64,000 bases of DNA from Lysinibacillus sp. OF-1 (GTDB lineage Bacteria; Bacillota; Bacilli; Bacillales_A; Planococcaceae), in NCBI RefSeq assembly GCF_028356935.1, contig NZ_CP102798.1:496001-560000 (forward strand), read 5' to 3'. Below, one piece after another: positions 1 through 64,000 of this stretch. Within the stretch, counting starts at the first letter, position 1. Each line of letters starts with the position of its first letter. The position numbers were made by a program, and so were the translations under genes. The notes below the pieces were generated by a model, which saw nothing but the letters and a program-made list of their open reading frames with translations, did not search any database and had not been told where the DNA came from.

Positions 1-55
1 TAATGATGTCTTTTTTCGTCTTATATTCTTTTGAGATATTTTGTAATTGAATCAT
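1..55 (-). CDS. metN: Methionine ABC transporter ATP-binding protein MetN (N-terminal fragment)
   Basis: Only the first 18 codons are in the window; the gene runs off the left edge. Read from 55 downward it begins MIQLQNISKEY, the usual opening beta-strand of an ABC ATPase of the MetN type. The family couples ATP hydrolysis to D/L-methionine uptake at the membrane. It lies directly downstream of metQ on the same strand and should share its S-box-controlled transcript. The gene order metQ then metN differs from the common metN-metI-metQ order. The MetN call rests on the short N-terminus and on adjacency to metQ, not on the nucleotide-binding motifs, which lie outside the window. Confidence 0.7.
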   Translation of the reverse strand, partial: MIQLQNISKEYKTKKDII

Positions 56-91
56 CCGATTGATTGCTCCTTTCTCAAGCTCCTAAAAAGC

Positions 92-134
92 AAGAATCTG
101 CTCGTTTTCCATAGAGGAATTTCGGCAGATTCTT
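92..134 (-). terminator. Intercistronic hairpin between metQ and metN
   Basis: A perfect 10-bp stem (92-101 with 125-134) lies in the metQ-metN gap. On the minus strand it is followed by GCTTTTTAGG, a weak U-run. It could be a leaky terminator or a 3' stabiliser that raises metQ expression over metN, as is common for binding-protein genes. Confidence 0.5.
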
Positions 135-160
135 CAGCTACTAGAAGCTTCCTGAATGTA

Positions 161-991
161 TTACCAGCTAGGGATTACTGAACCTTTGAATTCTTCTTCA
201 ATGAATTGACGTACTTCATCAGATTGGTAAGCCTCAACGAACTTTTTAATTGTTGGGTCATTTTCATTTTCTGCACGTACCACAATATAGTTCACATATG
301 GAGAGTCAGTAGATTCTAAAAGAATAGCGTCATCTTTAGGATTAATGCCAGCTTCCAATGCGAAGTTTGTATTAATAGCTGCTACATCTACTTCACTAAG
401 CTGCTTAGGAATTTGAGCTGCCTCTAATTCGATGAATTTTAAATTCTTTTTGTTTTCTTCTACATCACGGATAGAGGCTGTTAAATCTGCCCCATCTTTT
501 AATTTTATATAGCCTGCTTCCTGTAAAACAAAGAGGGCACGAGCACCATTTGTTGGGTCATTTGGTAAACCAAATGTTGCACCATCCGGAATGTCATCAA
601 AGGATTTATATTTTTCAGAGTAAATACCCATTGGATTTAAAATCGTTTTGCCTACTGTTACTAAATCTGTATCATGATCTTTATTAAACGTATCGAGGAA
701 AGGCTCGTGTTGATAGCTATTCGCATCAAGATCACCTTCAGATAAGGATGTATTAGGTAAAACATAATCAGAAAATGATTTAAGCTCTACTTCTAGCCCA
801 TTTTCTTTGGCTACTTTCGCTGCAACTTCTGCGATTTGTTCGTGTGGACCAGACGTGACACCTACGACGATTTTATTTTCATTAATTGCTTCAGCTTGAC
901 CTTTACTCTCTTCTTTAGAGCCACAACCTGCTAGAGCTGCTGCTAATGTAAGACTTGCAAAACCTACTAAAAATTTATTTTTCTTTTTCAT
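161..991 (-). CDS. metQ: Methionine ABC transporter substrate-binding lipoprotein MetQ
   Basis: This 276-residue NlpA/MetQ-family lipoprotein captures methionine outside the membrane for the MetNIQ importer. The N-terminus is a lipoprotein signal: a KKK charged region, a hydrophobic stretch and the lipobox LAGC, followed by a Ser/Glu-rich linker. The mature part carries family hallmarks such as VGVTSGPHEQIAE and the LDANSYQHEPFL segment. I start it at the ATG at 991: a TTG five codons upstream is open, but it forms part of the GGAGG ribosome-binding site (TTGGAGG then 8 nt then ATG). The gene is preceded by a SAM-I riboswitch with its own terminator, so expression should rise when S-adenosylmethionine is low. 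Function is well supported by family and by the riboswitch. Confidence 0.95.
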   Translation of the reverse strand: MKKKNKFLVGFASLTLAAALAGCGSKEESKGQAEAINENKIVVGVTSGPHEQIAEVAAKVAKENGLEVELKSFSDYVLPNTSLSEGDLDANSYQHEPFLDTFNKDHDTDLVTVGKTILNPMGIYSEKYKSFDDIPDGATFGLPNDPTNGARALFVLQEAGYIKLKDGADLTASIRDVEENKKNLKFIELEAAQIPKQLSEVDVAAINTNFALEAGINPKDDAILLESTDSPYVNYIVVRAENENDPTIKKFVEAYQSDEVRQFIEEEFKGSVIPSW

Positions 992-1032
992 GAAAACTAC
1001 CTCCAAGATTGTTTTTATCGGTTTTTGAAAAT

Positions 1033-1060
1033 AAAAAAACTCTCTTACAAACTAAGAGAG
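1033..1060 (-). terminator. Riboswitch expression-platform terminator
   Basis: On the minus strand an 8-bp stem (CTCTCTTA / TAAGAGAG, 5-nt loop) is followed by seven T residues. It sits between the SAM aptamer and the metQ ribosome-binding site, where ligand-induced termination is expected. Confidence 0.85.
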
Positions 1061-1079
1061 GCTCATGAAAAAATGTCCT

Positions 1080-1184
1080 CTCTTATCTATCAAACGATAA
1101 TCGTTTGCAGGATTTAGCACCTTCCTTCTAAAAGGAGGTTGCCGAGCTTCATAGGGCCAGTCCCTCAGCTACTCTTGATAAGAG
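1080..1184 (-). promoter_or_regulatory. SAM-I (S-box) riboswitch upstream of metQ
   Basis: The minus strand carries the S-box core in order: P1 strand CTCTTATC, AGAGTAGCTGAGGGACTGGC, CCTATGAAGCTCGGCAACC, AAGGTGCTAAATCC, and the closing P1 strand GATAAGAG (1080-1087 pairs with 1177-1184). The P1 3' strand overlaps sequence able to pair with the downstream terminator, giving the standard SAM-off transcriptional switch. It controls metQ and probably metN. Confidence 0.95.
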
Positions 1185-1218
1185 ATTTATCATATTTTTT
1201 TGTAATTCCGATAGAACT

Positions 1219-1247
1219 AATATAATTTATAGGTTATAGTAAGTCAA
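1219..1247 (-). promoter_or_regulatory. SigA-type promoter for the metQ leader
   Basis: On the minus strand TTGACT (1247-1242) and TATATT (1224-1219) are separated by exactly 17 bp, placing the start just upstream of the SAM aptamer. Confidence 0.65.
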
Positions 1248-1306
1248 TAAATATTTTTTAAATTTTTTATATTATTATAATATTTCGTCATGAAAGAGGG
1301 ATAGCA

Positions 1307-1810
1307 ATGTCTGTAAGAGTTAATTATGGTATAGGTTCATTTGGCAAGGTTGTAAGTGCTCGATTGCTAATGGGTACAGACATTATTGAAGGAATGGAGG
1401 CACTTTGTGAGGAGAACCATATTGAGTCAGCAACAATTGTTAGCTGTATAGGTAGCCTTCAAAAGAGTAGCTTTGTTTATTTAGTACCTGATGAAACATC
1501 ACAGATTAACGTAAGTTTTAGCGATGTCATAAAAAAAGAGGGGCCACTTGAATTGATCCAAGGCTCTGGCGTAGTATGTAAGCGCGATGGGGGATATGAA
1601 ACACATTTCCATGGTTCTATGAGTGATCAATGGGGCATCGTGTCAGGGGGGCATTTAATGAAGAGGGGGAACCCTGTTATTACGGCTGACATAGTGCTAG
1701 CTGAGGTTCAAGGCATCCAGCACTTTCGAAAATTTGATGAAGAAACAGGCCATGTTCAATTTTATCCATTAGAACACGGTTTACAGCAGCCAAGGAAAAT
1801 TGAAAAATAG
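1307..1810 (+). CDS. PPC/DUF296 domain protein
   Basis: This is a 167-residue single-domain protein of the PPC (DUF296, PD1-like) family. The fold forms trimers, and in plants it is fused to AT-hooks; the role of stand-alone bacterial forms is unclear. Visible hallmarks are the central SCIGSLQKSSF strand, the ETHFHGSMSD metal-type histidine motif and GIVSGGHLMKRG near the C-terminus. The start ATG is preceded by GAAAGAGGGATAGCA. It is transcribed divergently from the metQ riboswitch leader and stands alone, ending at a strong bidirectional terminator. No specific substrate or DNA target can be read from the sequence. Confidence 0.8.
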   Translation: MSVRVNYGIGSFGKVVSARLLMGTDIIEGMEALCEENHIESATIVSCIGSLQKSSFVYLVPDETSQINVSFSDVIKKEGPLELIQGSGVVCKRDGGYETHFHGSMSDQWGIVSGGHLMKRGNPVITADIVLAEVQGIQHFRKFDEETGHVQFYPLEHGLQQPRKIEK

Positions 1811-1865
1811 CGAAAATGATACTAACTTTTTCTTTTCACTGAGCTGAATGTTCCTTCCTGAATTA

Positions 1866-1905
1866 AAAAATGTTAGACCGAGCTTATAATCGGTCTAACA
1901 TTTTT
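1866..1905. terminator. Bidirectional intrinsic terminator
   Basis: A long stem (TGTTAGACCG / CGGTCTAACA) is flanked by A-runs and T-runs on both sides. It can terminate the DUF296 gene rightward and mtnE leftward. Confidence 0.9.
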
Positions 1906-1931
1906 ACTTTTGTCCCAGCCTCATGTCATGG

Positions 1932-3101
1932 TTAAGGGTTGAATAATTGTAATTGTTCGATTCTATGGATTGCTTCACGTAAGCGTTCCTCGCTAACAAG
2001 TAAACCAACACGGATATAGCCTTCGCCATATCGGCCGAAGCCATTGCCTGCTGCTACAGCGATATCAGCCTTTTCCAATAATAAATCGGCAAACTGCTCG
2101 CTAGTATAGCCGAATGGTACAGGGAGCCATGCGAAGAAGGAGCCTTTTGGAGCCGTTACATGCCAACCAATTCTTTGAGCTTCTTCAATGAGTACATTGC
2201 GGCGACCTTCATAGGTAGCTCGCAGTTCATCCACACATTCTTGGGAAGCTGTAAGTGCCGTTGCTGCTGCTTGTTGAATAGCAGGGAATTGACTACAAAA
2301 CAGATGATCCTGAATTAGATTAATGGCAGCAATAATGTCGGCATTACCGACAGCGAAGCCTATACGCCAGCCTGCCATATTATAAGTTTTGGAGAGTGTG
2401 TACATTTCAATTCCTACTTCTTTTGCACCCTCAGCTTGTAGGAAGCTAATAGGTTTATTACCGTCAAATCCTATTGCCCCATAAGCAAAATCATGTGATA
2501 CGATAATATTGTGTTCCTTCGCAAAGCGAACGGTCTCTTCAAAAAATGCAAGTGTTGCTGTACCACCTGTAGGGTTGTTCGGGTAATTTAGGTAAAGTAG
2601 CTTCGCCTTCTCTTTCACTTCATCAGGTAATGCATGATAATTAGGTAAGAAATCATTTGCAGCTAAAAGTGGCATCACTTCAAAATGGACATCACCTAAT
2701 ACGACACCTGATAAGTAATCTGGATAGCCAGGGTCTGGTAAGAGCATTGTATCACCTGGATTTAATACGGCTAAAGGTAGCTCAACGAGTCCAATTTTTG
2801 TCCCGCCAAGAATCGCTACCTCTGTGTCAGGATTTAGATTCACATTATATTCACGTTTATAATAGTCGACAGCTGCTTGGCGTAATTCAGCGATACCGCG
2901 AAATGGTGAATATTTGTGATTTTGTGGATTTTCAGCCGCCTCCTGTAATGCTTGAATGATATGAGGGGGCGTTGGTTGATCGGGATTTCCTTGACCAAGA
3001 TTAATGACATCGCGACCTTCTTCTAAGGCATTATTTACTTTTTGAACTAACGCTGCAAAAAATTGAGTGGGTAGTTGCTGTAGTTTTTTAGAGAATTCCA
3101 T
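1932..3101 (-). CDS. mtnE: Methionine-salvage aminotransferase MtnE
   Basis: This is a class I PLP-dependent aminotransferase of 389 residues. The family member MtnE (YkrV) transaminates 2-keto-4-methylthiobutyrate to methionine, preferring glutamine as amino donor. Motifs: GQGNPDQPTP near 37-46, PDPGYPDY at 123-130, the LNYPNNPTGG cofactor/substrate motif at 171-180, the PLP lysine in SKTYNMAGWR (K238), and AAGNGFGRYGEGYIRVGLL near the C-terminus. The overall sequence resembles what I recall of Bacillus MtnE. It is divergent from mtnU, the omega-amidase that removes the 2-keto-glutaramate made when glutamine is donor. The pair therefore forms one step of the pathway. No S-box is visible in the 96-bp spacer. 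Confidence 0.85.
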   Translation of the reverse strand: MEFSKKLQQLPTQFFAALVQKVNNALEEGRDVINLGQGNPDQPTPPHIIQALQEAAENPQNHKYSPFRGIAELRQAAVDYYKREYNVNLNPDTEVAILGGTKIGLVELPLAVLNPGDTMLLPDPGYPDYLSGVVLGDVHFEVMPLLAANDFLPNYHALPDEVKEKAKLLYLNYPNNPTGGTATLAFFEETVRFAKEHNIIVSHDFAYGAIGFDGNKPISFLQAEGAKEVGIEMYTLSKTYNMAGWRIGFAVGNADIIAAINLIQDHLFCSQFPAIQQAAATALTASQECVDELRATYEGRRNVLIEEAQRIGWHVTAPKGSFFAWLPVPFGYTSEQFADLLLEKADIAVAAGNGFGRYGEGYIRVGLLVSEERLREAIHRIEQLQLFNP

Positions 3102-3197
3102 GCATGATCACCCTTTTCAGAATATAATAATTATTATTGAAGAATATGAAGCAAATAGTATTACTTTTTTTGTTAATTGTCTAGAGGAGGAATGGCT

Positions 3198-3992
3198 ATG
3201 AAAATCGGTTGTATTCAATTAAATGTTGGCTTTGGCAAAGTAGAAGAAAATTTTGCACGAGCTGAGGACAAGATTCGAGAAGTGGCAAAAAAAGGAGCAG
3301 AAATCATTGTGCTGCCTGAAATGTGGAATACAGGCTATGCGTTAGAGAAGCTGCCTGAACTAGCGGATGTCGATGGTGAACGTACGAAATCCTTCTTGGC
3401 TGAATTAGCACAGGAACTTGGTGTACATATTGTAGGTGGTTCTGTTTCAACGAAGAAAGGCGACAAATTTTATAATACGATGTATACATTAGATCGCAAT
3501 GGAGAACTTGTAGGGGAATATAGCAAAGCACATCTTTTCCGTTTAATGGATGAGCATCTCTACTTAGAAGCAGGGGATGAAATGAATCGATTTGCTCTAG
3601 GAGATATTGAAGCTGCTGGGGTCATTTGTTATGATATTCGTTTCCCAGAATGGTTACGTGCACACGCATTACAAGGAGCAAAGGTATTATTTGTACCAGC
3701 CCAGTGGCCAACACCAAGGATTGATCATTGGAAAACATTGCTGCAAGCTCGTGCGATTGAGAACCAATGTTTTGTAATAGCAGTTAATCGCATTTCAAAA
3801 AAGGTAGAAAACTTTAATGGCCAATCGATGATTATACAGCCTTGGGGAGAAGTACTTTGGATCGGTGCAGAGGATGAAGAAGTAGCGGTGATTGATGTAG
3901 ATTTTTCTATTGTCGATGAAGTACGTGGAAGAATTCCAGTTTATGACGACCGTAGACCAGGACTATATCATGATGTTGTCGTGAAAGGCTAA
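3198..3992 (+). CDS. mtnU: Carbon-nitrogen hydrolase (omega-amidase-like, MtnU)
   Basis: A 264-residue nitrilase-superfamily enzyme with the catalytic triad in place: E41 (LPEMWNT), K110 (YSKAHLF) and C144 (ICYDIRFPEW). In methionine salvage the omega-amidase hydrolyses 2-oxoglutaramate or related omega-amides, pulling the glutamine-dependent MtnE reaction forward. The reading frame is open from a TTG at 3177, but the strong GGAGG lies at 3186-3190. The ATG at 3192 is only 1 nt from it, while the ATG at 3198 has a 7-nt spacer, so I choose 3198. It is divergent from mtnE and ends at a strong terminator. Exact substrate is inferred from context. Confidence 0.82.
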   Translation: MKIGCIQLNVGFGKVEENFARAEDKIREVAKKGAEIIVLPEMWNTGYALEKLPELADVDGERTKSFLAELAQELGVHIVGGSVSTKKGDKFYNTMYTLDRNGELVGEYSKAHLFRLMDEHLYLEAGDEMNRFALGDIEAAGVICYDIRFPEWLRAHALQGAKVLFVPAQWPTPRIDHWKTLLQARAIENQCFVIAVNRISKKVENFNGQSMIIQPWGEVLWIGAEDEEVAVIDVDFSIVDEVRGRIPVYDDRRPGLYHDVVVKG

Positions 3993-3998
3993 TAGAGG

Positions 3999-4042
3999 GG
4001 CACGCTCAAGAGGGAGTAATCTTTTGAGCGTGCCATCTTTTT
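3999..4042 (+). terminator. Intrinsic terminator after mtnU
   Basis: A perfect stem GGCACGCTCAA / TTGAGCGTGCC is followed by ATCTTTTTTC. Confidence 0.9.
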
Positions 4043-4043
4043 T

Positions 4044-5612
4044 CTAGCCCTTATCCTCAATCAATGAATTTGCCAATAGCATAAATTCTAATGTAATGCG
4101 GTTATGTCCTTTCATGAAATTTTCACCTAGTAAACCTTCAAGCTTTCTTAAGCGGTGATAGAGTGTTTGACGAACAATAAATAATTGGTTGGCTGTTTGC
4201 TGCTTGGAGCCATTTGTTTGTAAATAAACCTGTAATGTTTCAAGAAGCTTGCTATTGTATTTTTTATCGTACTCAATAACGGGCTGTAAATAATCGTAAA
4301 TCACTTCCTGTAAATTCACTTGCATTTGTAATTTATAGATTAAATGATATAAATGCAAATCATCATAAAAGAAAGAGGACGTTTGCACTTTGCGGCAAAT
4401 ATATAAAGTTTCTAAAGCAGTTTGATAGCTTTTAGGAATTTCTTCTACATCGCAAACAACCTTTCCAACGGCTATTTGAAAACCTTGTGCTTGCTGCTTT
4501 TTATAAAAGTCGGTATTGGGCAGTGTGGAAAAAATGCTATTCAATATGTCACGAATAGCTTTACTGTCTTTCGTATGAAGTAAAATAAAAATAATATAGC
4601 TTTTTCTTTCGAATAAAAATGGCATAAATCCATGTTGCTCAAAGAGATTTCGATAATAAAGCTTACTATAGACCATATCCTCCTGTGTCTTTGTCATTGT
4701 AGTAGGAGAGGATAAAATAAAGACAGCTCCACTAGATTGTGTATAGCCCGCGTAATGTGTAACGATAAATTTATAGATTTCTTCCTTAGATAATTTTTGA
4801 TCAATCCAATCGACTAAAATTGTAGCATCCTCAATATTCTTTTTTTCCTCAATATAAAACTCTCGCATTAATAGCTGTGCCAGCGCCGTTGCTGTACGAT
4901 CTAATATTAATAATTCAAACTCTGAAAATAGTCCATCCTCTCGATAGAGTGTTAAATTTGCATAATGCTGATCAAAGATAAAAATAGGCCCATGTTTAAA
5001 TTGCTGAGCAGACTTGTTCAATGTTAATAGCTGCTGACGTTTTTGGTGTGTCGTATTGGGGAAAAAGATAGGATTGCGTCCCTTAATGGAAAACATGATT
5101 TGTGTTTTTAATTCATTATACATATTTTGTAAAATATCTTCTGTGTTTTGTCCTAAGACAGCATTTTTGTTCAAAGCTTGTGCATAAGATTCTAGCGAAG
5201 AAATCATTAAATATTGCTGATTGATAATTTGGCTATGTAAATCCTGCGTAATACGAACAAAAGGAACTGCCTCATGAAAAACAATAATGGGAAACTGATG
5301 CCGGTTTGCCAGTGCTAGTATTGCTTTTGGAACGGTCTGAATATAAGAGCCATACTCAATACAAAGAGCAGCACAATTTTTTTGAATGATGGCTTCTACA
5401 AATGCGGTAAAATTAGCGATACTATGCTGGAGACTAATTCCTGTTGTTAATACTAACTCCTCACCAACTAAAAAATGATCAACCTGTACGATTTCAAGAA
5501 CATGTACCCATTTGATAATCCTTGATAATCCTTCATGACCTGCCACAACCTCTGCCTTATGAAAATACTTATTTTCCAAAACATCTAGTACTTTAAGTTG
5601 AAACGGACTCAA
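4044..5612 (-). CDS. PucR-family transcriptional regulator
   Basis: A 522-residue regulator with an N-terminal PucR-type sensor domain (about residues 5-125; WVHVLEIVQVDHFLVGEELVLTTG is split over its core), a long middle region, and a C-terminal PucR helix-turn-helix near 450-515 (NGSKQQTANQLFIVRQTLYH followed by RLRKLEGLLG). Such proteins activate catabolic genes for purines, GABA or other amines. I place the start at a TTG at 5612: it follows AAGGGAGGGG with a 5-nt spacer, whereas the ATG at 5639 has no ribosome-binding site and would bury this one inside the gene. It is divergent from the permease-dehydrogenase-aminotransferase operon and is the obvious candidate for its regulator. Confidence 0.85.
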   Translation of the reverse strand: MSPFQLKVLDVLENKYFHKAEVVAGHEGLSRIIKWVHVLEIVQVDHFLVGEELVLTTGISLQHSIANFTAFVEAIIQKNCAALCIEYGSYIQTVPKAILALANRHQFPIIVFHEAVPFVRITQDLHSQIINQQYLMISSLESYAQALNKNAVLGQNTEDILQNMYNELKTQIMFSIKGRNPIFFPNTTHQKRQQLLTLNKSAQQFKHGPIFIFDQHYANLTLYREDGLFSEFELLILDRTATALAQLLMREFYIEEKKNIEDATILVDWIDQKLSKEEIYKFIVTHYAGYTQSSGAVFILSSPTTMTKTQEDMVYSKLYYRNLFEQHGFMPFLFERKSYIIFILLHTKDSKAIRDILNSIFSTLPNTDFYKKQQAQGFQIAVGKVVCDVEEIPKSYQTALETLYICRKVQTSSFFYDDLHLYHLIYKLQMQVNLQEVIYDYLQPVIEYDKKYNSKLLETLQVYLQTNGSKQQTANQLFIVRQTLYHRLRKLEGLLGENFMKGHNRITLEFMLLANSLIEDKG

Positions 5613-5834
5613 TTTAGCCCCTCCCTTAGTTGTATGCATTGTATATTTTTTCTGTCTGATGATTTATATTTTCTTATAAATTCGTGGATATAGTATTTTA
5701 AGAATATTTAGTCTATTTTACATTATGTTTAAAACAAAAGTATATAATTTTACAGTTTGTCTATTACTTCAACGTTATGAAACATGTAAAATTTTTGTAA
5801 GCGATCAAGCAATCTACTAAAAGGGGTGACAGAT

Positions 5835-7247
5835 ATGGAGCAACAAACGCATTTACAAAGAGGGTTAAAGAAGCGGCATATGACGATGATTGCTATTGCA
5901 GGAGTAATCGGTGCTGGCCTATTTATGGGGAGTGGTTCAGTTATTAATTTAGCTGGTCCAGGGGCCATTTTATCGTATATATTTGCAGGAATTATCGTTA
6001 TTTTAGTTATGCGTATGCTAGGCGAAATGGCAGCTGTTAATCCAACGAGTGGCTCATTTGCACATTATGCGCATGAAGCCATTGGCCCGTGGGCAGGTTT
6101 TATGATTGGATGGCTGTACTGGTTTTTCTGGGTCATTGCGATTGCACTAGAAGCAACAGCAGCGGCAGCCATTATTCAATATTGGTATGACGGGATGCCT
6201 TTATGGCTATTAAGTTTGTTACTAACCGTAGCACTTACTTTAACGAATGTTCTTTCTGTCAAAGCATTTGGTGAGTTTGAGTATTGGTTCTCTCTTATTA
6301 AGGTTGCAAGTATAGTGGTTTTCCTTGGTCTTGGTGCCTTCATTATTTTTGGCATCGCCCCAAACTTTAATGCTGTAGGTATGACCAATCTAGTCGGGCA
6401 AGGTGGTTTTTTACCTAATGGTTTTGGTGCTGTTCTAATGGGTGTCGTCATTGTTATTTTCTCCTTCATGGGAACAGAAATTGTGGCCATTGCTGCTGGT
6501 GAATCAGATGAACCATTAGCTGCTGTAACGAAAGCTACCAATTCCATTACTTGGCGTATTTTAATTTTCTATGTGGGCTCTATAGCGGTTGTAGTAACGC
6601 TATTGCCTTGGCATTCCTCCGATATTTTAACAAGTCCTTATGTAGCGGTACTCGATTATATTGGAATTCCTGCTGCCGCACAAATTATGAATTTTGTTGT
6701 GTTAACAGCGGTGCTATCGTGTTTAAATTCAGCACTTTATGCAACATCACGCATGGTATTTTCTTTAGCAGAAAAGGGAGAAGCGCCAAAAGCATTTTTA
6801 AAATTAAACAAAAAGGGTGCACCTGTCAATGCCATTTTAGCAGCAACATTTTTCTCGTATATTGCAGTCATTATGAATTATGTTTCACCAGATAAAGTTT
6901 TTATGTTTTTACTGAGCTCTTGTAGTGCGATTACTTTAATACTTTATTTAATCATTGCCTTTTCACAATTAAGAATGCGACGCAAGATTGAACAAGAAAA
7001 TTTAGAGCTATTAAAGGTGAAGATGTGGTTTTTCCCTTATTTAACGTATTTCACAATACTCGCTACAACAGCTTTATTAATGGCGATGTTCTTTATAGAG
7101 TCTATGCGCTCACAAATTTTATTTACATGCGTTGTCGTCGCTATTGTGATGATTTTCTATGTACTTACTCAAAAGAAAAAAACGATTAAACAACCCGATG
7201 AATCAAGTTCTATTTTTAGCAAAGAAGAATTCGATTTTGAACAATAA
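5835..7247 (+). CDS. gabP: APC-family amino acid permease, GabP-like
   Basis: A 470-residue, 12-helix amino acid permease of the APC superfamily. The N-terminal consensus GVIGAGLFMGSGSVI, the LGEMAAVNPTSGSFAHYA loop and the VFSFMGTEIVAIAAGE-type motif in helix 6 are all present, and the whole chain resembles Bacillus GabP. It probably imports GABA or beta-alanine with protons. A GTG at 5826 is in frame but overlaps the AAGGGG ribosome-binding site, so the ATG at 5835 (8-nt spacer) is used. It is the first gene of a three-gene unit with the dehydrogenase (23-bp gap) and aminotransferase. Substrate specificity between GABA, beta-alanine and related omega-amino acids is inferred. Confidence 0.85.
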   Translation: MEQQTHLQRGLKKRHMTMIAIAGVIGAGLFMGSGSVINLAGPGAILSYIFAGIIVILVMRMLGEMAAVNPTSGSFAHYAHEAIGPWAGFMIGWLYWFFWVIAIALEATAAAAIIQYWYDGMPLWLLSLLLTVALTLTNVLSVKAFGEFEYWFSLIKVASIVVFLGLGAFIIFGIAPNFNAVGMTNLVGQGGFLPNGFGAVLMGVVIVIFSFMGTEIVAIAAGESDEPLAAVTKATNSITWRILIFYVGSIAVVVTLLPWHSSDILTSPYVAVLDYIGIPAAAQIMNFVVLTAVLSCLNSALYATSRMVFSLAEKGEAPKAFLKLNKKGAPVNAILAATFFSYIAVIMNYVSPDKVFMFLLSSCSAITLILYLIIAFSQLRMRRKIEQENLELLKVKMWFFPYLTYFTILATTALLMAMFFIESMRSQILFTCVVVAIVMIFYVLTQKKKTIKQPDESSSIFSKEEFDFEQ

Positions 7248-7270
7248 TACGATAAAGGAGTGGTCTAATT

Positions 7271-8800
7271 ATGACAGTTCAGCAAGAAATGAAAACGCTC
7301 ACACATTTTATCCAAGGGGAAGAGGTAGCTGGTACAAGTGGCCGATTTTCAGAGGTTTATAATCCATCAACAGGAGAGGTTATTGCAAGAGTACCACTTG
7401 CTTCAAGAGATGAGGTAAAGCATGCTATTGAGCTTGCAAAAGAAGCCTTTCCAGCATGGAAAAAACGATCAATTGGTAAACGGGTAGAAGTGTTACATCG
7501 ATTCCGTCAGTTGTTAGTAGAAAAACAGGAAGAGCTTATCGATGTGATTTGTCAGGAAAGTGGTAAAACAAAGGACGATGCAAAAGGTGAAATCGTTCGT
7601 GGTATTGAATCCGTTGATATGGCGATCAGTGCACCGCAAATGCTAAAAGGAGAGTACTCAGTCAATGTAGGTGGTAATATAAATGCCTTTTCTGCCAAAT
7701 CACCACTCGGCGTAGTGGCAACTATCGCACCATTTAATTTCCCTGTTATGGTACCGCTTGCGATTACAAGCATGGCTGTGGCAGTAGGAAATGCCGTTAT
7801 ATTAAAGCCATCAGAGCGCGTACCGATGTCCGCTCTCTATATAAGTCAATTATGGAAAGAGGCAGGTTTACCAGATGGCATTTGGACTGTTGTCAATGGA
7901 GATAAAGAGGCTGTCAATGAACTATTAGAAAATAAAGAGATTCAAGCTATCTCATTTGTTGGCTCAACACCTGTTGCTGAATATATTTATCAAACAGGAA
8001 CAAAGCACAATAAACGTGTTGCGGCATTTGGTGGTGGGAAGAACTTTATGATTGTGATGCCAGATGCCAACCTAGAACAAACGGCGAATGCCTTTTTAGG
8101 AGCAGCGTATGGTGCAGCATCACAGCGCTGTATGGCGATTTCAGGTGCACTTGTTGTAGGCAAAGATACCGAACAACGGTTTACGGAACTATTAAAAAAT
8201 AAAATCTCTCAACTAAAGGTTGGACCCTATACAGAAAAAGACGTCGATTTCGGACCAGTCATCACTAAAGAGTCGAAAGGAACGATTATTCGTTCTATCG
8301 ATGAGGCAGTCACTGAAGGGGCAAATCTTGTGATTGACGGAAGAAATCCGAAAGTATGTGAAACGTCAAATGGCTTTTATCTTGGCCCAACCCTCCTTAA
8401 TAATGTCACATCGGAAATGAAGATCTTTAAAGAAGAGGTCTTTGGTCCAGCACGTATTGTTGTAGGGGTGGACTCATTACAAGAGGCAATAGATTTAATC
8501 AATAACCATGAGCTTGGCAATGGGGTAACCATGTTTACAAGCAGTGGAGCAGCAGCACGGAAATTCCAAGAGGAAATAGAAGTCGGCATGGTAGGTGTGA
8601 ACGTACCTATACCAATTCCTGTTGGCTATCATAACTTTGGTGGATGGAAACGCTCTAAGTTCGGTGAAGGGCATATGTTTGGCCCAGATCAGGCAAGATT
8701 CTTTACAAAGGCCAAAACGATTTCTGAGCGCTGGCCAGATGAAACGGAGGATACAACAAGTTCCTTTGCGTTCCCAAGTAATAATGATGCGAAAAACTAA
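7271..8800 (+). CDS. mmsA: CoA-acylating (methyl)malonate-semialdehyde dehydrogenase
   Basis: A 509-residue aldehyde dehydrogenase of the MMSDH subfamily. The nucleophile is C287 in ASQRCMAIS. The position that holds the general-base glutamate of hydrolytic ALDHs (ELGG) is instead AFGGGKN (252-258). This is the hallmark of the CoA-dependent members, which release acyl-CoA rather than acid. With the neighbouring class III aminotransferase the most coherent reaction is malonate semialdehyde plus CoA to acetyl-CoA and CO2, the second step of beta-alanine breakdown; methylmalonate semialdehyde would also fit. A good ribosome-binding site (AAAGGAG) precedes the ATG. There are no inositol genes nearby, so the iolA name would mislead. 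Confidence 0.88.
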   Translation: MTVQQEMKTLTHFIQGEEVAGTSGRFSEVYNPSTGEVIARVPLASRDEVKHAIELAKEAFPAWKKRSIGKRVEVLHRFRQLLVEKQEELIDVICQESGKTKDDAKGEIVRGIESVDMAISAPQMLKGEYSVNVGGNINAFSAKSPLGVVATIAPFNFPVMVPLAITSMAVAVGNAVILKPSERVPMSALYISQLWKEAGLPDGIWTVVNGDKEAVNELLENKEIQAISFVGSTPVAEYIYQTGTKHNKRVAAFGGGKNFMIVMPDANLEQTANAFLGAAYGAASQRCMAISGALVVGKDTEQRFTELLKNKISQLKVGPYTEKDVDFGPVITKESKGTIIRSIDEAVTEGANLVIDGRNPKVCETSNGFYLGPTLLNNVTSEMKIFKEEVFGPARIVVGVDSLQEAIDLINNHELGNGVTMFTSSGAAARKFQEEIEVGMVGVNVPIPIPVGYHNFGGWKRSKFGEGHMFGPDQARFFTKAKTISERWPDETEDTTSSFAFPSNNDAKN

Positions 8801-8818
8801 TATAGTGAGGGGTGTTTG

Positions 8819-10174
8819 ATGATGACACAGACAAATCTTAAAAGTGATGTATTAGCCAAGGATGAGCAATATGTTTGGCATTCTATGAAACCATATAATC
8901 CGCAAGCCACATATGTAGTAGAGAGGTCTGATGGTGCAAGAATTATGGATACAGATGGTGTGGAATATATTGATGGAATGGCAGGGCTTTGGTGTGTCAA
9001 TGTTGGCTATGGACGGAAAGAGTTAGCAGATGCGGCACATGAGCAAATGATGAAAAATGCTTATGCACCTTTATCTCAGGGTCATTTGCCTGCAGTGGAA
9101 TTAGCTGAGAAGCTAAATGAACTACTTGGTGGAGATTACGTTATTTTCTTCTCCAATAGTGGATCAGAGGCGAATGAAACAGCCTTTAAAATTGCTCGGC
9201 AATACCATCAGCAAAAAGGACAAAGCTCACGCTATAAAATTGTCTCACGCTACCGTGCTTATCATGGTAACTCCTTTGGGGCTTTAGCGGCAACGGGGCA
9301 GGCGGAGCGCAAATATAAATACGAGCCACTATCTCCAGGTTTTATCCATGTCGCACCACCTGATCAATATCGTGAGCATGAAAGCGATGCTATTGCGCCA
9401 TTGGATTTAGCGAGTGTAAAGGCTGTAGATAAAACGATGACATGGGAACTGAGTGACACAATTGCAGCTATGATCTTAGAGCCTATTATTACAGGTGGCG
9501 GTGTCATTATGCCTCCAGAGAATTATTTAAAAGGCATTGAGGAAGTGTGTAAAAGGCATGGTGCTTTACTGATTGTGGATGAGGTTATTTGTGGCTTTGG
9601 TCGAACAGGTAAGCCTTTTGGATTTATGAACTACGGTGTTAAGCCAGATATAATTACGATGGCTAAAGGAATTACAAGTGCCTATTTACCATTATCAGCA
9701 ACAGCCGTGAAGCGTGAAATTTATGAGGCGTTTAAGGGCTCAGATGCATACAGCTATTTCCGCCATGTGAATACATTTGGAGGCTCTCCTGTGGCATGTG
9801 CAGTTGCATTAAAAAATATTGAAATTCTTGAGCAAGAAGCGTTGTTTGAGCGTTCCAAGGAAATTGGCGCTGCAACACTACAAACATTGCAGCAACAATT
9901 GCAGCATCATCCAAATGTAGGAGATGTGCGTGGCAAAGGTTTATTAATTGGGATTGAATTAGTTGCAGATAAAGTCTCGAAAGAACCTTTACCAGTGGAG
10001 AAGGTGAATGCTGTCATTGCCAAATGTAAAGAACAAGGGGTTATCATTGGAAAAAATGGAGCAACTGTTGCAGGGTTTAATAATGTCTTAACGCTATCAC
10101 CACCACTTAATATTGTACAAGAAGATCTTGATCGTATACTCGATGTGGTTGTGGATAGTGTAAATAAGCTGTAA
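8819..10174 (+). CDS. Class III aminotransferase (beta-alanine/omega-amino acid:pyruvate type)
   Basis: A 451-residue fold-type I PLP enzyme. Visible motifs are FSNSGSEANETAFK (phosphate-binding loop, 111-124), the VDEVICGFGRTG segment (253-264) carrying the PLP-pyridine aspartate, and the Schiff-base lysine K283 in MAKGITSAYLPLS. This subgroup transfers the omega-amino group of beta-alanine or related amines to pyruvate. TTG 8816, ATG 8819 and ATG 8822 are all in frame; GAGGGG at 8807-8812 gives a 6-nt spacer to 8819, which I use. It is 18 bp downstream of mmsA and ends the operon at a clear terminator. Together the pair would convert beta-alanine to acetyl-CoA. Confidence 0.85.
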   Translation: MMTQTNLKSDVLAKDEQYVWHSMKPYNPQATYVVERSDGARIMDTDGVEYIDGMAGLWCVNVGYGRKELADAAHEQMMKNAYAPLSQGHLPAVELAEKLNELLGGDYVIFFSNSGSEANETAFKIARQYHQQKGQSSRYKIVSRYRAYHGNSFGALAATGQAERKYKYEPLSPGFIHVAPPDQYREHESDAIAPLDLASVKAVDKTMTWELSDTIAAMILEPIITGGGVIMPPENYLKGIEEVCKRHGALLIVDEVICGFGRTGKPFGFMNYGVKPDIITMAKGITSAYLPLSATAVKREIYEAFKGSDAYSYFRHVNTFGGSPVACAVALKNIEILEQEALFERSKEIGAATLQTLQQQLQHHPNVGDVRGKGLLIGIELVADKVSKEPLPVEKVNAVIAKCKEQGVIIGKNGATVAGFNNVLTLSPPLNIVQEDLDRILDVVVDSVNKL

Positions 10175-10189
10175 AGAATATTGATATGG

Positions 10190-10230
10190 TTCTAAAAGCC
10201 TTGGAGTAAAGGCTTTTAGAACTTTTATTT
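10190..10230 (+). terminator. Intrinsic terminator after the aminotransferase
   Basis: An 11-bp stem TTCTAAAAGCC / GGCTTTTAGAA is followed by CTTTTATTT. Confidence 0.85.
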
Positions 10231-10419
10231 GTGAAGCTTTATAACGCAGATGCTAGATAGCAGTATTTATTATAGCTCGATAAAAATAATTATAAAATTC
10301 TGAAATTTAATAAAAAAATACTGGAAAAATTGTATTTCGTAGTTTATAGTTAATAAAAAATTAATTTTTCTGATAATTATATGTAAAAAGTGTCCTGTAG
10401 GGAATATTTTTTTGATTAC

Positions 10420-10447
10420 TTATTTTCAGCAGTGGAATAAATAGGTG
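10420..10447. promoter_or_regulatory. Upstream ROK-type operator-like site (O1)
   Basis: A 28-bp sequence starting TTATTTTC and containing CAGTGGA matches the site at 10563 at 24 of 28 positions; the right arm is degenerate. It lies in the 430-bp AT-rich gene-free stretch before the binding-protein gene. The rest of that stretch (10231-10664) shows nothing else I recognise. Confidence 0.45.
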
Positions 10448-10562
10448 TTGTTGGTTGAACTATAGTTTCTGATGAAAAGCAATTGTAATAGTTGAGAGAG
10501 TCATGTCTTCCTCTAATTGAATTGTCTAATCGTAATGAAAGTATAGTTTATTTTTTGTCTAT

Positions 10563-10587
10563 TTATTTTCATCAGTGGAGAAAATAA
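10563..10587. promoter_or_regulatory. ROK-type operator palindrome (O2)
   Basis: A perfect 8-bp inverted repeat, TTATTTTC and GAAAATAA, is separated by 9 bp, about 78 bp upstream of the transporter operon start. Its length and AT-rich arms resemble NagC/Mlc-class operators. The operon encodes a ROK repressor, the likely ligand. The second, degenerate copy lies 143 bp upstream. Confidence 0.55.
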
Positions 10588-10664
10588 GTGATTTTAGTAA
10601 TTATATTTCTTAATTTAAGTGTTAAGAAATATTTTTATATATTTTTACAAAGGGAGTAGATGAG

Positions 10665-12248
10665 ATGAATTATGTTAAAAAGTTGGTTTTTGTAATTCTA
10701 TGTACGTTGCTTTTAGCAGCATGCGCAGAGAAAGATAATTCTAATGCATCAAACACTGGGGAGAAGTCTACTACAGAATCAGACACAGCAAGTTCAAAGA
10801 ATGAACTTGTCATTGCTGTAAATGAAAACTTTATTTCCATGGATCCTCATAATACAGGAGATACAAATTCGAGTTCTGTACAGGAGACCATGTTAGAAGG
10901 TTTACTAGGCTTCGATGCTGATGGACAAATTATGAAGGTTTTAGCTGATGATTATTCAATTAGTGAAGATGCTCTGGAGTATACATTTAAGCTACAAGAA
11001 GGGGTCACTTTCCATGACGGGGAACAGTTTAATGCAGAGGCTGTAAAAGCCAACATTGAACGAATCATGAATGATGAAAGTTTACGTTTATATTCACGTG
11101 GTTTTAGCTTAATCAGCAAAGTTGAAATTCTAGGTGACTATGAAATTAAAGTTACTTTAAAAGAACCATACGGACCAATGATCACGCGTTTCGGAGTGGC
11201 TAAAATGATCAGCCCAAAAATGATTAAAGAAAATTTAGCTGATATTCCGAAGCAGCCTGTTGGTACAGGACCTTATAAATTTGTTGAATGGGTACAAGGG
11301 GATCATTTAACAATTGAAAACTTCGACGGCTATTGGGGTGGTGGTGATCGTGTTTCTAAAATTACGTATAAGCCAGTACCAGAGAACGGATCACGTGTGG
11401 CAATGCTAAAAGCTGGGGATGCACAAGTGATCTATCCAGTGCCAGCACAAAATATCGACGAGCTTTCTAACAATAAAGATGTAGAAATTAATAAAGTTCC
11501 TTCTACAATTGCTCATTATGTGTCGCTAAATACGTATAAGAAACCTTTGGATGATATTAAAGTACGACAAGCATTTAATTATGCGGTAGATAAAGAAGCT
11601 TATTTAAAAGTTGTAAATGCAGGTCTAGGTTTACCACTAGACTCTATTATTCCTTCCAAAACGGTTTATTATAAACAGCAAAAAATGTATGAACACAATA
11701 TTGAAAAGGCAAAAGAATTATTGACTGAAGCTGGCTATCCTAATGGCTTCGATATTGAAATCTGGGGGAACACAAACTCAGATACGATGAAGGGCATGCA
11801 GTTTATTCAACAACAGTTGAGCCAAATCGGTGTAAAAGTTGAGATCAAATCAATGGAAGAAGGTACTTTGTCAGATGAAATCTACGGTGCACAAACTCCA
11901 GATGATGCGAAATTGCAAATGTGGTATGTGAGCTGGTCAGCCTATGCTTCAGATATAACGAATGCGACAAAACCTCTTTTCCATAGTGTATCATTCCCAC
12001 CAAATGGTGCAAACACAGCCTATTATCAAAATCCTGAGGCAGATCAACTAATGGATGAAGCGAATTCTATTTCAGATGTAGATCGTCAGGCTGAACTGTA
12101 TGAAAAATTACAGGAAATCGTTTACCAAGATACGCCTTGGATTTTCTTAGGGGTAGATGAGGTCGTATATGGTGTACGTTCAAATGTCAGCGGTGTGTTA
12201 GTAAATCCAACAGGTGGACTCGATGTGAAAAACGCAAAAGTTGAGTAA
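10665..12248 (+). CDS. Peptide/nickel-type ABC transporter substrate-binding lipoprotein
   Basis: A 527-residue SBP_bac_5 (cluster C, OppA/DppA-type) lipoprotein. It has a signal peptide with lipobox LLAAC (cysteine near residue 20), then a Ser/Asn/Thr linker, then the family body with VTFHDGEQFNAEAVKANIER, VGTGPYKFVEWVQGD and DDIKVRQAFNYAVDKEAYLK. It delivers the ligand to the permeases encoded next. The start ATG follows AAAGGGAG with an 8-nt spacer. It opens a ten-gene same-strand unit ending at 22142 and has operator-like palindromes upstream. The genes downstream suggest a glycosylated amino acid or glycopeptide rather than a plain peptide, but the ligand is not readable from the sequence. 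Confidence 0.9.
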   Translation: MNYVKKLVFVILCTLLLAACAEKDNSNASNTGEKSTTESDTASSKNELVIAVNENFISMDPHNTGDTNSSSVQETMLEGLLGFDADGQIMKVLADDYSISEDALEYTFKLQEGVTFHDGEQFNAEAVKANIERIMNDESLRLYSRGFSLISKVEILGDYEIKVTLKEPYGPMITRFGVAKMISPKMIKENLADIPKQPVGTGPYKFVEWVQGDHLTIENFDGYWGGGDRVSKITYKPVPENGSRVAMLKAGDAQVIYPVPAQNIDELSNNKDVEINKVPSTIAHYVSLNTYKKPLDDIKVRQAFNYAVDKEAYLKVVNAGLGLPLDSIIPSKTVYYKQQKMYEHNIEKAKELLTEAGYPNGFDIEIWGNTNSDTMKGMQFIQQQLSQIGVKVEIKSMEEGTLSDEIYGAQTPDDAKLQMWYVSWSAYASDITNATKPLFHSVSFPPNGANTAYYQNPEADQLMDEANSISDVDRQAELYEKLQEIVYQDTPWIFLGVDEVVYGVRSNVSGVLVNPTGGLDVKNAKVE

Positions 12249-12260
12249 TGTTGCACAATA

Positions 12261-12290
12261 AAAGGAATTGATGATGGTCAATTCCTTTTC
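12261..12290 (+). terminator. Intraoperonic hairpin after the binding-protein gene
   Basis: An 11-bp stem AAAGGAATTGA / TCAATTCCTTT with only a short T-run lies between the binding-protein and permease genes. It may act as an attenuator or 3' stabiliser that keeps the binding protein more abundant than the membrane parts. Confidence 0.55.
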
Positions 12291-12316
12291 TACAACATAG
12301 AAAGGAGGAGGTTGTC

Positions 12317-13240
12317 TTGTGGAAATATACAGCAAAAAGAATTGTTGAAATGATACCAATATTAATTGTTATTTCAATCTTAACATTCTTGTTTATCCAT
12401 TTAATACCAGGTGACCCTGCACGATTAGTAGCTGGTAAGGATGCCACGCTAGAAGATGTTGAAAATGTACGGCATGAGTTGGGTTTAGATAAACCCATTC
12501 TTAAACAATACGTGGATTATATGAAAAATCTGTTGACGGGTGAACTTGGAACATCCTTAACAACTGGATTACCGGTAATTGATATGTTTAAAACAAGGTT
12601 TATGCCTTCCCTTCACCTTACTTTCCTCTCCATGTTTTGGGCTACATTAATTGGTTTAATGATTGGCGTTTTTTCAGCCATCAATAAAAACAAATGGCCT
12701 GATTATTTTGGAATGGTAACAGCGGTTTCTGGTATTTCAATTCCAGGATTTTGGTTGGGACTATTGTTGATTCAATTATTTTCAGTACAGCTAGGATTAT
12801 TCCCAACAGGTGGATTGGATGGCTTTTCTAGTTATATTTTACCTTCCTTGACCTTAGGGGCAGGTATTATGTCAATGATCGCTCGATTTACTCGTTCTTC
12901 CATGCTTGAAACGTTACAAGCTGATTTTATAAGAACGGGGAGAGCAAAAGGATTAAAGGAACATTCCGTGATTGTGACGCATGCATTACGAAATTCCTTA
13001 ATTTCTGTTGTAACGGTAGCGGGCTTACAATTTGGTTTTCTACTAGGGGGTTCAGTGGTAGTTGAGACGGTATTTAGCTTTCCAGGGATGGGACGTCTGC
13101 TAATCGATTCGATTGCATTTCGAGACTACCCTGTCATTCAATCAGCACTGCTGTTATTCGCATTTGAATTTATTGTAGTGAATTTAATTGTTGATGTGCT
13201 TTATACCGTGTTAAACCCAAAAATCCAATTAGATTCTTAA
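12317..13240 (+). CDS. ABC transporter permease, DppB/OppB type
   Basis: A 307-residue six-helix permease. The N-terminus KRIVEMIPILIVISILTF followed by LIPGDPA is the signature of OppB/DppB proteins, and the EAA-type cytoplasmic loop for ATPase contact falls around RTGRAKGLKEHSVIVTHALR. The start is a TTG at 12317, directly supported by AAAGGAGGAGG upstream. It pairs with the next gene to form the heterodimeric channel. Confidence 0.92.
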   Translation: MWKYTAKRIVEMIPILIVISILTFLFIHLIPGDPARLVAGKDATLEDVENVRHELGLDKPILKQYVDYMKNLLTGELGTSLTTGLPVIDMFKTRFMPSLHLTFLSMFWATLIGLMIGVFSAINKNKWPDYFGMVTAVSGISIPGFWLGLLLIQLFSVQLGLFPTGGLDGFSSYILPSLTLGAGIMSMIARFTRSSMLETLQADFIRTGRAKGLKEHSVIVTHALRNSLISVVTVAGLQFGFLLGGSVVVETVFSFPGMGRLLIDSIAFRDYPVIQSALLLFAFEFIVVNLIVDVLYTVLNPKIQLDS

Positions 13241-13253
13241 GGGAGGGAATAAA

Positions 13254-14150
13254 ATGACTTCACCAACTACTGTGCAAAATAGCCAAGTGCAAAAAACACA
13301 AAGGAAATACTCTCCTCTTAAAGAATTTTGGAAGTCCTTTAAAAAACAAAAGGCCGCATTGTTTGCAAGTATCTTTATAGGATTGTTAATTGTAGTTGCT
13401 TTTATTGGACCTTATATCGCACCGTACGATCCGTTTGAACCGAATTATGATGCTTTATTAGAGGGACCAAGTGCCAGTCATTTGGCAGGAACGGACGAGT
13501 ATGGTCGAGACATTTTTAGTCGTTTAATAGTAGGCGCAAAAATATCCTTGATGGTGAGTTTCAGTGCCGTATTTTTAGGCTTAATACTAGGAACTATTTT
13601 AGGTTTAATTAGCGGTTACTTTGGTGGTTGGATTGACAAAATCATCATGCGTAGCTGTGATGTACTGTTTTCATTCCCTGATTTATTGTTAGCGATTGCC
13701 ATTGTAGCCTTATTGGGCCCTGGTATTAATAATGTCATCATTGCTGTCATGATTTTTAGTGTGCCGTCCTTTGCACGTTTAGTGCGAGGTGCCACTTTGA
13801 ATGCGAAAGAAAATGTATACGTAGAGGCAGCACAATCAATGGGTGCTTCACATGTCAGAGTGCTGTGGAAACATATTTTCCCTGAAACGATTAGTGAATT
13901 AATTATTTTCGTCACTATGCGTATCGGAACAGCTATTTTAGCAGCTTCTAGTTTGAGCTTTTTAGGCTTAGGTGCCAGCCCTGAAATGCCTGAGTGGGGA
14001 GTTATGCTAAGCAGTGGCCGTGACTACTTAGGGACATCTTCTCATGTAGTCATTATGCCGGGTATTGCCATTTTTTTAACCGTACTAGCATTTAACTTAA
14101 TAGGTGATGGATTACGAGATGTGTTAGATCCAAAAATTAAAAATAATTAA
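13254..14150 (+). CDS. ABC transporter permease, DppC/OppC type
   Basis: A 298-residue partner permease. It has the OppC N-terminal domain (KEFWKSFKKQKAALFASIF, then PYDPFEPNYDALLEGPS), the conserved GTDEYGRDIFSRLIVGA motif, and the EAA loop around YVEAAQSMGASHVRVLWKHI. It lies 13 bp after the DppB-type gene and 5 bp before the next ribosome-binding site and ATPase gene, consistent with tight translational coupling. Confidence 0.92.
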   Translation: MTSPTTVQNSQVQKTQRKYSPLKEFWKSFKKQKAALFASIFIGLLIVVAFIGPYIAPYDPFEPNYDALLEGPSASHLAGTDEYGRDIFSRLIVGAKISLMVSFSAVFLGLILGTILGLISGYFGGWIDKIIMRSCDVLFSFPDLLLAIAIVALLGPGINNVIIAVMIFSVPSFARLVRGATLNAKENVYVEAAQSMGASHVRVLWKHIFPETISELIIFVTMRIGTAILAASSLSFLGLGASPEMPEWGVMLSSGRDYLGTSSHVVIMPGIAIFLTVLAFNLIGDGLRDVLDPKIKNN

Positions 14151-14161
14151 GGAGAATGCCT

Positions 14162-15154
14162 ATGACAGAACATGTATTGCGAGTAAGTGACTTAGAAACG
14201 TCCTTTACGCGTGATAAAACAGAAATCAAAATTTTAAGAGGTGTCAATTTTTCAATCCGTAAAGGAGAGATATTAGGCTTAGTTGGAGAATCAGGTAGTG
14301 GAAAAAGCTTAACGTCATTATCCATCATGCAATTATTTCATGGTACTACAGGTGAAATTGTGAATGGCTCTATTCATTTCAATGGAGAGGATTTAACGAA
14401 AATGTCTGAATCAGAAATTCGGAAAATTCGTGGCAAGCAAATGGCGATGATTTTCCAAGAGCCTATGACTTCTTTAAATCCTGTTTTAAAGATTGGTAAG
14501 CAGTTAATGGAAGCAATCGAAATGCATTTGAAGCTGCCAAAGAACGAAAGTAAACATCACGCCATCCAAATGTTAAAGAGTGTAGGCATAGGAAGGGCAG
14601 AGGAAATCATTCATGAATACCCGCATCAGCTATCAGGAGGAATGAGACAGCGAATAATGATTGCTATGGCAATGGCCTGTCAGCCCAAGCTACTTATTGC
14701 TGACGAACCAACTACTGCGTTAGATGTAACGATACAAGCTCAAATATTAGAGCTGATGAAAAAGTTAAAGGAAGAACATGAGACGGCTATTTTACTGATT
14801 ACACATGATTTGGGGGTTGTTGCTGAAATGTGCGATAAGGTAGTCGTTATGTATGCAGGGCAGGTTGTGGAGGAAGCAGATGTCTTTGAACTATTCGCTA
14901 GCCCTAAGCACCCGTATACAAAAGGTTTAATTGCATCAGTACCTAAAATAGGAGATAAAAAAGAAGTATTAGATTCTATCGATGGGCAAGTGCCGTCCCC
15001 GCAAAATATGCCAAAAGGTTGTAAATTTGCTCCACGATGTGATCATGCGATGTCTATATGTCATCAGGAAAGTCCACCGACATTGAAAATTTCAGCTACA
15101 CGTCAATGTAGCTGCTGGCTATATGCGAAAAAGGATGTGGAAGCTAATGTCTAA
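14162..15154 (+). CDS. ABC transporter ATPase, DppD/OppD type
   Basis: A 330-residue ATPase with Walker A GESGSGKS (42-49), Q-loop FQEPMTSLNP (99-108), signature LSGGM (157-161), Walker B LLIADEP (177-183) and the H-loop in LLITHDLG. The C-terminal oligopeptide domain carries the cysteine cluster CKFAPRCDHAMSIC plus a later CSC. In this subfamily such clusters can hold an iron-sulfur centre. ATG 14156 is only 1 nt from AGGAG, so ATG 14162 is preferred. It overlaps the next ATPase by 8 nt. Confidence 0.92.
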   Translation: MTEHVLRVSDLETSFTRDKTEIKILRGVNFSIRKGEILGLVGESGSGKSLTSLSIMQLFHGTTGEIVNGSIHFNGEDLTKMSESEIRKIRGKQMAMIFQEPMTSLNPVLKIGKQLMEAIEMHLKLPKNESKHHAIQMLKSVGIGRAEEIIHEYPHQLSGGMRQRIMIAMAMACQPKLLIADEPTTALDVTIQAQILELMKKLKEEHETAILLITHDLGVVAEMCDKVVVMYAGQVVEEADVFELFASPKHPYTKGLIASVPKIGDKKEVLDSIDGQVPSPQNMPKGCKFAPRCDHAMSICHQESPPTLKISATRQCSCWLYAKKDVEANV

Positions 15155-16112
15155 CAGTATTTTAAAAGTGGAAAATTTAAAAAAGAGTTTTCAGATAGCA
15201 GGTGGACTATTTCAAAAAAGGCAACATGTTAATGCCGTAATAGATGTTTCCTTTGAAATAGAAGAGGGTACGACATTTAGTCTAGTAGGAGAAAGTGGTT
15301 GTGGAAAATCTACCACCGGCAGATTAATCACTCGATTAATAGCACCAACAAGTGGAAGCATCGTTGTGGATGGAAAAGAAGTAGCTACTGCAAAACATTC
15401 AGACTTAAAGCATTTAAGGCAAACTGTTCAAATGATTTTTCAAGATCCCTATGCTTCATTAAATCCGAGAATGAAGGTAAAGGAATTAGTTGGGGAGCCT
15501 TTAGAAATTCATACAAAACTTTCAAAAGCTGAACGTGAAAAGCTTGTACTCGAAATGCTTGAAGTGGTTGGATTAAATGCTGAACAGGCAGATCGCTATG
15601 CACATGAGTTCAGTGGCGGACAAAGACAGCGTTTAGGCATTGCACGTGCTTTAATAACAAAACCAAAATTAATTATTGCTGACGAGCCTGTGTCTGCATT
15701 GGATGTGTCGATACAATCGCAAATTTTGAATTTATTAAAGCAATTGCAGCAGGAATTTAAAATATCCTATCTCTTTATTTCTCACGATTTAAGTGTTGTA
15801 GAACATATAAGTCATTATATTGGTGTCATGTATTTAGGGACCATTGTTGAAATCGGACGAAAAGAAACCATATTTAATGATCCTAAGCATCCTTATACGC
15901 AAGCTCTTATTGCTTCTGTACCAATTGCAGACCCAACGTTAAGAAAAAAGAAAAAAGTGTTAATAGGTGATATTCCAAACCCTAAAAATCCGCCAAGTGG
16001 TTGTACCTTCCATACAAGGTGTCCCCTTGCATCAGATATATGTAAGCAAGTCATTCCGGAAATGAAAAAAATGAACGAAGAACAAAGTGTTGCATGTCAC
16101 TTTGTCAATTAA
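15147..16112 (+). CDS. ABC transporter ATPase, DppF/OppF type
   Basis: A 321-residue second ATPase: Walker A GESGCGKST, Q-loop FQDPYASLNPRMKV, signature FSGGQRQRLGIARAL, Walker B LIIADEPVSALD, H-loop SHDLSVVEHI, and a C-terminal domain with CTFHTRCPLASDIC. The frame is open from 15123, but the internal ATG at 15147 has GGAAG upstream and overlaps the dppD-type stop region, so it is the likelier start. It completes the five-component importer; everything downstream in the unit is enzymatic or regulatory. Confidence 0.9.
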   Translation: MSNSILKVENLKKSFQIAGGLFQKRQHVNAVIDVSFEIEEGTTFSLVGESGCGKSTTGRLITRLIAPTSGSIVVDGKEVATAKHSDLKHLRQTVQMIFQDPYASLNPRMKVKELVGEPLEIHTKLSKAEREKLVLEMLEVVGLNAEQADRYAHEFSGGQRQRLGIARALITKPKLIIADEPVSALDVSIQSQILNLLKQLQQEFKISYLFISHDLSVVEHISHYIGVMYLGTIVEIGRKETIFNDPKHPYTQALIASVPIADPTLRKKKKVLIGDIPNPKNPPSGCTFHTRCPLASDICKQVIPEMKKMNEEQSVACHFVN

Positions 16113-16129
16113 TAGAGAGGTGTTCACAA

Positions 16130-17008
16130 ATGAAAGTAGGATTAAGCACATATAGTATGGTCAAAAAAATGAAGCAGGGAGAAATGAATGTTCTTGATGT
16201 TCTACAGTGGGTAGCTGACAACGGAGGACAACATGTAGAATTAGTGCCCTATGAATTTACTGTTGTAGATAACTATGAACTGGCATCTCAAATTAAAAAG
16301 AAAGCAGCGGAGCTAGGATTAGAGCTATCGGCCTATTCGCTACCTGCTAACTTTATCCATGATACAGAGGAAGCTTTTTTAGAAGAAGTTGAACGCTTAA
16401 AAAAACATGTTGATGTAGTACATCATATGGGGATTAGCATTATGCGCCATGACGTTACACTCTTTACTTTACCAAAGGAGCAAACAACCATTCATTATTA
16501 CAATGACCATTTTGATGAAATGGTTAGAGGCTGTCAATTGATTGCAGATTATGCGAAACAATTTAATATCACGACAACGATTGAAAATCATGGCTTTAAT
16601 GTTCAAACAAGTGATCGTGTACAGCAATTAATTCATGCGGTTAACAGAGATAACTTTAAAACGACCTTAGATGTAGGGAATTTTTTATGTATTGATGAAG
16701 AACCTCTAATCGGTGTCATGAAAAATATTTCTTATGCTGCTACAGTGCATTTTAAAGATTTTTATATTCGTCCTTTTTATGAAAATCCAGGAGATGGCGA
16801 ATGGTTCCGCACTGTTCATAACAATTACATCAGAGGAGCGATTGTTGGACATGGTGATCTAAATATACGAGAGATTATAAAGCTTGTTAAAGGCTATGGC
16901 TACGATGGTTATATTGTGGTGGAGTTTGAAGGTATGGAAGATTGTCAAGTTGGTTCAAAAATAGGGATGGATAATGTGCGTCGTTTATGGGACGAATGCA
17001 AGCTCTAA
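16130..17008 (+). CDS. Sugar phosphate isomerase/epimerase-like TIM-barrel protein (first copy)
   Basis: A 292-residue xylose-isomerase-like TIM barrel (AP_endonuc_2 family). Metal-ligand-type segments are TTIENHGF, TTLDVGNFLCI, TVHFKDF and the final YIVVEFEGMED strand. Members isomerise, epimerise or dehydrate sugars, and some cleave 3-keto-glycosides by beta-elimination. The ATG at 16130 follows AGAGG with a 9-nt spacer; the frame upstream is open but unsupported. It lies 17 bp after the transporter ATPase and 13 bp before the Gfo/Idh gene. Two such barrels flanking an oxidoreductase suggest a 3-keto-sugar route, but no specific reaction can be assigned. Confidence 0.82.
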   Translation: MKVGLSTYSMVKKMKQGEMNVLDVLQWVADNGGQHVELVPYEFTVVDNYELASQIKKKAAELGLELSAYSLPANFIHDTEEAFLEEVERLKKHVDVVHHMGISIMRHDVTLFTLPKEQTTIHYYNDHFDEMVRGCQLIADYAKQFNITTTIENHGFNVQTSDRVQQLIHAVNRDNFKTTLDVGNFLCIDEEPLIGVMKNISYAATVHFKDFYIRPFYENPGDGEWFRTVHNNYIRGAIVGHGDLNIREIIKLVKGYGYDGYIVVEFEGMEDCQVGSKIGMDNVRRLWDECKL

Positions 17009-17021
17009 AGGGGGGAAGAAC

Positions 17022-18080
17022 ATGAATAAATTAAAAGTTTGTGTAATCGGTACAGGTTCTATTTCCGATTATCATTTAGGCTCCTATTTGAAAAATCCAG
17101 CGGTTGAGTTATATGGTGTGTATGATGCCTCTATTGAACGAGGCAAAGCAAAGGCTGCTCAATTTGGAGCAACCCATGTTTTTTCTTCTAAGGAAGCGTT
17201 ATTTGCAGACAAAAATGTAGATGCTGTAAGCATTTGTACATGGAATAATACACATGCCGAATTAGCCATTCTTGCTTTAGAAAATGACTTACATGTGCTT
17301 ATCGAAAAGCCTTTATCCATGACCTATGCCGAGGCTTTAAACATTCAAAAGGTTGCAGAAAAACATCGTAAAATATTTCAAGTCGGCTATGTAAGACGTT
17401 TTGCAACGAATACCAAAGTACTCAAACAATTTATTGACGATAACAAATTGGGGGATATTTATTATGCTAAAGCTTCTTGCCTCAGAAGGTTAGGGAATCC
17501 AGGAGGCTGGTTCGCAGAGATTGATAAATCTGGTGGAGGCCCATTAATTGATTTGGGTGTCCATGTGATTGATATATGTTGGTATTTAATGGGTAGACCA
17601 AAAGTAAAACGTATAACTGGTCATACCTACAATCAATTAGGAAATAGAAATCATATTGAAAATTTATCCTTTTATAAAGCAGCAGACTATGATGCTACTA
17701 AAAATACAGTAGAAGACTTAGCGAATGCTCTTATTACATTTGAAAATGGGTCATCACTAATGGTGGACGTTTCTTATACGCTCCATGCCATAAAAGATGA
17801 AATCAGTATTAAATTATATGGCACAAACGGTGGAGCAGAACTAGAGCCTGAGTTGAAAATTGTAAGTGAGGAGCATAACACCATTTTAAATATTTATCCT
17901 CAAATTAATGATTTAACCTTTGATTTTGCAACAGCCTTTCAGAATGAAATCAATACGTTTGTTGATTGCTGTCTTCATCAATATGATTCAGTTGCACCTG
18001 TGGAGGATGGAGTAGAAATTATGAAAATTTTAGAGGGAATTTATATTTCTGCAATGCAAGGAAAGGAAGTCGTTTATTAA
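17022..18080 (+). CDS. Gfo/Idh/MocA-family NAD(P)-dependent oxidoreductase
   Basis: A 352-residue enzyme with an N-terminal Rossmann fold (VCVIGTGSISDYHLG) and the family-defining HVLIEKPLSMTY motif, whose lysine is catalytic. The C-terminal alpha/beta domain contains GGGPLIDLGVHVIDICWYLMG with the conserved Asp/His pair. Relatives oxidise a sugar hydroxyl, commonly at C1, C2 or C3. The ATG at 17022 sits behind AAAGGGGGG. Gene order between two TIM-barrel proteins suggests sequential processing of one sugar. The substrate is unknown; oxidation at C3 of a glycosyl unit before non-hydrolytic cleavage is a testable inference. Confidence 0.88.
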   Translation: MNKLKVCVIGTGSISDYHLGSYLKNPAVELYGVYDASIERGKAKAAQFGATHVFSSKEALFADKNVDAVSICTWNNTHAELAILALENDLHVLIEKPLSMTYAEALNIQKVAEKHRKIFQVGYVRRFATNTKVLKQFIDDNKLGDIYYAKASCLRRLGNPGGWFAEIDKSGGGPLIDLGVHVIDICWYLMGRPKVKRITGHTYNQLGNRNHIENLSFYKAADYDATKNTVEDLANALITFENGSSLMVDVSYTLHAIKDEISIKLYGTNGGAELEPELKIVSEEHNTILNIYPQINDLTFDFATAFQNEINTFVDCCLHQYDSVAPVEDGVEIMKILEGIYISAMQGKEVVY

Positions 18081-18081
18081 A

Positions 18082-18963
18082 ATGATGAAATTGACCAATG
18101 GGATTGGCGTCATTGTAGACAGCTTTAGATTACCTATTCGTGAAGGATTGCAAAAAGCAAAAGAGGTTGGTGCACAAGGTGTGCAGATGTACGCAGTTTC
18201 AGGTGAGCTAGATCCAGATCATTTAAATGCTGCACAAAGAGCAGAATTGAAGCAATATATTTTAGATTTAGGGCTTGAGATTTCTGCATTATGTGGTGAT
18301 TTAGGAGGGCACGGCTTTCAAGATAAAAATGAAAATGCCTGGAAAATAAAAAAATCGAAGGAGATTCTGCAATTAGCAAAAGACCTTGGCACATCGATCG
18401 TTACGACCCATATCGGCATCATTCCTGAAAATGAGAATGATCCAATCTATCAAACGATGCTAGAAGCCTGTGAAGAATTAGGGCAATTTGCTACATCATT
18501 AGATGCTTACTTTGCGATTGAAACAGGGCCAGAAACGAGTAGAACTTTAAAGGAATTTTTAGATAAGCTTTCGACAAATGGTGTATCGGTTAATTTTGAT
18601 CCTGCCAATATGGTAATGGTAACGAATGATGACCCTGTAGCTGGCGTTAAACTTTTAAAGAATTATATTGTACATACTCATGTGAAGGATGGCATTCAAT
18701 TACAGCCAACGAATCCAAAAGATGTGTATGGGTACTTAGGATACGATTCTGGAACATCTCATGATAAAATAGAAGAAATGGTGGAAAATGGAGAGTTTTT
18801 CAGAGAACTTCCATTAGGTCAAGGGGATGTCAATTTCGAGCTTTATTTTTCAGCTTTGCATGAAATCGGATACAATGGCTATTTAACTATTGAACGAGAA
18901 GTGAGATCAAATCCCGAAAAAGACATCAGAGAAGCTGTACAGTTCATAGAAAAGTTTAAATAG
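18082..18963 (+). CDS. Sugar phosphate isomerase/epimerase-like TIM-barrel protein (second copy)
   Basis: A 293-residue xylose-isomerase-like barrel, clearly different in sequence from the copy at 16130. Segments typical of the family are SALCGDLGGHGF, VTTHIGIIP, FAIETGPE (metal glutamate), VNFDPANMVM, IVHTHVKDG and the closing NGYLTIEREV. It begins 1 bp after the Gfo/Idh stop with no strong ribosome-binding site, so translational coupling is likely. A second ATG directly follows the first. Function as isomerase, epimerase, dehydratase or keto-glycoside lyase cannot be resolved from sequence alone. Confidence 0.82.
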   Translation: MMKLTNGIGVIVDSFRLPIREGLQKAKEVGAQGVQMYAVSGELDPDHLNAAQRAELKQYILDLGLEISALCGDLGGHGFQDKNENAWKIKKSKEILQLAKDLGTSIVTTHIGIIPENENDPIYQTMLEACEELGQFATSLDAYFAIETGPETSRTLKEFLDKLSTNGVSVNFDPANMVMVTNDDPVAGVKLLKNYIVHTHVKDGIQLQPTNPKDVYGYLGYDSGTSHDKIEEMVENGEFFRELPLGQGDVNFELYFSALHEIGYNGYLTIEREVRSNPEKDIREAVQFIEKFK

Positions 18964-18977
18964 GGGTTGAATCAAAT

Positions 18978-20129
18978 TTGAAAAAGCAAGATCAAGTACA
19001 AATGAGAAGACAAAATAAATATATTGTGCTTGACGCAATCAGGCAGATGGCGCCAATTTCAAGAATTCAATTATCAAAGTATACAAAAATGAGCCCTACG
19101 ACTATTACCCGTATCGTTCAGGAGCTAGAAGCGGAAGGCTTTATTCTTGAAGGAGTATCGGAAGAAACAGCTATTGGTAGACGTCCCACATTAATTCATA
19201 TGCGTGGAGATGCCTTATACACTATAGGGATAGAGATTGATTGTTTTACTATTCGAATTGGTATATTAGATTTTTTAGGGAAACTTATTGCTTTTCAGGA
19301 AATCAAATGTAGCATCAAGCATCAGTATGAAGAAGCTGTACATTTACTAAAACGTTCAATAGTTAATATCATGACAGAATATCAAATTACTCAGGAAAAA
19401 TTATTAGGCATTGGAATAGGGATTCCAGGAGTAATTAATAACGAAGAAGGTATGATCGTTTCTTCCGAGCAATTGAAATGGGAAAACTGTCATATAAGAG
19501 AAGATTTAAATGGTATTTTTGGTTGTGAAGTCATCGTAGATAATGAATTAAAAATGCAAATCATTGCTGAAATCGGTGATATCTATACACCCCTTTATTC
19601 AAATTGCATATTAGTCGGCATTGGAACAGGCATCGGAGCAGCCATATTACTAAACGGAGAAGTGTATCGTGGTATTCAAAATAAAGCAGGAGAGATAAGT
19701 CATATTACGATAAATCCATTTGGTGAAATGTGCCACTGTGGTAAGAGGGGTTGCTTATCGATGTATATTTCAGAAGTTACTTTGCTAAAAAGAACACCCC
19801 AAAATCTTAATATACAATCAATAGAAGAAATCTTACAATGTGTGGATCAAGGTGAGCAATGGGCAGTAGATATTCAACAAGATGTAGCCACTTTTCTAGC
19901 TATCGCCATCAATAATTTAGTTTGTTTATACGAACCAGAGGCTGTCATCGTCAGTGGAGAAATTATTGAGCACAATGTAACATTTCAGAAACTACTTAGT
20001 GAAAAATGCAAACAGTATATATGGAAAGAACTACAGCCCTATTTTGATTTGCAGTTTTCAAATCAATTAAAAGAGGGAGTTGTCAAAGGGGCGGCATTAC
20101 AAGCACAAAAGCAGCTGCTGTCTGTTTAA
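18978..20129 (+). CDS. ROK-family transcriptional repressor (NagC/XylR type)
   Basis: A 383-residue protein with an N-terminal winged helix (about 10-70; ISRIQLSKYTKMSPTTITRI) and a ROK domain. The zinc-type cluster CHCGKRGC is intact. At the position of the ROK kinase catalytic motif (NDAN in kinases) it reads VDNELK, so the catalytic aspartate seems to be missing. That fits a sugar-sensing repressor without kinase activity. It starts at TTG 18978 and lies inside the operon it probably controls through the palindromes at 10420 and 10563. The likely inducer is a sugar or sugar phosphate derived from the imported compound. Confidence 0.85.
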   Translation: MKKQDQVQMRRQNKYIVLDAIRQMAPISRIQLSKYTKMSPTTITRIVQELEAEGFILEGVSEETAIGRRPTLIHMRGDALYTIGIEIDCFTIRIGILDFLGKLIAFQEIKCSIKHQYEEAVHLLKRSIVNIMTEYQITQEKLLGIGIGIPGVINNEEGMIVSSEQLKWENCHIREDLNGIFGCEVIVDNELKMQIIAEIGDIYTPLYSNCILVGIGTGIGAAILLNGEVYRGIQNKAGEISHITINPFGEMCHCGKRGCLSMYISEVTLLKRTPQNLNIQSIEEILQCVDQGEQWAVDIQQDVATFLAIAINNLVCLYEPEAVIVSGEIIEHNVTFQKLLSEKCKQYIWKELQPYFDLQFSNQLKEGVVKGAALQAQKQLLSV

Positions 20130-20147
20130 AGAAAGGTTGGTTGATTC

Positions 20148-21149
20148 GTGGCTTACTCAGAATTTTTGAAGGAGTATCGTTCAGGATTAATGGAAAATGT
20201 GCATTATGGACAAATGAGTGCTGTGAATCTAACAAAGGGAGAATTCGTTTCTGTTGGCCAGGATTATGAGCCTGTGTATTTTCGTTCTGCAGCCAAACCA
20301 TTTCAAGCCATTCCAATTTTCATGACTGATTTTATAGAAAAGTACGAGATTACTTCAACAGAAAGTGCCTTATTTTTGGCGTCACAAAGAGGGGAATTTT
20401 ATCATCAAGAGGCGCTGGTCTCATTGTTGGAAAAGATCCCTGTTAATGAAAATGATTTAATATGTGCAGCTTCATATCCATTAAATGAGGAACCAAAAAC
20501 GCAATATATACAACAGGGATACGAAAAGAGGCGATTATTTCATAATTGTGCGGGCAAGCATTTAGGATTTTTAACTGCATGTCTTGCAAACGGTTATGAT
20601 TTCAAGCACTACTATCATCCAGACCATCCATTGCAACAAATGATAAAAAAATACATTGCTTATTTGAGTGAATATGATGAGGGGAAAATTCATACAGGAA
20701 TAGACGGTTGTGGCGCACCAGTCTTTGCCATTCCACTAAAAAATATGGCAATAGCCTATTTAAAGCTAGCGCGGCCAGAATTAATTGATAATCTACCAAT
20801 TCGTGAAGCAGTAGTAAAGCTTAGCGCAGTCATGAATCAAGAAAATCATATTATTGCGGCTCAAAACTTTATTTGTACAGCATTATTAAAAGATCCTAAT
20901 ATTGTAGCGAAGGGCGGAGCACAGGGCGTATACTGTTTTGCCTTGCGAAATGAAGGAGTAAGTTTTGCTTTGAAAATTATGAATGGCTCAGAAAGTCCGT
21001 GGCCGAATGTAATTGCTTCTGTATTGGAACAAATTCAGTATACAAATCAAGAAACGATTGAGCGTATTAAAGCCTTGTCTCCTGCATTTGTGCGTAATGA
21101 CGCAGGGCAGGAAGTAGGAGAAATTGTTTCTACAATTAAAATCGTATAG
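20148..21149 (+). CDS. Rhizobium-type L-asparaginase-family amidase (PF06089)
   Basis: A 333-residue protein of the R. etli ReAV asparaginase family, unrelated to AnsA/AnsB. Active-site landmarks are visible: the Ser-x-x-Lys motif S47/K50 (RSAAKPF) and the metal-site residues C134 and K137 (NCAGKH) with C188 (DGCGAP). These lie one residue from the ReAV positions I recall (S48/K51, C135/K138, C189). The family hydrolyses asparagine to aspartate and ammonia. Between a ROK regulator and a sugar kinase, it could instead or additionally act on asparagine released from, or still linked to, an N-acetylglucosamine unit. The start is GTG 20148; the ribosome-binding site AAAGG is somewhat distant. Confidence 0.8.
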   Translation: MAYSEFLKEYRSGLMENVHYGQMSAVNLTKGEFVSVGQDYEPVYFRSAAKPFQAIPIFMTDFIEKYEITSTESALFLASQRGEFYHQEALVSLLEKIPVNENDLICAASYPLNEEPKTQYIQQGYEKRRLFHNCAGKHLGFLTACLANGYDFKHYYHPDHPLQQMIKKYIAYLSEYDEGKIHTGIDGCGAPVFAIPLKNMAIAYLKLARPELIDNLPIREAVVKLSAVMNQENHIIAAQNFICTALLKDPNIVAKGGAQGVYCFALRNEGVSFALKIMNGSESPWPNVIASVLEQIQYTNQETIERIKALSPAFVRNDAGQEVGEIVSTIKIV

Positions 21150-21161
21150 AGGTGAAGGTAC

Positions 21162-22142
21162 TTGTATGTTTTGGCAATTGACGGTGGTGGAACAAAAACA
21201 ATTGCGACAATCTCAACATTTCGTGGGCAAGTTATAGCACTAGCAGAAACAGGTAAAAGTAATCCCACATCTATGAGCTTAGAGCAATTTACGCAGACGA
21301 TAACAGAACTAATAAATGATTTAAAAAGACAACAACCTTATGATTTTCATCAAATTACGAAGTGCCATGCGGGACTATCTGGCGTAACGGAAAATAATAA
21401 TGAGGAGATTACCCACACATTACTAACCTCGCTATTACCTGAAGGCTGTCAATTATCACTGTCGAATGATGGGTTGAACGCGCTGTATGCTGGTACATTA
21501 GGTCAGTCTGGCATTGTACAGATTTCTGGTACAGGTGCAATTACATTAAGTATAGATTCGTCTGGCAGAGTTGAGCGTACGGCAGGATGGGGCTATATTT
21601 TTGATGATGAAGGCAGTGGCTATGATATTGGTATTCGCACATTAAAAGCGGTGTTTAAAGCATTTGATAAAAGAGGGCCAGAAACGAGCCTCACATCCTC
21701 AGTATTAAATTATTTTCAATTACAATCCATTCCACAAATAATTGAAATTGTTTATGGAAAAGGACATCCGAGAGATACAATCTCTCCTTTAAGTAAGATT
21801 GCCATTGATTGCGCTAAAAGAGGTGATGCTGTAGCGAACACGATTCTGGATCAAGTGTGCCATGTTTTTTATCAAAGTATAGATGCTTGTTACAAAAAAA
21901 ATCCGTTTTCAGATACGCGTGTCAAAGTCGTGCTAGCTGGTGGAGTTTTTAATGAGTTGACGTTATTTATTGAAAAATTAGCCTCCATTGATAAAAATAA
22001 TAGCAATCAGTATGACTTTATGGGTGCTTATAGCCTACCAGTTGGCGGTGCCGCATTAGCCGCATTAAAACTACCTAATAATGAAGCGAAAATATTTATC
22101 GATCAATATAATGCTAGTATTAAGGAGTTTTTAACTAATTAA
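21162..22142 (+). CDS. BadF/BadG-type ATPase, N-acetylglucosamine-kinase-like
   Basis: A 326-residue ASKHA-fold kinase. It has the phosphate-1 motif AIDGGGTKT at the N-terminus, a central QISGTGAITLSID phosphate-2 segment, GWGYIFDDEGSGYDIG, and an adenosine motif near VVLAGGVFNE. Eukaryotic and bacterial members phosphorylate N-acetylglucosamine or related amino sugars. The start is a TTG at 21162 behind GAGGTGA. It is the last gene of the unit and is followed by a clear terminator. Its presence is the best clue that an amino sugar is liberated in this pathway. Confidence 0.82.
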   Translation: MYVLAIDGGGTKTIATISTFRGQVIALAETGKSNPTSMSLEQFTQTITELINDLKRQQPYDFHQITKCHAGLSGVTENNNEEITHTLLTSLLPEGCQLSLSNDGLNALYAGTLGQSGIVQISGTGAITLSIDSSGRVERTAGWGYIFDDEGSGYDIGIRTLKAVFKAFDKRGPETSLTSSVLNYFQLQSIPQIIEIVYGKGHPRDTISPLSKIAIDCAKRGDAVANTILDQVCHVFYQSIDACYKKNPFSDTRVKVVLAGGVFNELTLFIEKLASIDKNNSNQYDFMGAYSLPVGGAALAALKLPNNEAKIFIDQYNASIKEFLTN

Positions 22143-22159
22143 TCCCCCCTTTTAATTTA

Positions 22160-22200
22160 GCAAGTAGAGAATAGGAAGGTCTTTTCTCTACTTGCATTTT
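22160..22200 (+). terminator. Terminator of the transporter/asparaginase/kinase operon
   Basis: A 12-bp stem GCAAGTAGAGAA / TTCTCTACTTGC is followed by ATTTTG. Confidence 0.85.
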
Positions 22201-22621
22201 GTTAGTCCTCTACTTTAAACATATTACCTTTATATGACTTATGAATAGTCATAACAATTCCCATAAGCATGATGTTCGATAATATTGATGATGAAGGAGC
22301 TTAATTTACCCTACTGGAGTGGACAAAAAGACAGCTAATCCCACCTAGTAGAAGAAAATGAACTACTAAACTTACATCCAACCTCTTGAGTTGAGACAAA
22401 TATAATACCTCCATTCTTTATTAATACGATAAACGTTTGGAATGCATGGAAGGTTACGGTGGCAGAAATAGTATAATTAAGGATCAATGGTAGGGAGTTA
22501 TTTGTGTGGTAAATTACCTATATAAAACTAGATAATGGGCATAAATTCTTAATTCTTCTTGCAATCTTTACAAAAACATAACACTGGCTTTATATCTTCA
22601 TACTATCATTATTGGTAAGAG
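22201..22621. other. Gene-free stretch, possibly degraded coding sequence
   Basis: No intact gene is visible. On the minus strand 22300-22202 is open for about 32 codons and reads like a hydrophobic C-terminus (ILSNIMLMGIVMTIHKSY) bounded upstream by an in-frame stop at 22303-22301. It could be a remnant of a membrane protein gene. I could not name a family and see no ribosome-binding site or supporting frame beyond it. Confidence 0.25.
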
Positions 22622-22642
22622 TTGGAGGAGGAGCCAAGGATC

Positions 22643-24313
22643 ATGCATTTTTTCCGTTTCATAAAGGTGAAGGACAAGTTACTTGTACTCATGATTGTTT
22701 GTGTATTATCGAATGTATTGCTGGGTGTATTTAGTGTGGATTATTTAAGGAAGATGTCGTGGCATGCAAGTGAGAGTTACACACAGGGACTTGTCCCAAT
22801 CGGTTGGCTGAATGAGCTAGAAGAATCACAGCGTCAATTAGATTTTATCGTAGATGCTCAGGGTGACTATCAAGAAATGACGGTTATTTTAAAAGAGATG
22901 GCACAGCCTTTAAAGCAATTGGATAGCCAAGAAATTGATAAAAAAATGAGTCATCAAATTAAAAAATTTAAATCCTTGCTGAAGAAACAAGGAGAATTGA
23001 TTGAGAGTTATAAGCAATTGAACCAAGGTGAGCTAGAGCAGTTCTATTCGCTGACATTTCTACCAATAAGTCAGGAAAGCCATACATTATTAGAAGAAAC
23101 ACAAAATTATTTGGTTGAAAAAGCGAAGGATCAACAGAAGTATTATCAACAAGATGTGCAATTTGGTTATTGGTTACTAGGTGGCGTATGCTTAGCAGTG
23201 GTGTTGCTTGTCATTCTGATAGGATTTATCGCAACTAAGGCAGTCAATGTACCAACACGTCAATTGAAATCATTATTAAAACGAGCAGAACAAGGCGATT
23301 TCACTGCGAATGCAAGTTATGTTGCCCATGATGAGCTTGGTGAGGTAGTACTGTCTTACAATCAAATGGTCACAGAGGTAAAACACCTACTCCATACTGT
23401 AACGGACAGCGCCTATGAAGTAGAAGAAATGACAGGTAAATTGCAAGGATCCTCAGAGCAATCATCAACAACAACGTTAAAAATAGCAAAAGATGTACAA
23501 TCTATTTCAGATTCAACGGCTGCTTCTACTAGTAAATTGGCTTCCAATACTGCTTCTTTAGAGGAAGTTTTAAATGATGTACAAGTCATTTTAGAAAAAG
23601 TGCAGGTCGTGGAAAGCTTTGCGCATCAAACAGCAAGAGATGCTGAGAGTGGAACTGAAATTGTACAGGCTAATTTAATGCAAATGCAAGTGATTAAGCA
23701 GGCCGTAGAAAAATCGAATACAGCTATCTTTAACTTGGTTGAGCGTGCCTCATCAATCGATCAAATGATTGAGGTCATAGAAAAAATAACAGCACAAACC
23801 AACTTACTAGCGTTAAACGCATCCATTGAAGCAGCAAGAGCAGGAGAACATGGAAAGGGGTTTGCAGTTGTAGCCAATGAGGTGCGGAAGCTTGCGGAAC
23901 AAACAGTCCAATCAACACAAACGATTACATCCATTGTACAAAACATCCATTTAGATTCGAGCTATGCAGTACAAATGATGGAGGGCGTGTTGTTGGCTAC
24001 TGAAAAAGGTGTTGCCGTAACAGGACAAACAGCGACAAGTTTTGATCAAATTTTAGAAAAAGTACATACAATCAAGCCTTATATGATGGAAGTATCTGCT
24101 ACAGTTCAAGAGATAGCCACTCACACCCAAAAGGTGAGTGAGGATGCGGTTATGTTAACAGCTATATCGGATACGAATGCTGTATCCACTAAGCATGTTG
24201 CTACATTAACAGCAGATCAATTAACAGCTCAACAACAATTCCATAATTACATTAAAGAATTGCGCAAAGTATCAAAAGTTTTGCAAATTGCTGTTAAACG
24301 TTTTTCAATCTAA
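22643..24313 (+). CDS. Methyl-accepting chemotaxis protein
   Basis: A 556-residue transmembrane chemoreceptor. TM1 is near residues 10-30 ([20 protein letters not shown]), a short four-helix-type extracellular domain follows, and TM2 is near 175-200 ([20 protein letters not shown]). Then come a HAMP domain and a long coiled-coil signalling domain with the invariant hairpin tip [20 protein letters not shown]. It starts at ATG 22643: the TTG at 22622 is part of the GGAGGAGGAG ribosome-binding site. No CheW-binding partner or sensor-ligand gene is adjacent, so the stimulus is unknown; it may serve the uptake operon upstream. Confidence 0.93.
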
Positions 24314-24542
24314 TTTAATATTAAAGAATAATGTTGAAAAGGAGTCTTTTTTGCGGAAATTAGCAAAGAAGGTTCTTTTTTTGCGTGGTTACAAAACTAG
24401 TTTATGAAAGATTTAATTTTTTGTATTTTTGAGGTGTACAATTGTATTTTGTATATTTTTGTAGCACAATATTTTTTGAGTGCTCATATACTGGAAGTAA
24501 GGGATTATATGTTCCTTTTAATGAATATTATTAATATAATTG

Positions 24543-24571
24543 TTGTATTTTCAAAACGAACACATTATAAT
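24543..24571 (+). promoter_or_regulatory. SigA-type promoter for the threonine dehydrogenase gene
   Basis: TTGTAT and a perfect TATAAT are separated by 17 bp, about 95 bp upstream of the ATG. The rest of the gap 24314-24542 is T-rich with no gene. Confidence 0.65.
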
Positions 24572-24617
24572 GAGTTTCATTGAAAGTGTTATTAAATCAA
24601 TGTTTATCAATATATAT

Positions 24618-24638
24618 TTGTACTTTCAGCAAGTACAA
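24618..24638. promoter_or_regulatory. Perfect dyad between promoter and start of tdh
   Basis: The 8-bp arms TTGTACTT and AAGTACAA are separated by 5 bp, between the -10 box and the ribosome-binding site GTGGAGG. The dyad could be a repressor site or an mRNA hairpin; there is no U-run. Confidence 0.4.
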
Positions 24639-24664
24639 TTGTTCATATGTGGAGGTTTTGAGAA

Positions 24665-25618
24665 ATGAAAAAGATTATTGTTACTGGGGCACTTGGTCAA
24701 ATTGGTTCTGAGCTTGTAGAAAAACTTCGTGGTATTTATGGAGAGGACAATATACTTGCTACAGACATTAGAAAGCTTGAACATACTAAGGGCCCATTTG
24801 AAATATTGGACGTGACAGATGGACAAAGAATGCACGATTTAGCAAAGGACTTTGGTGCAGATACGATGATGCATTTAGCAGCATTACTATCAGCCACAGC
24901 TGAAAGAAATCCATTGTTAGCTTGGAATTTAAATATGGGCGGTTTAATGAATGCATTGGAAGTTTCTCGTGAGTTAAATATGCAATTTTTCACGCCAAGT
25001 TCAATTGGAGCATTTGGTCCATCTACACCGAAGGAAGATACACCGCAGGATACTTTGCAACGTCCAACAACTATGTATGGTGTAAATAAGGTAGCGGGTG
25101 AATTATTATGCGATTATTACTTCAATCGTTTTGGTGTTGATACACGTGGTGTACGTTTCCCTGGATTAATTTCTTATGTAACACCTCCAGGTGGTGGTAC
25201 AACTGATTATGCAGTAGAAATTTTCTATGAAGCAATTGAGCAAGGTAAGTACACATCTTATATTCAGGAAGGTACGTTTATGGATATGATGTACATGCCA
25301 GATGCCTTACAAGCTATTGTAGATTTAATGGAGGCAGATGGTAGTAAGCTCGTTCATCGCAATGCCTTTAATATTACAGCGATGAGCTTTGAACCATCAC
25401 AAATCGCAGCTGAAATCAAGAAGCATTTACCAAATTTCACAATGGATTATCAGGTTGATCCAGTGCGTCAAGCGATTGCAGACAGCTGGCCAAACTCTTT
25501 AAATATTGACGCAGCTCAAAAAGAGTGGGGCTTCAAAGCAGAGTATGATTTAGCCAAAATGACGATAGATATGTTAGAAAAACTAAAAATGAAACTGCAT
25601 AAAAAGGCAATTTCCTAA
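24665..25618 (+). CDS. tdh: SDR-type L-threonine 3-dehydrogenase
   Basis: A 317-residue extended short-chain dehydrogenase related to UDP-galactose 4-epimerase. It has the NAD-binding motif [11 protein letters not shown] at the N-terminus and the catalytic YGVNK (Tyr-x-x-x-Lys), with the upstream serine in [10 protein letters not shown]. The C-terminal segment [13 protein letters not shown] matches this threonine dehydrogenase subclass. It oxidises L-threonine to 2-amino-3-ketobutyrate. The usual partner, 2-amino-3-ketobutyrate CoA ligase (kbl), is not next to it; the gene stands alone between its own promoter and terminator. Identification by family is firm, the metabolic role less so. Confidence 0.87.
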
Positions 25619-25629
25619 TCGTTAAAGGA

Positions 25630-25663
25630 ACGGATGTAGAATTAGTCTACATCCGTTTTTTTA
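25630..25663 (+). terminator. Intrinsic terminator after tdh
   Basis: The stem ACGGATGTAGA / TCTACATCCGT is followed by a run of T residues. Confidence 0.9.
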
Positions 25664-25846
25664 TGTGTCTGTAAAAGAGAATTGTTGGCATACATAGATT
25701 AAATTACGTAACTGAAATATATTAGTGTTCTGAATATTGACAGTTCCTAAAAGCTAAACTTTGTGATAGTATTGCCGAAATATACCTAGATCATTGATAT
25801 AGTTAAAAGAGCGATTTCCTTTTATGGAAGTTGCTCTTTTATTGAA

Positions 25847-27010
25847 TTATTTAGTTAACATGTGGAAAACCTGTTCCACGTCTTTATCACCACGACCTGA
25901 GATATTAATAATAATGCTTTCTTCAGATGATAAAGTTGGTGCTAATTTTAGAGCATGTGCGACCGCATGTGAGCTCTCAAGGGCAGGAATAATCCCTTCA
26001 ACCTTCGAAAGTACTTGAAATGCCTCAAGGACTTCTTTGTTTGTCACAGTCACATACTCAGCACGGCCAATTGTTTTTAAATGACTATGTTCTGGACCTG
26101 CTCCAGGGTAATCTAAACCAGCAGCTATTGAATAGGTTGGTAGTGGATTGCCGTCTGCATCCTGTAATACTAAGCATTTGAAGCCATGTAGCTCTCCGGG
26201 CGAACCTTCGTTTAATGTAGCAGCTTGATCTGGCTCTATTCCAATAAGACGAACCTGTTCATCTGCAATGTAGTCTGCAAATGCTCCAATGGCATTACTG
26301 CCACCGCCAACACAGGCAAGGATCGCTGCTGGTAGCTTTCCTTCTTTTTCTAAAATCTGTTCACGACTTTCGCGACTAATCACAGATTGGAAGTGTTTAA
26401 CCATTGATGGGAAGGGATGTGGCCCAACTGCTGAACCTAATAAGTAAAACGTTGTTTCATAGTTTTCGACTAAGTCAGCGAATGCTTCATCAACTGCATC
26501 CTTTAAACGTCCTTGCCCTTTATCAACAGCTACTACGTTCGCGCCAAGAAGCTCCATGCGAAACACGTTCAATGCTTGACGTTTTGTATCCTCTAAGCCC
26601 ATATAAATAGTGCAATCCATTCCGAACATGGCACAAGCAGTCGCAGTTGCTACACCATGTTGACCTGCACCTGTTTCGGCAATAACGCGATTTGCCCCCA
26701 TACGTTTGGCTAGTAAAATCTGTCCCAAGACATTATTAATTTTATGTGAGCCTGTATGATTAAGATCTTCACGTTTTAAATAAATTTTTGCGCCACCCAA
26801 TTGCTTTGTTAAATTTTCTGCAAAATAAAGTGGGGATTTACGACCAACATACTCACGGAAATAGTAATCCAATTCTTTTTTAAATTCTTCATCATCTTTA
26901 AAATTTTGGAAATGCTCATCTAGAATAGTTAAGACATTTTGAAGCTCCTTTGGAACAAAGCTTCCGCCAAATTCTCCAAAATAACCTTTTTTCTCTACTA
27001 CTTTACTCAT
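25847..27010 (-). CDS. trpB: Tryptophan synthase beta chain
   Basis: A 387-residue TrpB of the classical type. It has [14 protein letters not shown] at the N-terminus, the PLP lysine K90 in HTGSHKINN, the catalytic glutamate segment [11 protein letters not shown], the phosphate loop [10 protein letters not shown], and [10 protein letters not shown] and SGRGDKD near the end. It condenses indole with serine. No trpA, trpC or other trp gene is near, so it may salvage indole or complement an operon elsewhere. A Trp-specifier T-box leader directly upstream makes expression dependent on uncharged tRNA-Trp. Confidence 0.95.
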
Positions 27011-27043
27011 CTTTACTCGACTCCTCTATGCTAATTTTCCCAT

Positions 27044-27090
27044 AAAAAAAGCCACTCTAATCCTCTTAAAAAGGACGAGTAACCGTGGTG
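27044..27090 (-). terminator. T-box leader terminator
   Basis: On the minus strand CCACGGTTACTCGTCC pairs imperfectly with GAGGATTAGAGTGG across a short loop and runs into seven T residues. The 5' arm overlaps the antiterminator T-box sequence. Confidence 0.8.
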
Positions 27091-27275
27091 CCACCTTCAT
27101 TCGCAATTTTTGCGCGCTTTCTTACTCCGATAACGGGGAGTGAATCGGCCTTACATTTAATAAGGCTGCTCTGAAGTCCATTCACAAGTACCTACTACTG
27201 GTTTGCACCATCCACCAGCTCTCTGAAAGTAACCATGCTTGCTACTACTCTTCTTCCTTGCATTTATATTAGAAA
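27091..27275 (-). promoter_or_regulatory. T-box leader with Trp (UGG) specifier, upstream of trpB
   Basis: Minus-strand landmarks in order are the stem I region with AGAGAGCTGGTGG, GGTGCAAACCAGTAG, the specifier loop context GAATGGACTTC (UGG at 27180-27178), a spacer, and the highly conserved T-box GGTGGCACCACGG that spans into 27083. Uncharged tRNA-Trp should stabilise the antiterminator and allow trpB transcription. Confidence 0.9.
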
Positions 27276-27306
27276 GAATTGTAGTTTATTTTCAGAATAG
27301 TGTCAA

Positions 27307-27337
27307 GAAAAAAAGACGAATCTAAAAAGACTCGTCT
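27307..27337 (-). terminator. Intrinsic terminator after queT
   Basis: On the minus strand AGACGAGTC / GATTCGTCT forms the stem, followed by a T-run. Confidence 0.85.
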
Positions 27338-27338
27338 A

Positions 27339-27821
27339 TTAAATCAAATGATGAAAGTGAAGGCGTTTATTGAGTGCATACATAATCGGTGCACCAACAG
27401 CTAACACAATAAACTCACCTGCCGCCACTGTTAGCCAAGTCCAGAAGAATGGTAGTTCTAAGGCCAAATTCAACTCGAAGGCAATAATAAACATTGTGCA
27501 AGTAAATAATAATGTATTGATAATTAAACGTGCCCAAATATTTTTGACATATTTACAGATTAAAATGAACAGTCCAAGTGTAATCATCGAATGACCAACA
27601 CCAAACACTAAATCGTAAATGCCAAGTGGTGAAAATAGATTAGAGATCAATACGCCAATAATGATCCCTACGGCAAAGCGTGGGTTAAAGGCAACTAAAT
27701 GGTTAAACATTTCAGATACACGGAATTGTACCTCTGTAAAACCAAACGGTGCAACAAGCATTGTCACCGCAATATATAGCGCTGCAATAATACCACTTGC
27801 TGCTAAAAATTTTATCTTCAT
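27339..27821 (-). CDS. queT: QueT-family queuosine-precursor transporter (ECF S component)
   Basis: A 160-residue integral membrane protein with about five or six hydrophobic segments and the QueT motif FTEVQFRVSEMFNHLVAF early in the chain. It acts as the substrate-binding S component of an energy-coupling-factor importer for preQ1/preQ0-type deazapurines. The ATG at 27827 is only 2 nt from AAGGAG, so the ATG at 27821 with an 8-nt spacer is preferred. A preQ1-I riboswitch overlaps the ribosome-binding site, which strongly supports the assignment. The ECF ATPases must be encoded elsewhere. Confidence 0.92.
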   Translation of the reverse strand: MKIKFLAASGIIAALYIAVTMLVAPFGFTEVQFRVSEMFNHLVAFNPRFAVGIIIGVLISNLFSPLGIYDLVFGVGHSMITLGLFILICKYVKNIWARLIINTLLFTCTMFIIAFELNLALELPFFWTWLTVAAGEFIVLAVGAPIMYALNKRLHFHHLI

Positions 27822-27830
27822 ATTCATTTC

Positions 27831-27868
27831 TCCTTAGTTTTTTTGCGTGGGATGGTTACGAACCACGG
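27831..27868 (-). promoter_or_regulatory. preQ1-I riboswitch upstream of queT
   Basis: The minus strand reads CCGTGGTTCGTAACCATCCC, then ACGC, then the A-rich tail AAAAAAACTAAGGAG. This is the compact class I preQ1 fold: a P1 stem closed by CGTGG/CCACG and the A-rich 3' tail that forms the pseudoknot. The tail includes the Shine-Dalgarno, so ligand binding should block translation initiation. Confidence 0.9.
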
Positions 27869-28094
27869 TGCTTTCACACAAGACAATATTTTATTATAGA
27901 TATCTAGCAGAAGTCAAATGTCAGACTTTTTGTCTATATGACACACTTCGTAAAATTGTCATAAATATTTTTTACTGTTTTTTAAAAAGAAAGCAAATAA
28001 CTAAAATAGCGTAGTTTAGCGGTTTAAAGCGGCAAATTGAATGAAAAACTAAAATGTTTCGTGAGTTTTAAAAGTCAGAACATTCATAATGTTG

Positions 28095-28123
28095 TTGACG
28101 GAGCTTGATAATAACGATAATAT
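28095..28123 (+). promoter_or_regulatory. SigA-type promoter for the substrate-binding protein operon
   Basis: TTGACG and TAATAT are separated by 17 bp, about 70 bp upstream of the GTG start. A 9-bp leader hairpin (28134-28142 with 28151-28159) follows, without a U-run. No T-box or other riboswitch is visible between 27869 and 28192. Confidence 0.65.
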
Positions 28124-28192
28124 AGCGATACATTCACACTTTGTTTGGATAAAGTGTGATAGATATTGAGAATATAATCGGGGGGATTATTT

Positions 28193-29215
28193 GTGAAGAA
28201 CAGTGTAAAAAAGCTTTCATTCCTTCTTTTTGGATTAGTGTTACTACTTGCTGCTTGCGGTAGTAGCGGATCTAGTTCAACAGATTCAAAAGGGAATGAA
28301 TCAAACAATGCAAGTGAGAGCGGGAATACAGAGGATAAAACATATAAAATCGGGATTACTCAAATTGTAGAGCATCCATCATTAAACGCAGCAACGGAAG
28401 GCTTTAAAAAGGCAATTGAAGATGCTGGCTTAAAAGTTGACTACGATCCACAAATTGCACAAGGAGATAACAGCCTTAACACAACGATTGCTAACAATCT
28501 AGTAAGTGCAAACGTAGATTTAATTTTTGCTAACTCCACACCTTCTGCACAAGCAGCGGCGACAGCCACAAGTGATATTCCAATTATCTTCACATCTGTC
28601 ACAGATGCTGTTGGTGCGCAGTTAATCGAATCAATGGAGAAGCCAGGCAAAAATGTTACAGGAACAATTGATTTACATCCTGAAACGATTTCTAAAACAG
28701 TCGCATTCCTAAAAGAGCTTGGCGCCAAAAAAGTAGGGATGGTCTACAATGCTGGTGAGCAAAACTCTGTTGCACAAGTTAAAGAAGTGAAAAAGGTGAT
28801 GGATGAACAAGGCTTAACAGTAGTAGAAGCGTCAGCATCTACTTCGGCAGATGTAAAACAAGCAACAGAATCACTAATTGGTAAGGTAGAGGCTTTCTAT
28901 ATTATTACTGATAATACAGTAGTTTCTGCTTTAGAGTCTGTTATTGATGTTGCTAATACAAATGAATTACCACTTGTTGTGGGAGAGCTAGATTCTGTTG
29001 CACGAGGCGGTTTAGCTGCTTATGGTTTTGAATATTTCGATATCGGTTACGAGGCTGGTCAAATGGCTGTGAAAATTTTAAAAGGTGAAGCAACACCTGC
29101 CGAGACGCCAGCACAATATCCACAAAATCTGAAACTATTAATCAATAAAAAAGTAGCGGACGATTTAGGAATTGAAATAAAAGATTCTTGGGGTGCAGAA
29201 CTTCTAGAAAAATAA
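28193..29215 (+). CDS. ABC transporter substrate-binding lipoprotein (PF04392, TrpX-like)
   Basis: A 340-residue lipoprotein with a lipobox LLAAC followed by a Ser/Asn-rich linker, then a periplasmic-binding type I fold (YKIGITQIVEHPSLNAATEGF, then repeated Rossmann-like halves). PF04392 members include TrpX-type tryptophan/tyrosine binders, but others bind unrelated ligands. The GTG start follows GGGGGG. A permease and ATPase gene follow in the same direction. A lone trpB with a Trp T-box lies about 1.2 kb away on the other strand, which makes an aromatic amino acid plausible but unproven. Confidence 0.87.
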   Translation: MKNSVKKLSFLLFGLVLLLAACGSSGSSSTDSKGNESNNASESGNTEDKTYKIGITQIVEHPSLNAATEGFKKAIEDAGLKVDYDPQIAQGDNSLNTTIANNLVSANVDLIFANSTPSAQAAATATSDIPIIFTSVTDAVGAQLIESMEKPGKNVTGTIDLHPETISKTVAFLKELGAKKVGMVYNAGEQNSVAQVKEVKKVMDEQGLTVVEASASTSADVKQATESLIGKVEAFYIITDNTVVSALESVIDVANTNELPLVVGELDSVARGGLAAYGFEYFDIGYEAGQMAVKILKGEATPAETPAQYPQNLKLLINKKVADDLGIEIKDSWGAELLEK

Positions 29216-29218
29216 ATG

Positions 29219-29245
29219 GAAGCGGGGGAGAACTATCCCCGCTTT
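29219..29245 (+). terminator. Intraoperonic hairpin after the binding-protein gene
   Basis: A GC-rich stem AAGCGGGG / CCCCGCTT lies between the binding-protein and permease genes. It is followed by TATCTT, a weak U-run, and so is probably partial. Confidence 0.6.
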
Positions 29246-29299
29246 ATCTTCATTTATAAGCAGTAGAAATAATAAAAAGATTTAGGAGATGATTCAACG

Positions 29300-30328
29300 A
29301 TGTTTTTAGCATTATTTGGCGCAGTGGAGCAAGGAATCATCTATGCAATTATGGCACTTGGTGTATATTTAACGTTTCGGGTGTTAGATTTTCCGGATTT
29401 AACGGTTGATGGAAGCTTTGTAACAGGGGCGGCAACTGCAGCAACAATGATTTTGCTTGGCTACTCCCCAATCTTAGCGACTTTAGTGGCAATTGTTGCT
29501 GGATTTATTGCTGGATGTATGACAGGAATTCTTCACACGAAAGGAAAGATTAATCCACTATTATCAGGGATTTTAATGATGATTGCGTTATACTCGATTA
29601 ACCTGCGCATCATGGGGTTAACTGCAGAAAATACGATAGGTCGCCCGAATATTCCACTACTAAACTCAGAAACGATTTTTTCAAAGTTTCAAGCATTTTG
29701 GAGTGATTTAGGGATCGATGCTGCTCTCAATAACCTATTAAAAGGCATGGGCTTTCAGCATGTACCAAATACATGGAGTGTGCTGATAGTCGTATTAATC
29801 ATCACGATTTTAATTAAGTTAATAGCAGACTGGTTCTTGAAGACTGAGGTCGGGCTAGCTATCCGAGCAACTGGTGATAATAAACGAATGATTCGTAGCT
29901 TCTCTGCAAATACAGATACACTTATCATTTTAGGGCTTGGACTTTCCAATGCGCTTGTCGCATTTTCTGGAGCTTTAATCGCACAATATTCGAAGTTCTC
30001 CGATGTTAGTATGGGGATTGGTATGATTGTCATTGGTCTTGCATCGGTTATTATTGGTGAAGCCATTTTTGGGACAAAGACCATTATCCGTACAACTTTT
30101 GCAGTCATTGCAGGAGCTATCATTTACCGTATTATTTTAGCATTAGCATTACGTGTAGACTTCCTTGATTCAGGAGATATGAAATTAATTACGGCTATCA
30201 TCGTTATTTTGGCGCTGATCTTACCACAATTTATCAATAAAAGTAAGGAACGTAAACGTAAGGCGAAGCGTGCTGCAGAGCTGTCACGAGTAAAAACAGT
30301 AGAGCAAGGAGGAAAAGGCCTTGCTTAA
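29300..30328 (+). CDS. ABC transporter permease (branched-chain/TrpY-like)
   Basis: A 342-residue polytopic permease of the BPD_transp_2 family with about eight to ten hydrophobic segments. The N-terminal VEQGIIYAIMALGVYLTFRV followed by DFPDLTVDGSF is characteristic of permeases paired with PF04392 binding proteins. The C-terminus is basic. It overlaps the ATPase gene by 8 nt. Confidence 0.9.
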   Translation: MFLALFGAVEQGIIYAIMALGVYLTFRVLDFPDLTVDGSFVTGAATAATMILLGYSPILATLVAIVAGFIAGCMTGILHTKGKINPLLSGILMMIALYSINLRIMGLTAENTIGRPNIPLLNSETIFSKFQAFWSDLGIDAALNNLLKGMGFQHVPNTWSVLIVVLIITILIKLIADWFLKTEVGLAIRATGDNKRMIRSFSANTDTLIILGLGLSNALVAFSGALIAQYSKFSDVSMGIGMIVIGLASVIIGEAIFGTKTIIRTTFAVIAGAIIYRIILALALRVDFLDSGDMKLITAIIVILALILPQFINKSKERKRKAKRAAELSRVKTVEQGGKGLA

Positions 30329-31115
30329 ATTACATGGTATTAATAAGGTGTTTAATGAAGGAACACCAGATGAAAAAATTGCACTAGCAGAGATTAATCT
30401 ACACTTAAAGCCAGGTGATTTTGTGACAATCATTGGTAGTAACGGTGCAGGGAAATCAACGATGATGAATATGATTTCAGGCGCCTTAACACCTGATTTT
30501 GGCACAGTTTCTATTGATGGTAATGATGTCACGAATTTGCCTGAATATAAACGCTCTCAATACATTGGTCGTGTGTTCCAAGACCCAATGGCGGGAACAG
30601 CTCCTACGATGACAATTGAAGAAAACTTAGCACTGGCCTATTCACGAAATAAGGGTAGAGGACTGCACATCGGTGTGGACAAAAAGCGTCGTACCTTGTT
30701 CAAAGAATCATTAGAAATGCTTGGTTTAAATCTGGAAGATCGGCTTTCTGCAAAAGTAGGCTTACTTTCAGGTGGGGAACGGCAAGCATTGTCACTGTTA
30801 ATGGCTACTTTCACAAAGCCCTCTATTTTATTGCTGGATGAGCATACGGCTGCACTTGATCCATCACGTGCAGAATTAATTACCCGTATTACGAAGTATT
30901 TAGTTGAAAAAGATCAGTTAACGACATTAATGGTAACGCACAATATGCAACAAGCTTTGGATTTAGGGAATCGTCTTATTATGATGGACAAAGGCCAAAT
31001 TATTTTAGAGGTTGCTGAAGACCGTAAGCATGAATTAACGATCCCAGATTTAATGGCCGAATTTGAACGCATTCGTGGGGAAAAAATGAATTCAGACCGT
31101 GCTTTATTAGGTTAA
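30321..31115 (+). CDS. ABC transporter ATP-binding protein (TrpZ-like)
   Basis: A 264-residue ATPase with Walker A GSNGAGKST, Q-loop VFQDPMAGTAP, signature LSGGERQALSLLMA, Walker B ILLLDEHTAALD and switch histidine VTHNMQQAL. The Walker B Glu-His (DEH) is typical of this transporter subgroup. The start is TTG 30321 behind AAGGAGG, overlapping the permease stop. It completes a three-gene importer ending at a terminator that borders repeat copy A. Confidence 0.92.
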   Translation: MLKLHGINKVFNEGTPDEKIALAEINLHLKPGDFVTIIGSNGAGKSTMMNMISGALTPDFGTVSIDGNDVTNLPEYKRSQYIGRVFQDPMAGTAPTMTIEENLALAYSRNKGRGLHIGVDKKRRTLFKESLEMLGLNLEDRLSAKVGLLSGGERQALSLLMATFTKPSILLLDEHTAALDPSRAELITRITKYLVEKDQLTTLMVTHNMQQALDLGNRLIMMDKGQIILEVAEDRKHELTIPDLMAEFERIRGEKMNSDRALLG

Positions 31116-31120
31116 TGACG

Positions 31121-31152
31121 AAACGCTCATACATTTGTATGGGCGTTTTTTA
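31121..31152 (+). terminator. Terminator after the ABC ATPase (left partner of a duplication)
   Basis: The stem AAACGCTCATAC / GTATGGGCGTTT is followed by T residues. A diverged copy of this segment lies at about 31526-31558, on the far side of repeat copy A. Confidence 0.85.
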
Positions 31153-31525
31153 TAGTGTTAAAAAAATCCATCAATAGCGTTTTTGTCAATGGTGAAAATG
31201 AATGTCCGTTGTAGGCTACTTGATTTCCTGTGGGGGAATGCCGATCTATCCCACGGGAGTCAAGTAGCCTTCCACTCAACCCATAAATTGAGCAAAGGGG
31301 TTCACTACTGTTAGTATGAAAGAAAATGAAAAGACACATTTGCAGAATAGTTGATTGGAGTGGAGCCAGCGTCACTCCTAGGGGATTTAGCGTCATATAG
31401 GAGAAGCTGGAGCGAACGGAAGTGAGTGAAGTGGCTCATCGGAAGCTGGCGGAACGGAGATTAACCCCTCGCATTGCCAGAATGTCACTTTCCGCAGGTG
31501 ATATTATTTTTTTCAACAATATATA
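31153..31525 (-). repeat. Terminator-associated repeat element, copy A (middle section missing)
   Basis: This about 373-bp non-coding element is in the orientation opposite to copy D. Its edges are ATAGTGTTAAAAAAAT at left and TTTTTTTCAACAATATA at right, matching the terminal inverted repeats of the other copies. It contains the box-1 hairpin (31213-31269; GGCTACTTG with CAAGTAGCC) and box 2 (GATTGGAGTGGAGC, GGCGGAACGGAGATTAACC). It lacks the middle segment present in copies B, C and D. It sits between two versions of the upstream gene's terminator. Confidence 0.8.
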
Positions 31526-31595
31526 TAACGCTCATGCACTAGTTTGAATGTTTTTTATTTAGGGTAATAAAAACGATTGATAAACTTTATCACAA

Positions 31596-31630
31596 TAAAA
31601 AAGTCTCACTTGCTGAGAAGTGAGACTCTT
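31596..31630 (-). terminator. Intrinsic terminator after ilvA
   Basis: On the minus strand AGTCTCACTT / AAGTGAGACT forms the stem, followed by TTTTTT. Confidence 0.88.
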
Positions 31631-31634
31631 CATT

Positions 31635-32897
31635 TTAAACGAGTAAGCCAAATAGTTGAATGTCGTTGTTTACTTCTTTGTATTTGAAGCCGAATTCATC
31701 CATTCGTGCAAGCAGCCCTTCATAATCCGCTTGATCGCCAAGCTCAATACCAACGAGGGCAGGACCACTTTCTTTATTGTTTTTCTTTGTGTATTCAAAG
31801 GTAGTAATATCGTCGTTAGGTCCTACAACGCTTGTGAGGAATTGACGTAATGCCCCTGCGCGCTGAGGGAAGCTGACGATGAAGTAGTAAAGTAAGCCTT
31901 CGTGAATAAGCGACTTTTCTTTAATCTCCTGCATCCGTCCAATATCATTATTACCACCGCTAATAATGACCACGACTGATTTCCCTTTAATTTCTTCTTT
32001 ATAAAAATCAAGAGCTGCCACTGATAGTGCCCCAGCAGGCTCGGCAATAATGGCATGTTTATTATATAGATCTAAAATCGTTGTACAAACTTTGCCTTCT
32101 GGTACAAGAATAATGTCGTCTAAATAGCGGCGACAAACATCATAAGTGTGATGGCCGACGCATTTTACGGCAGCGCCATCGACGAATTTATCAATCCAAT
32201 CAAGAGCCACAGCGCCCCCTTCAGCAAAAGCAGCCTTCATACTGCCAGCACCGGCAGGCTCTACGCCAATAATTTTAGTAGAAGGGGAGAGGTTTTTAAC
32301 GTAGGCAGAAACGCCAGACATTAAGCCGCCACCACCAATACTGCCAAAGACGTAGTCGATTGGCTCCTCCATGTCATTCATAATTTCTACTGCAACAGTT
32401 CCTTGACCAGCAATGACATCGAAATCATCGAATGGATGGATGAATATTTTATCGTGTTCTTCGCAATAGCTTAAGGCGCTTTCAGCAGAGTCATCGAACG
32501 TATCGCCTGCTAAAATAATCTCTACAAATTCGCGCCCAAACATTCGCACTTGGTCTATTTTTTGCTTTGGTGTTGTTTGAGGCATAAAAATGCTAGCCTG
32601 GATTTTTAATTGAGCACAGGCATAAGCTACACCTTGTGCATGATTGCCTGCGCTTGCACAGACAACACCAGCGTTGCGTGCTTCTTCCTCGATTTTTTTA
32701 ATTTTATAATAGGCACCTCGGAGCTTGAATGAGCGCACATGTTGTAAATCTTCGCGTTTAAAGTAAATAGTAGCTCCGTATTTCTCGGATAAATAATCGT
32801 TTTTTTGTAGTGGTGTATGGACAACTACATCTTTTAAAAAATGATGTGCAATCAGGACATTCTCCACTTGCACGGTTCTAGTATCAGCAACTTCCAT
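31635..32897 (-). CDS. ilvA: Threonine ammonia-lyase (biosynthetic threonine dehydratase)
   Basis: A 420-residue PLP enzyme that deaminates threonine to 2-oxobutyrate for isoleucine synthesis. The PLP lysine lies in VRSFKLRGAY, the phosphate loop is GSIGGGGLMSG, and a single C-terminal ACT-like regulatory domain (about 330-420; YYFIVSFPQRAGALRQFL) fits the Bacillus IlvA form of about 422 residues. The first ATG at 32906 directly abuts GGAGG. The ATG at 32897 with a 9-nt spacer is the likelier start. It stands alone; no ilv or leu gene is adjacent and I see no T-box in the upstream region. Confidence 0.93.
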   Translation of the reverse strand: MEVADTRTVQVENVLIAHHFLKDVVVHTPLQKNDYLSEKYGATIYFKREDLQHVRSFKLRGAYYKIKKIEEEARNAGVVCASAGNHAQGVAYACAQLKIQASIFMPQTTPKQKIDQVRMFGREFVEIILAGDTFDDSAESALSYCEEHDKIFIHPFDDFDVIAGQGTVAVEIMNDMEEPIDYVFGSIGGGGLMSGVSAYVKNLSPSTKIIGVEPAGAGSMKAAFAEGGAVALDWIDKFVDGAAVKCVGHHTYDVCRRYLDDIILVPEGKVCTTILDLYNKHAIIAEPAGALSVAALDFYKEEIKGKSVVVIISGGNNDIGRMQEIKEKSLIHEGLLYYFIVSFPQRAGALRQFLTSVVGPNDDITTFEYTKKNNKESGPALVGIELGDQADYEGLLARMDEFGFKYKEVNNDIQLFGLLV

Positions 32898-33164
32898 AGT
32901 ATTCATCCTCCGTTATACGTTTAAAACATTTATCTATGATAGCACACTTTATTTGCTTTTGGTGGTTAATTTTTAGTAAATTCTAAATTTTCCGTGTCTA
33001 TTTTATGATGTAAGCGTTTTATCGAATAAATGATGCCTCGAGCAATTGCTGAAACGTTACTTTTGGGACAAAAAGCATTTGCTGAATCAGGATAAATACA
33101 ATTCTCATAACAAAAATGGTCAAGCATATACTAGATTAGCTGAGGACAAGTAGGAGGGTAAGTA

Positions 33165-33908
33165 GTGGAAATCATTCAAGGAATTCTATCTACATATTGG
33201 CAATTTTTTGATTGGGCGATGTGGCAGGAAGTATTAATGGACCCTGTATCCTGGGGGCTAATATCCTCATTAATTATTATAGAAGGGCTACTGTCAGCGG
33301 ATAATGCACTTGTATTGGCAGTTCTTGTTAAACATTTACCAGATAAACAACGAAAGCGGGCATTAATGTACGGTATGCTAGGTGCCTATTTTTTTAGATT
33401 TTTATTTATTGGTATAGGTGTTTATCTTGTGGAATTTTGGTTTATTAAAGTGTTAGGTGCATTATATTTAGGCTGGCTCTGTGTAGCTCATTTTCTTCAA
33501 ATTGGGAATGAGGATAGCGTGAAGGAAGTGAAAAAATCAGGATGGATGGTGCGACTCTTTGGAACCTTTTGGGCCACCGTCATTTCTGTCGAGCTAATGG
33601 ATATTGCATTTTCGATCGACTCTATCTTTGCAGCCTTTGCCATATCAGATCAAGTGTGGGTACTTTTAATTGGGGGGATGTTAGGCATATTAATGATGAG
33701 GACAATTGCAGGTGTGTTTTTAATCATTATCGAAAAAATTCCAGAGCTTGAAGCAACGGCCTTTATTATAATAGGTGTTATTGGCTTAAAAATGCTAGTG
33801 AGTGTTGTTAATATTCATATCCCGCATTACTTATTCTTCCTATTCTTGGTGATTGCTTTTTCCATCACAATCATTGTGCATATGATGAAGAGGGTAAGAG
33901 CTGCCTAA
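33165..33908 (+). CDS. TerC-family integral membrane protein
   Basis: A 247-residue membrane protein with about seven hydrophobic helices. It has the TerC signatures EGLLSADNALVLAVLVKHLP (acidic helix) and VELMDIAFSIDSIFAAFA, both with conserved Asp residues in the membrane. Bacterial members are implicated in manganese export and in metallating secreted enzymes. The start is GTG 33165 behind GGAGGG. I looked for a yybP-ykoY manganese riboswitch upstream and did not find one. Confidence 0.9.
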   Translation: MEIIQGILSTYWQFFDWAMWQEVLMDPVSWGLISSLIIIEGLLSADNALVLAVLVKHLPDKQRKRALMYGMLGAYFFRFLFIGIGVYLVEFWFIKVLGALYLGWLCVAHFLQIGNEDSVKEVKKSGWMVRLFGTFWATVISVELMDIAFSIDSIFAAFAISDQVWVLLIGGMLGILMMRTIAGVFLIIIEKIPELEATAFIIIGVIGLKMLVSVVNIHIPHYLFFLFLVIAFSITIIVHMMKRVRAA

Positions 33909-33910
33909 TT

Positions 33911-33950
33911 AAAAAGTACTGTTCTCCAAAAATGAGAACAGTACTTTTCT
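33911..33950 (+). terminator. Intrinsic terminator after the TerC-family gene
   Basis: A 15-bp stem AAAAGTACTGTTCTC / GAGAACAGTACTTTT. It forms the left border of repeat copy B. Confidence 0.9.
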
Positions 33951-34355
33951 TATTGTCGAAAAACAGTCAATTGACAGATAGAAATGGATTTACGTTGCAG
34001 GCTACTTGCTTTCCTGTGGGCGAGCGTCGAGCTGTCCCACCGGAGTCAAGTAGCCTTCCACTCCAATCCACAAAAGTGTTACCTTTTTAGCAAAGATTTT
34101 CAAATAAAGTAAAGGTGTTCACTACTCTTTTATGAGATGTTGTCACTCATCACTTCTCTACATTGAAAATAAAAGCTTATCCCCTCTAAGAATAAAGGTA
34201 ATGGGCGATTGGATCGCTATGCTACTACGAAAAAAAGTAAAGACACTTTGCAGAATGGTTGATTGGAGTGGAGCGGCACATCAGGACGTTGGCGGAACGG
34301 AAATCAACCTCTCACCTTGCAAAGTTGCTTTTTCTGCCATTGACATCATCTTTTT
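33951..34355 (-). repeat. Terminator-associated repeat element, copy B
   Basis: This about 405-bp element has the same orientation as copy A. The left edge TTGTCGAAAAACAG matches the terminal repeat. The box-1 hairpin spans 34000-34055 (21-bp arms with few mismatches around GGCTACTTG). The middle section around 34139-34185 matches the reverse complement of copies C and D, and box 2 spans about 34240-34310. The right end keeps GACATCATCTTTTTTT but then passes into the bshB2 stop codon. The duplicated terminator seen at the other copies is not visible here. Confidence 0.8.
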
Positions 34356-35045
34356 TTATTTTACATATTTATCTGGGTCAACAATATAAAACTTTTCAAC
34401 ATTTAGCCAGCTTTCACTCATTGGTTCACCATCATCAATGCGCTTTTCAGTTTCCTGCATCATCCAACCAGTTTGGGATGAATGGGCTTGTAATGCTTTT
34501 AATTTGTCCATTTTCATTTCAGAAATATCATAGACAACATGTGGATCACCATTTTTTTCAATTGTATCATTGGCAAAGGCACAGCCTAATACTTGTGGTC
34601 GGGCAGCCTTAGGCATTCGACGAACAGCTTCAACTACAGCACGTGCTGTGGCTTCGTGGTCTGGATGGACAGCAAAGTCAGGTAAGAACGTGAAGATTAA
34701 TGAAGGCATTAGCTCTTCGATTAACCCTTCAACTATTTTTACCATTTTCTCATCGTCTTCAAATTCGATTGTTTTATCTCGTAAACCTAGCATACGTAAA
34801 TCTTGAATACCCATTGCCTCTGCTGCTGCTACCAATTCTTTGCGGCGGATTTCAGGCAAAGATTCGCGTGTTGCAAAGGGTGGATTACCTAAATTACGTC
34901 CCATTTCGCCTAATGTTAAACAGGCATATGTAACAGGTGTATTCATCTTCTTTGTATAGTAGGCGATTGTCCCAGCAACTGAAAAAGCTTCATCATCTGG
35001 GTGAGGGTACACAATTAAAATATGACGTTGTGGTTGTAAATTCAA
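34356..35045 (-). CDS. bshB2: Bacillithiol biosynthesis deacetylase BshB2
   Basis: A 229-residue PIG-L/LmbE-family zinc deacetylase with metal motifs YPHPDDEA near the N-terminus and AVHPDHEAT in the middle. BshB2 removes the acetyl group of GlcNAc-malate in bacillithiol synthesis. The frame extends upstream to 35096, but AAGGGGG followed by an 8-nt spacer selects a TTG at 35045. The gene follows yojF by 13 bp, as in Bacillus, which supports BshB2 over BshB1. Its stop codon touches the right end of repeat copy B, and no separate terminator is visible behind it. Confidence 0.88.
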   Translation of the reverse strand: MNLQPQRHILIVYPHPDDEAFSVAGTIAYYTKKMNTPVTYACLTLGEMGRNLGNPPFATRESLPEIRRKELVAAAEAMGIQDLRMLGLRDKTIEFEDDEKMVKIVEGLIEELMPSLIFTFLPDFAVHPDHEATARAVVEAVRRMPKAARPQVLGCAFANDTIEKNGDPHVVYDISEMKMDKLKALQAHSSQTGWMMQETEKRIDDGEPMSESWLNVEKFYIVDPDKYVK

Positions 35046-35058
35046 ATAGTCGTCCCCC

Positions 35059-35409
35059 TTAGTAAGTAAATGGCGTTTCGCTAATTTCAAGCGCAATCGC
35101 CAGTTTCCCTGAGTAGTCTAGTCCAGCCATTAATAAACGGCCTAAATCATCTAATTCAAAATGTGTAATGCCTTGTGCATAAACCCAGCCGTGAGGTAAT
35201 TTTAAACCAACACGATGCGGTGCATGATCTACCACTTTAGCAAGCTCATAATTAATCTTAGCATTGCGAATAAAAGCACCTGCATTAAAGAATTTTTCAT
35301 CATAGTGTGCTGCATAAGATCCATTTGTCGTCTCAAGATGAATATAAACGTCTTTGTTGGCGAAAGAATTCAGCAATTCCTGTAACGTCTCTACCTGCAC
35401 TTCTTGCAT
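35059..35409 (-). CDS. yojF: YojF-family protein (DUF1806)
   Basis: A 116-residue cytosolic protein of a small conserved family, usually encoded just before bshB2 and probably connected with bacillithiol metabolism; its biochemical role is not known. I start it at ATG 35409, 7 nt after GAGGAG; the frame is open much further upstream without a ribosome-binding site. Composition is unremarkable and no membrane segment is present. Assignment rests on the sequence (for example LPHGWVYAQGITHFELDD) and on the neighbour. Confidence 0.82.
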   Translation of the reverse strand: MQEVQVETLQELLNSFANKDVYIHLETTNGSYAAHYDEKFFNAGAFIRNAKINYELAKVVDHAPHRVGLKLPHGWVYAQGITHFELDDLGRLLMAGLDYSGKLAIALEISETPFTY

Positions 35410-35832
35410 CTTAACACTCCTCTCGATCATTTCTCCTTTTAGTATAGTAAAAAAAATTCGCAAAGGGAAATTGATTGCATTGTTATGACAATTTAATGAC
35501 TCATGAAAAAATGAATCATTATCTATAATTCTATGATAAGTATTCAAGCAATATTCTTGAAAAAATTATTGTAATGTATCAATATAGGGAGTGTGAAAAT
35601 AGTGTGTACAAAATGTGTCGTTTTGTATTGTATCCGTTTTCACATCCGAAAAGATATTGCAACCATGACTTCTTCCTAATTCGTGTGTGTAGACAGCCCC
35701 ACCTGTTGAAGGGAGTATTATTTTAGTAATAACGGATTCTATCTTGGTACAATAGATGACGTTCCTTATACAGGTGAAACAGGGTAGCTGTGAAAAGAGG
35801 AAGAAAAGTGAAGCTCATTATCATAGTATAGT
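35410..35832. other. Gene-free stretch before an orphan terminator
   Basis: No convincing gene is present. A 25-codon GTG-started plus-strand ORF from about 35600 is too short and unsupported. The stretch ends at a strong terminator with no recognised gene in front of it, so a small RNA is possible. Confidence 0.3.
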
Positions 35833-35878
35833 AAAAAACCGCGATTCTCTTTTATGACGGAGAGTCGCGGTTTTTTGT
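35833..35878. terminator. Strong orphan intrinsic terminator
   Basis: The stem AAAAAACCGCGATTCTC / GAGAGTCGCGGTTTTTT has one mismatch and is flanked by A- and T-runs. It can stop transcription on either strand. No coding gene ends nearby on the plus strand; the minus-strand gene at 36240-35959 ends about 80 bp before it. Confidence 0.88.
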
Positions 35879-35958
35879 CTTGATTCAGCAAATGTTTTTT
35901 TATACCAAAAGCGAAGCGTCCTATAAAGAGACTACCTCATCTATTGGTTATGTATTTA

Positions 35959-36240
35959 TTAGTATCGATTAAGCTTTCGTTCGATTGTATCTAAACGGTT
36001 GTTGACATTTTGTAACTGTTTAAACATTTGCTTCATATAAAGATTTTGATCTTGTGTTTCAGTCGTTTTGGCTTGTGCCAATTCTTCCTCCTCCTGCAAC
36101 GCTAATATTGTGGCAAGGGTGGATAATGAGTAACCAAGTGTTAATATAATGGAAGCAATTACTTCAACTTTTGAAGAGGTGATTTCTCCAGCTAGTAAAC
36201 CTGATTCTTCCGTTAAGTCCTCTGCCTTGTTTTTTTTCAT
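35959..36240 (-). CDS. Small hypothetical membrane protein with C-terminal coiled coil
   Basis: This 93-residue protein is of unknown function. A polar, acidic N-terminus (KKNKAEDLTEESG) is followed by one hydrophobic segment near residues 28-47 (VIASIILTLGYSLSTLATIL), an acidic stretch (QEEEELAQ), and a predicted coiled coil ending NNRLDTIERKLNRY. The start ATG at 36240 is set by GGGAGGGG five bases upstream. It stands alone, with the orphan terminator behind it. I do not recognise a family. Confidence 0.75.
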   Translation of the reverse strand: MKKNKAEDLTEESGLLAGEITSSKVEVIASIILTLGYSLSTLATILALQEEEELAQAKTTETQDQNLYMKQMFKQLQNVNNRLDTIERKLNRY

Positions 36241-36402
36241 CTTTTCCCCTCCCATACAGCTAATATATGGGATATGTAGCCCTAACGTATCTTGTCCACT
36301 TTTTATCTTTAGCAAGCAAATGATTCATCATGAACAGAGTGTTTACCATTGATAATTTTTAAAAAGGATGTCTCCAAAATTCTTTGAGACATCCTTTCTA
36401 TG

Positions 36403-37233
36403 TTAAATTTCAGTTACTGTTACTGGAGGAGCACCAAAGCGAGATTTCGCTCCATGCATGACTGGTCCTACATATTCATTTAGCGCCCAGCCATGTGCGA
36501 TGGCAGCAGATACAAATTCTTTCGCTTCAATGACAGAATCTTTAATAGAAAGACCGTTAGCAAGGTTGGCTGTTACAGAAGCTGCAAATGTGCAACCAGC
36601 GCCATGATTATAAGTAGACGCGACCTTTTCCGATTCTAATAAGAAGAATGTTTCACCGTCGAAGAAAAGGTCTGTTGCTTTTTCAGTAGCTAATGCTTTT
36701 CCACCTTTAATGACAACAGCCTTAGCCCCTAGTTCGTGAATTTTACGAGCAGCAATTTTCATGTCGTCAATGTTTTTTGGTGTACCTGTGCCAGCTAATT
36801 GTCCTGCTTCAAAAAGGTTTGGTGTTGTTATAGTTGCTAGTGGTAGAAGATGTTGCACCATAGCATCAGTATTTCCAGGATTCAGTACTTCATCGTCACC
36901 TTTACATACCATAACAGGGTCGATGACGACATTTGAAGTGCCAGATTTTGCGATAGCTTCTCCAGCGATACGAATAATCTCTTCTGTTGAAAGCATTCCT
37001 GTCTTAATGGCATCAATTCCTGTTGAAAGGGCGGTATCAATTTGTTTTTGAAGAAGCTTTGTTGGCAATGGTGTGACGTTATGTGTCCAGCCATTCGGAT
37101 CCATTGTTACGACTACTGTTAAAGCCACCATCCCATATGTACCGTGCTCCTGGAATGTTTTCAGGTCAGCTTGCATACCTGCGCCACCTGATGTATCTGA
37201 ACCAGCAATTGTTAATGTTTTTTTTAGAGTCAT
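36403..37233 (-). CDS. pdxK: Pyridoxine/pyridoxal kinase (ThiD-like, PdxK)
   Basis: A 276-residue ribokinase-fold kinase with N-terminal [20 protein letters not shown], central [16 protein letters not shown], and the C-terminal [15 protein letters not shown] anion hole. This matches the Bacillus PdxK (YwdB) clade, which phosphorylates pyridoxine, pyridoxal and pyridoxamine, although ThiD-type HMP kinase activity is hard to exclude. The start ATG 37233 follows AAGGAG with 9 nt. It is divergent from ung, as expected from the B. subtilis ywd region. Confidence 0.85.
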
Positions 37234-37408
37234 CTGAAAGATCTCCTTTAGCATTGAGAGTTGTAAAATTACCATCTAGTATAATCCGAAACTGATTCTA
37301 TAAAAATAGTCAGAATATGATATTTATATATGGTCAGTTTGAACTGATGCTTGAATTCATGTTTGATTTTTTGTACCGTTGTAAGAAGAGAAAGGGGCTT
37401 AAAGAACG

Positions 37409-38086
37409 ATGAAACAAGTATTCCCGAATGATTGGCAAGAAATACTCGCAGAAGAATTGAAAAAACCATACTATCACAAACTACGTCAATTTGTAGCAAA
37501 TGAATATTCGACGCAAATGATTTATCCACCAATGACTGATGTGATGAATGCCTTTTATACAACAGCTTACCATGATGTAAAGGTTGTTATTTTAGGACAA
37601 GATCCTTATCACGGTCCGAATCAAGCACATGGCTTAAGCTTTTCCGTTAAACCAGGTATTCCACATCCACCAAGCTTGCGAAACATGTTGCAAGAGCTGC
37701 AAGATGATTTAGGCTGTCCTATTCCTCCAAATGGAACATTAACAAAATGGGCAGAGCAAGGTGTTATGCTTTTAAATACTGTGCTTACTGTTCGAGCAGG
37801 ACAGGCTCATTCTCATAAAGATCAAGGGTGGGAGCAATTTACCGACGCTGTTATCGACCAATTAGCAGCAAGGGAAGAGCCGCTAATTTTTGTACTGTGG
37901 GGTAAACCAGCACAGCGTAAAAAGCAATTGATACGTAAATATAAAACACCACATGTTATACTCGAAGCGCCACATCCGAGTCCACTCAGTGCTTACCGAG
38001 GATTCTTTGGTAGTAAACCTTATTCAAAAATTAATCAACAATTGGTGGAATGGGGCAAACAGCCAATTGATTGGTGTCTAGTATAG
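37409..38086 (+). CDS. ung: Uracil-DNA glycosylase (family 1)
   Basis: A 225-residue enzyme that excises uracil from DNA. Diagnostic motifs are [18 protein letters not shown] (water-activating Asp), [11 protein letters not shown] (uracil-binding Asn), and [13 protein letters not shown] (catalytic His plus minor-groove loop). Length matches the family. The gene order with ywdI and ywdK downstream follows the Bacillus ywd cluster. Confidence 0.97.
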
Positions 38087-38161
38087 ATTGGCACAAATCG
38101 TTTTCTTTATACACTTTATAAATCATGATACAGTTAATATAGAAGAAAGTGTGGGACAATA

Positions 38162-38341
38162 ATGAAGGTGAATTGTTTCAAGTGTCAATTTTTCAAAGTA
38201 ACCTGGGACCCTCAAACGCCACGAGCCTGTGCAGCATATGGCTTTAAAACAAAGCAAATACCATCCGTTGTCGTGAAGCAATCTTCAGGCATGGAGTGTT
38301 TAAAATTTGTACCAAAAATAGAAGGGGGGAGAATGTCATGA
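38162..38341 (+). CDS. Small cysteine-containing protein between ung and ywdI
   Basis: This 59-residue ORF encodes a basic protein with CFKCQFF near the N-terminus, a central RACAAYGFKTK and MECLKFVPK near the end. The four cysteines (C5, C8, C23, C46) could bind a metal. It is too small to be a typical enzyme. Its stop overlaps the ywdI start (ATGA), arguing for real translation and coupling. The upstream ribosome-binding site is weak. Similar small genes sit beside ung in related bacteria and are sometimes labelled uracil-DNA glycosylase by transfer, a label this protein does not support. Confidence 0.75.
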   Translation: MKVNCFKCQFFKVTWDPQTPRACAAYGFKTKQIPSVVVKQSSGMECLKFVPKIEGGRMS

Positions 38342-38604
38342 TTCCTTATCAAGCAGTGATACAGCAACTTGAAAAACAATTATCTGGCGCAAAAAATGCA
38401 GGAAATGATCAGCAAATTCGCGAGGCACTTACAGCTATTCGAGCATTATGTGATGTGGTATTAGATTCTCCAAACGATACGCCAGCCATCACAACACCTA
38501 AGCATATACCTCAAATGCTTGTGTCTGAGTCAAAACAAGCAACTTTATACACATCAAAAATTGAAGAAGATGGAGCAAATGGTGACTCCATTTTTGATTT
38601 TTAA
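38338..38604 (+). CDS. YwdI-family protein
   Basis: An 88-residue soluble protein of the YwdI family, function unknown. It has a helical N-terminal half (MIPYQAVIQQLEKQLSGAK, then EALTAIRALCDVVLD) and a disordered, Ser/Thr/Asp-rich C-terminal half. The ATG at 38338 overlaps the preceding stop, and GGGGGGAGA upstream provides a ribosome-binding site. Its place between ung and the DUF423 gene matches Bacillus ywdI. Confidence 0.8.
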   Translation: MIPYQAVIQQLEKQLSGAKNAGNDQQIREALTAIRALCDVVLDSPNDTPAITTPKHIPQMLVSESKQATLYTSKIEEDGANGDSIFDF

Positions 38605-38630
38605 TCCATTTAAAAGGTAGGGTACGAGAA

Positions 38631-39011
38631 ATGAAAAGATTCATCGTGACAGGTGCTCTTCATGGCCTATTAGCAGTGGCATTGGGTGCATTTGGTGCAC
38701 ATGCGTTAAAGGAAATATTAGATGAATATAGCCGAGGAATTTGGGAGACTGCTGTTCAATATCAAATGTTTCATGCAACAGGGCTGCTGGTCATTGGTCT
38801 ATTAATGAGCTCTAAACTATTAGGTGAAGTAAAGCAATTAAATGTAGCAGGTATTTTCTTTAATCTGGGCATTGTGTTCTTCTCAGGTAGCTTATATGTA
38901 CTGGCGATAAGTGGAATTAAAGTATTGGGTGCCATTACACCAATTGGTGGCGTCCTATTCTTAGCTGGATGGTTACTCATTATTTTATCTGCTTTAAAAC
39001 ATGCTCGCTAA
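38631..39011 (+). CDS. DUF423 membrane protein (YwdK-like)
   Basis: A 126-residue, four-helix membrane protein with the DUF423 motifs GALHGLLAVALGAFGAHALK at the N-terminus and YQMFHATGLLVIGLL in the second helix. The family is widespread and uncharacterised. It follows ywdI by 26 bp and precedes a terminator, closing the ung cluster. Confidence 0.9.
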   Translation: MKRFIVTGALHGLLAVALGAFGAHALKEILDEYSRGIWETAVQYQMFHATGLLVIGLLMSSKLLGEVKQLNVAGIFFNLGIVFFSGSLYVLAISGIKVLGAITPIGGVLFLAGWLLIILSALKHAR

Positions 39012-39021
39012 TTTAAAGTTA

Positions 39022-39057
39022 AGACTCTCTTACATTATTTGTAGGAGAGTTTTTTTG
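39022..39057 (+). terminator. Intrinsic terminator after the DUF423 gene
   Basis: The stem GACTCTCTTAC / GTAGGAGAGTT is followed by TTTTTT. Confidence 0.82.
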
Positions 39058-39174
39058 TTATAAACGAATTTTTTACGTTGGCGATTTAAATCCTATTCAT
39101 TTTGTAAGAATTTATAGTACACTACTATTATTACTTGCAATATTTCGAAAATACAAAAAGAGAGGTTATGTAGT

Positions 39175-40350
39175 ATGGAAAAACTATTTGCATTAATAGA
39201 TGGGTACTATAATGAAATGGTAGGGATTCGTCGTCATTTACATGAATACCCTGAATTATCCTTTGAGGAAGTGGAGACGCCAGCCTATATAGCTGCTTTT
39301 CATAGAGAATTGGGTCATGAGGTTCGTGAAGGAGTAGGGGGACGTGGCGTAGTAGCTATATTATGTAGCGGAAAACCTGGTAAGACAGTAGCATTACGTG
39401 CTGATTTTGATGCATTAGCGATACAAGAGGAAAATGATGTACCTTATAAATCTAAAGTAGCTGGAAAAATGCATGCATGTGGACATGATGGTCATACAGC
39501 AACATTGCTTGGGCTAGCTAAAGCACTCAATGCGATGAAGGATGAAATAACAGGCAATGTGGTGTTTATTCACCAGCATGCAGAGGAAGTAGCACCAGGT
39601 GGCGCAAAGCCAATGATAGAGGATGGTTGTTTAGATGGCGTAGATGTTATTTTTGGTACGCACTTATGGGCGCCTACACCACTAGGAGAAATTTTAGTGA
39701 AGGATGGAGCCATTATGGCAGCTGCGGATAAAGTAGAAATCACGGTTCAAGGGAAAGGCGGTCATGGCGCAGAGCCACATCATTCCATCGATGCTGTTAC
39801 CCTTGCCTCACAATTTGTGGTCAATGCTCAACAACTTGTTTCAAGACGCATTGATCCATTAAAATCAGCTGTTTTAACAATTGGTCATTTGGAGGCTATT
39901 AATCCGTTTAATGTGATTGCGGATCGAGTGATTTTAGCAGGAACAATTCGTACCTTTGAAGAAGAAGTACGTTCACAAATGGAGCAGGAACTAGAAGCAG
40001 TTTTAAATGCGACATGTCTGGCATTTGGGGCAAGCTATGAATATCGTTATACAAGAGGTTATCCGCCTGTATATAACCATCAAAAAGAAACAGAGTTTGT
40101 AGCACAGTTGGCGTCTACTGTTCCAGGTGTGGAGCAAGTAATAACATGTCCACCGTTTATGATTGGGGAAGATTTTGCCTATTATTTAGAAAAGGTACCG
40201 GGTACTTTCTTCTTCACAGGTGCTAAAAAGCCGGAATGGGAAACTGCCTATCCACATCATCATGCACGCTTTGATTTTGATGAACGTGCCATGCTAATAG
40301 CTGCGAAAACTTTAGGGAAAGCAACTTTAACGTATCTAAAAGAGCACTAA
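39175..40350 (+). CDS. M20-family amidohydrolase
   Basis: A 391-residue metallopeptidase of the M20D group (hippurate hydrolase, IAA-amino acid hydrolase, N-acyl-amino acid or N-acetyl-diaminopimelate deacetylase). Metal ligands are visible in HACGHDGH (Cys and His), HQHAEEVAPGG (Glu pair), the THLWAPTPLGE histidine and the late TAYPHHHARFDFDE. The dimerisation insert begins around DKVEITVQGKGGHGAEPHHS. It is monocistronic between two terminators. The substrate cannot be fixed by sequence. Confidence 0.88.
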   Translation: MEKLFALIDGYYNEMVGIRRHLHEYPELSFEEVETPAYIAAFHRELGHEVREGVGGRGVVAILCSGKPGKTVALRADFDALAIQEENDVPYKSKVAGKMHACGHDGHTATLLGLAKALNAMKDEITGNVVFIHQHAEEVAPGGAKPMIEDGCLDGVDVIFGTHLWAPTPLGEILVKDGAIMAAADKVEITVQGKGGHGAEPHHSIDAVTLASQFVVNAQQLVSRRIDPLKSAVLTIGHLEAINPFNVIADRVILAGTIRTFEEEVRSQMEQELEAVLNATCLAFGASYEYRYTRGYPPVYNHQKETEFVAQLASTVPGVEQVITCPPFMIGEDFAYYLEKVPGTFFFTGAKKPEWETAYPHHHARFDFDERAMLIAAKTLGKATLTYLKEH

Positions 40351-40363
40351 ATATAGTGAATGA

Positions 40364-40419
40364 TAAAAATCCGCCTACACTCATCGACTTTTGTCAGTGA
40401 GCGTATAGCGGATTTTTAC
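40364..40419. terminator. Bidirectional terminator between the M20 gene and gerQ
   Basis: The stem AAAAATCCGC / GCGGATTTTT with a second internal stem (CTCA/TGAG) serves both convergent genes. Confidence 0.85.
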
Positions 40420-40433
40420 ATTACAAGATGGCA

Positions 40434-40769
40434 TTATGGATTTTGATTAAAGTAAGCCATTTCCTCATCGTATTCAGCAAAATCGAAATAAATCATAGGG
40501 AATAGGAAGCGATGATTGGATTTTAGTTCACGAATAATGACATGATCACGACCAGCGGCTTCTACCACACCACGAACAGTTTTTGTATTTTTTCCCTGTT
40601 CCACAGCATGTTCGAAAGAAAAATGGAAGGTAGCTGGTTTTCCGCGATTCAAACGTAAAATATTTTCTATATAGGACTCCTCACGACCAGGTGGTCGTCC
40701 GCTCGGAAGAGTGACTGGAGGAGGAGTCATTTGTTGTTGCGTTGTTGGTGTCCAATAATAAGGCATCAT
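40434..40769 (-). CDS. gerQ: Spore coat protein GerQ
   Basis: A 111-residue spore coat protein required for CwlJ-dependent germination and cross-linked by transglutaminase in Bacillus. The N-terminal third is Pro/Gln/Thr-rich (WTPTTQQQMTPPPVTLPSG). The conserved C-terminal domain begins ESYIENILRLNRGKPATFHF and continues VRGVVEAAGRDHVIIREL. TTG 40772, ATG 40769 and ATG 40766 are alternatives; AGG at a 9-nt distance favours 40769. It is 22 bp downstream of cwlJ, the enzyme that GerQ localises. Confidence 0.92.
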   Translation of the reverse strand: MMPYYWTPTTQQQMTPPPVTLPSGRPPGREESYIENILRLNRGKPATFHFSFEHAVEQGKNTKTVRGVVEAAGRDHVIIRELKSNHRFLFPMIYFDFAEYDEEMAYFNQNP

Positions 40770-40791
40770 CAATTATCAACCTACTTTCTTT

Positions 40792-41217
40792 TTAAATTTG
40801 AGGACAATCTTGTTCAGATGGCGAGAAAAAGCAATGAGATTTGAATCTGCCAGTATTCCATTGACCATACCATTGTGCGGGACAATCCCCCGCTGGCATG
40901 AAAAACCACAAGGAGCGAGTAGCTGGATGAAATCTTTCCCCTTGAATCACCCTTTTCGCTAAACGAATGTCTTGTTCACGGGCCCGCTGATAAAAATAAC
41001 CCTTTTGTGTTGCTTCAAAGCCTCCCGGACGCTGATAAACCATTTGCTCAATCGTTCGAATATCACCAAAATCTAAACAGTCACCTCTTACACGATTAAC
41101 GCCAACATTCCCAACCATCAGCATGCCTAGCTCTCCTTCACCTTCTGCTTCGGCACGCATTAGCCTTGCTAGTAGGGCAGTCTGTGCATCATTCGTCTTG
41201 ATAACAGCGATTTTCAT
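40792..41217 (-). CDS. cwlJ: Spore cortex-lytic cell wall hydrolase CwlJ
   Basis: A 141-residue Hydrolase_2 family (SleB/CwlJ) protein without a signal peptide, as expected for a mother-cell protein built into the coat. Motifs: LLARLMRAEAEGEGELGML with the catalytic glutamate, VGNVGVNRVRGDC, QMVYQRPGGFEA and GDCPAQWYGQWNTGRFKSHC. By alignment the start should be the ATG at 41217, yet AGGAGG ends only 1 nt before it. The frame is open upstream to 41283 without a better site. The gerQ-cwlJ pairing supports coordinate mother-cell expression. Confidence 0.9.
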   Translation of the reverse strand: MKIAVIKTNDAQTALLARLMRAEAEGEGELGMLMVGNVGVNRVRGDCLDFGDIRTIEQMVYQRPGGFEATQKGYFYQRAREQDIRLAKRVIQGERFHPATRSLWFFMPAGDCPAQWYGQWNTGRFKSHCFFSPSEQDCPQI

Positions 41218-41463
41218 ACCTCCTCGCAGACAGTATATGCACGAGGGTATTGTAGACATGTTCAATTTTGATAAGAAAGACAATCACACATTAAAGTTAC
41301 TATGCATATAGTAATCATAACGATAAGTGCCTAGAAAATAATTGAAAACGCTACAAGATCCGATAGTCTTTTAGTCAAAACGGGTAAATAGAAAAAGATA
41401 GAATTAGGGGAATGTGAGATGGATGATTTGCATGTGTATTCAATACATGTGAGGTGAGTACTT

Positions 41464-41634
41464 ATGGAAATTGGAGTTTGGTTTGGAATTTTATTAAGTG
41501 CGGTACTGGCTTTTCTATTGGGCGAGTTTTATGGACAGCCGCTCCATTGGTATCTCTTTATTGTCATAATTGTAATCGGTTTTTTTATTCAAACTGTTAT
41601 TTTGATTTTAAAAGTAAAGGACGAACACTCTTGA
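41464..41634 (+). CDS. Small two-helix membrane protein (first tandem paralogue)
   Basis: A 56-residue protein with two hydrophobic helices (WFGILLSAVLAFLLG and WYLFIVIIVIGFFIQTVILI) joined by the polar turn EFYGQPLH, and a charged tail KVKDEHS. The ribosome-binding site GAGGTGAG precedes the ATG. It resembles the protein at 41777 at the same positions (the E-Y-x-Q-P-x-x-W-Y-L turn and the FFIxxxILI helix), so the two arose by duplication. Function unknown. Confidence 0.78.
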   Translation: MEIGVWFGILLSAVLAFLLGEFYGQPLHWYLFIVIIVIGFFIQTVILILKVKDEHS

Positions 41635-41666
41635 GGAAGTATGCAGAAATTGAATGGATGAATGAA

Positions 41667-41701
41667 CAAAGTGTCATCGCAGAGAGATGGCACTTTTTTA
41701 T
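41667..41701 (+). terminator. Terminator between the two small membrane protein genes
   Basis: The stem AAGTGTCATC / GATGGCACTT with a 7-nt loop runs into a T-run, so the tandem paralogues are probably separate transcripts. Confidence 0.75.
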
Positions 41702-41776
41702 ATTACAAGTATATTAAAGATAGAGCGAGACATACTAAAAGTGACTTTATTTTTGCTTTCAAGAAGGAGCGTTTTC

Positions 41777-41959
41777 ATGCGTATTTTTAGTATGTTTGTA
41801 GCCATTATCATCAGTGCTTTTTTAGCAGTTGGGATAGCAGAATACTATCATCAACCATATAATTGGTATTTAGTTTTTCTCATGGTTCTTACTGGGTTCT
41901 TTATTCACATCATTATTTTAATATTTGAATCTGAGAATGCTGAAGAAAACGAAATTTAA
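41777..41959 (+). CDS. Small two-helix membrane protein (second tandem paralogue)
   Basis: A 60-residue protein with helices MFVAIIISAFLAVGIAEYY and WYLVFLMVLTGFFIHIIILI and an acidic C-terminus (ESENAEENEI), where the first paralogue has a mixed tail. The ATG at 41777 follows AAGGAG with a 7-nt spacer; the longer frame from 41687 lacks support. It ends at a strong terminator. Function unknown; it could be a membrane stress or spore-associated miniprotein. Confidence 0.78.
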   Translation: MRIFSMFVAIIISAFLAVGIAEYYHQPYNWYLVFLMVLTGFFIHIIILIFESENAEENEI

Positions 41960-41995
41960 AAATGCGAGTCCGTTGTGGAGGACTCGCATTTTCTA
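41958..41995. terminator. Bidirectional terminator between the small paralogue and hemQ
   Basis: A 13-bp stem AAAATGCGAGTCC / GGACTCGCATTTT, A-rich before and T-rich after. Confidence 0.9.
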
Positions 41996-42001
41996 TGTGT
42001 A

Positions 42002-42751
42002 TTAAACAGTTAAGAACTTAACTAATTTATCGTTATCAAGTAGGTTTCCGACGAAGAATGCACCGAACTCACCATAGCGAGCAGACACTTCATCAAAGCG
42101 CATTTCATATACTAATTTTTTGAATTGTAATACATCGTCTGCGAATAGTGTTACGCCCCATTCGTGATCATCGAAGCCTACTGAGCCAGTAATAATTTGT
42201 TTCACTTTACCTGCATAGCCACGACCAATCATTCCATGAGAACGCATTAATGATTTACGCTCATCCATTGATAGCATGTACCAGTTATCGTTGCCTTGAC
42301 GGCGTTTATCCATTGGGTAGAAGCATACATATTTGGCACGTGGAAGTTCTGGGTATAAACGTGCACGTACATGTGGGTTTTGGTAAGGATCCTCATTTGA
42401 TTCGCCAGCTAAATAGTTTGAAAGCTCCACAACAGATACATAAGAATATGTAGGAATTGTAAAATCAGCAATTGCTAATTTATTGAATTCTGCTTCAATC
42501 TCTTGTAGTTCATCCATTGTTTCACGCAATGTCATAACCATAAAGTCAGCTTTTTGACCCACGATAGCATAAAAGGCATGAGCGCCTGTTTTAGCGATAT
42601 CTGCTTCGTTCAATTTTTCTAAATAAGCAATAAATTCCTCTATTGCTGCTTGACGTTCTTCTGCAGAAACAAGTTTCCAAGAAGCCCAGTCGATTGAGCG
42701 GAAATCATGTAAAGCGTACCATCCATCTAATGTAATTGCTGCTTCATTCAT
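42002..42751 (-). CDS. hemQ: Coproheme decarboxylase HemQ
   Basis: A 249-residue chlorite-dismutase-like protein that decarboxylates coproheme III to heme b in the Gram-positive coproporphyrin pathway. The proximal heme ligand is H172 in SHGMIGRGY, and Y145 in [10 protein letters not shown] matches the catalytic tyrosine of Bacillus-type HemQ. The distal side lacks the chlorite-dismutase arginine context. AAAGGAG lies upstream of the ATG. It is divergent from lipL, as in the Bacillus ywf region. Confidence 0.95.
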
Positions 42752-42905
42752 TATTGAAACACTCCTTTATAAGTGAATACCATTCAAAATTAGTTTATCA
42801 TAGTTTGTACAAAATCCCTAAGTTCATGACAGTAATTCACGAATTTGACACCAACTAAAGATGATGTATTCTAAGAAGAAGATATGTGACTAGAGGAGTA
42901 CCAAT

Positions 42906-43739
42906 ATGAAAAGTATTTTACAACAGCCAATTTGGCGTTTTTATGATCAATCCATTAGTGCCAAGCAACGATCACCATTAGAATCGTTTGCAACGGATGA
43001 TACGTTGTGCCAATTAGTTGGACAATTAACTTCTCCGCCAACTATTCGTACATGGGTCCATGAGGCATCCGTTGTGCTTGGTATTCAAGATCATCGTTTG
43101 CCGTATGTTCAGCAAGGTATGGATTTACTAGAGTCTAGAGGCTATCATCCAATCGTTCGTAACTCTGGTGGATTAGCAGTTGTGCTAGATGAAGGAGTCC
43201 TCAATATTTCTATTGTATTGTCTGAACAATCAGAGTCGCTTAGTATAAACGATGGCTATGATGTGATGGTAGACCTTGTGAAGGGATTGTTTCCAGAAGT
43301 AGCTGATAAAATAGAAGCTTATGAAATTGTAGGCTCCTATTGCCCTGGCTCTTATGATCTAAGTATTGAGGGGAAAAAATTTGCTGGTATATCCCAAAGA
43401 CGCTTACGCCAAGGAGTGGCTGTGCAAATTTATTTATGTATTGAAGGAAGTGGCTCACAACGTGCGGCACTCATTCGTGACTTTTATGAAGTAAGCTTGC
43501 GACAAGAGGAGACAAAGTTTATTTATCCTCAAATCGTACCTGAAGTGATGGCATCATTATCAGAGCTTGTTGACCCCGATTTAACAGTAGAAGGGGTGGT
43601 TATTCGTCTACAGCAATTACTTCATCAGTTGTCCGAGGAAGTTCGTCCACAATCTTTCTATGATGAAGAATTAACATTATACGGTTTCTATTTACAGCGA
43701 GTATTTGAGCGTAATGCCAAAATGCTTGAACGAAAATAA
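42906..43739 (+). CDS. lipL: Octanoyl-[GcvH]:protein N-octanoyltransferase LipL
   Basis: A 277-residue BPL/LplA-fold amidotransferase that moves octanoyl groups from GcvH to the E2 subunits of 2-oxoacid dehydrogenases. The acyl-thioester cysteine is C146 in GSYCPGSYDLSI, followed by GKKFAGISQRR with the conserved lysine. RNSGGLAVVLDEGVLNISIV is the lipoyl-ligase-type binding strand. LipM-type activity is less likely given this sequence and the position next to hemQ (ywfL synteny). Confidence 0.9.
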   Translation: MKSILQQPIWRFYDQSISAKQRSPLESFATDDTLCQLVGQLTSPPTIRTWVHEASVVLGIQDHRLPYVQQGMDLLESRGYHPIVRNSGGLAVVLDEGVLNISIVLSEQSESLSINDGYDVMVDLVKGLFPEVADKIEAYEIVGSYCPGSYDLSIEGKKFAGISQRRLRQGVAVQIYLCIEGSGSQRAALIRDFYEVSLRQEETKFIYPQIVPEVMASLSELVDPDLTVEGVVIRLQQLLHQLSEEVRPQSFYDEELTLYGFYLQRVFERNAKMLERK

Positions 43740-43771
43740 TAGGCTGATTATATGAAACATAAAAGGGAAAA

Positions 43772-43801
43772 GCGATGCTGCTAATTTAGCGCATCGCCAT
43801 T
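43772..43801 (+). terminator. Hairpin after lipL overlapping the rsfA-family 3' end
   Basis: The stem GCGATGC / GCATCGC is followed by CATTTTC. It overlaps the last codons of the convergent gene. Confidence 0.55.
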
Positions 43802-44431
43802 TTCTGATTGATAAACTGGGCCACTTGTTACGAGATTTCCGTTTTTCTCCATTTTGAAAACGGGTGCAATTCGCTCTTCTTCTTCATCCAGTGTTACAAG
43901 ACGTCGAGCACGATTCATAATTTGAACAAACTGCTCGTAATCTTTGCGGATTGCTCGATTTTCTTCCTCTAGTTTTGTAATAGTTTTCTCTAGTTTTTTA
44001 TTTTTCTCAGATGTTACATGTACTAGCTGTCTCCATTTTGAAGATTCATTTCCTACTTCACCAGAATGCTGTAAACGTAGTAAATAAGCTATCACAATAT
44101 CAAGAGAAAGAGCAGATAGCGGAATTGATTTTCCTTCCGCAGCACTATTATTCACGGTAAACATACTAGAGGCACGACGTCTCGCTGGTGCTCCTAACAC
44201 TCGCATTCTCTCTTTTCTTTCTTTTTTAGCCTCTGCTAATTGTTCCTCATATTCTTTACGAACAACCGCATTCCAACGGAAACCACAGGCTGCAGCAGTA
44301 CGATTTAATGCATCACCAGCTTCTTCAAAAGCATTGAGCTGTGTGCTACCTTCCGTCACATGACGAATAACCGCCTCTGCTAATAATTCATCGTTTTCTT
44401 GTAACCAAGCATCTTGTCTTATTTTACTCAT
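43781..44431 (-). CDS. RsfA-family prespore-type transcriptional regulator
   Basis: A 216-residue protein with an N-terminal Myb/SANT-like domain typical of RsfA ([20 protein letters not shown], then [20 protein letters not shown]) and a C-terminal coiled coil ([20 protein letters not shown]). RsfA modulates SigF-dependent forespore genes in Bacillus; the paralogue YwfN lies at the equivalent place and may be the true orthologue. GGGAGG with an 8-nt spacer supports the ATG at 44431. Confidence 0.88.
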
Positions 44432-44666
44432 CTTAAAATCCTCCCACCTTTATTTGGAACTTGTTATGTAAGACTAGCATGACCAATCTTTTAACCTTTT
44501 ATTCATCTATGTAGAAGGAATTATGCTTGAATAGAAGGGGAAAAGTACGATACAATACCCGATGTAGGTTTGTGCACATGCTGCATACTTAAATATGTGA
44601 AGGTCATGTGTTCAATAGAGCGATATTTTGTTGAAAAAATACTATATAGAAAGGGTTGTTGACAAA

Positions 44667-44894
44667 ATGGCAAACGAATTTAAAGTTTGCGATGAATGTC
44701 AGGCCGTTAACTTAAAGACGTTAATTCCAAAATTAAAGGAAATCGATCCTGATGCAACCATCGAAATTGGCTGTCATTCTTATTGTGGCCCAGGACGCAA
44801 AAAAACATTCACCTTTGTAAATAGTCGCCCTGTTGCAGCACTAACAGAAGACGAACTAATGGAAAAGGTTTTAGCAAAATTAAAGAATAAGTAA
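44667..44894 (+). CDS. DUF1450 (YuzB-like) small cysteine protein
   Basis: A 75-residue protein of the DUF1450 family with four cysteines: CDECQ near the N-terminus and [18 protein letters not shown] in the middle, followed by a helix ([13 protein letters not shown]). The fold is thioredoxin/ferredoxin-like and a redox or metal role is possible but unknown. The ATG at 44667 is chosen because the preceding in-frame leader is unsupported; the ribosome-binding site AAAGGG is somewhat distant. Its terminator is duplicated around repeat copy C. Confidence 0.83.
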
Positions 44895-44897
44895 AAT

Positions 44898-44932
44898 AAA
44901 AAGCTATCTCTATTTGTTAGGGATAGCTTTTC
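44898..44932 (+). terminator. Terminator after the DUF1450 gene (left partner of a duplication)
   Basis: The stem AAGCTATC / GATAGCTT with flanking T-run. A similar, decayed copy (about 79 percent identical, T-run lost) occurs at 45274-45305 on the other side of repeat copy C. Confidence 0.85.
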
Positions 44933-45273
44933 ATGTTGTTGAAAAAAGATATTGTCATTAGTAGAAAATGACCTTTTGGCAAGGTGAGGAGGTGATTTCC
45001 GTTCCGCCAGCGTCCTTTCCAGGGAGACGTCACTCTAATCAACCGTACTACAAAAGTGTCTTTTTTGTCTTACATACTAGTAGTAGTGAATAAAATAGCC
45101 CATGATTTCTATTTTTAAAGAAAGGATAGCCTCTTAATTTTCAATGTGGAGAAGTGATTGATTTCAACAACCATCATCTTCGTTTGATTTGTAAAAGCTT
45201 TGCTAAATTTTGTTGAACGGAAAATCTTTCCCACCTCTCATCTTTCATAAAAATGCCATTGTTTTTCAACACT
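44933..45273 (+). repeat. Terminator-associated repeat element, copy C (box-1 hairpin deleted)
   Basis: This about 341-bp element has the same orientation as copy D. The left edge CATGTTGTTGAAAAAAG and right edge GTTTTTCAACACT are nearly identical to those of copy D. Box 2 (GATTTCCGTTCCGCCAGCGT) and the middle segment (GGATAGCCTCTTA then TTTCAATGTGGAGAAG) are present. The GGCTACTTG box-1 hairpin is missing, making it an internal deletion derivative. The whole gap 44933-45473 contains no gene. Confidence 0.82.
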
Positions 45274-45473
45274 TTGCTATCTCTACATATTAGGTATAGC
45301 ATTTGCTTTGTATATTTTTAAGTTGCTGTGAATATTAGATCAATAGAAATTTACAATAAATAGGCATATGGCGAAAAAAGGTTGTTAGTATCTATAGAAA
45401 AAAGTTAATAAGTATGCTAGTCCTAGATTTATGGCATATAATAGAACTATCACAAAATGGAGGTGCTATCCAA

Positions 45474-46781
45474 ATGACATATGCAAACGCTAAATTACAA
45501 GAAGAGAAGGTATTTAAAGACCCTGTTCACCGATATGTACATGTTCGCGATCAAGTGATATGGGATTTAGTGGGTACAAGAGAATTTCAGCGTTTACGCA
45601 GAGTTCGTCAGCTAGGTACCACATTTTTAGTATTTCATGGGGCGGAACACAGCCGCTTTAGTCATTCACTTGGTGTTTACGAAATTGTACGCCGCATAGT
45701 AGATGATATCTTCGTCGGTCGTCCCGATTGGGATGAAGGGGAAAGACTATTAGTATTATGTGCAGCCCTTTTGCATGATTTAGGGCACGGTCCATTTTCA
45801 CATGCCTTTGAAAATGTCTTCGAACTGGATCATGAATACTATACAAGGCAAATTTTATTAGGGGATACAGAGGTAAATGCTGTTTTAAGAAAAGTAGCAG
45901 ATGATTTTCCAGAAAAGGTCTCGCAAGTGATTGAAAAGACATATCCGAATAAGCAAGTCATCAGTTTAATTTCCAGCCAAATTGATGCGGATCGTATGGA
46001 TTACTTACAACGTGATGCTTATTTTACAGGTGTCAGCTATGGTCACTTTGATATGGAGCGGATTTTAAGAGTAATGCGTCCACGTAAAAACCAAGTGGTT
46101 ATTAAAGCAACAGGCATGCATGCAGTGGAAGATTATATTATGAGCCGCTATCAAATGTACTTGCAAATTTATTTCCACCCTGTGTCACGGAGTGCGGAAG
46201 TTATTTTAAATAATATTTTAAAAAGAGTTAAACAATTAAGCCAAGAAGGTTATACATTTAAGCATGAACCTACTCACTTCTTAGCATTTTTTCGCAATGC
46301 TATTACATTAGAGGATTATCTTGCTTTAGATGAGAGTATACTTTTTACATATTTTCAGCTATGGATGCAAGAGGGGGATGCTATTCTAAGTGATTTAAGT
46401 CGACGCTTTGTTAATCGTAAGCTATTCCAATACATTGATTTAGATCCCGGTGTTGAGCTAGATAAATATCAAAAACTACAAGAGCTTTTCAAGCAAGCAG
46501 ACCTGAATCCAGATTATTATCTTGTTCATGATACAACGGCAGATTTGCCCTATGATTTTTATAGACCTGGGGAGGAAGAGGTGCGTGTGCCGATTTTTCT
46601 AGAAATGAAAAATGGCGAGCTACGAGAGCTTTCGCGTGAATCCATCATCGTTGATTCCATTTCAGGTCGTATGAAACGAGACCATAAAATCTATTTTCCA
46701 TTAGATTTCTTAGAGGATGACTCTATTCACTCAACTATTAAAAAACAAATCTTAACACTGTTAAGAGAAGACAGCAAATAA
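45474..46781 (+). CDS. ywfO: HD-domain phosphohydrolase (YwfO-like)
   Basis: A 435-residue HD-superfamily enzyme related to dNTP triphosphohydrolases. Metal motif residues lie in AEHSRFSHSLGVYE (His), LLHDLGHGPFSHAFE (HD pair) and SQIDADRMDYLQRD (Asp). The family member YwfO hydrolyses nucleoside triphosphates; physiological substrate here is unconfirmed. The frame is open upstream, but GGAGG with a 10-nt spacer picks ATG 45474. It sits in Bacillus ywf order after lipL and the rsfA-like gene. Confidence 0.88.
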   Translation: MTYANAKLQEEKVFKDPVHRYVHVRDQVIWDLVGTREFQRLRRVRQLGTTFLVFHGAEHSRFSHSLGVYEIVRRIVDDIFVGRPDWDEGERLLVLCAALLHDLGHGPFSHAFENVFELDHEYYTRQILLGDTEVNAVLRKVADDFPEKVSQVIEKTYPNKQVISLISSQIDADRMDYLQRDAYFTGVSYGHFDMERILRVMRPRKNQVVIKATGMHAVEDYIMSRYQMYLQIYFHPVSRSAEVILNNILKRVKQLSQEGYTFKHEPTHFLAFFRNAITLEDYLALDESILFTYFQLWMQEGDAILSDLSRRFVNRKLFQYIDLDPGVELDKYQKLQELFKQADLNPDYYLVHDTTADLPYDFYRPGEEEVRVPIFLEMKNGELRELSRESIIVDSISGRMKRDHKIYFPLDFLEDDSIHSTIKKQILTLLREDSK

Positions 46782-46794
46782 AATAAGAATAAAC

Positions 46795-46841
46795 AAAGCA
46801 GTAAACACGTTCAAATAAGAGCGTTGTTTACTGCTTTTTTG
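46795..46841 (+). terminator. Intrinsic terminator after ywfO
   Basis: The stem AAGCAGTAAACA / TGTTTACTGCTT is followed by TTTT. Confidence 0.88.
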
Positions 46842-47161
46842 TATGTATACATGATTTGTTTAGAATTTGTTCAGGACCCCTAGTTATAATGGAACAAAAA
46901 TCCTAAAGGGGGGTGAGGCCAATTATTGTAGGTGTCACAAAAGTAGTGCTTATAAAATAAAAAGTGAAAAAGGCTATAATTTGTTAATTCTTATGACCTA
47001 TGTTAGCATACAATTTGGCTTTTATTCACAAGAGTGACAAGTTAATTTTAGGAAAGAGGGAGCAACTGATTGTTTGTAGCACGCCTTTCCTAAACAGTGA
47101 AAGGAAGCTATCGTCATAGCAAACAATTCAAGCTCTCTATCTATTAGAAAAGAGGAGAGAC
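46842..47161. other. Long leader region of the adhesin gene
   Basis: No gene is visible. There are TATAAT-like hexamers near 46885 and 46975 without good -35 partners, and a perfect 9-bp hairpin (TTAGGAAAG 47048-47056 with CTTTCCTAA 47085-47093). I looked for c-di-GMP riboswitch cores and found none. Confidence 0.35.
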
Positions 47162-50100
47162 ATGAGGAAAAAAATGAACATTGCTATGCTGACCATGTTG
47201 TTAGTGTTCCAAACACTACTAAGTCCACTGTCAGCATTTGCAGCAGATGACCTTTCAACACCACCAGTCGCAAATGACAATGGTGCGGAGGCCGGAATGG
47301 CAGAAAACCTATCTACGCCTGTCGACGATGGCACAGATTTGACAGAAGACTACACAGGTGAAGAAGACCTTTCTACAACTCCATCGGAAAATGAAAACAC
47401 GGAGCAAGCTCCTGAGGGCGAGGCTCCTGAAGAAGAAAAAGCAGCAGTTGAGCCTGTGAAAACATTGCCAATGAATGCGGCACCATTAGCGGCTCAAGAA
47501 ATTCCAGCTTCACTATCATCATTTGTGATGAAAATTGGTGGAACAACGGTTGGAGCAGGTGAATTTGGTACAGAGCTAGATCCAAATACAACAGCTAACT
47601 TCACTGTTAAATTTTCCGTACCAATGCAAGATAGTCAAGGCGAAGCATGGGGAGACGGGAGCTGGTTTGAATTCCAACTGCCGCAATCATTAATTGACTT
47701 TGATGGGGCATTTACAGGAAGCAGAACAGTGAACGGTATCACATATAATTATGTAACTACAGATAATAAAGTACGTGTAGAGTTAAGCGGTATGGAACCA
47801 GGCTCAGGCAGCTCTCAACCGGAGGAATTAAGCATTACATTTAATTCTGGATTTAACCTCCTTTCTGATAACATTGAGCAAGAGCTGGAAATTCCAGCAG
47901 CCACTGGTGGTAGTGAGATAATTAAAGCACAATTTAGTTTTTTACCTTCAACGAGCAACAAAAAGGTAAGTAAGTCAAAACTAGGCACTCCTACACCAAC
48001 AGCAAGTGGTAACCATGAAATGGAATGGCAAGTATGGGTTAATGAAGCGGGTAAATCATTAAGCAATCCAACTTTGACAGACGATCCAACATCACATGAA
48101 ATTATGGCTAATTCCGTGAATGTATATCAATATGTGGTTGGTCTTAATGGTGTAAGAACAAGTACTGAAACGAATGTTCTTACAAATGGTAGTTGGAGCG
48201 ATATTGAAAGTAAGTTGACTGGTAAATATGCATATAAAATTACGTACAAAACGTCTGTAACATTAGATGCTGATAAACGTGATGGTGCAGTTAACTTTCA
48301 TAACAAGGTACTATTTACTAACAATGGGCAACTAGAAACTTCTAATACGGCTACTCACACCATTACGTATGGTAAAGCACTAGATAAAAAGCTAGTGAGC
48401 AATACAAACTATGAAACAAAATGGCGTATTGATTATAATCATAATCTGTTAAGTATCGATCAAGCTGATGCCTATATTGAAGATACAATCCAAGGTCCTC
48501 ACGAAATTGATGCATCAAGCATTAAAGTATATAAAATGAATGATGCGGCTGGCAATGTGGCGACAACAGTTTCGGAAGCTAATAGAGTAACAAGTGGATT
48601 TACTATTACTCCTACTCCTACTCCTGCAACTGGAGATGTTAAAAGTTTCACATTAACCTTTGATAACGGTATTTCAGATGCCTATACAATAGTGTATGAT
48701 GCGAACTATACTAAACAGGATTTTTATGAAAATGAAGCAGGTCTGTTTAACAATAGTGTGACAAGTGGTTCAGGTAAAGAGAAGAATATAGACTATGCAC
48801 TTACAGAAAACTTATTAAAAAAATCATATACAGTTGATTTTGATAAAAAAGTAATTACATGGACGGTCGACATTATATCTGATAATCCAACTAAACCAAT
48901 TAACAACCTAAAACTAACAGATACATTTACAGCAGGTGCTGCAGATGGGGTGCATGAGTTAATAGATAACACTGTAAAGCTTAATGGTATAGCAACTACT
49001 TATATTCTAATTGATGGAGATAAGAAAAAAGGCTTTACAATTTCAGGTATTAATGTACCAGCAGGTAGTACATCAACTATCACTTATCAAACGAGCTTCG
49101 CAATTGGTGATGAGGGTACTGTACAAAAGCAAGGGTATGGCAATACAGCTGCTACAGAGTGGACTAGTGGCGGTAAAACATATAAAAAGTCATCTTCAAC
49201 GAGTTATATCCCACAGTCAACTACTGTTAACAATGGCAGCAAATCGGGAACCTTTAACTACTCCACGCAGCGATTTACATGGGATGTGAAAGTGAATATC
49301 AATAAAAAGGATATTAATGGAGCCGTTTTAATTGATACAGTTGGTGAGGGACATAAGTATTTACCAGGAACAATTGAAGTATTACCTTTAACTGACTTAG
49401 GTGGTAGTGATACAGGTGGAACGATTGGTACTACACCGATTAACTCGAGTAATTACACAATCTCGGCTGAATCAGATAAAGGCTTTACATTAAAATTCAG
49501 TGATTCCTTAGCAGGAGACATAAACTACCAAGCATACGTTGTTCGTTATAACACAATGGATGACGATCATATTTTAGGTATTGGTTCTGATACGGCTACT
49601 GATAGAGGGAATGTTTACACGAATGATGCCACATTTAAAACAAAAGGTACGCAAGAATTTACGCTTGAATCAAAGCCAGTAACGATTGACGAGGATGTAG
49701 CGAATAATTTAGTGACAAAAAATACACCACAACAAAACGCGAATACAGAAACAATTACTTGGACATTAGATGTGAATAGATCTCATTCTAATTTAGGTCA
49801 AAATGTCATCTTAACAGATTTACCAGGTAATAATTTAATGTTATTGGAAAGTAGTATTCTATTAACACCATATACAGTATCTAAAACTGGTATTCAAAAA
49901 GGAACTACTTGGCAAACACCTTCGCAATTAGGGGTAACGGTCACATTCGATACACAAGGTGGCTTTAGCCTCGAATTTCCTGATTTAAATCAAAAGGGGT
50001 ATCAAGTACAGTATAAAACAATAGGCTTTGGTCAATTTGGGGATGCATTGGAAAATACAGCAACATTGCATTATACGGGTCAAACAAAAGCTAATCAAAA

Positions 50101-52369
50101 AACAGAGAGCGACTATAAGGATAAATTTAGCTTTAGTAGCTCTGAATCAGATTTTACGTCAACACGAGGCAGTGCTAAATTTAAAAAGATTGGTATCGAT
50201 TCAGCTACAGGCCAATTTAAAGAAAATTTAGCTGGTGTTGAATTCCAACTTATTAAAAAAACTGCAAAACCGAATGAATATATTATCCAAACAGCTACTA
50301 CAGATGTAAATGGTGAATTCACATTTGAAAATGTACCGTACAACGATTATCTTATTCGTGAAGTAGCTGCACCAACTGGTTATAGTAAGATGTCTGACTT
50401 TAAATTTAAGTTAGATGAAAACACGACACTAGATAAGCAACCAGACTTCATTACACAACTTGTCAATACAACACCAATCATTGGTGGTAGTTGTACACAA
50501 TTTGAAATAGCGATTAAGGATGTTGATGGTCATTCCATTACAACAGGCACAGTTACATTAAAGGATCACAATGGTATAGAAACAGCGCCGTACACAGTAA
50601 CAAATGGCAAAGTGACATTACCGAATCATTTTACTGCTGGTGAGTATACAGTAACTCATTCAGTTGAAGGTGAATTAGGGAAGGTAACAGTGAAATATGA
50701 CGGCGGATGTAAAGCTGAGGTTCAACCAGTACCAAAATGTGAAAACTACACAATTGTTGTGAAAGATGATCAAGGTAATATTCGTACTAATATTTTAGAA
50801 TTAACATTAAAGCAAGGTACTACAGTAGTGACAAAGGTATCTCCTGACGCATCAGGTAAGTTTATTGTTGAATCCAATCAAAACGATCCTACTAATGGTG
50901 TAAAACCTGGTGAATATACATTGTATGAGGGTAATCAATTCTTAGGTACAGTCACACTAACGTACAAGAAAAGCTGCGATTATGAATTTACAATTATACA
51001 AGCACCGAAGTGCGAAACATTCGAATTAACGGTCAAAGATGTTGATGGAGAATTAGTAGCAGATAAAACGGAAGTAACAATTAAAGATATAGATGGCAAG
51101 ACGATAGCTACTGAGGAAACAAAAGACGGTAAAGTAGAATTAAAAGATTTAGAACCAGGTGTTTACGTAGTATTTGATAAGGATGGCAATAAAATTGGCG
51201 ATTTCGCAAGTAATATTCATTGTCAAGCAACGGTTCAACCAAAACCGGCTTGCGAGCGCTTTACTGTAGCATTGAAAGATGAAAATAATGTGTTGGTTAA
51301 GGCTGGTAAAGATGTTGTCATTAAAGATAAACAAGGTAACATTATTTCAACAGTGATAGAAGCAGATGGTAGTATTACATTTATTTCTGAAGATGTACTT
51401 GCAGGAAAGTATGAGGTTTACGACAACAAAGTTTATTTAGGCGAAATTGAGGTTTCTTATAAACAAACTTGTAAAGCTGAATTACCTATTGCTCCAGCTT
51501 GTCCAAACTTTACATTAACAATTAACAATATGTATGGTCAGCCACGTGAAGGTGTGAAAGTTACGTTTACAGATGAAAATGGTAAAGCGGTAGAAGAGAA
51601 TGGGTTAATAGAATTTGTTACAGATAGCAAAGGGCAAATTACGATTAACCACTCATTGATCAAACCGGGTAAATATATAGTTAGGGAGAATGGTAATACC
51701 ATTATTGGGACAGTTACAGTAGGTAATACATGTGAGGCTAAAATACAGCCGACACCACCTACAACAGATCCAGGACAACCAGTGGAGCCGAACAATCCAA
51801 ACCCAGATCCGACTAAACCAGTAGATCCAAATAAGCCAAACCCAGATCCAACTAAACCGGTAGATCCAAATAAGCCAAACCCAGATCCAACTAAACCAGT
51901 AGATCCAAATAATCCAAATCCAGATCCAGATCCAGATCCAACTAAACCGGTAGATCCAAATAAGCCGAACACAGATTCAAATAAACCAGTGGATCCAAGT
52001 AAGCCAACGACAGATCCTAACAAACCAACGACCCCTGATAATGGTGGTACATCAGTACAAAATGTGATTGATCAAGGGAAGCAATTACCACCATATCATC
52101 CATCTAACGCTACAAAAGATACGTTAGATGCCTATAAAGATTTCCTTAATAGATATAGTAAGCTATCTAAAGACCAACAGGCAGAGGTAGCCCAAGCGAT
52201 TGATATTAATCAAATCAAGGCAGACACAGCACGCTTAGAAGCGCTGCTAAGAGCACAAGGTAAATTACCACAAACAGATGGAGCAAATCAAACAGCTCTT
52301 GTCTTTGTTGGTTTACTACTTGTAGCTGGGGCAGTATGGTTTATGCGCCGCCGTGAAACAGAGGTATAA
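47162..52369 (+). CDS. Large LPXTG-like cell-wall-anchored adhesin with Cys-paired repeats
   Basis: A 1735-residue surface protein with a signal peptide ending AFA at residue 27 and an acidic Thr/Glu/Pro-rich stalk (28-110). A long array of collagen-binding/SdrD-like beta domains follows (about 110-1000; repeated VTKNTPQQN, YVVRYNT and similar). Next come one SpaA/Cna_B-type domain (about 1003-1090; AGVEFQLIKK...VREVAAPTGYS-like) and five tandem repeats of about 80 residues (1111-1530), each with one cysteine at each end. The tail has a Pro-rich spacer (NPDPTKPVDPNKP units) and a helical linker. The sorting signal is LPQTD (1702-1706), then a hydrophobic helix and RRRETEV. The D in place of G in the sorting motif is unusual. 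All ten cysteines fall in the five repeats. A sortase gene lies convergently downstream. Probably an adhesin or intercellular wall protein; ligand unknown. Confidence 0.93.
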   Translation: MRKKMNIAMLTMLLVFQTLLSPLSAFAADDLSTPPVANDNGAEAGMAENLSTPVDDGTDLTEDYTGEEDLSTTPSENENTEQAPEGEAPEEEKAAVEPVKTLPMNAAPLAAQEIPASLSSFVMKIGGTTVGAGEFGTELDPNTTANFTVKFSVPMQDSQGEAWGDGSWFEFQLPQSLIDFDGAFTGSRTVNGITYNYVTTDNKVRVELSGMEPGSGSSQPEELSITFNSGFNLLSDNIEQELEIPAATGGSEIIKAQFSFLPSTSNKKVSKSKLGTPTPTASGNHEMEWQVWVNEAGKSLSNPTLTDDPTSHEIMANSVNVYQYVVGLNGVRTSTETNVLTNGSWSDIESKLTGKYAYKITYKTSVTLDADKRDGAVNFHNKVLFTNNGQLETSNTATHTITYGKALDKKLVSNTNYETKWRIDYNHNLLSIDQADAYIEDTIQGPHEIDASSIKVYKMNDAAGNVATTVSEANRVTSGFTITPTPTPATGDVKSFTLTFDNGISDAYTIVYDANYTKQDFYENEAGLFNNSVTSGSGKEKNIDYALTENLLKKSYTVDFDKKVITWTVDIISDNPTKPINNLKLTDTFTAGAADGVHELIDNTVKLNGIATTYILIDGDKKKGFTISGINVPAGSTSTITYQTSFAIGDEGTVQKQGYGNTAATEWTSGGKTYKKSSSTSYIPQSTTVNNGSKSGTFNYSTQRFTWDVKVNINKKDINGAVLIDTVGEGHKYLPGTIEVLPLTDLGGSDTGGTIGTTPINSSNYTISAESDKGFTLKFSDSLAGDINYQAYVVRYNTMDDDHILGIGSDTATDRGNVYTNDATFKTKGTQEFTLESKPVTIDEDVANNLVTKNTPQQNANTETITWTLDVNRSHSNLGQNVILTDLPGNNLMLLESSILLTPYTVSKTGIQKGTTWQTPSQLGVTVTFDTQGGFSLEFPDLNQKGYQVQYKTIGFGQFGDALENTATLHYTGQTKANQKTESDYKDKFSFSSSESDFTSTRGSAKFKKIGIDSATGQFKENLAGVEFQLIKKTAKPNEYIIQTATTDVNGEFTFENVPYNDYLIREVAAPTGYSKMSDFKFKLDENTTLDKQPDFITQLVNTTPIIGGSCTQFEIAIKDVDGHSITTGTVTLKDHNGIETAPYTVTNGKVTLPNHFTAGEYTVTHSVEGELGKVTVKYDGGCKAEVQPVPKCENYTIVVKDDQGNIRTNILELTLKQGTTVVTKVSPDASGKFIVESNQNDPTNGVKPGEYTLYEGNQFLGTVTLTYKKSCDYEFTIIQAPKCETFELTVKDVDGELVADKTEVTIKDIDGKTIATEETKDGKVELKDLEPGVYVVFDKDGNKIGDFASNIHCQATVQPKPACERFTVALKDENNVLVKAGKDVVIKDKQGNIISTVIEADGSITFISEDVLAGKYEVYDNKVYLGEIEVSYKQTCKAELPIAPACPNFTLTINNMYGQPREGVKVTFTDENGKAVEENGLIEFVTDSKGQITINHSLIKPGKYIVRENGNTIIGTVTVGNTCEAKIQPTPPTTDPGQPVEPNNPNPDPTKPVDPNKPNPDPTKPVDPNKPNPDPTKPVDPNNPNPDPDPDPTKPVDPNKPNTDSNKPVDPSKPTTDPNKPTTPDNGGTSVQNVIDQGKQLPPYHPSNATKDTLDAYKDFLNRYSKLSKDQQAEVAQAIDINQIKADTARLEALLRAQGKLPQTDGANQTALVFVGLLLVAGAVWFMRRRETEV
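50492..51749 (+). repeat. Five tandem Cys-bounded domain repeats in the adhesin
   Basis: Domains start at CTQFEIAIKD, CENYTIVVKD, CETFELTVKD, CERFTVALKD and CPNFTLTINN. Each ends at a second cysteine (GGCKAE, KSCDYE, IHCQAT, QTCKAE, NTCEAK) followed by a Pro-rich link. They are diverged at protein level, so the duplications are old. The spacing suggests one disulfide per domain. Confidence 0.88.
51765..52038 (+). repeat. Proline-rich 39-bp tandem repeat encoding the wall-spanning stalk
   Basis: The unit encodes NPDPTKPVDPNKP. Three near-identical 39-bp copies are followed by one with extra Asp-Pro pairs and then degenerate units (DSNKPVDPSKP, TTDPNKP). Length is likely to vary between strains. 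Confidence 0.9.
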
Positions 52370-52372
52370 TAA

Positions 52373-52407
52373 GAAAAAGCGTCATCCTTTTTAGGATGGC
52401 GCTTTTT
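52373..52407. terminator. Adhesin terminator, left copy of an exact 35-bp duplication
   Basis: A stem GCGTCATCC / GGATGGCGC is flanked by AAAAA and TTTTT. The identical 35 bp recur at 52940-52974. Confidence 0.92.
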
Positions 52408-52939
52408 CATGTTGTTGAAAAAAGGTAATGTCAACGGCATAATAAGCAATTTTGTAAGGCGAGGGGTTGATTTCCGTTCCGCCAGCGTCCTTTCCAGGGG
52501 GCGTCCGATGAGCCGCTCCACTCACTGCGTTCGCTCCAGGGTCTCCTCTGTGACGCTAAATCCCCTAGGAGTGACGCTGGCTCCACTCCAATCAACCATT
52601 CTGCAAAAGTGTCTTTTCCTGAACAAAATAGCCCATTATTTATATTATAAGAGAGGATAGCCTCTTACTTTCAATGTGGAGAAGCGATGTGTGACAACAC
52701 CCCTCCATAAAAGAGTAGTGAATACCTTCACTTTTTTGCTAAAAAGTGAACATTTTTATGGATTGGAGTGGAAGGCTACTTGACTCCCGTGGGAATAGCG
52801 AGACAGGCGAGCCTCTAAACGGAGCGGTAGCAGAGGAAGCGGCTCGGCGCTCGCCCACAGGAAAGCAAGTAGCCTGCAACGGAAATCCTTTTTCACCTTT
52901 CATATAAATTCTATGGATGGTTTTGTTTTTCAACACTAT
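52408..52939 (+). repeat. Terminator-associated repeat element, copy D (full length)
   Basis: This 532-bp non-coding element lies exactly between two identical 35-bp terminators. Terminal inverted repeats: CATGTTGTTGAAAAAAGG at left and the reverse complement of ATAGTGTTGAAAAAC at right (shared TGTTGAAAAA). It contains box 2 (GATTTCCGTTCCGCCAGCGT at about 52469, ending with CCACTCCAATCAACC), the middle segment with AGGATAGCCTCTTAC, and the complete box-1 hairpin (52773-52874, GGCTACTTG with CAAGTAGCC and nested stems). There is no ORF of note. Confidence 0.88.
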
Positions 52940-52974
52940 GAAAAAGCGTCATCCTTTTTAGGATGGCGCTTTTT
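52940..52974. terminator. Right copy of the 35-bp terminator duplication
   Basis: It is identical in all 35 positions to 52373-52407. It now lies 14 bp from the 3' end of the convergent sortase gene and can terminate that transcript. Confidence 0.92.
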
Positions 52975-52988
52975 GCGTATTGCTTGCA

Positions 52989-53645
52989 TCAAAAGGTTCC
53001 TTTGGCATTTTCTAACGAGTAGCTTTGAACAAAATCTGCTTGTAATGCCAGTCGTTTAGAACCTTTTTCTGCACATGTAATCAATGTTAGTGTAGTTTGA
53101 TTGGGAATATCGTCAATGATATAAACATCAGTTGCAGCAATGATTTTTTTCGTTGTTAATTTATACTCATAGACATCTTTCATATCCGTGATATAGATGA
53201 TATCGCCAATTTGTGCTTGATAGAGTGGGCTGAATAAAATATCTTTTTCCTCAAAGTAGTGACCAGCCAATGCATAGTTCCCTTGACCGAGCTGTTGGTT
53301 GGGTTTCATCGTACCTGCTCCAATAGCAAGTACAGAATGGCCAACACCTTTTAAAATTGGTAGCTGCATATGTACACTTGGAACAGCAATACTGCCGATA
53401 ACAGGCATATTACTAGCTTTTACTTGTGCTTGGAGTACCTCAGCGATAGATAATGATTGAACGGCTTCAAACTCAAAATCAGCTGCTGCTTTTTTGTTTT
53501 TTTCAATGTCTTTAACGCTGTAGTCAGTTGTATTTAATTGGTCACTCAAATGAGCGATAATAGCATGTTGAATCGGATTAATAAATATTAATAATAGGCC
53601 AAAAAGTAACACGCAAACGAGCAAGGTCAGTCTAAATTTATTCAT
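52989..53645 (-). CDS. Sortase
   Basis: A 218-residue membrane-anchored transpeptidase with one N-terminal TM segment (LTLLVCVLLFGLLLIFI) followed by the sortase beta-barrel. Catalytic residues are the histidine in YALAGHYF, the cysteine in LTLITCAEKG and the arginine in SKRLALQADF. The TLxTC signature and domain order fit class A or D; I cannot decide without alignment. The ATG at 53645 is preferred, since the GTG at 53657 lies inside the AGGA region. Its neighbour carries the sorting signal LPQTD, so this is the likely cognate enzyme. Confidence 0.88.
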   Translation of the reverse strand: MNKFRLTLLVCVLLFGLLLIFINPIQHAIIAHLSDQLNTTDYSVKDIEKNKKAAADFEFEAVQSLSIAEVLQAQVKASNMPVIGSIAVPSVHMQLPILKGVGHSVLAIGAGTMKPNQQLGQGNYALAGHYFEEKDILFSPLYQAQIGDIIYITDMKDVYEYKLTTKKIIAATDVYIIDDIPNQTTLTLITCAEKGSKRLALQADFVQSYSLENAKGTF

Positions 53646-53700
53646 TTTGTATAACACATCCTAGTTATTGAAATAACGGAACGATGATTGTCAGTTTAAA

Positions 53701-53731
53701 AATGGGTAGAGCTAAGATGCTCTACCCATCT
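53701..53731 (-). terminator. Intrinsic terminator after the tautomerase gene
   Basis: The stem ATGGGTAGAGC / GCTCTACCCAT is followed on the minus strand by a short TTTTT tract. Confidence 0.85.
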
Positions 53732-53736
53732 TCATC

Positions 53737-53922
53737 TTATTTATCACTAAAACGAACGCCTGCAACCCCATAATGGTTTTTTGACATTTCTTCGATAAAA
53801 ACTGTTACATTTTCTGCAGGTGCATTAACTGTACGCGAAACGGCCTCTGTTACTTCCTTTACAAGGGCGCGTTTTTGCTCCTCTGTACGACCTTCAAGCA
53901 TTTTCACTGTTACGTATGGCAT
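53737..53922 (-). CDS. 4-oxalocrotonate tautomerase family enzyme (YwhB-like)
   Basis: A 61-residue enzyme. After removal of Met the N-terminal proline (PYVTVKMLEGRT) is the catalytic base, and a conserved arginine lies in the first helix loop. The Bacillus YwhB has promiscuous tautomerase and dehalogenase activity and an uncertain natural substrate. GGAGG lies before the ATG. No catechol meta-cleavage genes are nearby, so a dedicated 4-oxalocrotonate role is unlikely. Confidence 0.9.
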   Translation of the reverse strand: MPYVTVKMLEGRTEEQKRALVKEVTEAVSRTVNAPAENVTVFIEEMSKNHYGVAGVRFSDK

Positions 53923-54086
53923 AATATTGCCTCCTTTATAGAATAATGTTGTATAGTTAGTTTATAAGAAAGTATAAACTTCTTACTTGCGTTGAGGCAT
54001 AAGTGCGCGTTAGAAATAGTGTGTTATACGACAAAATATACGCGATATGCTTTCCTTTATAATAGCAGAATGGAGGATATTTAAGT

Positions 54087-54605
54087 ATGGCAAATGAAGA
54101 AAAACCAAAACAAAAAATGGGTTTTACCATTATAAAAAACGATCCAACAGATGGACATAAAGGGTTTGGAATTGGTTCACTTTCATTAGAGAATGTATCG
54201 CCCGTTATGATTGATGTAGAAGAGGGGACAGCTACTGTTGAAATTGGTGCCATGCATGCACGAAGTGATGTTGAGCGAGGTATTAAATTTACGATGGACC
54301 GTGCTGATTCAGAAGGTGGGAAATCCTATTGGTTAGTGTGGGTGACGGTAGACCATAAAGAAGATGGACCCTATTATGCGGGTGTAACAGCTTGTGAAAT
54401 GGTCGTTAACCGTGAAAAGAGACGTGGCTATAAAATTCTAGCTGACCATGTGAACAAAATGGATAAATCCATGAAGCGTCAGATTATTGTAGAGCATATG
54501 GATGCACCGTCTAAAAAAGTGTTGGCTACTTTCCTAGAGCAACTTAATCCAGATTTGTGGGGACGTAGTGATGAGCAACTGCGTCAAGACTTATTTGTCG
54601 AATAG
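54087..54605 (+). CDS. ywhD: YwhD-family protein
   Basis: A 172-residue soluble protein of the YwhD family, which is confined to Bacillus relatives and has no known function. The N-terminus is charged (MANEEKPKQKMGFTIIKND), followed by a mixed alpha/beta body with GAMHARSDVERGIKFT and YWLVWVTVDHKEDGPYYAGV. GGAGG lies upstream. Position between the ywhB-like tautomerase and pbpG matches Bacillus order. Confidence 0.9.
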   Translation: MANEEKPKQKMGFTIIKNDPTDGHKGFGIGSLSLENVSPVMIDVEEGTATVEIGAMHARSDVERGIKFTMDRADSEGGKSYWLVWVTVDHKEDGPYYAGVTACEMVVNREKRRGYKILADHVNKMDKSMKRQIIVEHMDAPSKKVLATFLEQLNPDLWGRSDEQLRQDLFVE

Positions 54606-54724
54606 ACCAATAATGATTGAACAATCTGTGACATTTTGCGATCGCTTTCGATATTAGGTTGAAAGTGGGTTTGAAACAAAGTACACTTGATGCAGAGCTT
54701 ACATTTTAGTAAGCTAGGACACTT

Positions 54725-54811
54725 GGTATCGCGAATATGATGAGCGCTATGCGGCATTTGAATAACCCAAACCCAAGCCAAATGCCCCATGATGCTCATA
54801 CTTCGCGTACC
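54725..54811. other. Large imperfect palindrome between convergent genes
   Basis: About 87 bp can fold into one long imperfect stem: GGTATCGCGAATATGATGAGC pairs with GCTCATACTTCGCGTACC-type sequence and GGCATTTG with CAAATGCC, leaving a C/A-rich loop. There is no U-run directly after it; the true terminator follows at 54820. Confidence 0.6.
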
Positions 54812-54819
54812 ATAAAAAA

Positions 54820-54872
54820 AGAAAAGCTTTCTGTTCCCACGGACACGTCTCCGGGGAAGAGAAAGCTTTTCT
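54820..54872. terminator. Bidirectional terminator between ywhD and pbpG
   Basis: The 13-bp arms AGAAAAGCTTTCT and AGAAAGCTTTTCT flank a GC-rich loop. On the minus strand it runs into seven T residues. Confidence 0.82.
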
Positions 54873-54948
54873 TATTTATTCGTCTATTAGTTACTTTGTC
54901 GAGAGCCTTCATAACATAGAACGAGAGCTGTTCAAAAAGGTTTCCGCA

Positions 54949-57021
54949 TTATTGTTTATTTTTATCATCACCTTTAAAAAGTGAGAATGGCAGCATGTTC
55001 CAAAATTCTCCCCATGTATCACTGTCGAGAATATCGAAGTTTGTACATTTTTCAGTTGGTACATCCTTAGCTTCTACATAAACAAGACGTTGTTTTGGAC
55101 AAGCATCAGTAGCGAGTTTACCTGTTTCGATATCAATGACAACGCCCTCTACACCTTTAGGTTTTTTGAAATCCTCATTTTTCGTTCCTTTGTTGACGCT
55201 CTCCATAAAGTCAATCCAAATTTGCTTAGTGGCAGCAGTATCTTCCTTCGTTGTAAGGTTTTTACCCTGATCATAGCCGTTCCACACACCAGCAGTTAGA
55301 CTTGGTGTAAAACCAATTAGCCATTGGTCACTATTGGTAGAACCTGATTTAGCCGCATAGGTGTGTGTCATGCGGGAACGAATACTAATGCCTGTAGCAG
55401 GAGAATAATCACTGAAAACCGGGTCAAAAATACCTGTCATCATCTCAGTTAAAATGTATGCATTTTCTTTTGAAATAGCCGTTTCCGCCTTGCTTGAAAC
55501 ATCTTTATTTTCATAAATAACGTCTCCATGAGCATTTTTTATGGACACAATGGTTGTTGGAATGGTTTGCTGTCCCTGAGATGCTAAAATATTATAAGCA
55601 TTCGTCATCTCATATAATGTCGTTTCAATTGTACCGAGTGCGATAGATAAATTATCTTTAGCACCAATCCCTACACTAAAACGGTTTGCCATATCATGAA
55701 ATTCCTTGAAGCCAATGTCCTCTAATGTTTTTACGGCGTAAATATTGTCTGAGATCGCAATCGCTTGAGCCATCGTCATATCATGATCTGCAAACTGACC
55801 ATTGACATTTTTAGGTGCATAAGTGCCACGCCCATTATCATAGGTAAAGGTTGTCTCACCAACATCTAAAAATGTAAGCGGTGTGTAACCATTTTCTAGT
55901 GCCGCTGCATATAAAATCGGCTTGATAGTAGAGCCTGGTTGACGTTTAGCCTGTGTGACACGGTTAAATGAACTTACTGAATAGTCACGACCTCCAACTA
56001 ATGCAGTGACAGCACCTGATTTCGATTCCATACTAACGAATGCTGTTTGAAGATCATTGGCAGGCATGTTTTTTACTACTGCTTCTTCAGCGGCTTTCTG
56101 GTGTTCCAGATTAAGCGTTGTTTGAATTGTCCAGCCACCTTCGCTAATATCGAGATTTTTTGACTTTAAAATTTCGCTAGCCTCTTGCCATGCCACATCA
56201 AGGAAATAAGGGGCGACAGATTTTGTGGCAACCCAGCTATCATTTTTTAAGACAAGCTGTTCATTTTCAGCTCGTGTTTTTTCTTCTTGTGTAATGGCAC
56301 CTTGATCCGCCATTAGTTTTAAAATTACGTTTTGGCGATTCGTAGCCTTTTCTAAATTGGCAATAGGTGAATAGATACTTGGTCCCTTTGGTACGCCTGT
56401 TAGCATTGCAGCTTCCGCAAGTGTTAAATCAGCGGCAGATTTACCGAAGTAAAATCTACTTGCTGCTTCTACTCCATACATGCCGTGTCCATAGTATACC
56501 GTATTTAAATAGCCCTCTAATATTTCGTCCTTGTCATAAAAAACTTCTAATCTATAAGCATACAGGGCTTCATTTAATTTACGTGTCCAAGATTTTTCAT
56601 GGGAAAGATAAAGATTACGTGCATATTGTTGCGTAATGGTACTAGCCCCTTGGACTTTTCCGCCCGCCTTAATATCCACTAAAATGGCACCAGCAATACG
56701 TGAATAATCAAAACCACCATGTTTATAAAAATCTTTATCCTCAACAGCAACTACTGCTTCTTTTAAATAAGGTGACATCTCATCAAGACCAACCCAATAA
56801 CGTCGTTGATTTGTAAAGTGATCTCCAATTTGGTTCTCATTTTCATCTAAGAAGATGGAAGCTTTCGGTACGGTTAAAGGCGGTGCACCAGCCACTTGAA
56901 CATAGATGCGTAGAGCGACAAATGCTACGACAATTGCAGATGCAAAGGCGACAAAAAGAGTAAGGGATTTCCGTGTGCGCTTTACACGCTTTTGCTTTCG
57001 ATGATAGCTTTTTCGTTTCAT
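54949..57021 (-). CDS. pbpG: Class A penicillin-binding protein (PbpG-like)
   Basis: A 690-residue bifunctional peptidoglycan synthase. It has a basic cytoplasmic tail (residues 1-20), one TM helix (about 22-42), a glycosyltransferase 51 domain (about 65-240; EDKDFYKHGGFDYSRI, GASTITQQYARNLYLS), and a transpeptidase domain with SxxK in RQPGSTIKPIL, SDN in AISDNIYAV and the KSGST box near the C-terminus. The length and ywh context match B. subtilis PbpG (PBP 2d), a SigF-dependent enzyme for spore peptidoglycan. The ribosome-binding site GAGGTGA precedes the ATG. No cytoplasmic PASTA extension is present. Confidence 0.93.
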   Translation of the reverse strand: MKRKSYHRKQKRVKRTRKSLTLFVAFASAIVVAFVALRIYVQVAGAPPLTVPKASIFLDENENQIGDHFTNQRRYWVGLDEMSPYLKEAVVAVEDKDFYKHGGFDYSRIAGAILVDIKAGGKVQGASTITQQYARNLYLSHEKSWTRKLNEALYAYRLEVFYDKDEILEGYLNTVYYGHGMYGVEAASRFYFGKSAADLTLAEAAMLTGVPKGPSIYSPIANLEKATNRQNVILKLMADQGAITQEEKTRAENEQLVLKNDSWVATKSVAPYFLDVAWQEASEILKSKNLDISEGGWTIQTTLNLEHQKAAEEAVVKNMPANDLQTAFVSMESKSGAVTALVGGRDYSVSSFNRVTQAKRQPGSTIKPILYAAALENGYTPLTFLDVGETTFTYDNGRGTYAPKNVNGQFADHDMTMAQAIAISDNIYAVKTLEDIGFKEFHDMANRFSVGIGAKDNLSIALGTIETTLYEMTNAYNILASQGQQTIPTTIVSIKNAHGDVIYENKDVSSKAETAISKENAYILTEMMTGIFDPVFSDYSPATGISIRSRMTHTYAAKSGSTNSDQWLIGFTPSLTAGVWNGYDQGKNLTTKEDTAATKQIWIDFMESVNKGTKNEDFKKPKGVEGVVIDIETGKLATDACPKQRLVYVEAKDVPTEKCTNFDILDSDTWGEFWNMLPFSLFKGDDKNKQ

Positions 57022-57339
57022 CCGACTTCACCTCGTTTTCTTACAACTTCTAATTTTAGCTTTAGTATGTGTTTGAACACTCATCTTTAATCGAAATTCT
57101 AACTAAAAACTATTGCACTTTATTCAAAAACATCTATACTTTTTTTGTACTACTTGAAATGCGAGCATTCGACAGAAAAATCACACCTTGTAGATTTTAA
57201 TCGAAATTTGCTAGATGTTCCAATAATGTATACGAGGACGAAAGGATACAGGTTTCATTACAATCCTGTAAGCCATAATAGAAGAAGTTGAAGAGATTTG
57301 ATAATCAATACAATTTGTTAATGATACGGAGGGCAAGCA
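57022..57339. other. Divergent pbpG-speB intergenic region
   Basis: This AT-rich stretch of about 320 bp should contain both promoters. I see no riboswitch, strong hairpin or convincing -35/-10 pair. A speE gene, often just upstream of speB in Bacillus, is absent here. Confidence 0.4.
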
Positions 57340-58212
57340 ATGAGATTTGATGAAGCTTATTCAGGAAATGTTTTTATAAAAAGTCATCCTACCTATGAGG
57401 ATGCACAAGCCGTTATTTATGGCATGCCAATGGACTGGACAGTAAGTTACCGTCCAGGATCACGTTTCGGTCCACAGCGTATCCGTGAGGTATCGATCGG
57501 TCTTGAAGAGTATAGCCCATATCTAGATCGCGAGCTTGAGGAAGTAAAGTACTTTGATGCTGGTGATATTCCACTACCTTTCGGGAATGCACAGCGCTCA
57601 TTAGATGAAATCGAAAAATTTATTGAAACATTATTAGCGGATGGCAAGATTCCTGTCGGTATGGGTGGGGAGCATTTAGTGTCTTGGCCAGTTATGAAGG
57701 CTGTCTCTGCTAAATATGATGATCTTGCCATCATTCATTTTGATGCACATACCGATTTACGTGTGGAATATGAGGGAGAACCACTTTCTCACTCAACACC
57801 AATTCGTAAGATTGCGGAACATATTGGACCGAAAAATGTTTATTCTTTCGGCATTCGTTCAGGCATGAAAGAAGAATTTGAATGGGCAAAGGAAAACGGC
57901 ATGCACATTTCAAAATTTGAAGTGCTTGAGCCGTTAAAAGAGGTTTTACCAACATTAGCTGGGCGCAATGTGTATGTAACGATTGATATTGACGTTTTAG
58001 ATCCAGCACACGCTCCAGGCACTGGTACAGTAGATTGTGGAGGTATTACATCAAAAGAATTACTAGCTTCCATCCACGCGATAGCAGCTAGTGGTGTAAA
58101 TGTTGTAGGCTTTGATCTAGTAGAAGTCGCACCTATCTATGATTCATCAGAAATGACGGCAAACACAGCTTCTAAATTATTACGAGAAATGATTTTAGGC
58201 TGGGTAAAATAA
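57340..58212 (+). CDS. speB: Agmatinase
   Basis: A 290-residue ureohydrolase that splits agmatine to putrescine and urea. Manganese ligands are in GGEHLVSWP (His), HFDAHTDLR (Asp/His/Asp) and the VTIDIDVLDPAHAPGTGTV segment (Asp pair). The C-terminal half keeps GFDLVEVAPIYD. AGGGC-type Shine-Dalgarno sequence (ACGGAGGGCAAGCA) precedes the ATG. Unlike the Bacillus order, spermidine synthase does not precede it in this window. Confidence 0.95.
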   Translation: MRFDEAYSGNVFIKSHPTYEDAQAVIYGMPMDWTVSYRPGSRFGPQRIREVSIGLEEYSPYLDRELEEVKYFDAGDIPLPFGNAQRSLDEIEKFIETLLADGKIPVGMGGEHLVSWPVMKAVSAKYDDLAIIHFDAHTDLRVEYEGEPLSHSTPIRKIAEHIGPKNVYSFGIRSGMKEEFEWAKENGMHISKFEVLEPLKEVLPTLAGRNVYVTIDIDVLDPAHAPGTGTVDCGGITSKELLASIHAIAASGVNVVGFDLVEVAPIYDSSEMTANTASKLLREMILGWVK

Positions 58213-58237
58213 GTAAGGCATTGAAAACAGATTGATT

Positions 58238-58268
58238 GAATGGGGTTAGCTATAGGCTTGCCCCATTT
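58238..58268 (+). terminator. Intrinsic terminator after speB
   Basis: The stem AATGGGG / CCCCATT with a 14-nt loop is followed by TTG; moderate strength. Confidence 0.7.
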
Positions 58269-58459
58269 TGTATTTTCTATTGAAATGAAGAATAGCTATA
58301 CGTCATAAATTTGAAACTTATTTTACGTAGTTGCGTAGATAAGTTAAGTAATAGTTTCTATTTTATAGAAGAGAGAAAAATTGATGAAACAACTGTCATC
58401 TATTGGTCAGTAGAATGTATGGTTCTTTAATTTAATTAGTGATAGGAAGGAGGAGTATT

Positions 58460-58735
58460 ATGATTTGGTCACTTCTCATCAATGATTTATTCATTATTGT
58501 CAGTACAATGGAATACTTTTGGCTATTAGCTTCTTTGGTTTTAACTGTGCTAAGTGTTCATTTGCATCTGTATCTGGTCAATAAAATAACGGTTCAAGAA
58601 GTAAAGGACGAAGCGTTTGAAGTTGACTATAATATCACGAATACTTGGACTCCACCTATGCTAACGTGGTTTGTTCTATGTATTAGGACGTCGGAAAACA
58701 GTGAGGAAGAAAGTGTATCTCCTAGTTTCATGTAA
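58460..58735 (+). CDS. Small membrane leader protein, candidate MifM-like stalling monitor of YidC
   Basis: A 91-residue protein with one clear hydrophobic helix (about 18-40, FWLLASLVLTVLSVHLHLYL) and a C-terminal tail that ends TWFVLCIRTSENSEEESVSPSFM in substance: W70, R76, N80 and an acidic cluster E82-E84 close to the stop. GGAAGGAGG with a 6-nt spacer fixes ATG 58460. It ends 24 bp before the yidC paralogue, and its last four codons form one arm of a hairpin that hides the yidC ribosome-binding site. From memory, B. subtilis MifM (95 residues) has a similar size, an N-terminal membrane segment, and an acidic arrest region after conserved W, R and N residues. Homology is not established; the call is based on architecture. 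Confidence 0.7.
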   Translation: MIWSLLINDLFIIVSTMEYFWLLASLVLTVLSVHLHLYLVNKITVQEVKDEAFEVDYNITNTWTPPMLTWFVLCIRTSENSEEESVSPSFM

Positions 58736-58751
58736 ACTTTTAAACTAGGAG
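58719..58751 (+). promoter_or_regulatory. Translation-control hairpin masking the yidC ribosome-binding site
   Basis: The left arm CTCCTAGTTT (58719-58728) pairs perfectly with AAACTAGGAG (58742-58751). The right arm contains most of the AGGAGG ribosome-binding site (58747-58752) of the yidC paralogue. The left arm is codons 87-90 of the upstream ORF and the loop holds its TAA stop. There is no U-run, so it is not a terminator. A ribosome paused near the end of the upstream ORF would open it. Confidence 0.85.
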
Positions 58752-58759
58752 GAATATCA

Positions 58760-59392
58760 TTGTTAACCTTTTTAGCACAACCGATTATTTACTTCATTCA
58801 TTTCATCCATTCATTTACAGGTAGCTATGCAGTGAGTGTCATTGGCATTACGATTGCAGTAAGATTAATTCTAATGCCGCTATTTATTCAATCTGCAAAA
58901 CATCAAAAGCGCTCGAAAGAACTAATGTCAGCCATTAAGCCTGAACTAGATGCGCTTACCACTAAATATAAGAACAGTCAAAATGAATCTGAAAAAATAA
59001 TAGTACAACAAAAAATGCAAGCATTAACGTCAGATTCATTGAAAAGTTCTTTATTAGGCTGTTTACCTATTATTGTTCAATTGCCTGTATTATTTTCACT
59101 GTATTACGCGATTAAGTTAGATACCATCATCGCAAGTGAAAATTTCCTATGGATGAATTTAGGTACGATAGATATTGGCATTTCGATTATTGCTTGTTTG
59201 ATTTATTTGATGCAAAGTGTTTTCTCCTTAGAGAAAAGCCAACCATTTAATATGAAGATTATGGTGTTCATTAATCCAATCATGATCCTCATTTTTAGTT
59301 TGTTCAATCCAGCGATTATCCCTATCTATTGGACAGTTAGTGCTATATTATTAATAGTTCAACAATTAATCATTAAAAAATGGTATAGATAA
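58760..59392 (+). CDS. Short YidC/Oxa1-family membrane protein insertase
   Basis: A 210-residue protein with the five-helix YidC core: VIGITIAVRLILMPLFIQSA contains the conserved groove arginine, followed by the cytoplasmic hairpin (HQKRSKELMSAIKPELDALT), LLGCLPIIVQLPVLFSLYYAI and three C-terminal helices. Typical Bacillus SpoIIIJ and YqjG are about 255-280 residues with an N-terminal lipoprotein signal; this one starts directly at the first core helix. The start is TTG 58760, 7 nt after AGGAGG. It is probably the inducible second insertase, controlled by the leader ORF and hairpin just upstream. Confidence 0.88.
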   Translation: MLTFLAQPIIYFIHFIHSFTGSYAVSVIGITIAVRLILMPLFIQSAKHQKRSKELMSAIKPELDALTTKYKNSQNESEKIIVQQKMQALTSDSLKSSLLGCLPIIVQLPVLFSLYYAIKLDTIIASENFLWMNLGTIDIGISIIACLIYLMQSVFSLEKSQPFNMKIMVFINPIMILIFSLFNPAIIPIYWTVSAILLIVQQLIIKKWYR

Positions 59393-59404
59393 AATGGTAT
59401 AGAT
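59377..59404 (+). repeat. 14-bp tandem duplication at the yidC stop
   Basis: The unit AAAATGGTATAGAT occurs twice in succession (59377-59390, 59391-59404). The second copy lies just after the stop codon and has no coding effect. Confidence 0.8.
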
Positions 59405-59410
59405 AAAATG

Positions 59411-59452
59411 AAACTTCTCTCTTTCGATTATGTAAAGAGAGGAGCTTTTATT
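59411..59452 (+). terminator. Intrinsic terminator after yidC
   Basis: The arms CTTCTCTCTTT and AAAGAGAGGAG pair with one mismatch and are followed by CTTTTATTT. Confidence 0.78.
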
Positions 59453-59565
59453 TATTCTCCATCTATATTTGTGAGATGCTTTACATGACTTCTATCTTGA
59501 AAAAACAGGAGTATTCATCCTATAATAAAAAGGTTATAGTAAAAGACTAAAAGGGAGCGTCCATT

Positions 59566-59997
59566 ATGGCGAACGAAATAAGATCGCAAGTGAACATTAA
59601 GCTCATTTCTACAATTCGTCCAAGTGATGGAGAGTCCGAAAGTTATGAAATGTGGCTCAAAGGGCAGCTACTTGAAAAAGCAGGAAGCTTATATTTGAAA
59701 TATGATGAGGTGCAGGAGGATAAAACTATCCGCACAACAATGAAATTAGGACATGAGAAGGCGCTGATTATGCGTGCTGGCTCGGTCAATATGCGCTTAC
59801 CACTTAACATAATTGAGCAACAAAAAGGGCATTATGAAAGTGAGTTTGGTTCCATGCCACTCATTATTGACACGAAAAAAATGACCTTTACGAAACAGGC
59901 ATTAAGCGGAGATTTCCATGTACAGTACGATTTACTAATGGGTGGGCAATCCGTTGGCAACTATACATTAGATATTACATTTACGGAGGTACAATGA
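59566..59997 (+). CDS. ywiB: DUF1934 beta-barrel protein (YwiB-like)
   Basis: A 143-residue protein of the DUF1934 (YwiB) family with a calycin-like beta-barrel; role unknown. Repeated amphipathic strands ([46 protein letters not shown]) fit the fold. It is translationally coupled to argS, sharing ATGATGA at the junction, as in Bacillus. Confidence 0.88.
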
Positions 59998-61664
59998 TGA
60001 ACGCAGTAGAACAAGTACAACAGGCTATAAAAGCAGCAATAGCTCAGGCTGTTGAAAAAGCAGGCTTAGTTGAGGCTGGTACAGAATTATCGATTCACTT
60101 GGAATCACCAAAGGATAAAGCGAATGGGGACTATGCAACAAACATTGCAATGCAATTAACGAAATTAGCTAAAAAACCACCTCGTGCTATTGCGGAAGCT
60201 ATTTTAGAAAATCTTGATACAGCAGGTACAGATATTGAAAAGATCGACATTGCTGGTCCTGGCTTCATGAATATCACAGTACGTAAAGATTTCCTAACTG
60301 GGGTAATTACACAGGCTCTTGAACAAGGTACTGACTACGGCCGTTCAAATGCTGGTGCTGGGGAAAAGATTCAAGTGGAGTTTGTTTCAGCAAACCCTAC
60401 AGGGGACCTTCATCTAGGACATGCACGTGGAGCTTCTGTTGGGGATTCATTATGTAATGTATTAGATATGGCTGGTTACAGCGTCTCTCGTGAATATTAT
60501 ATTAATGATGCGGGCAATCAAATTAATAACCTAGCTTACTCATTAGAAGCACGCTATAAACAAGCACTAGGTATGGAAGCGGAGATGCCAGAAGACGGCT
60601 ATCATGGGCAAGATATTATTGATATTGCGGGTAAATTAGCGGAGGAGCATGGTGAAGCTATTTTAGCAAAATCAGAGGATGAACGTTTTGCATTCTTCCG
60701 TCAACACGGTTTAGCCTTAGAATTAGATAAATTAAAAACAGACTTAGCAAACTTCCGCGTGAACTTTAATGTCTGGTATTCTGAAACGTCTCTATATGAA
60801 AACGGTAAAATCGAAGTAGCGTTAGATAAATTAAAAGCAAATGGTCATGTCTTTGAAGAAGATGGTGCTACTTGGTTCCGCTCTACAACATTTGGTGATG
60901 ATAAAGACCGTGTGTTAATTAAAAATGATGGTTCGTTCACATACTTAACGCCAGATATTGCTTACCACGAAGACAAAATTGTCCGTGGTTTCGATAAATT
61001 AATCAATATTTGGGGAGCTGACCACCACGGTTATATTCCACGTATGAAAGCAGCTATTCAGGCCCTTGGCTATGATCGTGATACATTAGAAGTAGAAGTT
61101 ATTCAAATGGTTCAGCTTTATAAAAACGGTGAAAAATTCAAAATGTCTAAACGGACAGGGAACGCGGTAACAATGCGTGAGCTTGTAGAAGAGGTTGGCC
61201 TTGATGCAGTACGATACTTCTTCGTGAAAACTGCAGGCGATTCTCATATGGACTTTGACCTTGATCTTGCTGTATCACAATCTAATGAAAACCCAGTGTA
61301 CTATGCACAATATGCACATGCTCGTATTTCATCTATTTTACGCTCAGCAAATGAGCAAGGATTTGCTGCAGCAACAGATCATCTTAATCTGTTAACAGCA
61401 GAAAAAGAAATTGATTTACTGAAAAAGATTGGCGATTTCCCGAGAGTGGTAGCAGAAGCGGCGAAACACCGTACACCACACCGAATCGCTAACTATATTC
61501 AAGAGACAGCAGCAACATTCCATAGCTTCTACAATGCAGAAAAAGTATTGGATGCTTCCAACAAGGAGTTAACAGAGGCTCGTTTAGCATTAATTACAGC
61601 TGTACGCACAACAATTGCTAATGCACTACGTTTAATCGGCGTATCTGCACCAGAAAAAATGTAA
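59997..61664 (+). CDS. argS: Arginyl-tRNA synthetase
   Basis: A 555-residue class I synthetase that charges tRNA-Arg. It has the N-terminal ArgS-specific domain (about 5-90), the HIGH motif variant HLGH in [20 protein letters not shown], the KMSK motif in [13 protein letters not shown], and the C-terminal anticodon-binding DALR domain ([14 protein letters not shown] onward). ATG 59994 and 59997 are both possible; 59997 gives the better spacer from GGAGG. It ends at a strong terminator. Confidence 0.96.
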
Positions 61665-61673
61665 TACTTTTTA

Positions 61674-61706
61674 AGCCCCTAACATGATGAATGTTAGGGG
61701 TTTTTT
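61674..61706 (+). terminator. Intrinsic terminator after argS
   Basis: The stem CCCCTAACAT / ATGTTAGGGG is followed by TTTTTT. Confidence 0.93.
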
Positions 61707-61853
61707 AGTGGCTAGAAGGCCAAAAATGGGCGATAACATTCTAAAAGTGGTTGATAAAACAGTAAATGTGAAAGATAAAAAGGCACAAGGAACGGATAGC
61801 ACTAAAAATTAGCTGTTTCAAACTTAATTTTTCTGTTAATTTCGAAAATTTTG

Positions 61854-61884
61854 TTGAAGTTTACGTCAACGTCAATGATATACT
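61854..61884 (+). promoter_or_regulatory. MerR-type promoter with long spacer and central dyad
   Basis: TTGAAG and TATACT are separated by 19 bp, longer than the standard 17. The spacer contains the near-palindrome TTTACGTCAACGTCAA (arms match at 6 of 7 positions). This geometry is the hallmark of promoters remodelled by MerR regulators. It lies directly before the merR-family gene and so is probably autoregulated. Confidence 0.75.
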
Positions 61885-61912
61885 GTTGACAATAAGGAAA
61901 GGGGAGATGGTT

Positions 61913-62302
61913 TTGAAGACGATTCAGGAGGTAGCAAAGGAATTCAATGTATCTACTCGTACAATTCGTTATTATGAAGAACTTGGTCTTCTTCGTCCCG
62001 ATCGCTCATCTACCAATCAACGAACCTTTTCAAAAAAAGAATTGGCGAAGCTCAAGCTTATTTTCAGAGGCAAGCGTTACGGGTTCTCACTAGAGGAAAT
62101 CAAAGAGATGGTTTTACTTTTTGATTTTGATCGCTCAGGTATTCAGCAATTAGAGCGGACAGTAGAGTATGGAGAACAAAAAATTCAAGAGATTGAGAGT
62201 AAAATTGCTGAGCTGACGCAAATGAAACAGGAATTACAGCAAATGCAAGGCATGTTTAGTGAAAAATTAGCTACTTTAAAGGGAGAGATGCATGATGAAT
62301 AG
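61913..62302 (+). CDS. MerR-family transcriptional regulator
   Basis: A 129-residue regulator. The winged helix-turn-helix is at the N-terminus (TIQEVAKEFNVSTRTIRYYE, then LGLLRPDRSSTNQRTFSKKE), followed by a dimerisation coiled coil (SKIAELTQMKQELQQMQGMF). No cysteine-rich metal site is present, so it is not a metal sensor. GGGGAG gives a 6-nt spacer to TTG 61913; ATG 61907 abuts it and is less likely. It overlaps the acyl-CoA synthetase gene by a few bases. MerR proteins of this kind control acyl-CoA or branched-chain amino acid catabolism in several bacteria. Confidence 0.87.
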   Translation: MKTIQEVAKEFNVSTRTIRYYEELGLLRPDRSSTNQRTFSKKELAKLKLIFRGKRYGFSLEEIKEMVLLFDFDRSGIQQLERTVEYGEQKIQEIESKIAELTQMKQELQQMQGMFSEKLATLKGEMHDE

Positions 62303-63797
62303 TTCCAGTTTGTTAGCACGAAATGCCCGTAAGTATCCAAAAAATGAAGCCATTATTTGTCATGGCAGAAGAGTGACCTATCGTGATTTAGATGAACAAG
62401 TAACACGTTTTAGTCATGCTTTGCTAGAGCAAGGAGTAAGTCAGGATGATAAGGTTTTAATCTTTATGCCGAACGTTTTAGAGTTTGTTGTAAGCTATTT
62501 TGCTATTCAGCGTATCGGGGCAATCGTTGTTCCAGTCAATGCGAAATTTACATTGCAGGAAGTAGAGTATGTGGCACAGCATGCCGAAGCGAAGGCGATT
62601 GTTGTTCATGAGGCGATTTTTGCCGCAGTGGAACAGCTAGCTGCTGTACCATTAAAAATTAAAACCGGCCAAGAAAAAGCAGGTTGGCAGCATTACGAAA
62701 CAATGCTTCAAAATGCGAGCACACAAACAATTGATTGCCAGCTACAAGAAGATGACCCTTCGACTATTTTGTATACATCTGGTACGACAGGAAAACCAAA
62801 GGGTGTGTTATTTAGCTACCGTAATATTTTAACAGTGGCACAAATGATTGCTGTTGAAATGGAAGTGAAACCTGAAAGCCGTATATTGCTCATGATGCCA
62901 TTAACTCATTCAGCACCATTGCATTTATTTTTAATGGCGGGCGTATTTGTAGGGTCAACAAGCGTATTAACACCAACCTTTACACCAGACCTTTTTATCG
63001 ATGCCATTGAGCAGGAAAAAACGACGCATTTCTTTGGAGCGCCTGTTGCTTATTTATTAACGGCTCAGATGCCGAAGCTACAAACGGCTGATTTGTCTTC
63101 CATGAAGTGGTGGGTATATGGTGGAGCACCATTATCTCAAAATGAGGTTCGCTTCATTCAACAGGCATTCCGAACAACTAATTTAACCTGTGTTTATGGA
63201 TTAACAGAGGCGGGTCCGAGTGGCTCACTGTTATTTGGCAAGGAGCATGAAACGAAGGCTGGGAGTATTGGCCAACGGGCGCCACTTGGCACAGAGCTTC
63301 GTATTGTCAATGACAATGGAGAAGATGTAAATGTGGGCGAAGTAGGAGAAATTGTCTTATTTGGTGAGGGTAATATGCTTGGCTACTTCAAGGATGAAAT
63401 AGCAACCAAGGCTGCTTACATTGATGGGTGGTTAAAAACAGGAGATCTGGCTCGGATGGATGAGGACGGCTTTATTTGGATTGTGGATCGCAAAAAAGAT
63501 GTCATTATTTCAGGTGGTGTCAATATTTATCCGAAGGAAATTGAAGATTGCCTATTAAGCTTTGAAGGGATATTTGAAGTTGCTGTCATTGGTATACCAC
63601 ATCCGCAATGGGGGGAAACCGTGAAGGCTGTATATGCTACGAAACAAGACATAGATGAGGATGCATTGAAAGCTTATTTAGAGGAACGGCTTGCGAAGTA
63701 TAAACTACCACGTATTTTCGAAAAAGTGGAAGCGCTACCACGCAATGCTTCAGGCAAAATTTTAAAACAATCCTTGAAAGGACAAGAGGTGAGATAG
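62292..63797 (+). CDS. Acyl-CoA synthetase (AMP-binding, class I adenylate-forming)
   Basis: A 501-residue ANL-family enzyme that activates a carboxylic acid to acyl-CoA. It has the P-loop ILYTSGTTGKPKGVLFSY, the A5 motif VYGLTEAGPSG, A7/A8 hinge GWLKTGDLARMDEDGFIWIV then DRKKDVIISGGVNIYPKEIE, and the A10 lysine in NASGKILKQSLKG. The regulator upstream and the acyl-CoA dehydrogenase start downstream indicate fatty or short-chain acid degradation. The chain-length preference cannot be told from sequence. Confidence 0.9.
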   Translation: MMNSSSLLARNARKYPKNEAIICHGRRVTYRDLDEQVTRFSHALLEQGVSQDDKVLIFMPNVLEFVVSYFAIQRIGAIVVPVNAKFTLQEVEYVAQHAEAKAIVVHEAIFAAVEQLAAVPLKIKTGQEKAGWQHYETMLQNASTQTIDCQLQEDDPSTILYTSGTTGKPKGVLFSYRNILTVAQMIAVEMEVKPESRILLMMPLTHSAPLHLFLMAGVFVGSTSVLTPTFTPDLFIDAIEQEKTTHFFGAPVAYLLTAQMPKLQTADLSSMKWWVYGGAPLSQNEVRFIQQAFRTTNLTCVYGLTEAGPSGSLLFGKEHETKAGSIGQRAPLGTELRIVNDNGEDVNVGEVGEIVLFGEGNMLGYFKDEIATKAAYIDGWLKTGDLARMDEDGFIWIVDRKKDVIISGGVNIYPKEIEDCLLSFEGIFEVAVIGIPHPQWGETVKAVYATKQDIDEDALKAYLEERLAKYKLPRIFEKVEALPRNASGKILKQSLKGQEVR

Positions 63798-63798
63798 C

Positions 63799-64000
63799 AT
63801 GAAGGTTTTACAGCAGGAAGAAATGCGTGCAACAAACTTTTTTACAGAGGAAGAAACGCTTCAAAAAGTGTTAGAAATGATGTTAGATAAAGAGTTTTTA
63901 TCTTATGCACACAGAGAACTGACAGATTTCGGTGAGTTATGTGCAGGTGATATTGACGTAAGGGCAAAACATACTGATCGGCAGGGAGAGCCCCGCCTTG
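63799..64000 (+). CDS. Start of an acyl-CoA dehydrogenase-type protein (truncated by window)
   Basis: Only 67 codons are in the window. The N-terminus is helical and acidic (MKVLQQEEMRATNFFTEEE...) and reads like the N-terminal helical domain of a member of the acyl-CoA dehydrogenase superfamily. The FAD-binding parts lie outside. GAGGTGA with a 6-nt spacer precedes the ATG, 1 bp after the synthetase stop codon. The call depends mainly on operon context. Confidence 0.5.
   Translation, partial: MKVLQQEEMRATNFFTEEETLQKVLEMMLDKEFLSYAHRELTDFGELCAGDIDVRAKHTDRQGEPRL

Follow-up and report, generated by a model that had tools for sequence, protein, structure and literature searches.

A candidate MifM-like leader upstream of a third, accessory YidC in Lysinibacillus sp. 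OF-1

The leader ORF, the third YidC and the RNA structure between them

The window analysed here is a stretch of 64,000 nucleotides, positions 496001-560000 of the 4.71-Mb single-contig genome of Lysinibacillus sp. OF-1. On its plus strand a leader ORF of 91 codons followed by TAA (58460..58735, ATG at 58460, TAA at 58733-58735) is separated by 24 bp from a yidC gene with a TTG start codon at 58760, exactly as a preliminary description of this DNA had placed them. The leader is preceded by a ribosome-binding region recognized from the sequence (aggaaggaggag, 58444..58455, plus strand), which exhibits only small changes among the close relatives termed here type A (10 of the 32 genomes of the genus, including that of the window itself and one of the same species). 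Upstream lies an ORF of 290 aa (57340-58212), which we take to be speB-like, and a scan of the plus strand between this ORF and the leader revealed no promoter-like site. The yidC gene is followed by an ORF of 143 aa and then by one of 556 aa, presumably argS-like. At 59417-59456, after yidC, an inverted repeat (CTCTCTTT/AAAGAGAG, 59417-59424 with 59434-59441, 9-nt loop) precedes a T-rich stretch; it is terminator-like, though beyond the loop limit of our scan.

The protein encoded downstream of the leader (58760..59392, plus strand) comprises 210 aa and lacks a lipoprotein signal. It matches the Pfam family PF02096 (60KD_IMP) over the full length of the profile (positions 1-163 of 163, E-value 6.1e-31, 108 bits against a cut-off of 35) and the solved YidC 3wo6 (E-value 1.9e-25), and its assignment is also supported by the tree described below. 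An N-terminal lipoprotein signal is present in both other YidCs of this genome, whose open frames measure 259 and 264 aa; the window protein is the third YidC and an accessory one.

Among Lysinibacillus records, one from Lysinibacillus fusiformis shares 99% identity with the leader and six others share 76-92%; a PDB search with the leader returned a single chance match (E-value 2). Its best 19-residue hydrophobic stretch according to a Kyte-Doolittle window and charge count, residues 22-40 (58523..58579, plus strand, hydropathy 2.05), is a likely transmembrane segment, with acidic residues on its N-terminal side and K42 on its C-terminal side, a charge bias that, together with the hydropathy, may point to the N-out/C-in topology of the MifM membrane-insertion signal. 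From residue 40 to E84 there are about 44 residues, compared to a median of 54 for the MifM type in the part of the published survey that served as our source (PMC10987492), with the qualification that a window at residues 10-28 is nearly as hydrophobic and the true end of the membrane segment is thus unsure. The arrest-like region comprises codons 62-84 (TWTPPMLTWFVLCIRTSENSEEE, 58643..58711, plus strand) and contains W70, R76, N80 and E82-E84, all of which had been pointed out previously; a relative only 26% identical retains W63, P65, P66, L68, W70, V72, C74, I75, E83 and E84.

Direct reading of the sequence bears out the perfect 10-bp hairpin proposed earlier, whose stem contains the AGGAGG and whose loop contains the stop codon of the leader. 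Its 5' arm (CTCCTAGTTT, 58719..58728, plus strand) pairs with the 3' arm (AAACTAGGAG, 58742..58751, plus strand), as supported by sequence, folding and the type A alignment, and the stem is extended by one U-G pair (58718 with 58752). The whole yidC Shine-Dalgarno (58747..58752, plus strand) is buried, with a computed probability of being unpaired of 0.02. The folding energy of 58710-58762 is -14.1 kcal/mol (z = -3.96, reached by 1/200 shuffles); longer context weakens the signal to z = -2.36 for 58690-58775 (7/200 shuffles) and -1.54 for 58640-58780 (16/200), and in a helix search none of 100 dinucleotide shuffles gave a hairpin as good as the observed one. We also considered an intrinsic terminator or attenuator at this position and rejected it, as no T-run follows the stem and the scan reported none there.

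Outside the hairpin we found an outer helix, absent from the preliminary description, in which the codons of the acidic region (58697..58703, plus strand) pair with the yidC start-codon region (58758..58764, plus strand, containing the TTG at 58760-58762), so that in silico the start codon is hidden in addition to the Shine-Dalgarno. Its seven pairs are all present in each of the 10 type A rows (nine of them distinct), where the only changes are of the G-U type; the pairs that would lengthen the helix are broken in up to five of the nine. Within type A, covariation in the outer helix is limited to G-U changes and a single double change, located in an end pair; the main helix, being invariant in all ten rows, is uninformative. 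Re-creation of the hairpin with other sequences in the relatives is stronger evidence than covariation in type A. In a survey of folds the Shine-Dalgarno had a probability of being unpaired of at most 0.04 in all nine type A loci folded, while among the type B loci introduced below it was mostly hidden (less than 0.3 unpaired) in only one of seven, the wrong start having been chosen for one of these (B_L046). The leaderless control of this survey is weak because only 5 of its 17 loci could be measured, the other 12 lacking a Shine-Dalgarno by our pattern.

Analysis of substitutions among the 10 type A sequences reveals two layers of constraint. The dN/dS ratio is 0.17 over the whole ORF and 0.083 over codons 62-85: the leader peptide is real and under purifying selection, which is strongest in this region. 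In the stretch that makes up the hairpin arm (codons 86-91), dS falls to 0.190 (0.448 in the whole ORF) and dN does not (0.117 versus 0.076), hence RNA is the conserved layer there. Conservation of the tail and the hairpin in relatives had been named beforehand as a test on which the leader hypothesis could fail; both are well conserved, and the hypothesis stood.

Distribution of the leaders and phylogeny of their YidCs

Seven other Lysinibacillus genomes possess a different variant, termed here type B, in which a leader of 86 codons (tail KWLRKVIYSKSDNDEELVSLL in locus L045) precedes a YidC of 216 to 218 aa at another locus; the hairpin differs in sequence. In none of the 32 genomes of the genus were both types found, and 15 of the 32 have neither; these 15 likewise lack the spare short YidC. 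The type A site, inspected as the 1.5 kb upstream of the 143-aa gene in 20 of the 22 genomes without type A, contained no leader or YidC. Since the two types are never found together and the type A site lacks the module in the genomes inspected, they look like alternative accessory modules.

A profile built from types A, B and three leaders from sister genera matched 23 of 261 genomes of the family at an E-value of 0.05. By our count 20 of these matches are true (ten of type A, seven of type B, and one each in genomes G035, G284 and G172), and all 20 leaders precede a YidC. Matches in three other genomes (G164, G031, G087) were discarded, as they contain stop codons, and one genome (G061) has a second weak match. 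Inspection of sequences upstream of extra YidCs revealed a further variant, type C, in one other Planococcaceae genus, where four genomes carry it (loci L087-L090 in G229, G194, G234 and G202). It has 91 codons, the tail LRKTVCRLERPED.EGHHLSM and a hairpin of its own that keeps the register. A leader of an extra YidC was also found in G089 (L217, reverse-strand ORF at 1093-1386 of the locus, tail WVMRRQRRIAQQTDDEVPTNSYY). As the profile had missed both type C and the leader of G089, the resulting count of leadered genomes is a lower bound, at least 25 of 261. Sixteen ordinary YidC2 loci fetched from the family, as well as the window genome's own YidC2, showed no leader-like ORF; five of the 16 have mechanically called ORFs of 41-85 aa within 200 nt upstream, judged by eye to be without a hydrophobic segment and acidic tail. 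Separately, three genomes (G012, G185 and G160; loci L052, L219 and L221) contain an extra SpoIIIJ-like YidC of about 252-257 aa with no evident leader, L219 and L221 being similar in their upstream DNA.

Among upstream ORFs across the class we read 27 loci and 40 chosen loci, a subset of the matches. One family carries the published MifM motif with DDED replacing DEED (RITTWIRKVIRMNSPVNDDED, L145), while many other leaders follow the pattern W...[IV]R.K..acidic. A family that, from its inferred name, is Staphylococcaceae-like exhibits WR[IV]KCL...SDE (L161 and L179), close to the sequence in G284 (WRVKCIYTGQDNEE). In this family three loci (L161, L179 and L160) have a leadered YidC whose leader is near those of the Lysinibacillus sister genera, and two of the three possess uninterrupted hairpins of 15-16 bp, G-U pair included. 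In six other loci, which come from several families (L166, L152, L153, L156, L157 and L158), the leader ORF overlaps the yidC start by 25-122 bases, with the stop inside yidC and the distance from the arrest motif to the hairpin kept.

A tree of YidC proteins was calculated from 78 rows, 10 of the original 88, mostly near-copies, having been left out before building. It contains one clade of 18 rows (SH-aLRT 94) that unites the YidCs of types A and B, of the sister genera and of the Staphylococcaceae-like leaders, and every sampled member of this clade is leadered. Fifteen rows of leaderless Planococcaceae YidC2 form a separate clade (SH-aLRT 93), and the type C YidCs group with this leaderless side of the tree, outside the 18-row clade. 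The branches on which types A and B come together are long, and the program flags a possible false join.

Relation to MifM and to other arrest leaders

MifM of Bacillus subtilis, located upstream of yidC2 (yqjG), resembles the window leader in being an ORF of about 90-95 codons placed ahead of a secondary YidC, with an N-terminal hydrophobic segment, a Trp followed by an acidic cluster near the C-terminus, and a stem-loop over the yidC Shine-Dalgarno, as far as described in the parts of PMC6037786 and PMC7897499 used here. The window ORF is likewise directly upstream of and co-oriented with its secondary yidC, and in silico the stem-loop covers the Shine-Dalgarno. Of the MifM arrest motif, RIxxWIxxxxxMNxxxxDEED in the consulted part of PMC7897499, the leader has the Trp, hydrophobic residues at -3 and +1, and the acidic run, the latter at W+12 to W+14, i.e. 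one residue nearer the Trp than the W+13 to W+16 of MifM; R69, M80, N81 and the four-residue DEED with its spacing have no counterpart in the 91 aa, and for this reason we do not file the leader as MifM in the strict sense. Its acidic window (charge -0.6 in 5-residue windows starting at residues 79-82) falls within the published filter for MifM, a local net charge below -0.3 in a 5-residue window within residues 70-100 (PMC10987492, in part), by which survey 572 MifM-type sequences were collected from 592 Firmicutes genomes. Unlike MifM, the window leader possesses the extra positions WxPPxLxW and CI, precedes a third YidC in a genome whose ordinary YidC2 is leaderless, and is accompanied by a second helix that covers the start codon. 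New relative to MifM are its variant code, the double lock and a third YidC as target.

Profile comparisons suggest a distant relationship. When the 32 Lysinibacillus genomes were searched with a profile of 21 MifM-type leaders taken from other families, no leader of type A or B was retrieved, even at an E-value of 10. In a test on about 1,200 ORFs, four of nine type A leaders (best E-value 5e-4), the window's own not among them, scored above the best unrelated ORF (4.7e-3) with a 16-row MifM-type profile. These misses and mixed ranks in sequence comparison count against close membership. The profile of the three sister-genus leaders matches type A at 7e-13 to 2.4e-9 and the Staphylococcaceae-like leaders at 2.7e-9, 6e-6 and 4e-3; the six type B leaders listed follow at 5e-3 to 3e-2 and are outranked by an unrelated ORF (1.1e-3). 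When type A was pooled with the sister genera, profile-profile comparison gave hhalign probabilities of 85.6% (core set) and 94.7% (all) against the MifM type and 90.7% against the Staphylococcaceae-like set, each score being reached by 0 of 200 column shuffles, while type A alone against the Bacillus MifM set gave 0.2%. Given the strong pooled match together with the latter value and the genome-wide miss, we call the leader a remote relative with a diverged arrest sequence. Curated models do not help here: the window leader has no NCBIfam or Pfam match up to an E-value of 1, and six relatives, two of them with the MifM motif (DDED for DEED), have no NCBIfam match and, in Pfam, three sub-threshold matches over two of the six. 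Both collections thus seem to contain no MifM model, and the miss is uninformative.

Two other known leaders invite comparison. CliM (uC_KYxIW), found in Clostridia upstream of one of the three yidC genes of C. kluyveri, is alike as a YidC-monitoring arrest leader with an RNA structure that represses yidC2 (PMC13183943), and differs in its bacterial class and in its KYxIW motif, which is absent from the 91-aa leader (motif from PMC10987492); the same account contrasts CliM with MifM's need for acidic residues and names only MifM and CliM as experimentally shown to monitor YidC (PMC13183943). ApcA of Actinobacteria also is an arrest ORF upstream of a secondary yidC (PMC7897499) and differs in its RAPG-type motif (PMC10987492); no RAPP, RAGP or RAPG-like C-terminal motif of the ApcA, ApdA and SecM-like type is present in the window leader. 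Among the literature matches listed, none joined MifM with Lysinibacillus, and none on MifM/yidC arrest peptides or uORFs dealt with Lysinibacillus or Planococcaceae; what connects Lysinibacillus with YidC in the portion of PMC6971209 at hand is the use of YidC as a taxonomic signature.

Register of the hairpin and proposed function

Measured from the Trp codon in 22 representative leaders that have one, the start of the hairpin's 5' arm falls at W+45 to W+62 nt (mean 53.5, SD 4.4), whereas measured from the stop it falls at -8 to -168 nt (SD 46), the end of the stop ranging from W+57 to W+219. After shuffling of the bases from W+24 to the Shine-Dalgarno, the mean SD of the starts was 15.6 and the minimum in 100 rounds 10.6; individually, 16 of the 22 hairpins were matched by no more than 5 of 100 shuffles and six by more. 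A helix was obtained for 39 of 40 leaders, at W+45 to W+64, where the case at W+64 (M14_L148) may be a wrong helix. The leader of G089, found after the 22-leader computation, fits at W+59, and M17_L166 at W+53 under a widened Shine-Dalgarno pattern. The hairpins of type C are 53-54 nt from the aligned Leu in four of four, two leaders have theirs 49 nt from an aligned Phe, seven more of the leaders outside the set fall at 53-58, and M38_L151 and S9_L160 are without a usable site; beyond the 22, the residue used as anchor (Leu, Phe or Trp) was picked by inspection. With the hairpin in register with the Trp and the stop anywhere, the design favours stalling in elongation rather than coupling at termination; were the ribosome to stop with the acidic cluster at its centre, it would extend just inside the 5' arm.

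We consider it probable that the ORF encodes a YidC-monitoring, MifM-like arrest leader, a strongly diverged relative of MifM, whose most likely role would be that of a sensor of YidC capacity switching on a spare insertase. The N-terminal transmembrane segment would be a substrate of YidC insertases. With sufficient insertion capacity, insertion would pull the nascent chain, the leader would be completed, the hairpin would re-form and the third YidC would stay off. If capacity is short, the ribosome would stall once about codons 82-86 occupy its peptidyl-transferase centre; its front would then cover the 5' arms of the hairpin and of the outer helix, and the AGGAGG and the TTG start would be freed, allowing the spare YidC to be made. 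The idea of a MifM-like stalling leader, already put forward in the preliminary description, thereby gains support from the conservation of tail and hairpin, the profile-profile comparison, the intermediates and the YidC tree, the stalling itself being predicted.

Other explanations can be weighed against the same data. The stop codon in the loop and the gap of 24 bp are alone enough to allow ordinary translational coupling without arrest, in which ribosomes at the stop would open the hairpin and the leader would be a mere carrier ORF; we regard this as improbable, because the hairpin keeps its distance from the Trp and not from the stop, and because a carrier ORF has no need of the strong protein-level selection on codons 62-85. 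Such selection would fit any small protein, including a membrane protein with its own function next to a separate RNA switch (e.g. a temperature-sensed one), yet the strict association of profile-found leaders with YidC, the absence of the spare short YidC from the leaderless genomes of the genus, and a motif-hairpin register unexpected for unrelated parts make this highly improbable. A MifM-like arrest peptide of independent origin, with convergent resemblance, appears to us unlikely, though it deserves more weight: the whole-genome search with the MifM-type profile missed the leader, type A alone hardly matches the Bacillus MifM set, and repeated origin is favoured for RAPP-type arrest peptides in the part of PMC10987492 that we used. 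Against it stand the pooled profile-profile match unequalled in the shuffles, the position of the downstream YidCs among YidC2-type proteins, including those controlled by MifM, and the shared register. Of the earlier suggestion that the leader is no close copy of MifM, and either diverged or independently evolved, the first part holds, and divergence fits the profile-profile comparison, the sister-genus intermediates and the YidC tree; independent origin keeps its share of probability because of the genome-wide miss.

More tentatively, and with some doubt on our part, these leaders may constitute a separate class of insertase monitors, associated with the accessory YidCs of Planococcaceae and the Staphylococcaceae-like family. 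Such a class might be characterized by a different arrest code (W-x2-[KL]-[CV]-[IL], acids at about W+8 to W+14, without R69/M80/N81), by the double lock in the type found in the window, by the A and B modules, and by a register rule extending across the Bacilli, according to which the Shine-Dalgarno hairpin would begin about 54 nt after the Trp wherever the stop is, so that the stall site might be predicted.

The strongly diverged MifM relative preferred here offers a natural test of which MifM residues matter, since it retains the Trp, a hydrophobic frame and acids but lacks R69, M80 and N81. Across many families, motif and hairpin are separated by a nearly constant distance, which provides a simple and checkable rule for finding such leaders and for predicting the stall site. 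For Lysinibacillus, these findings suggest membrane-insertion capacity as the signal that may deploy a third, optional insertase.
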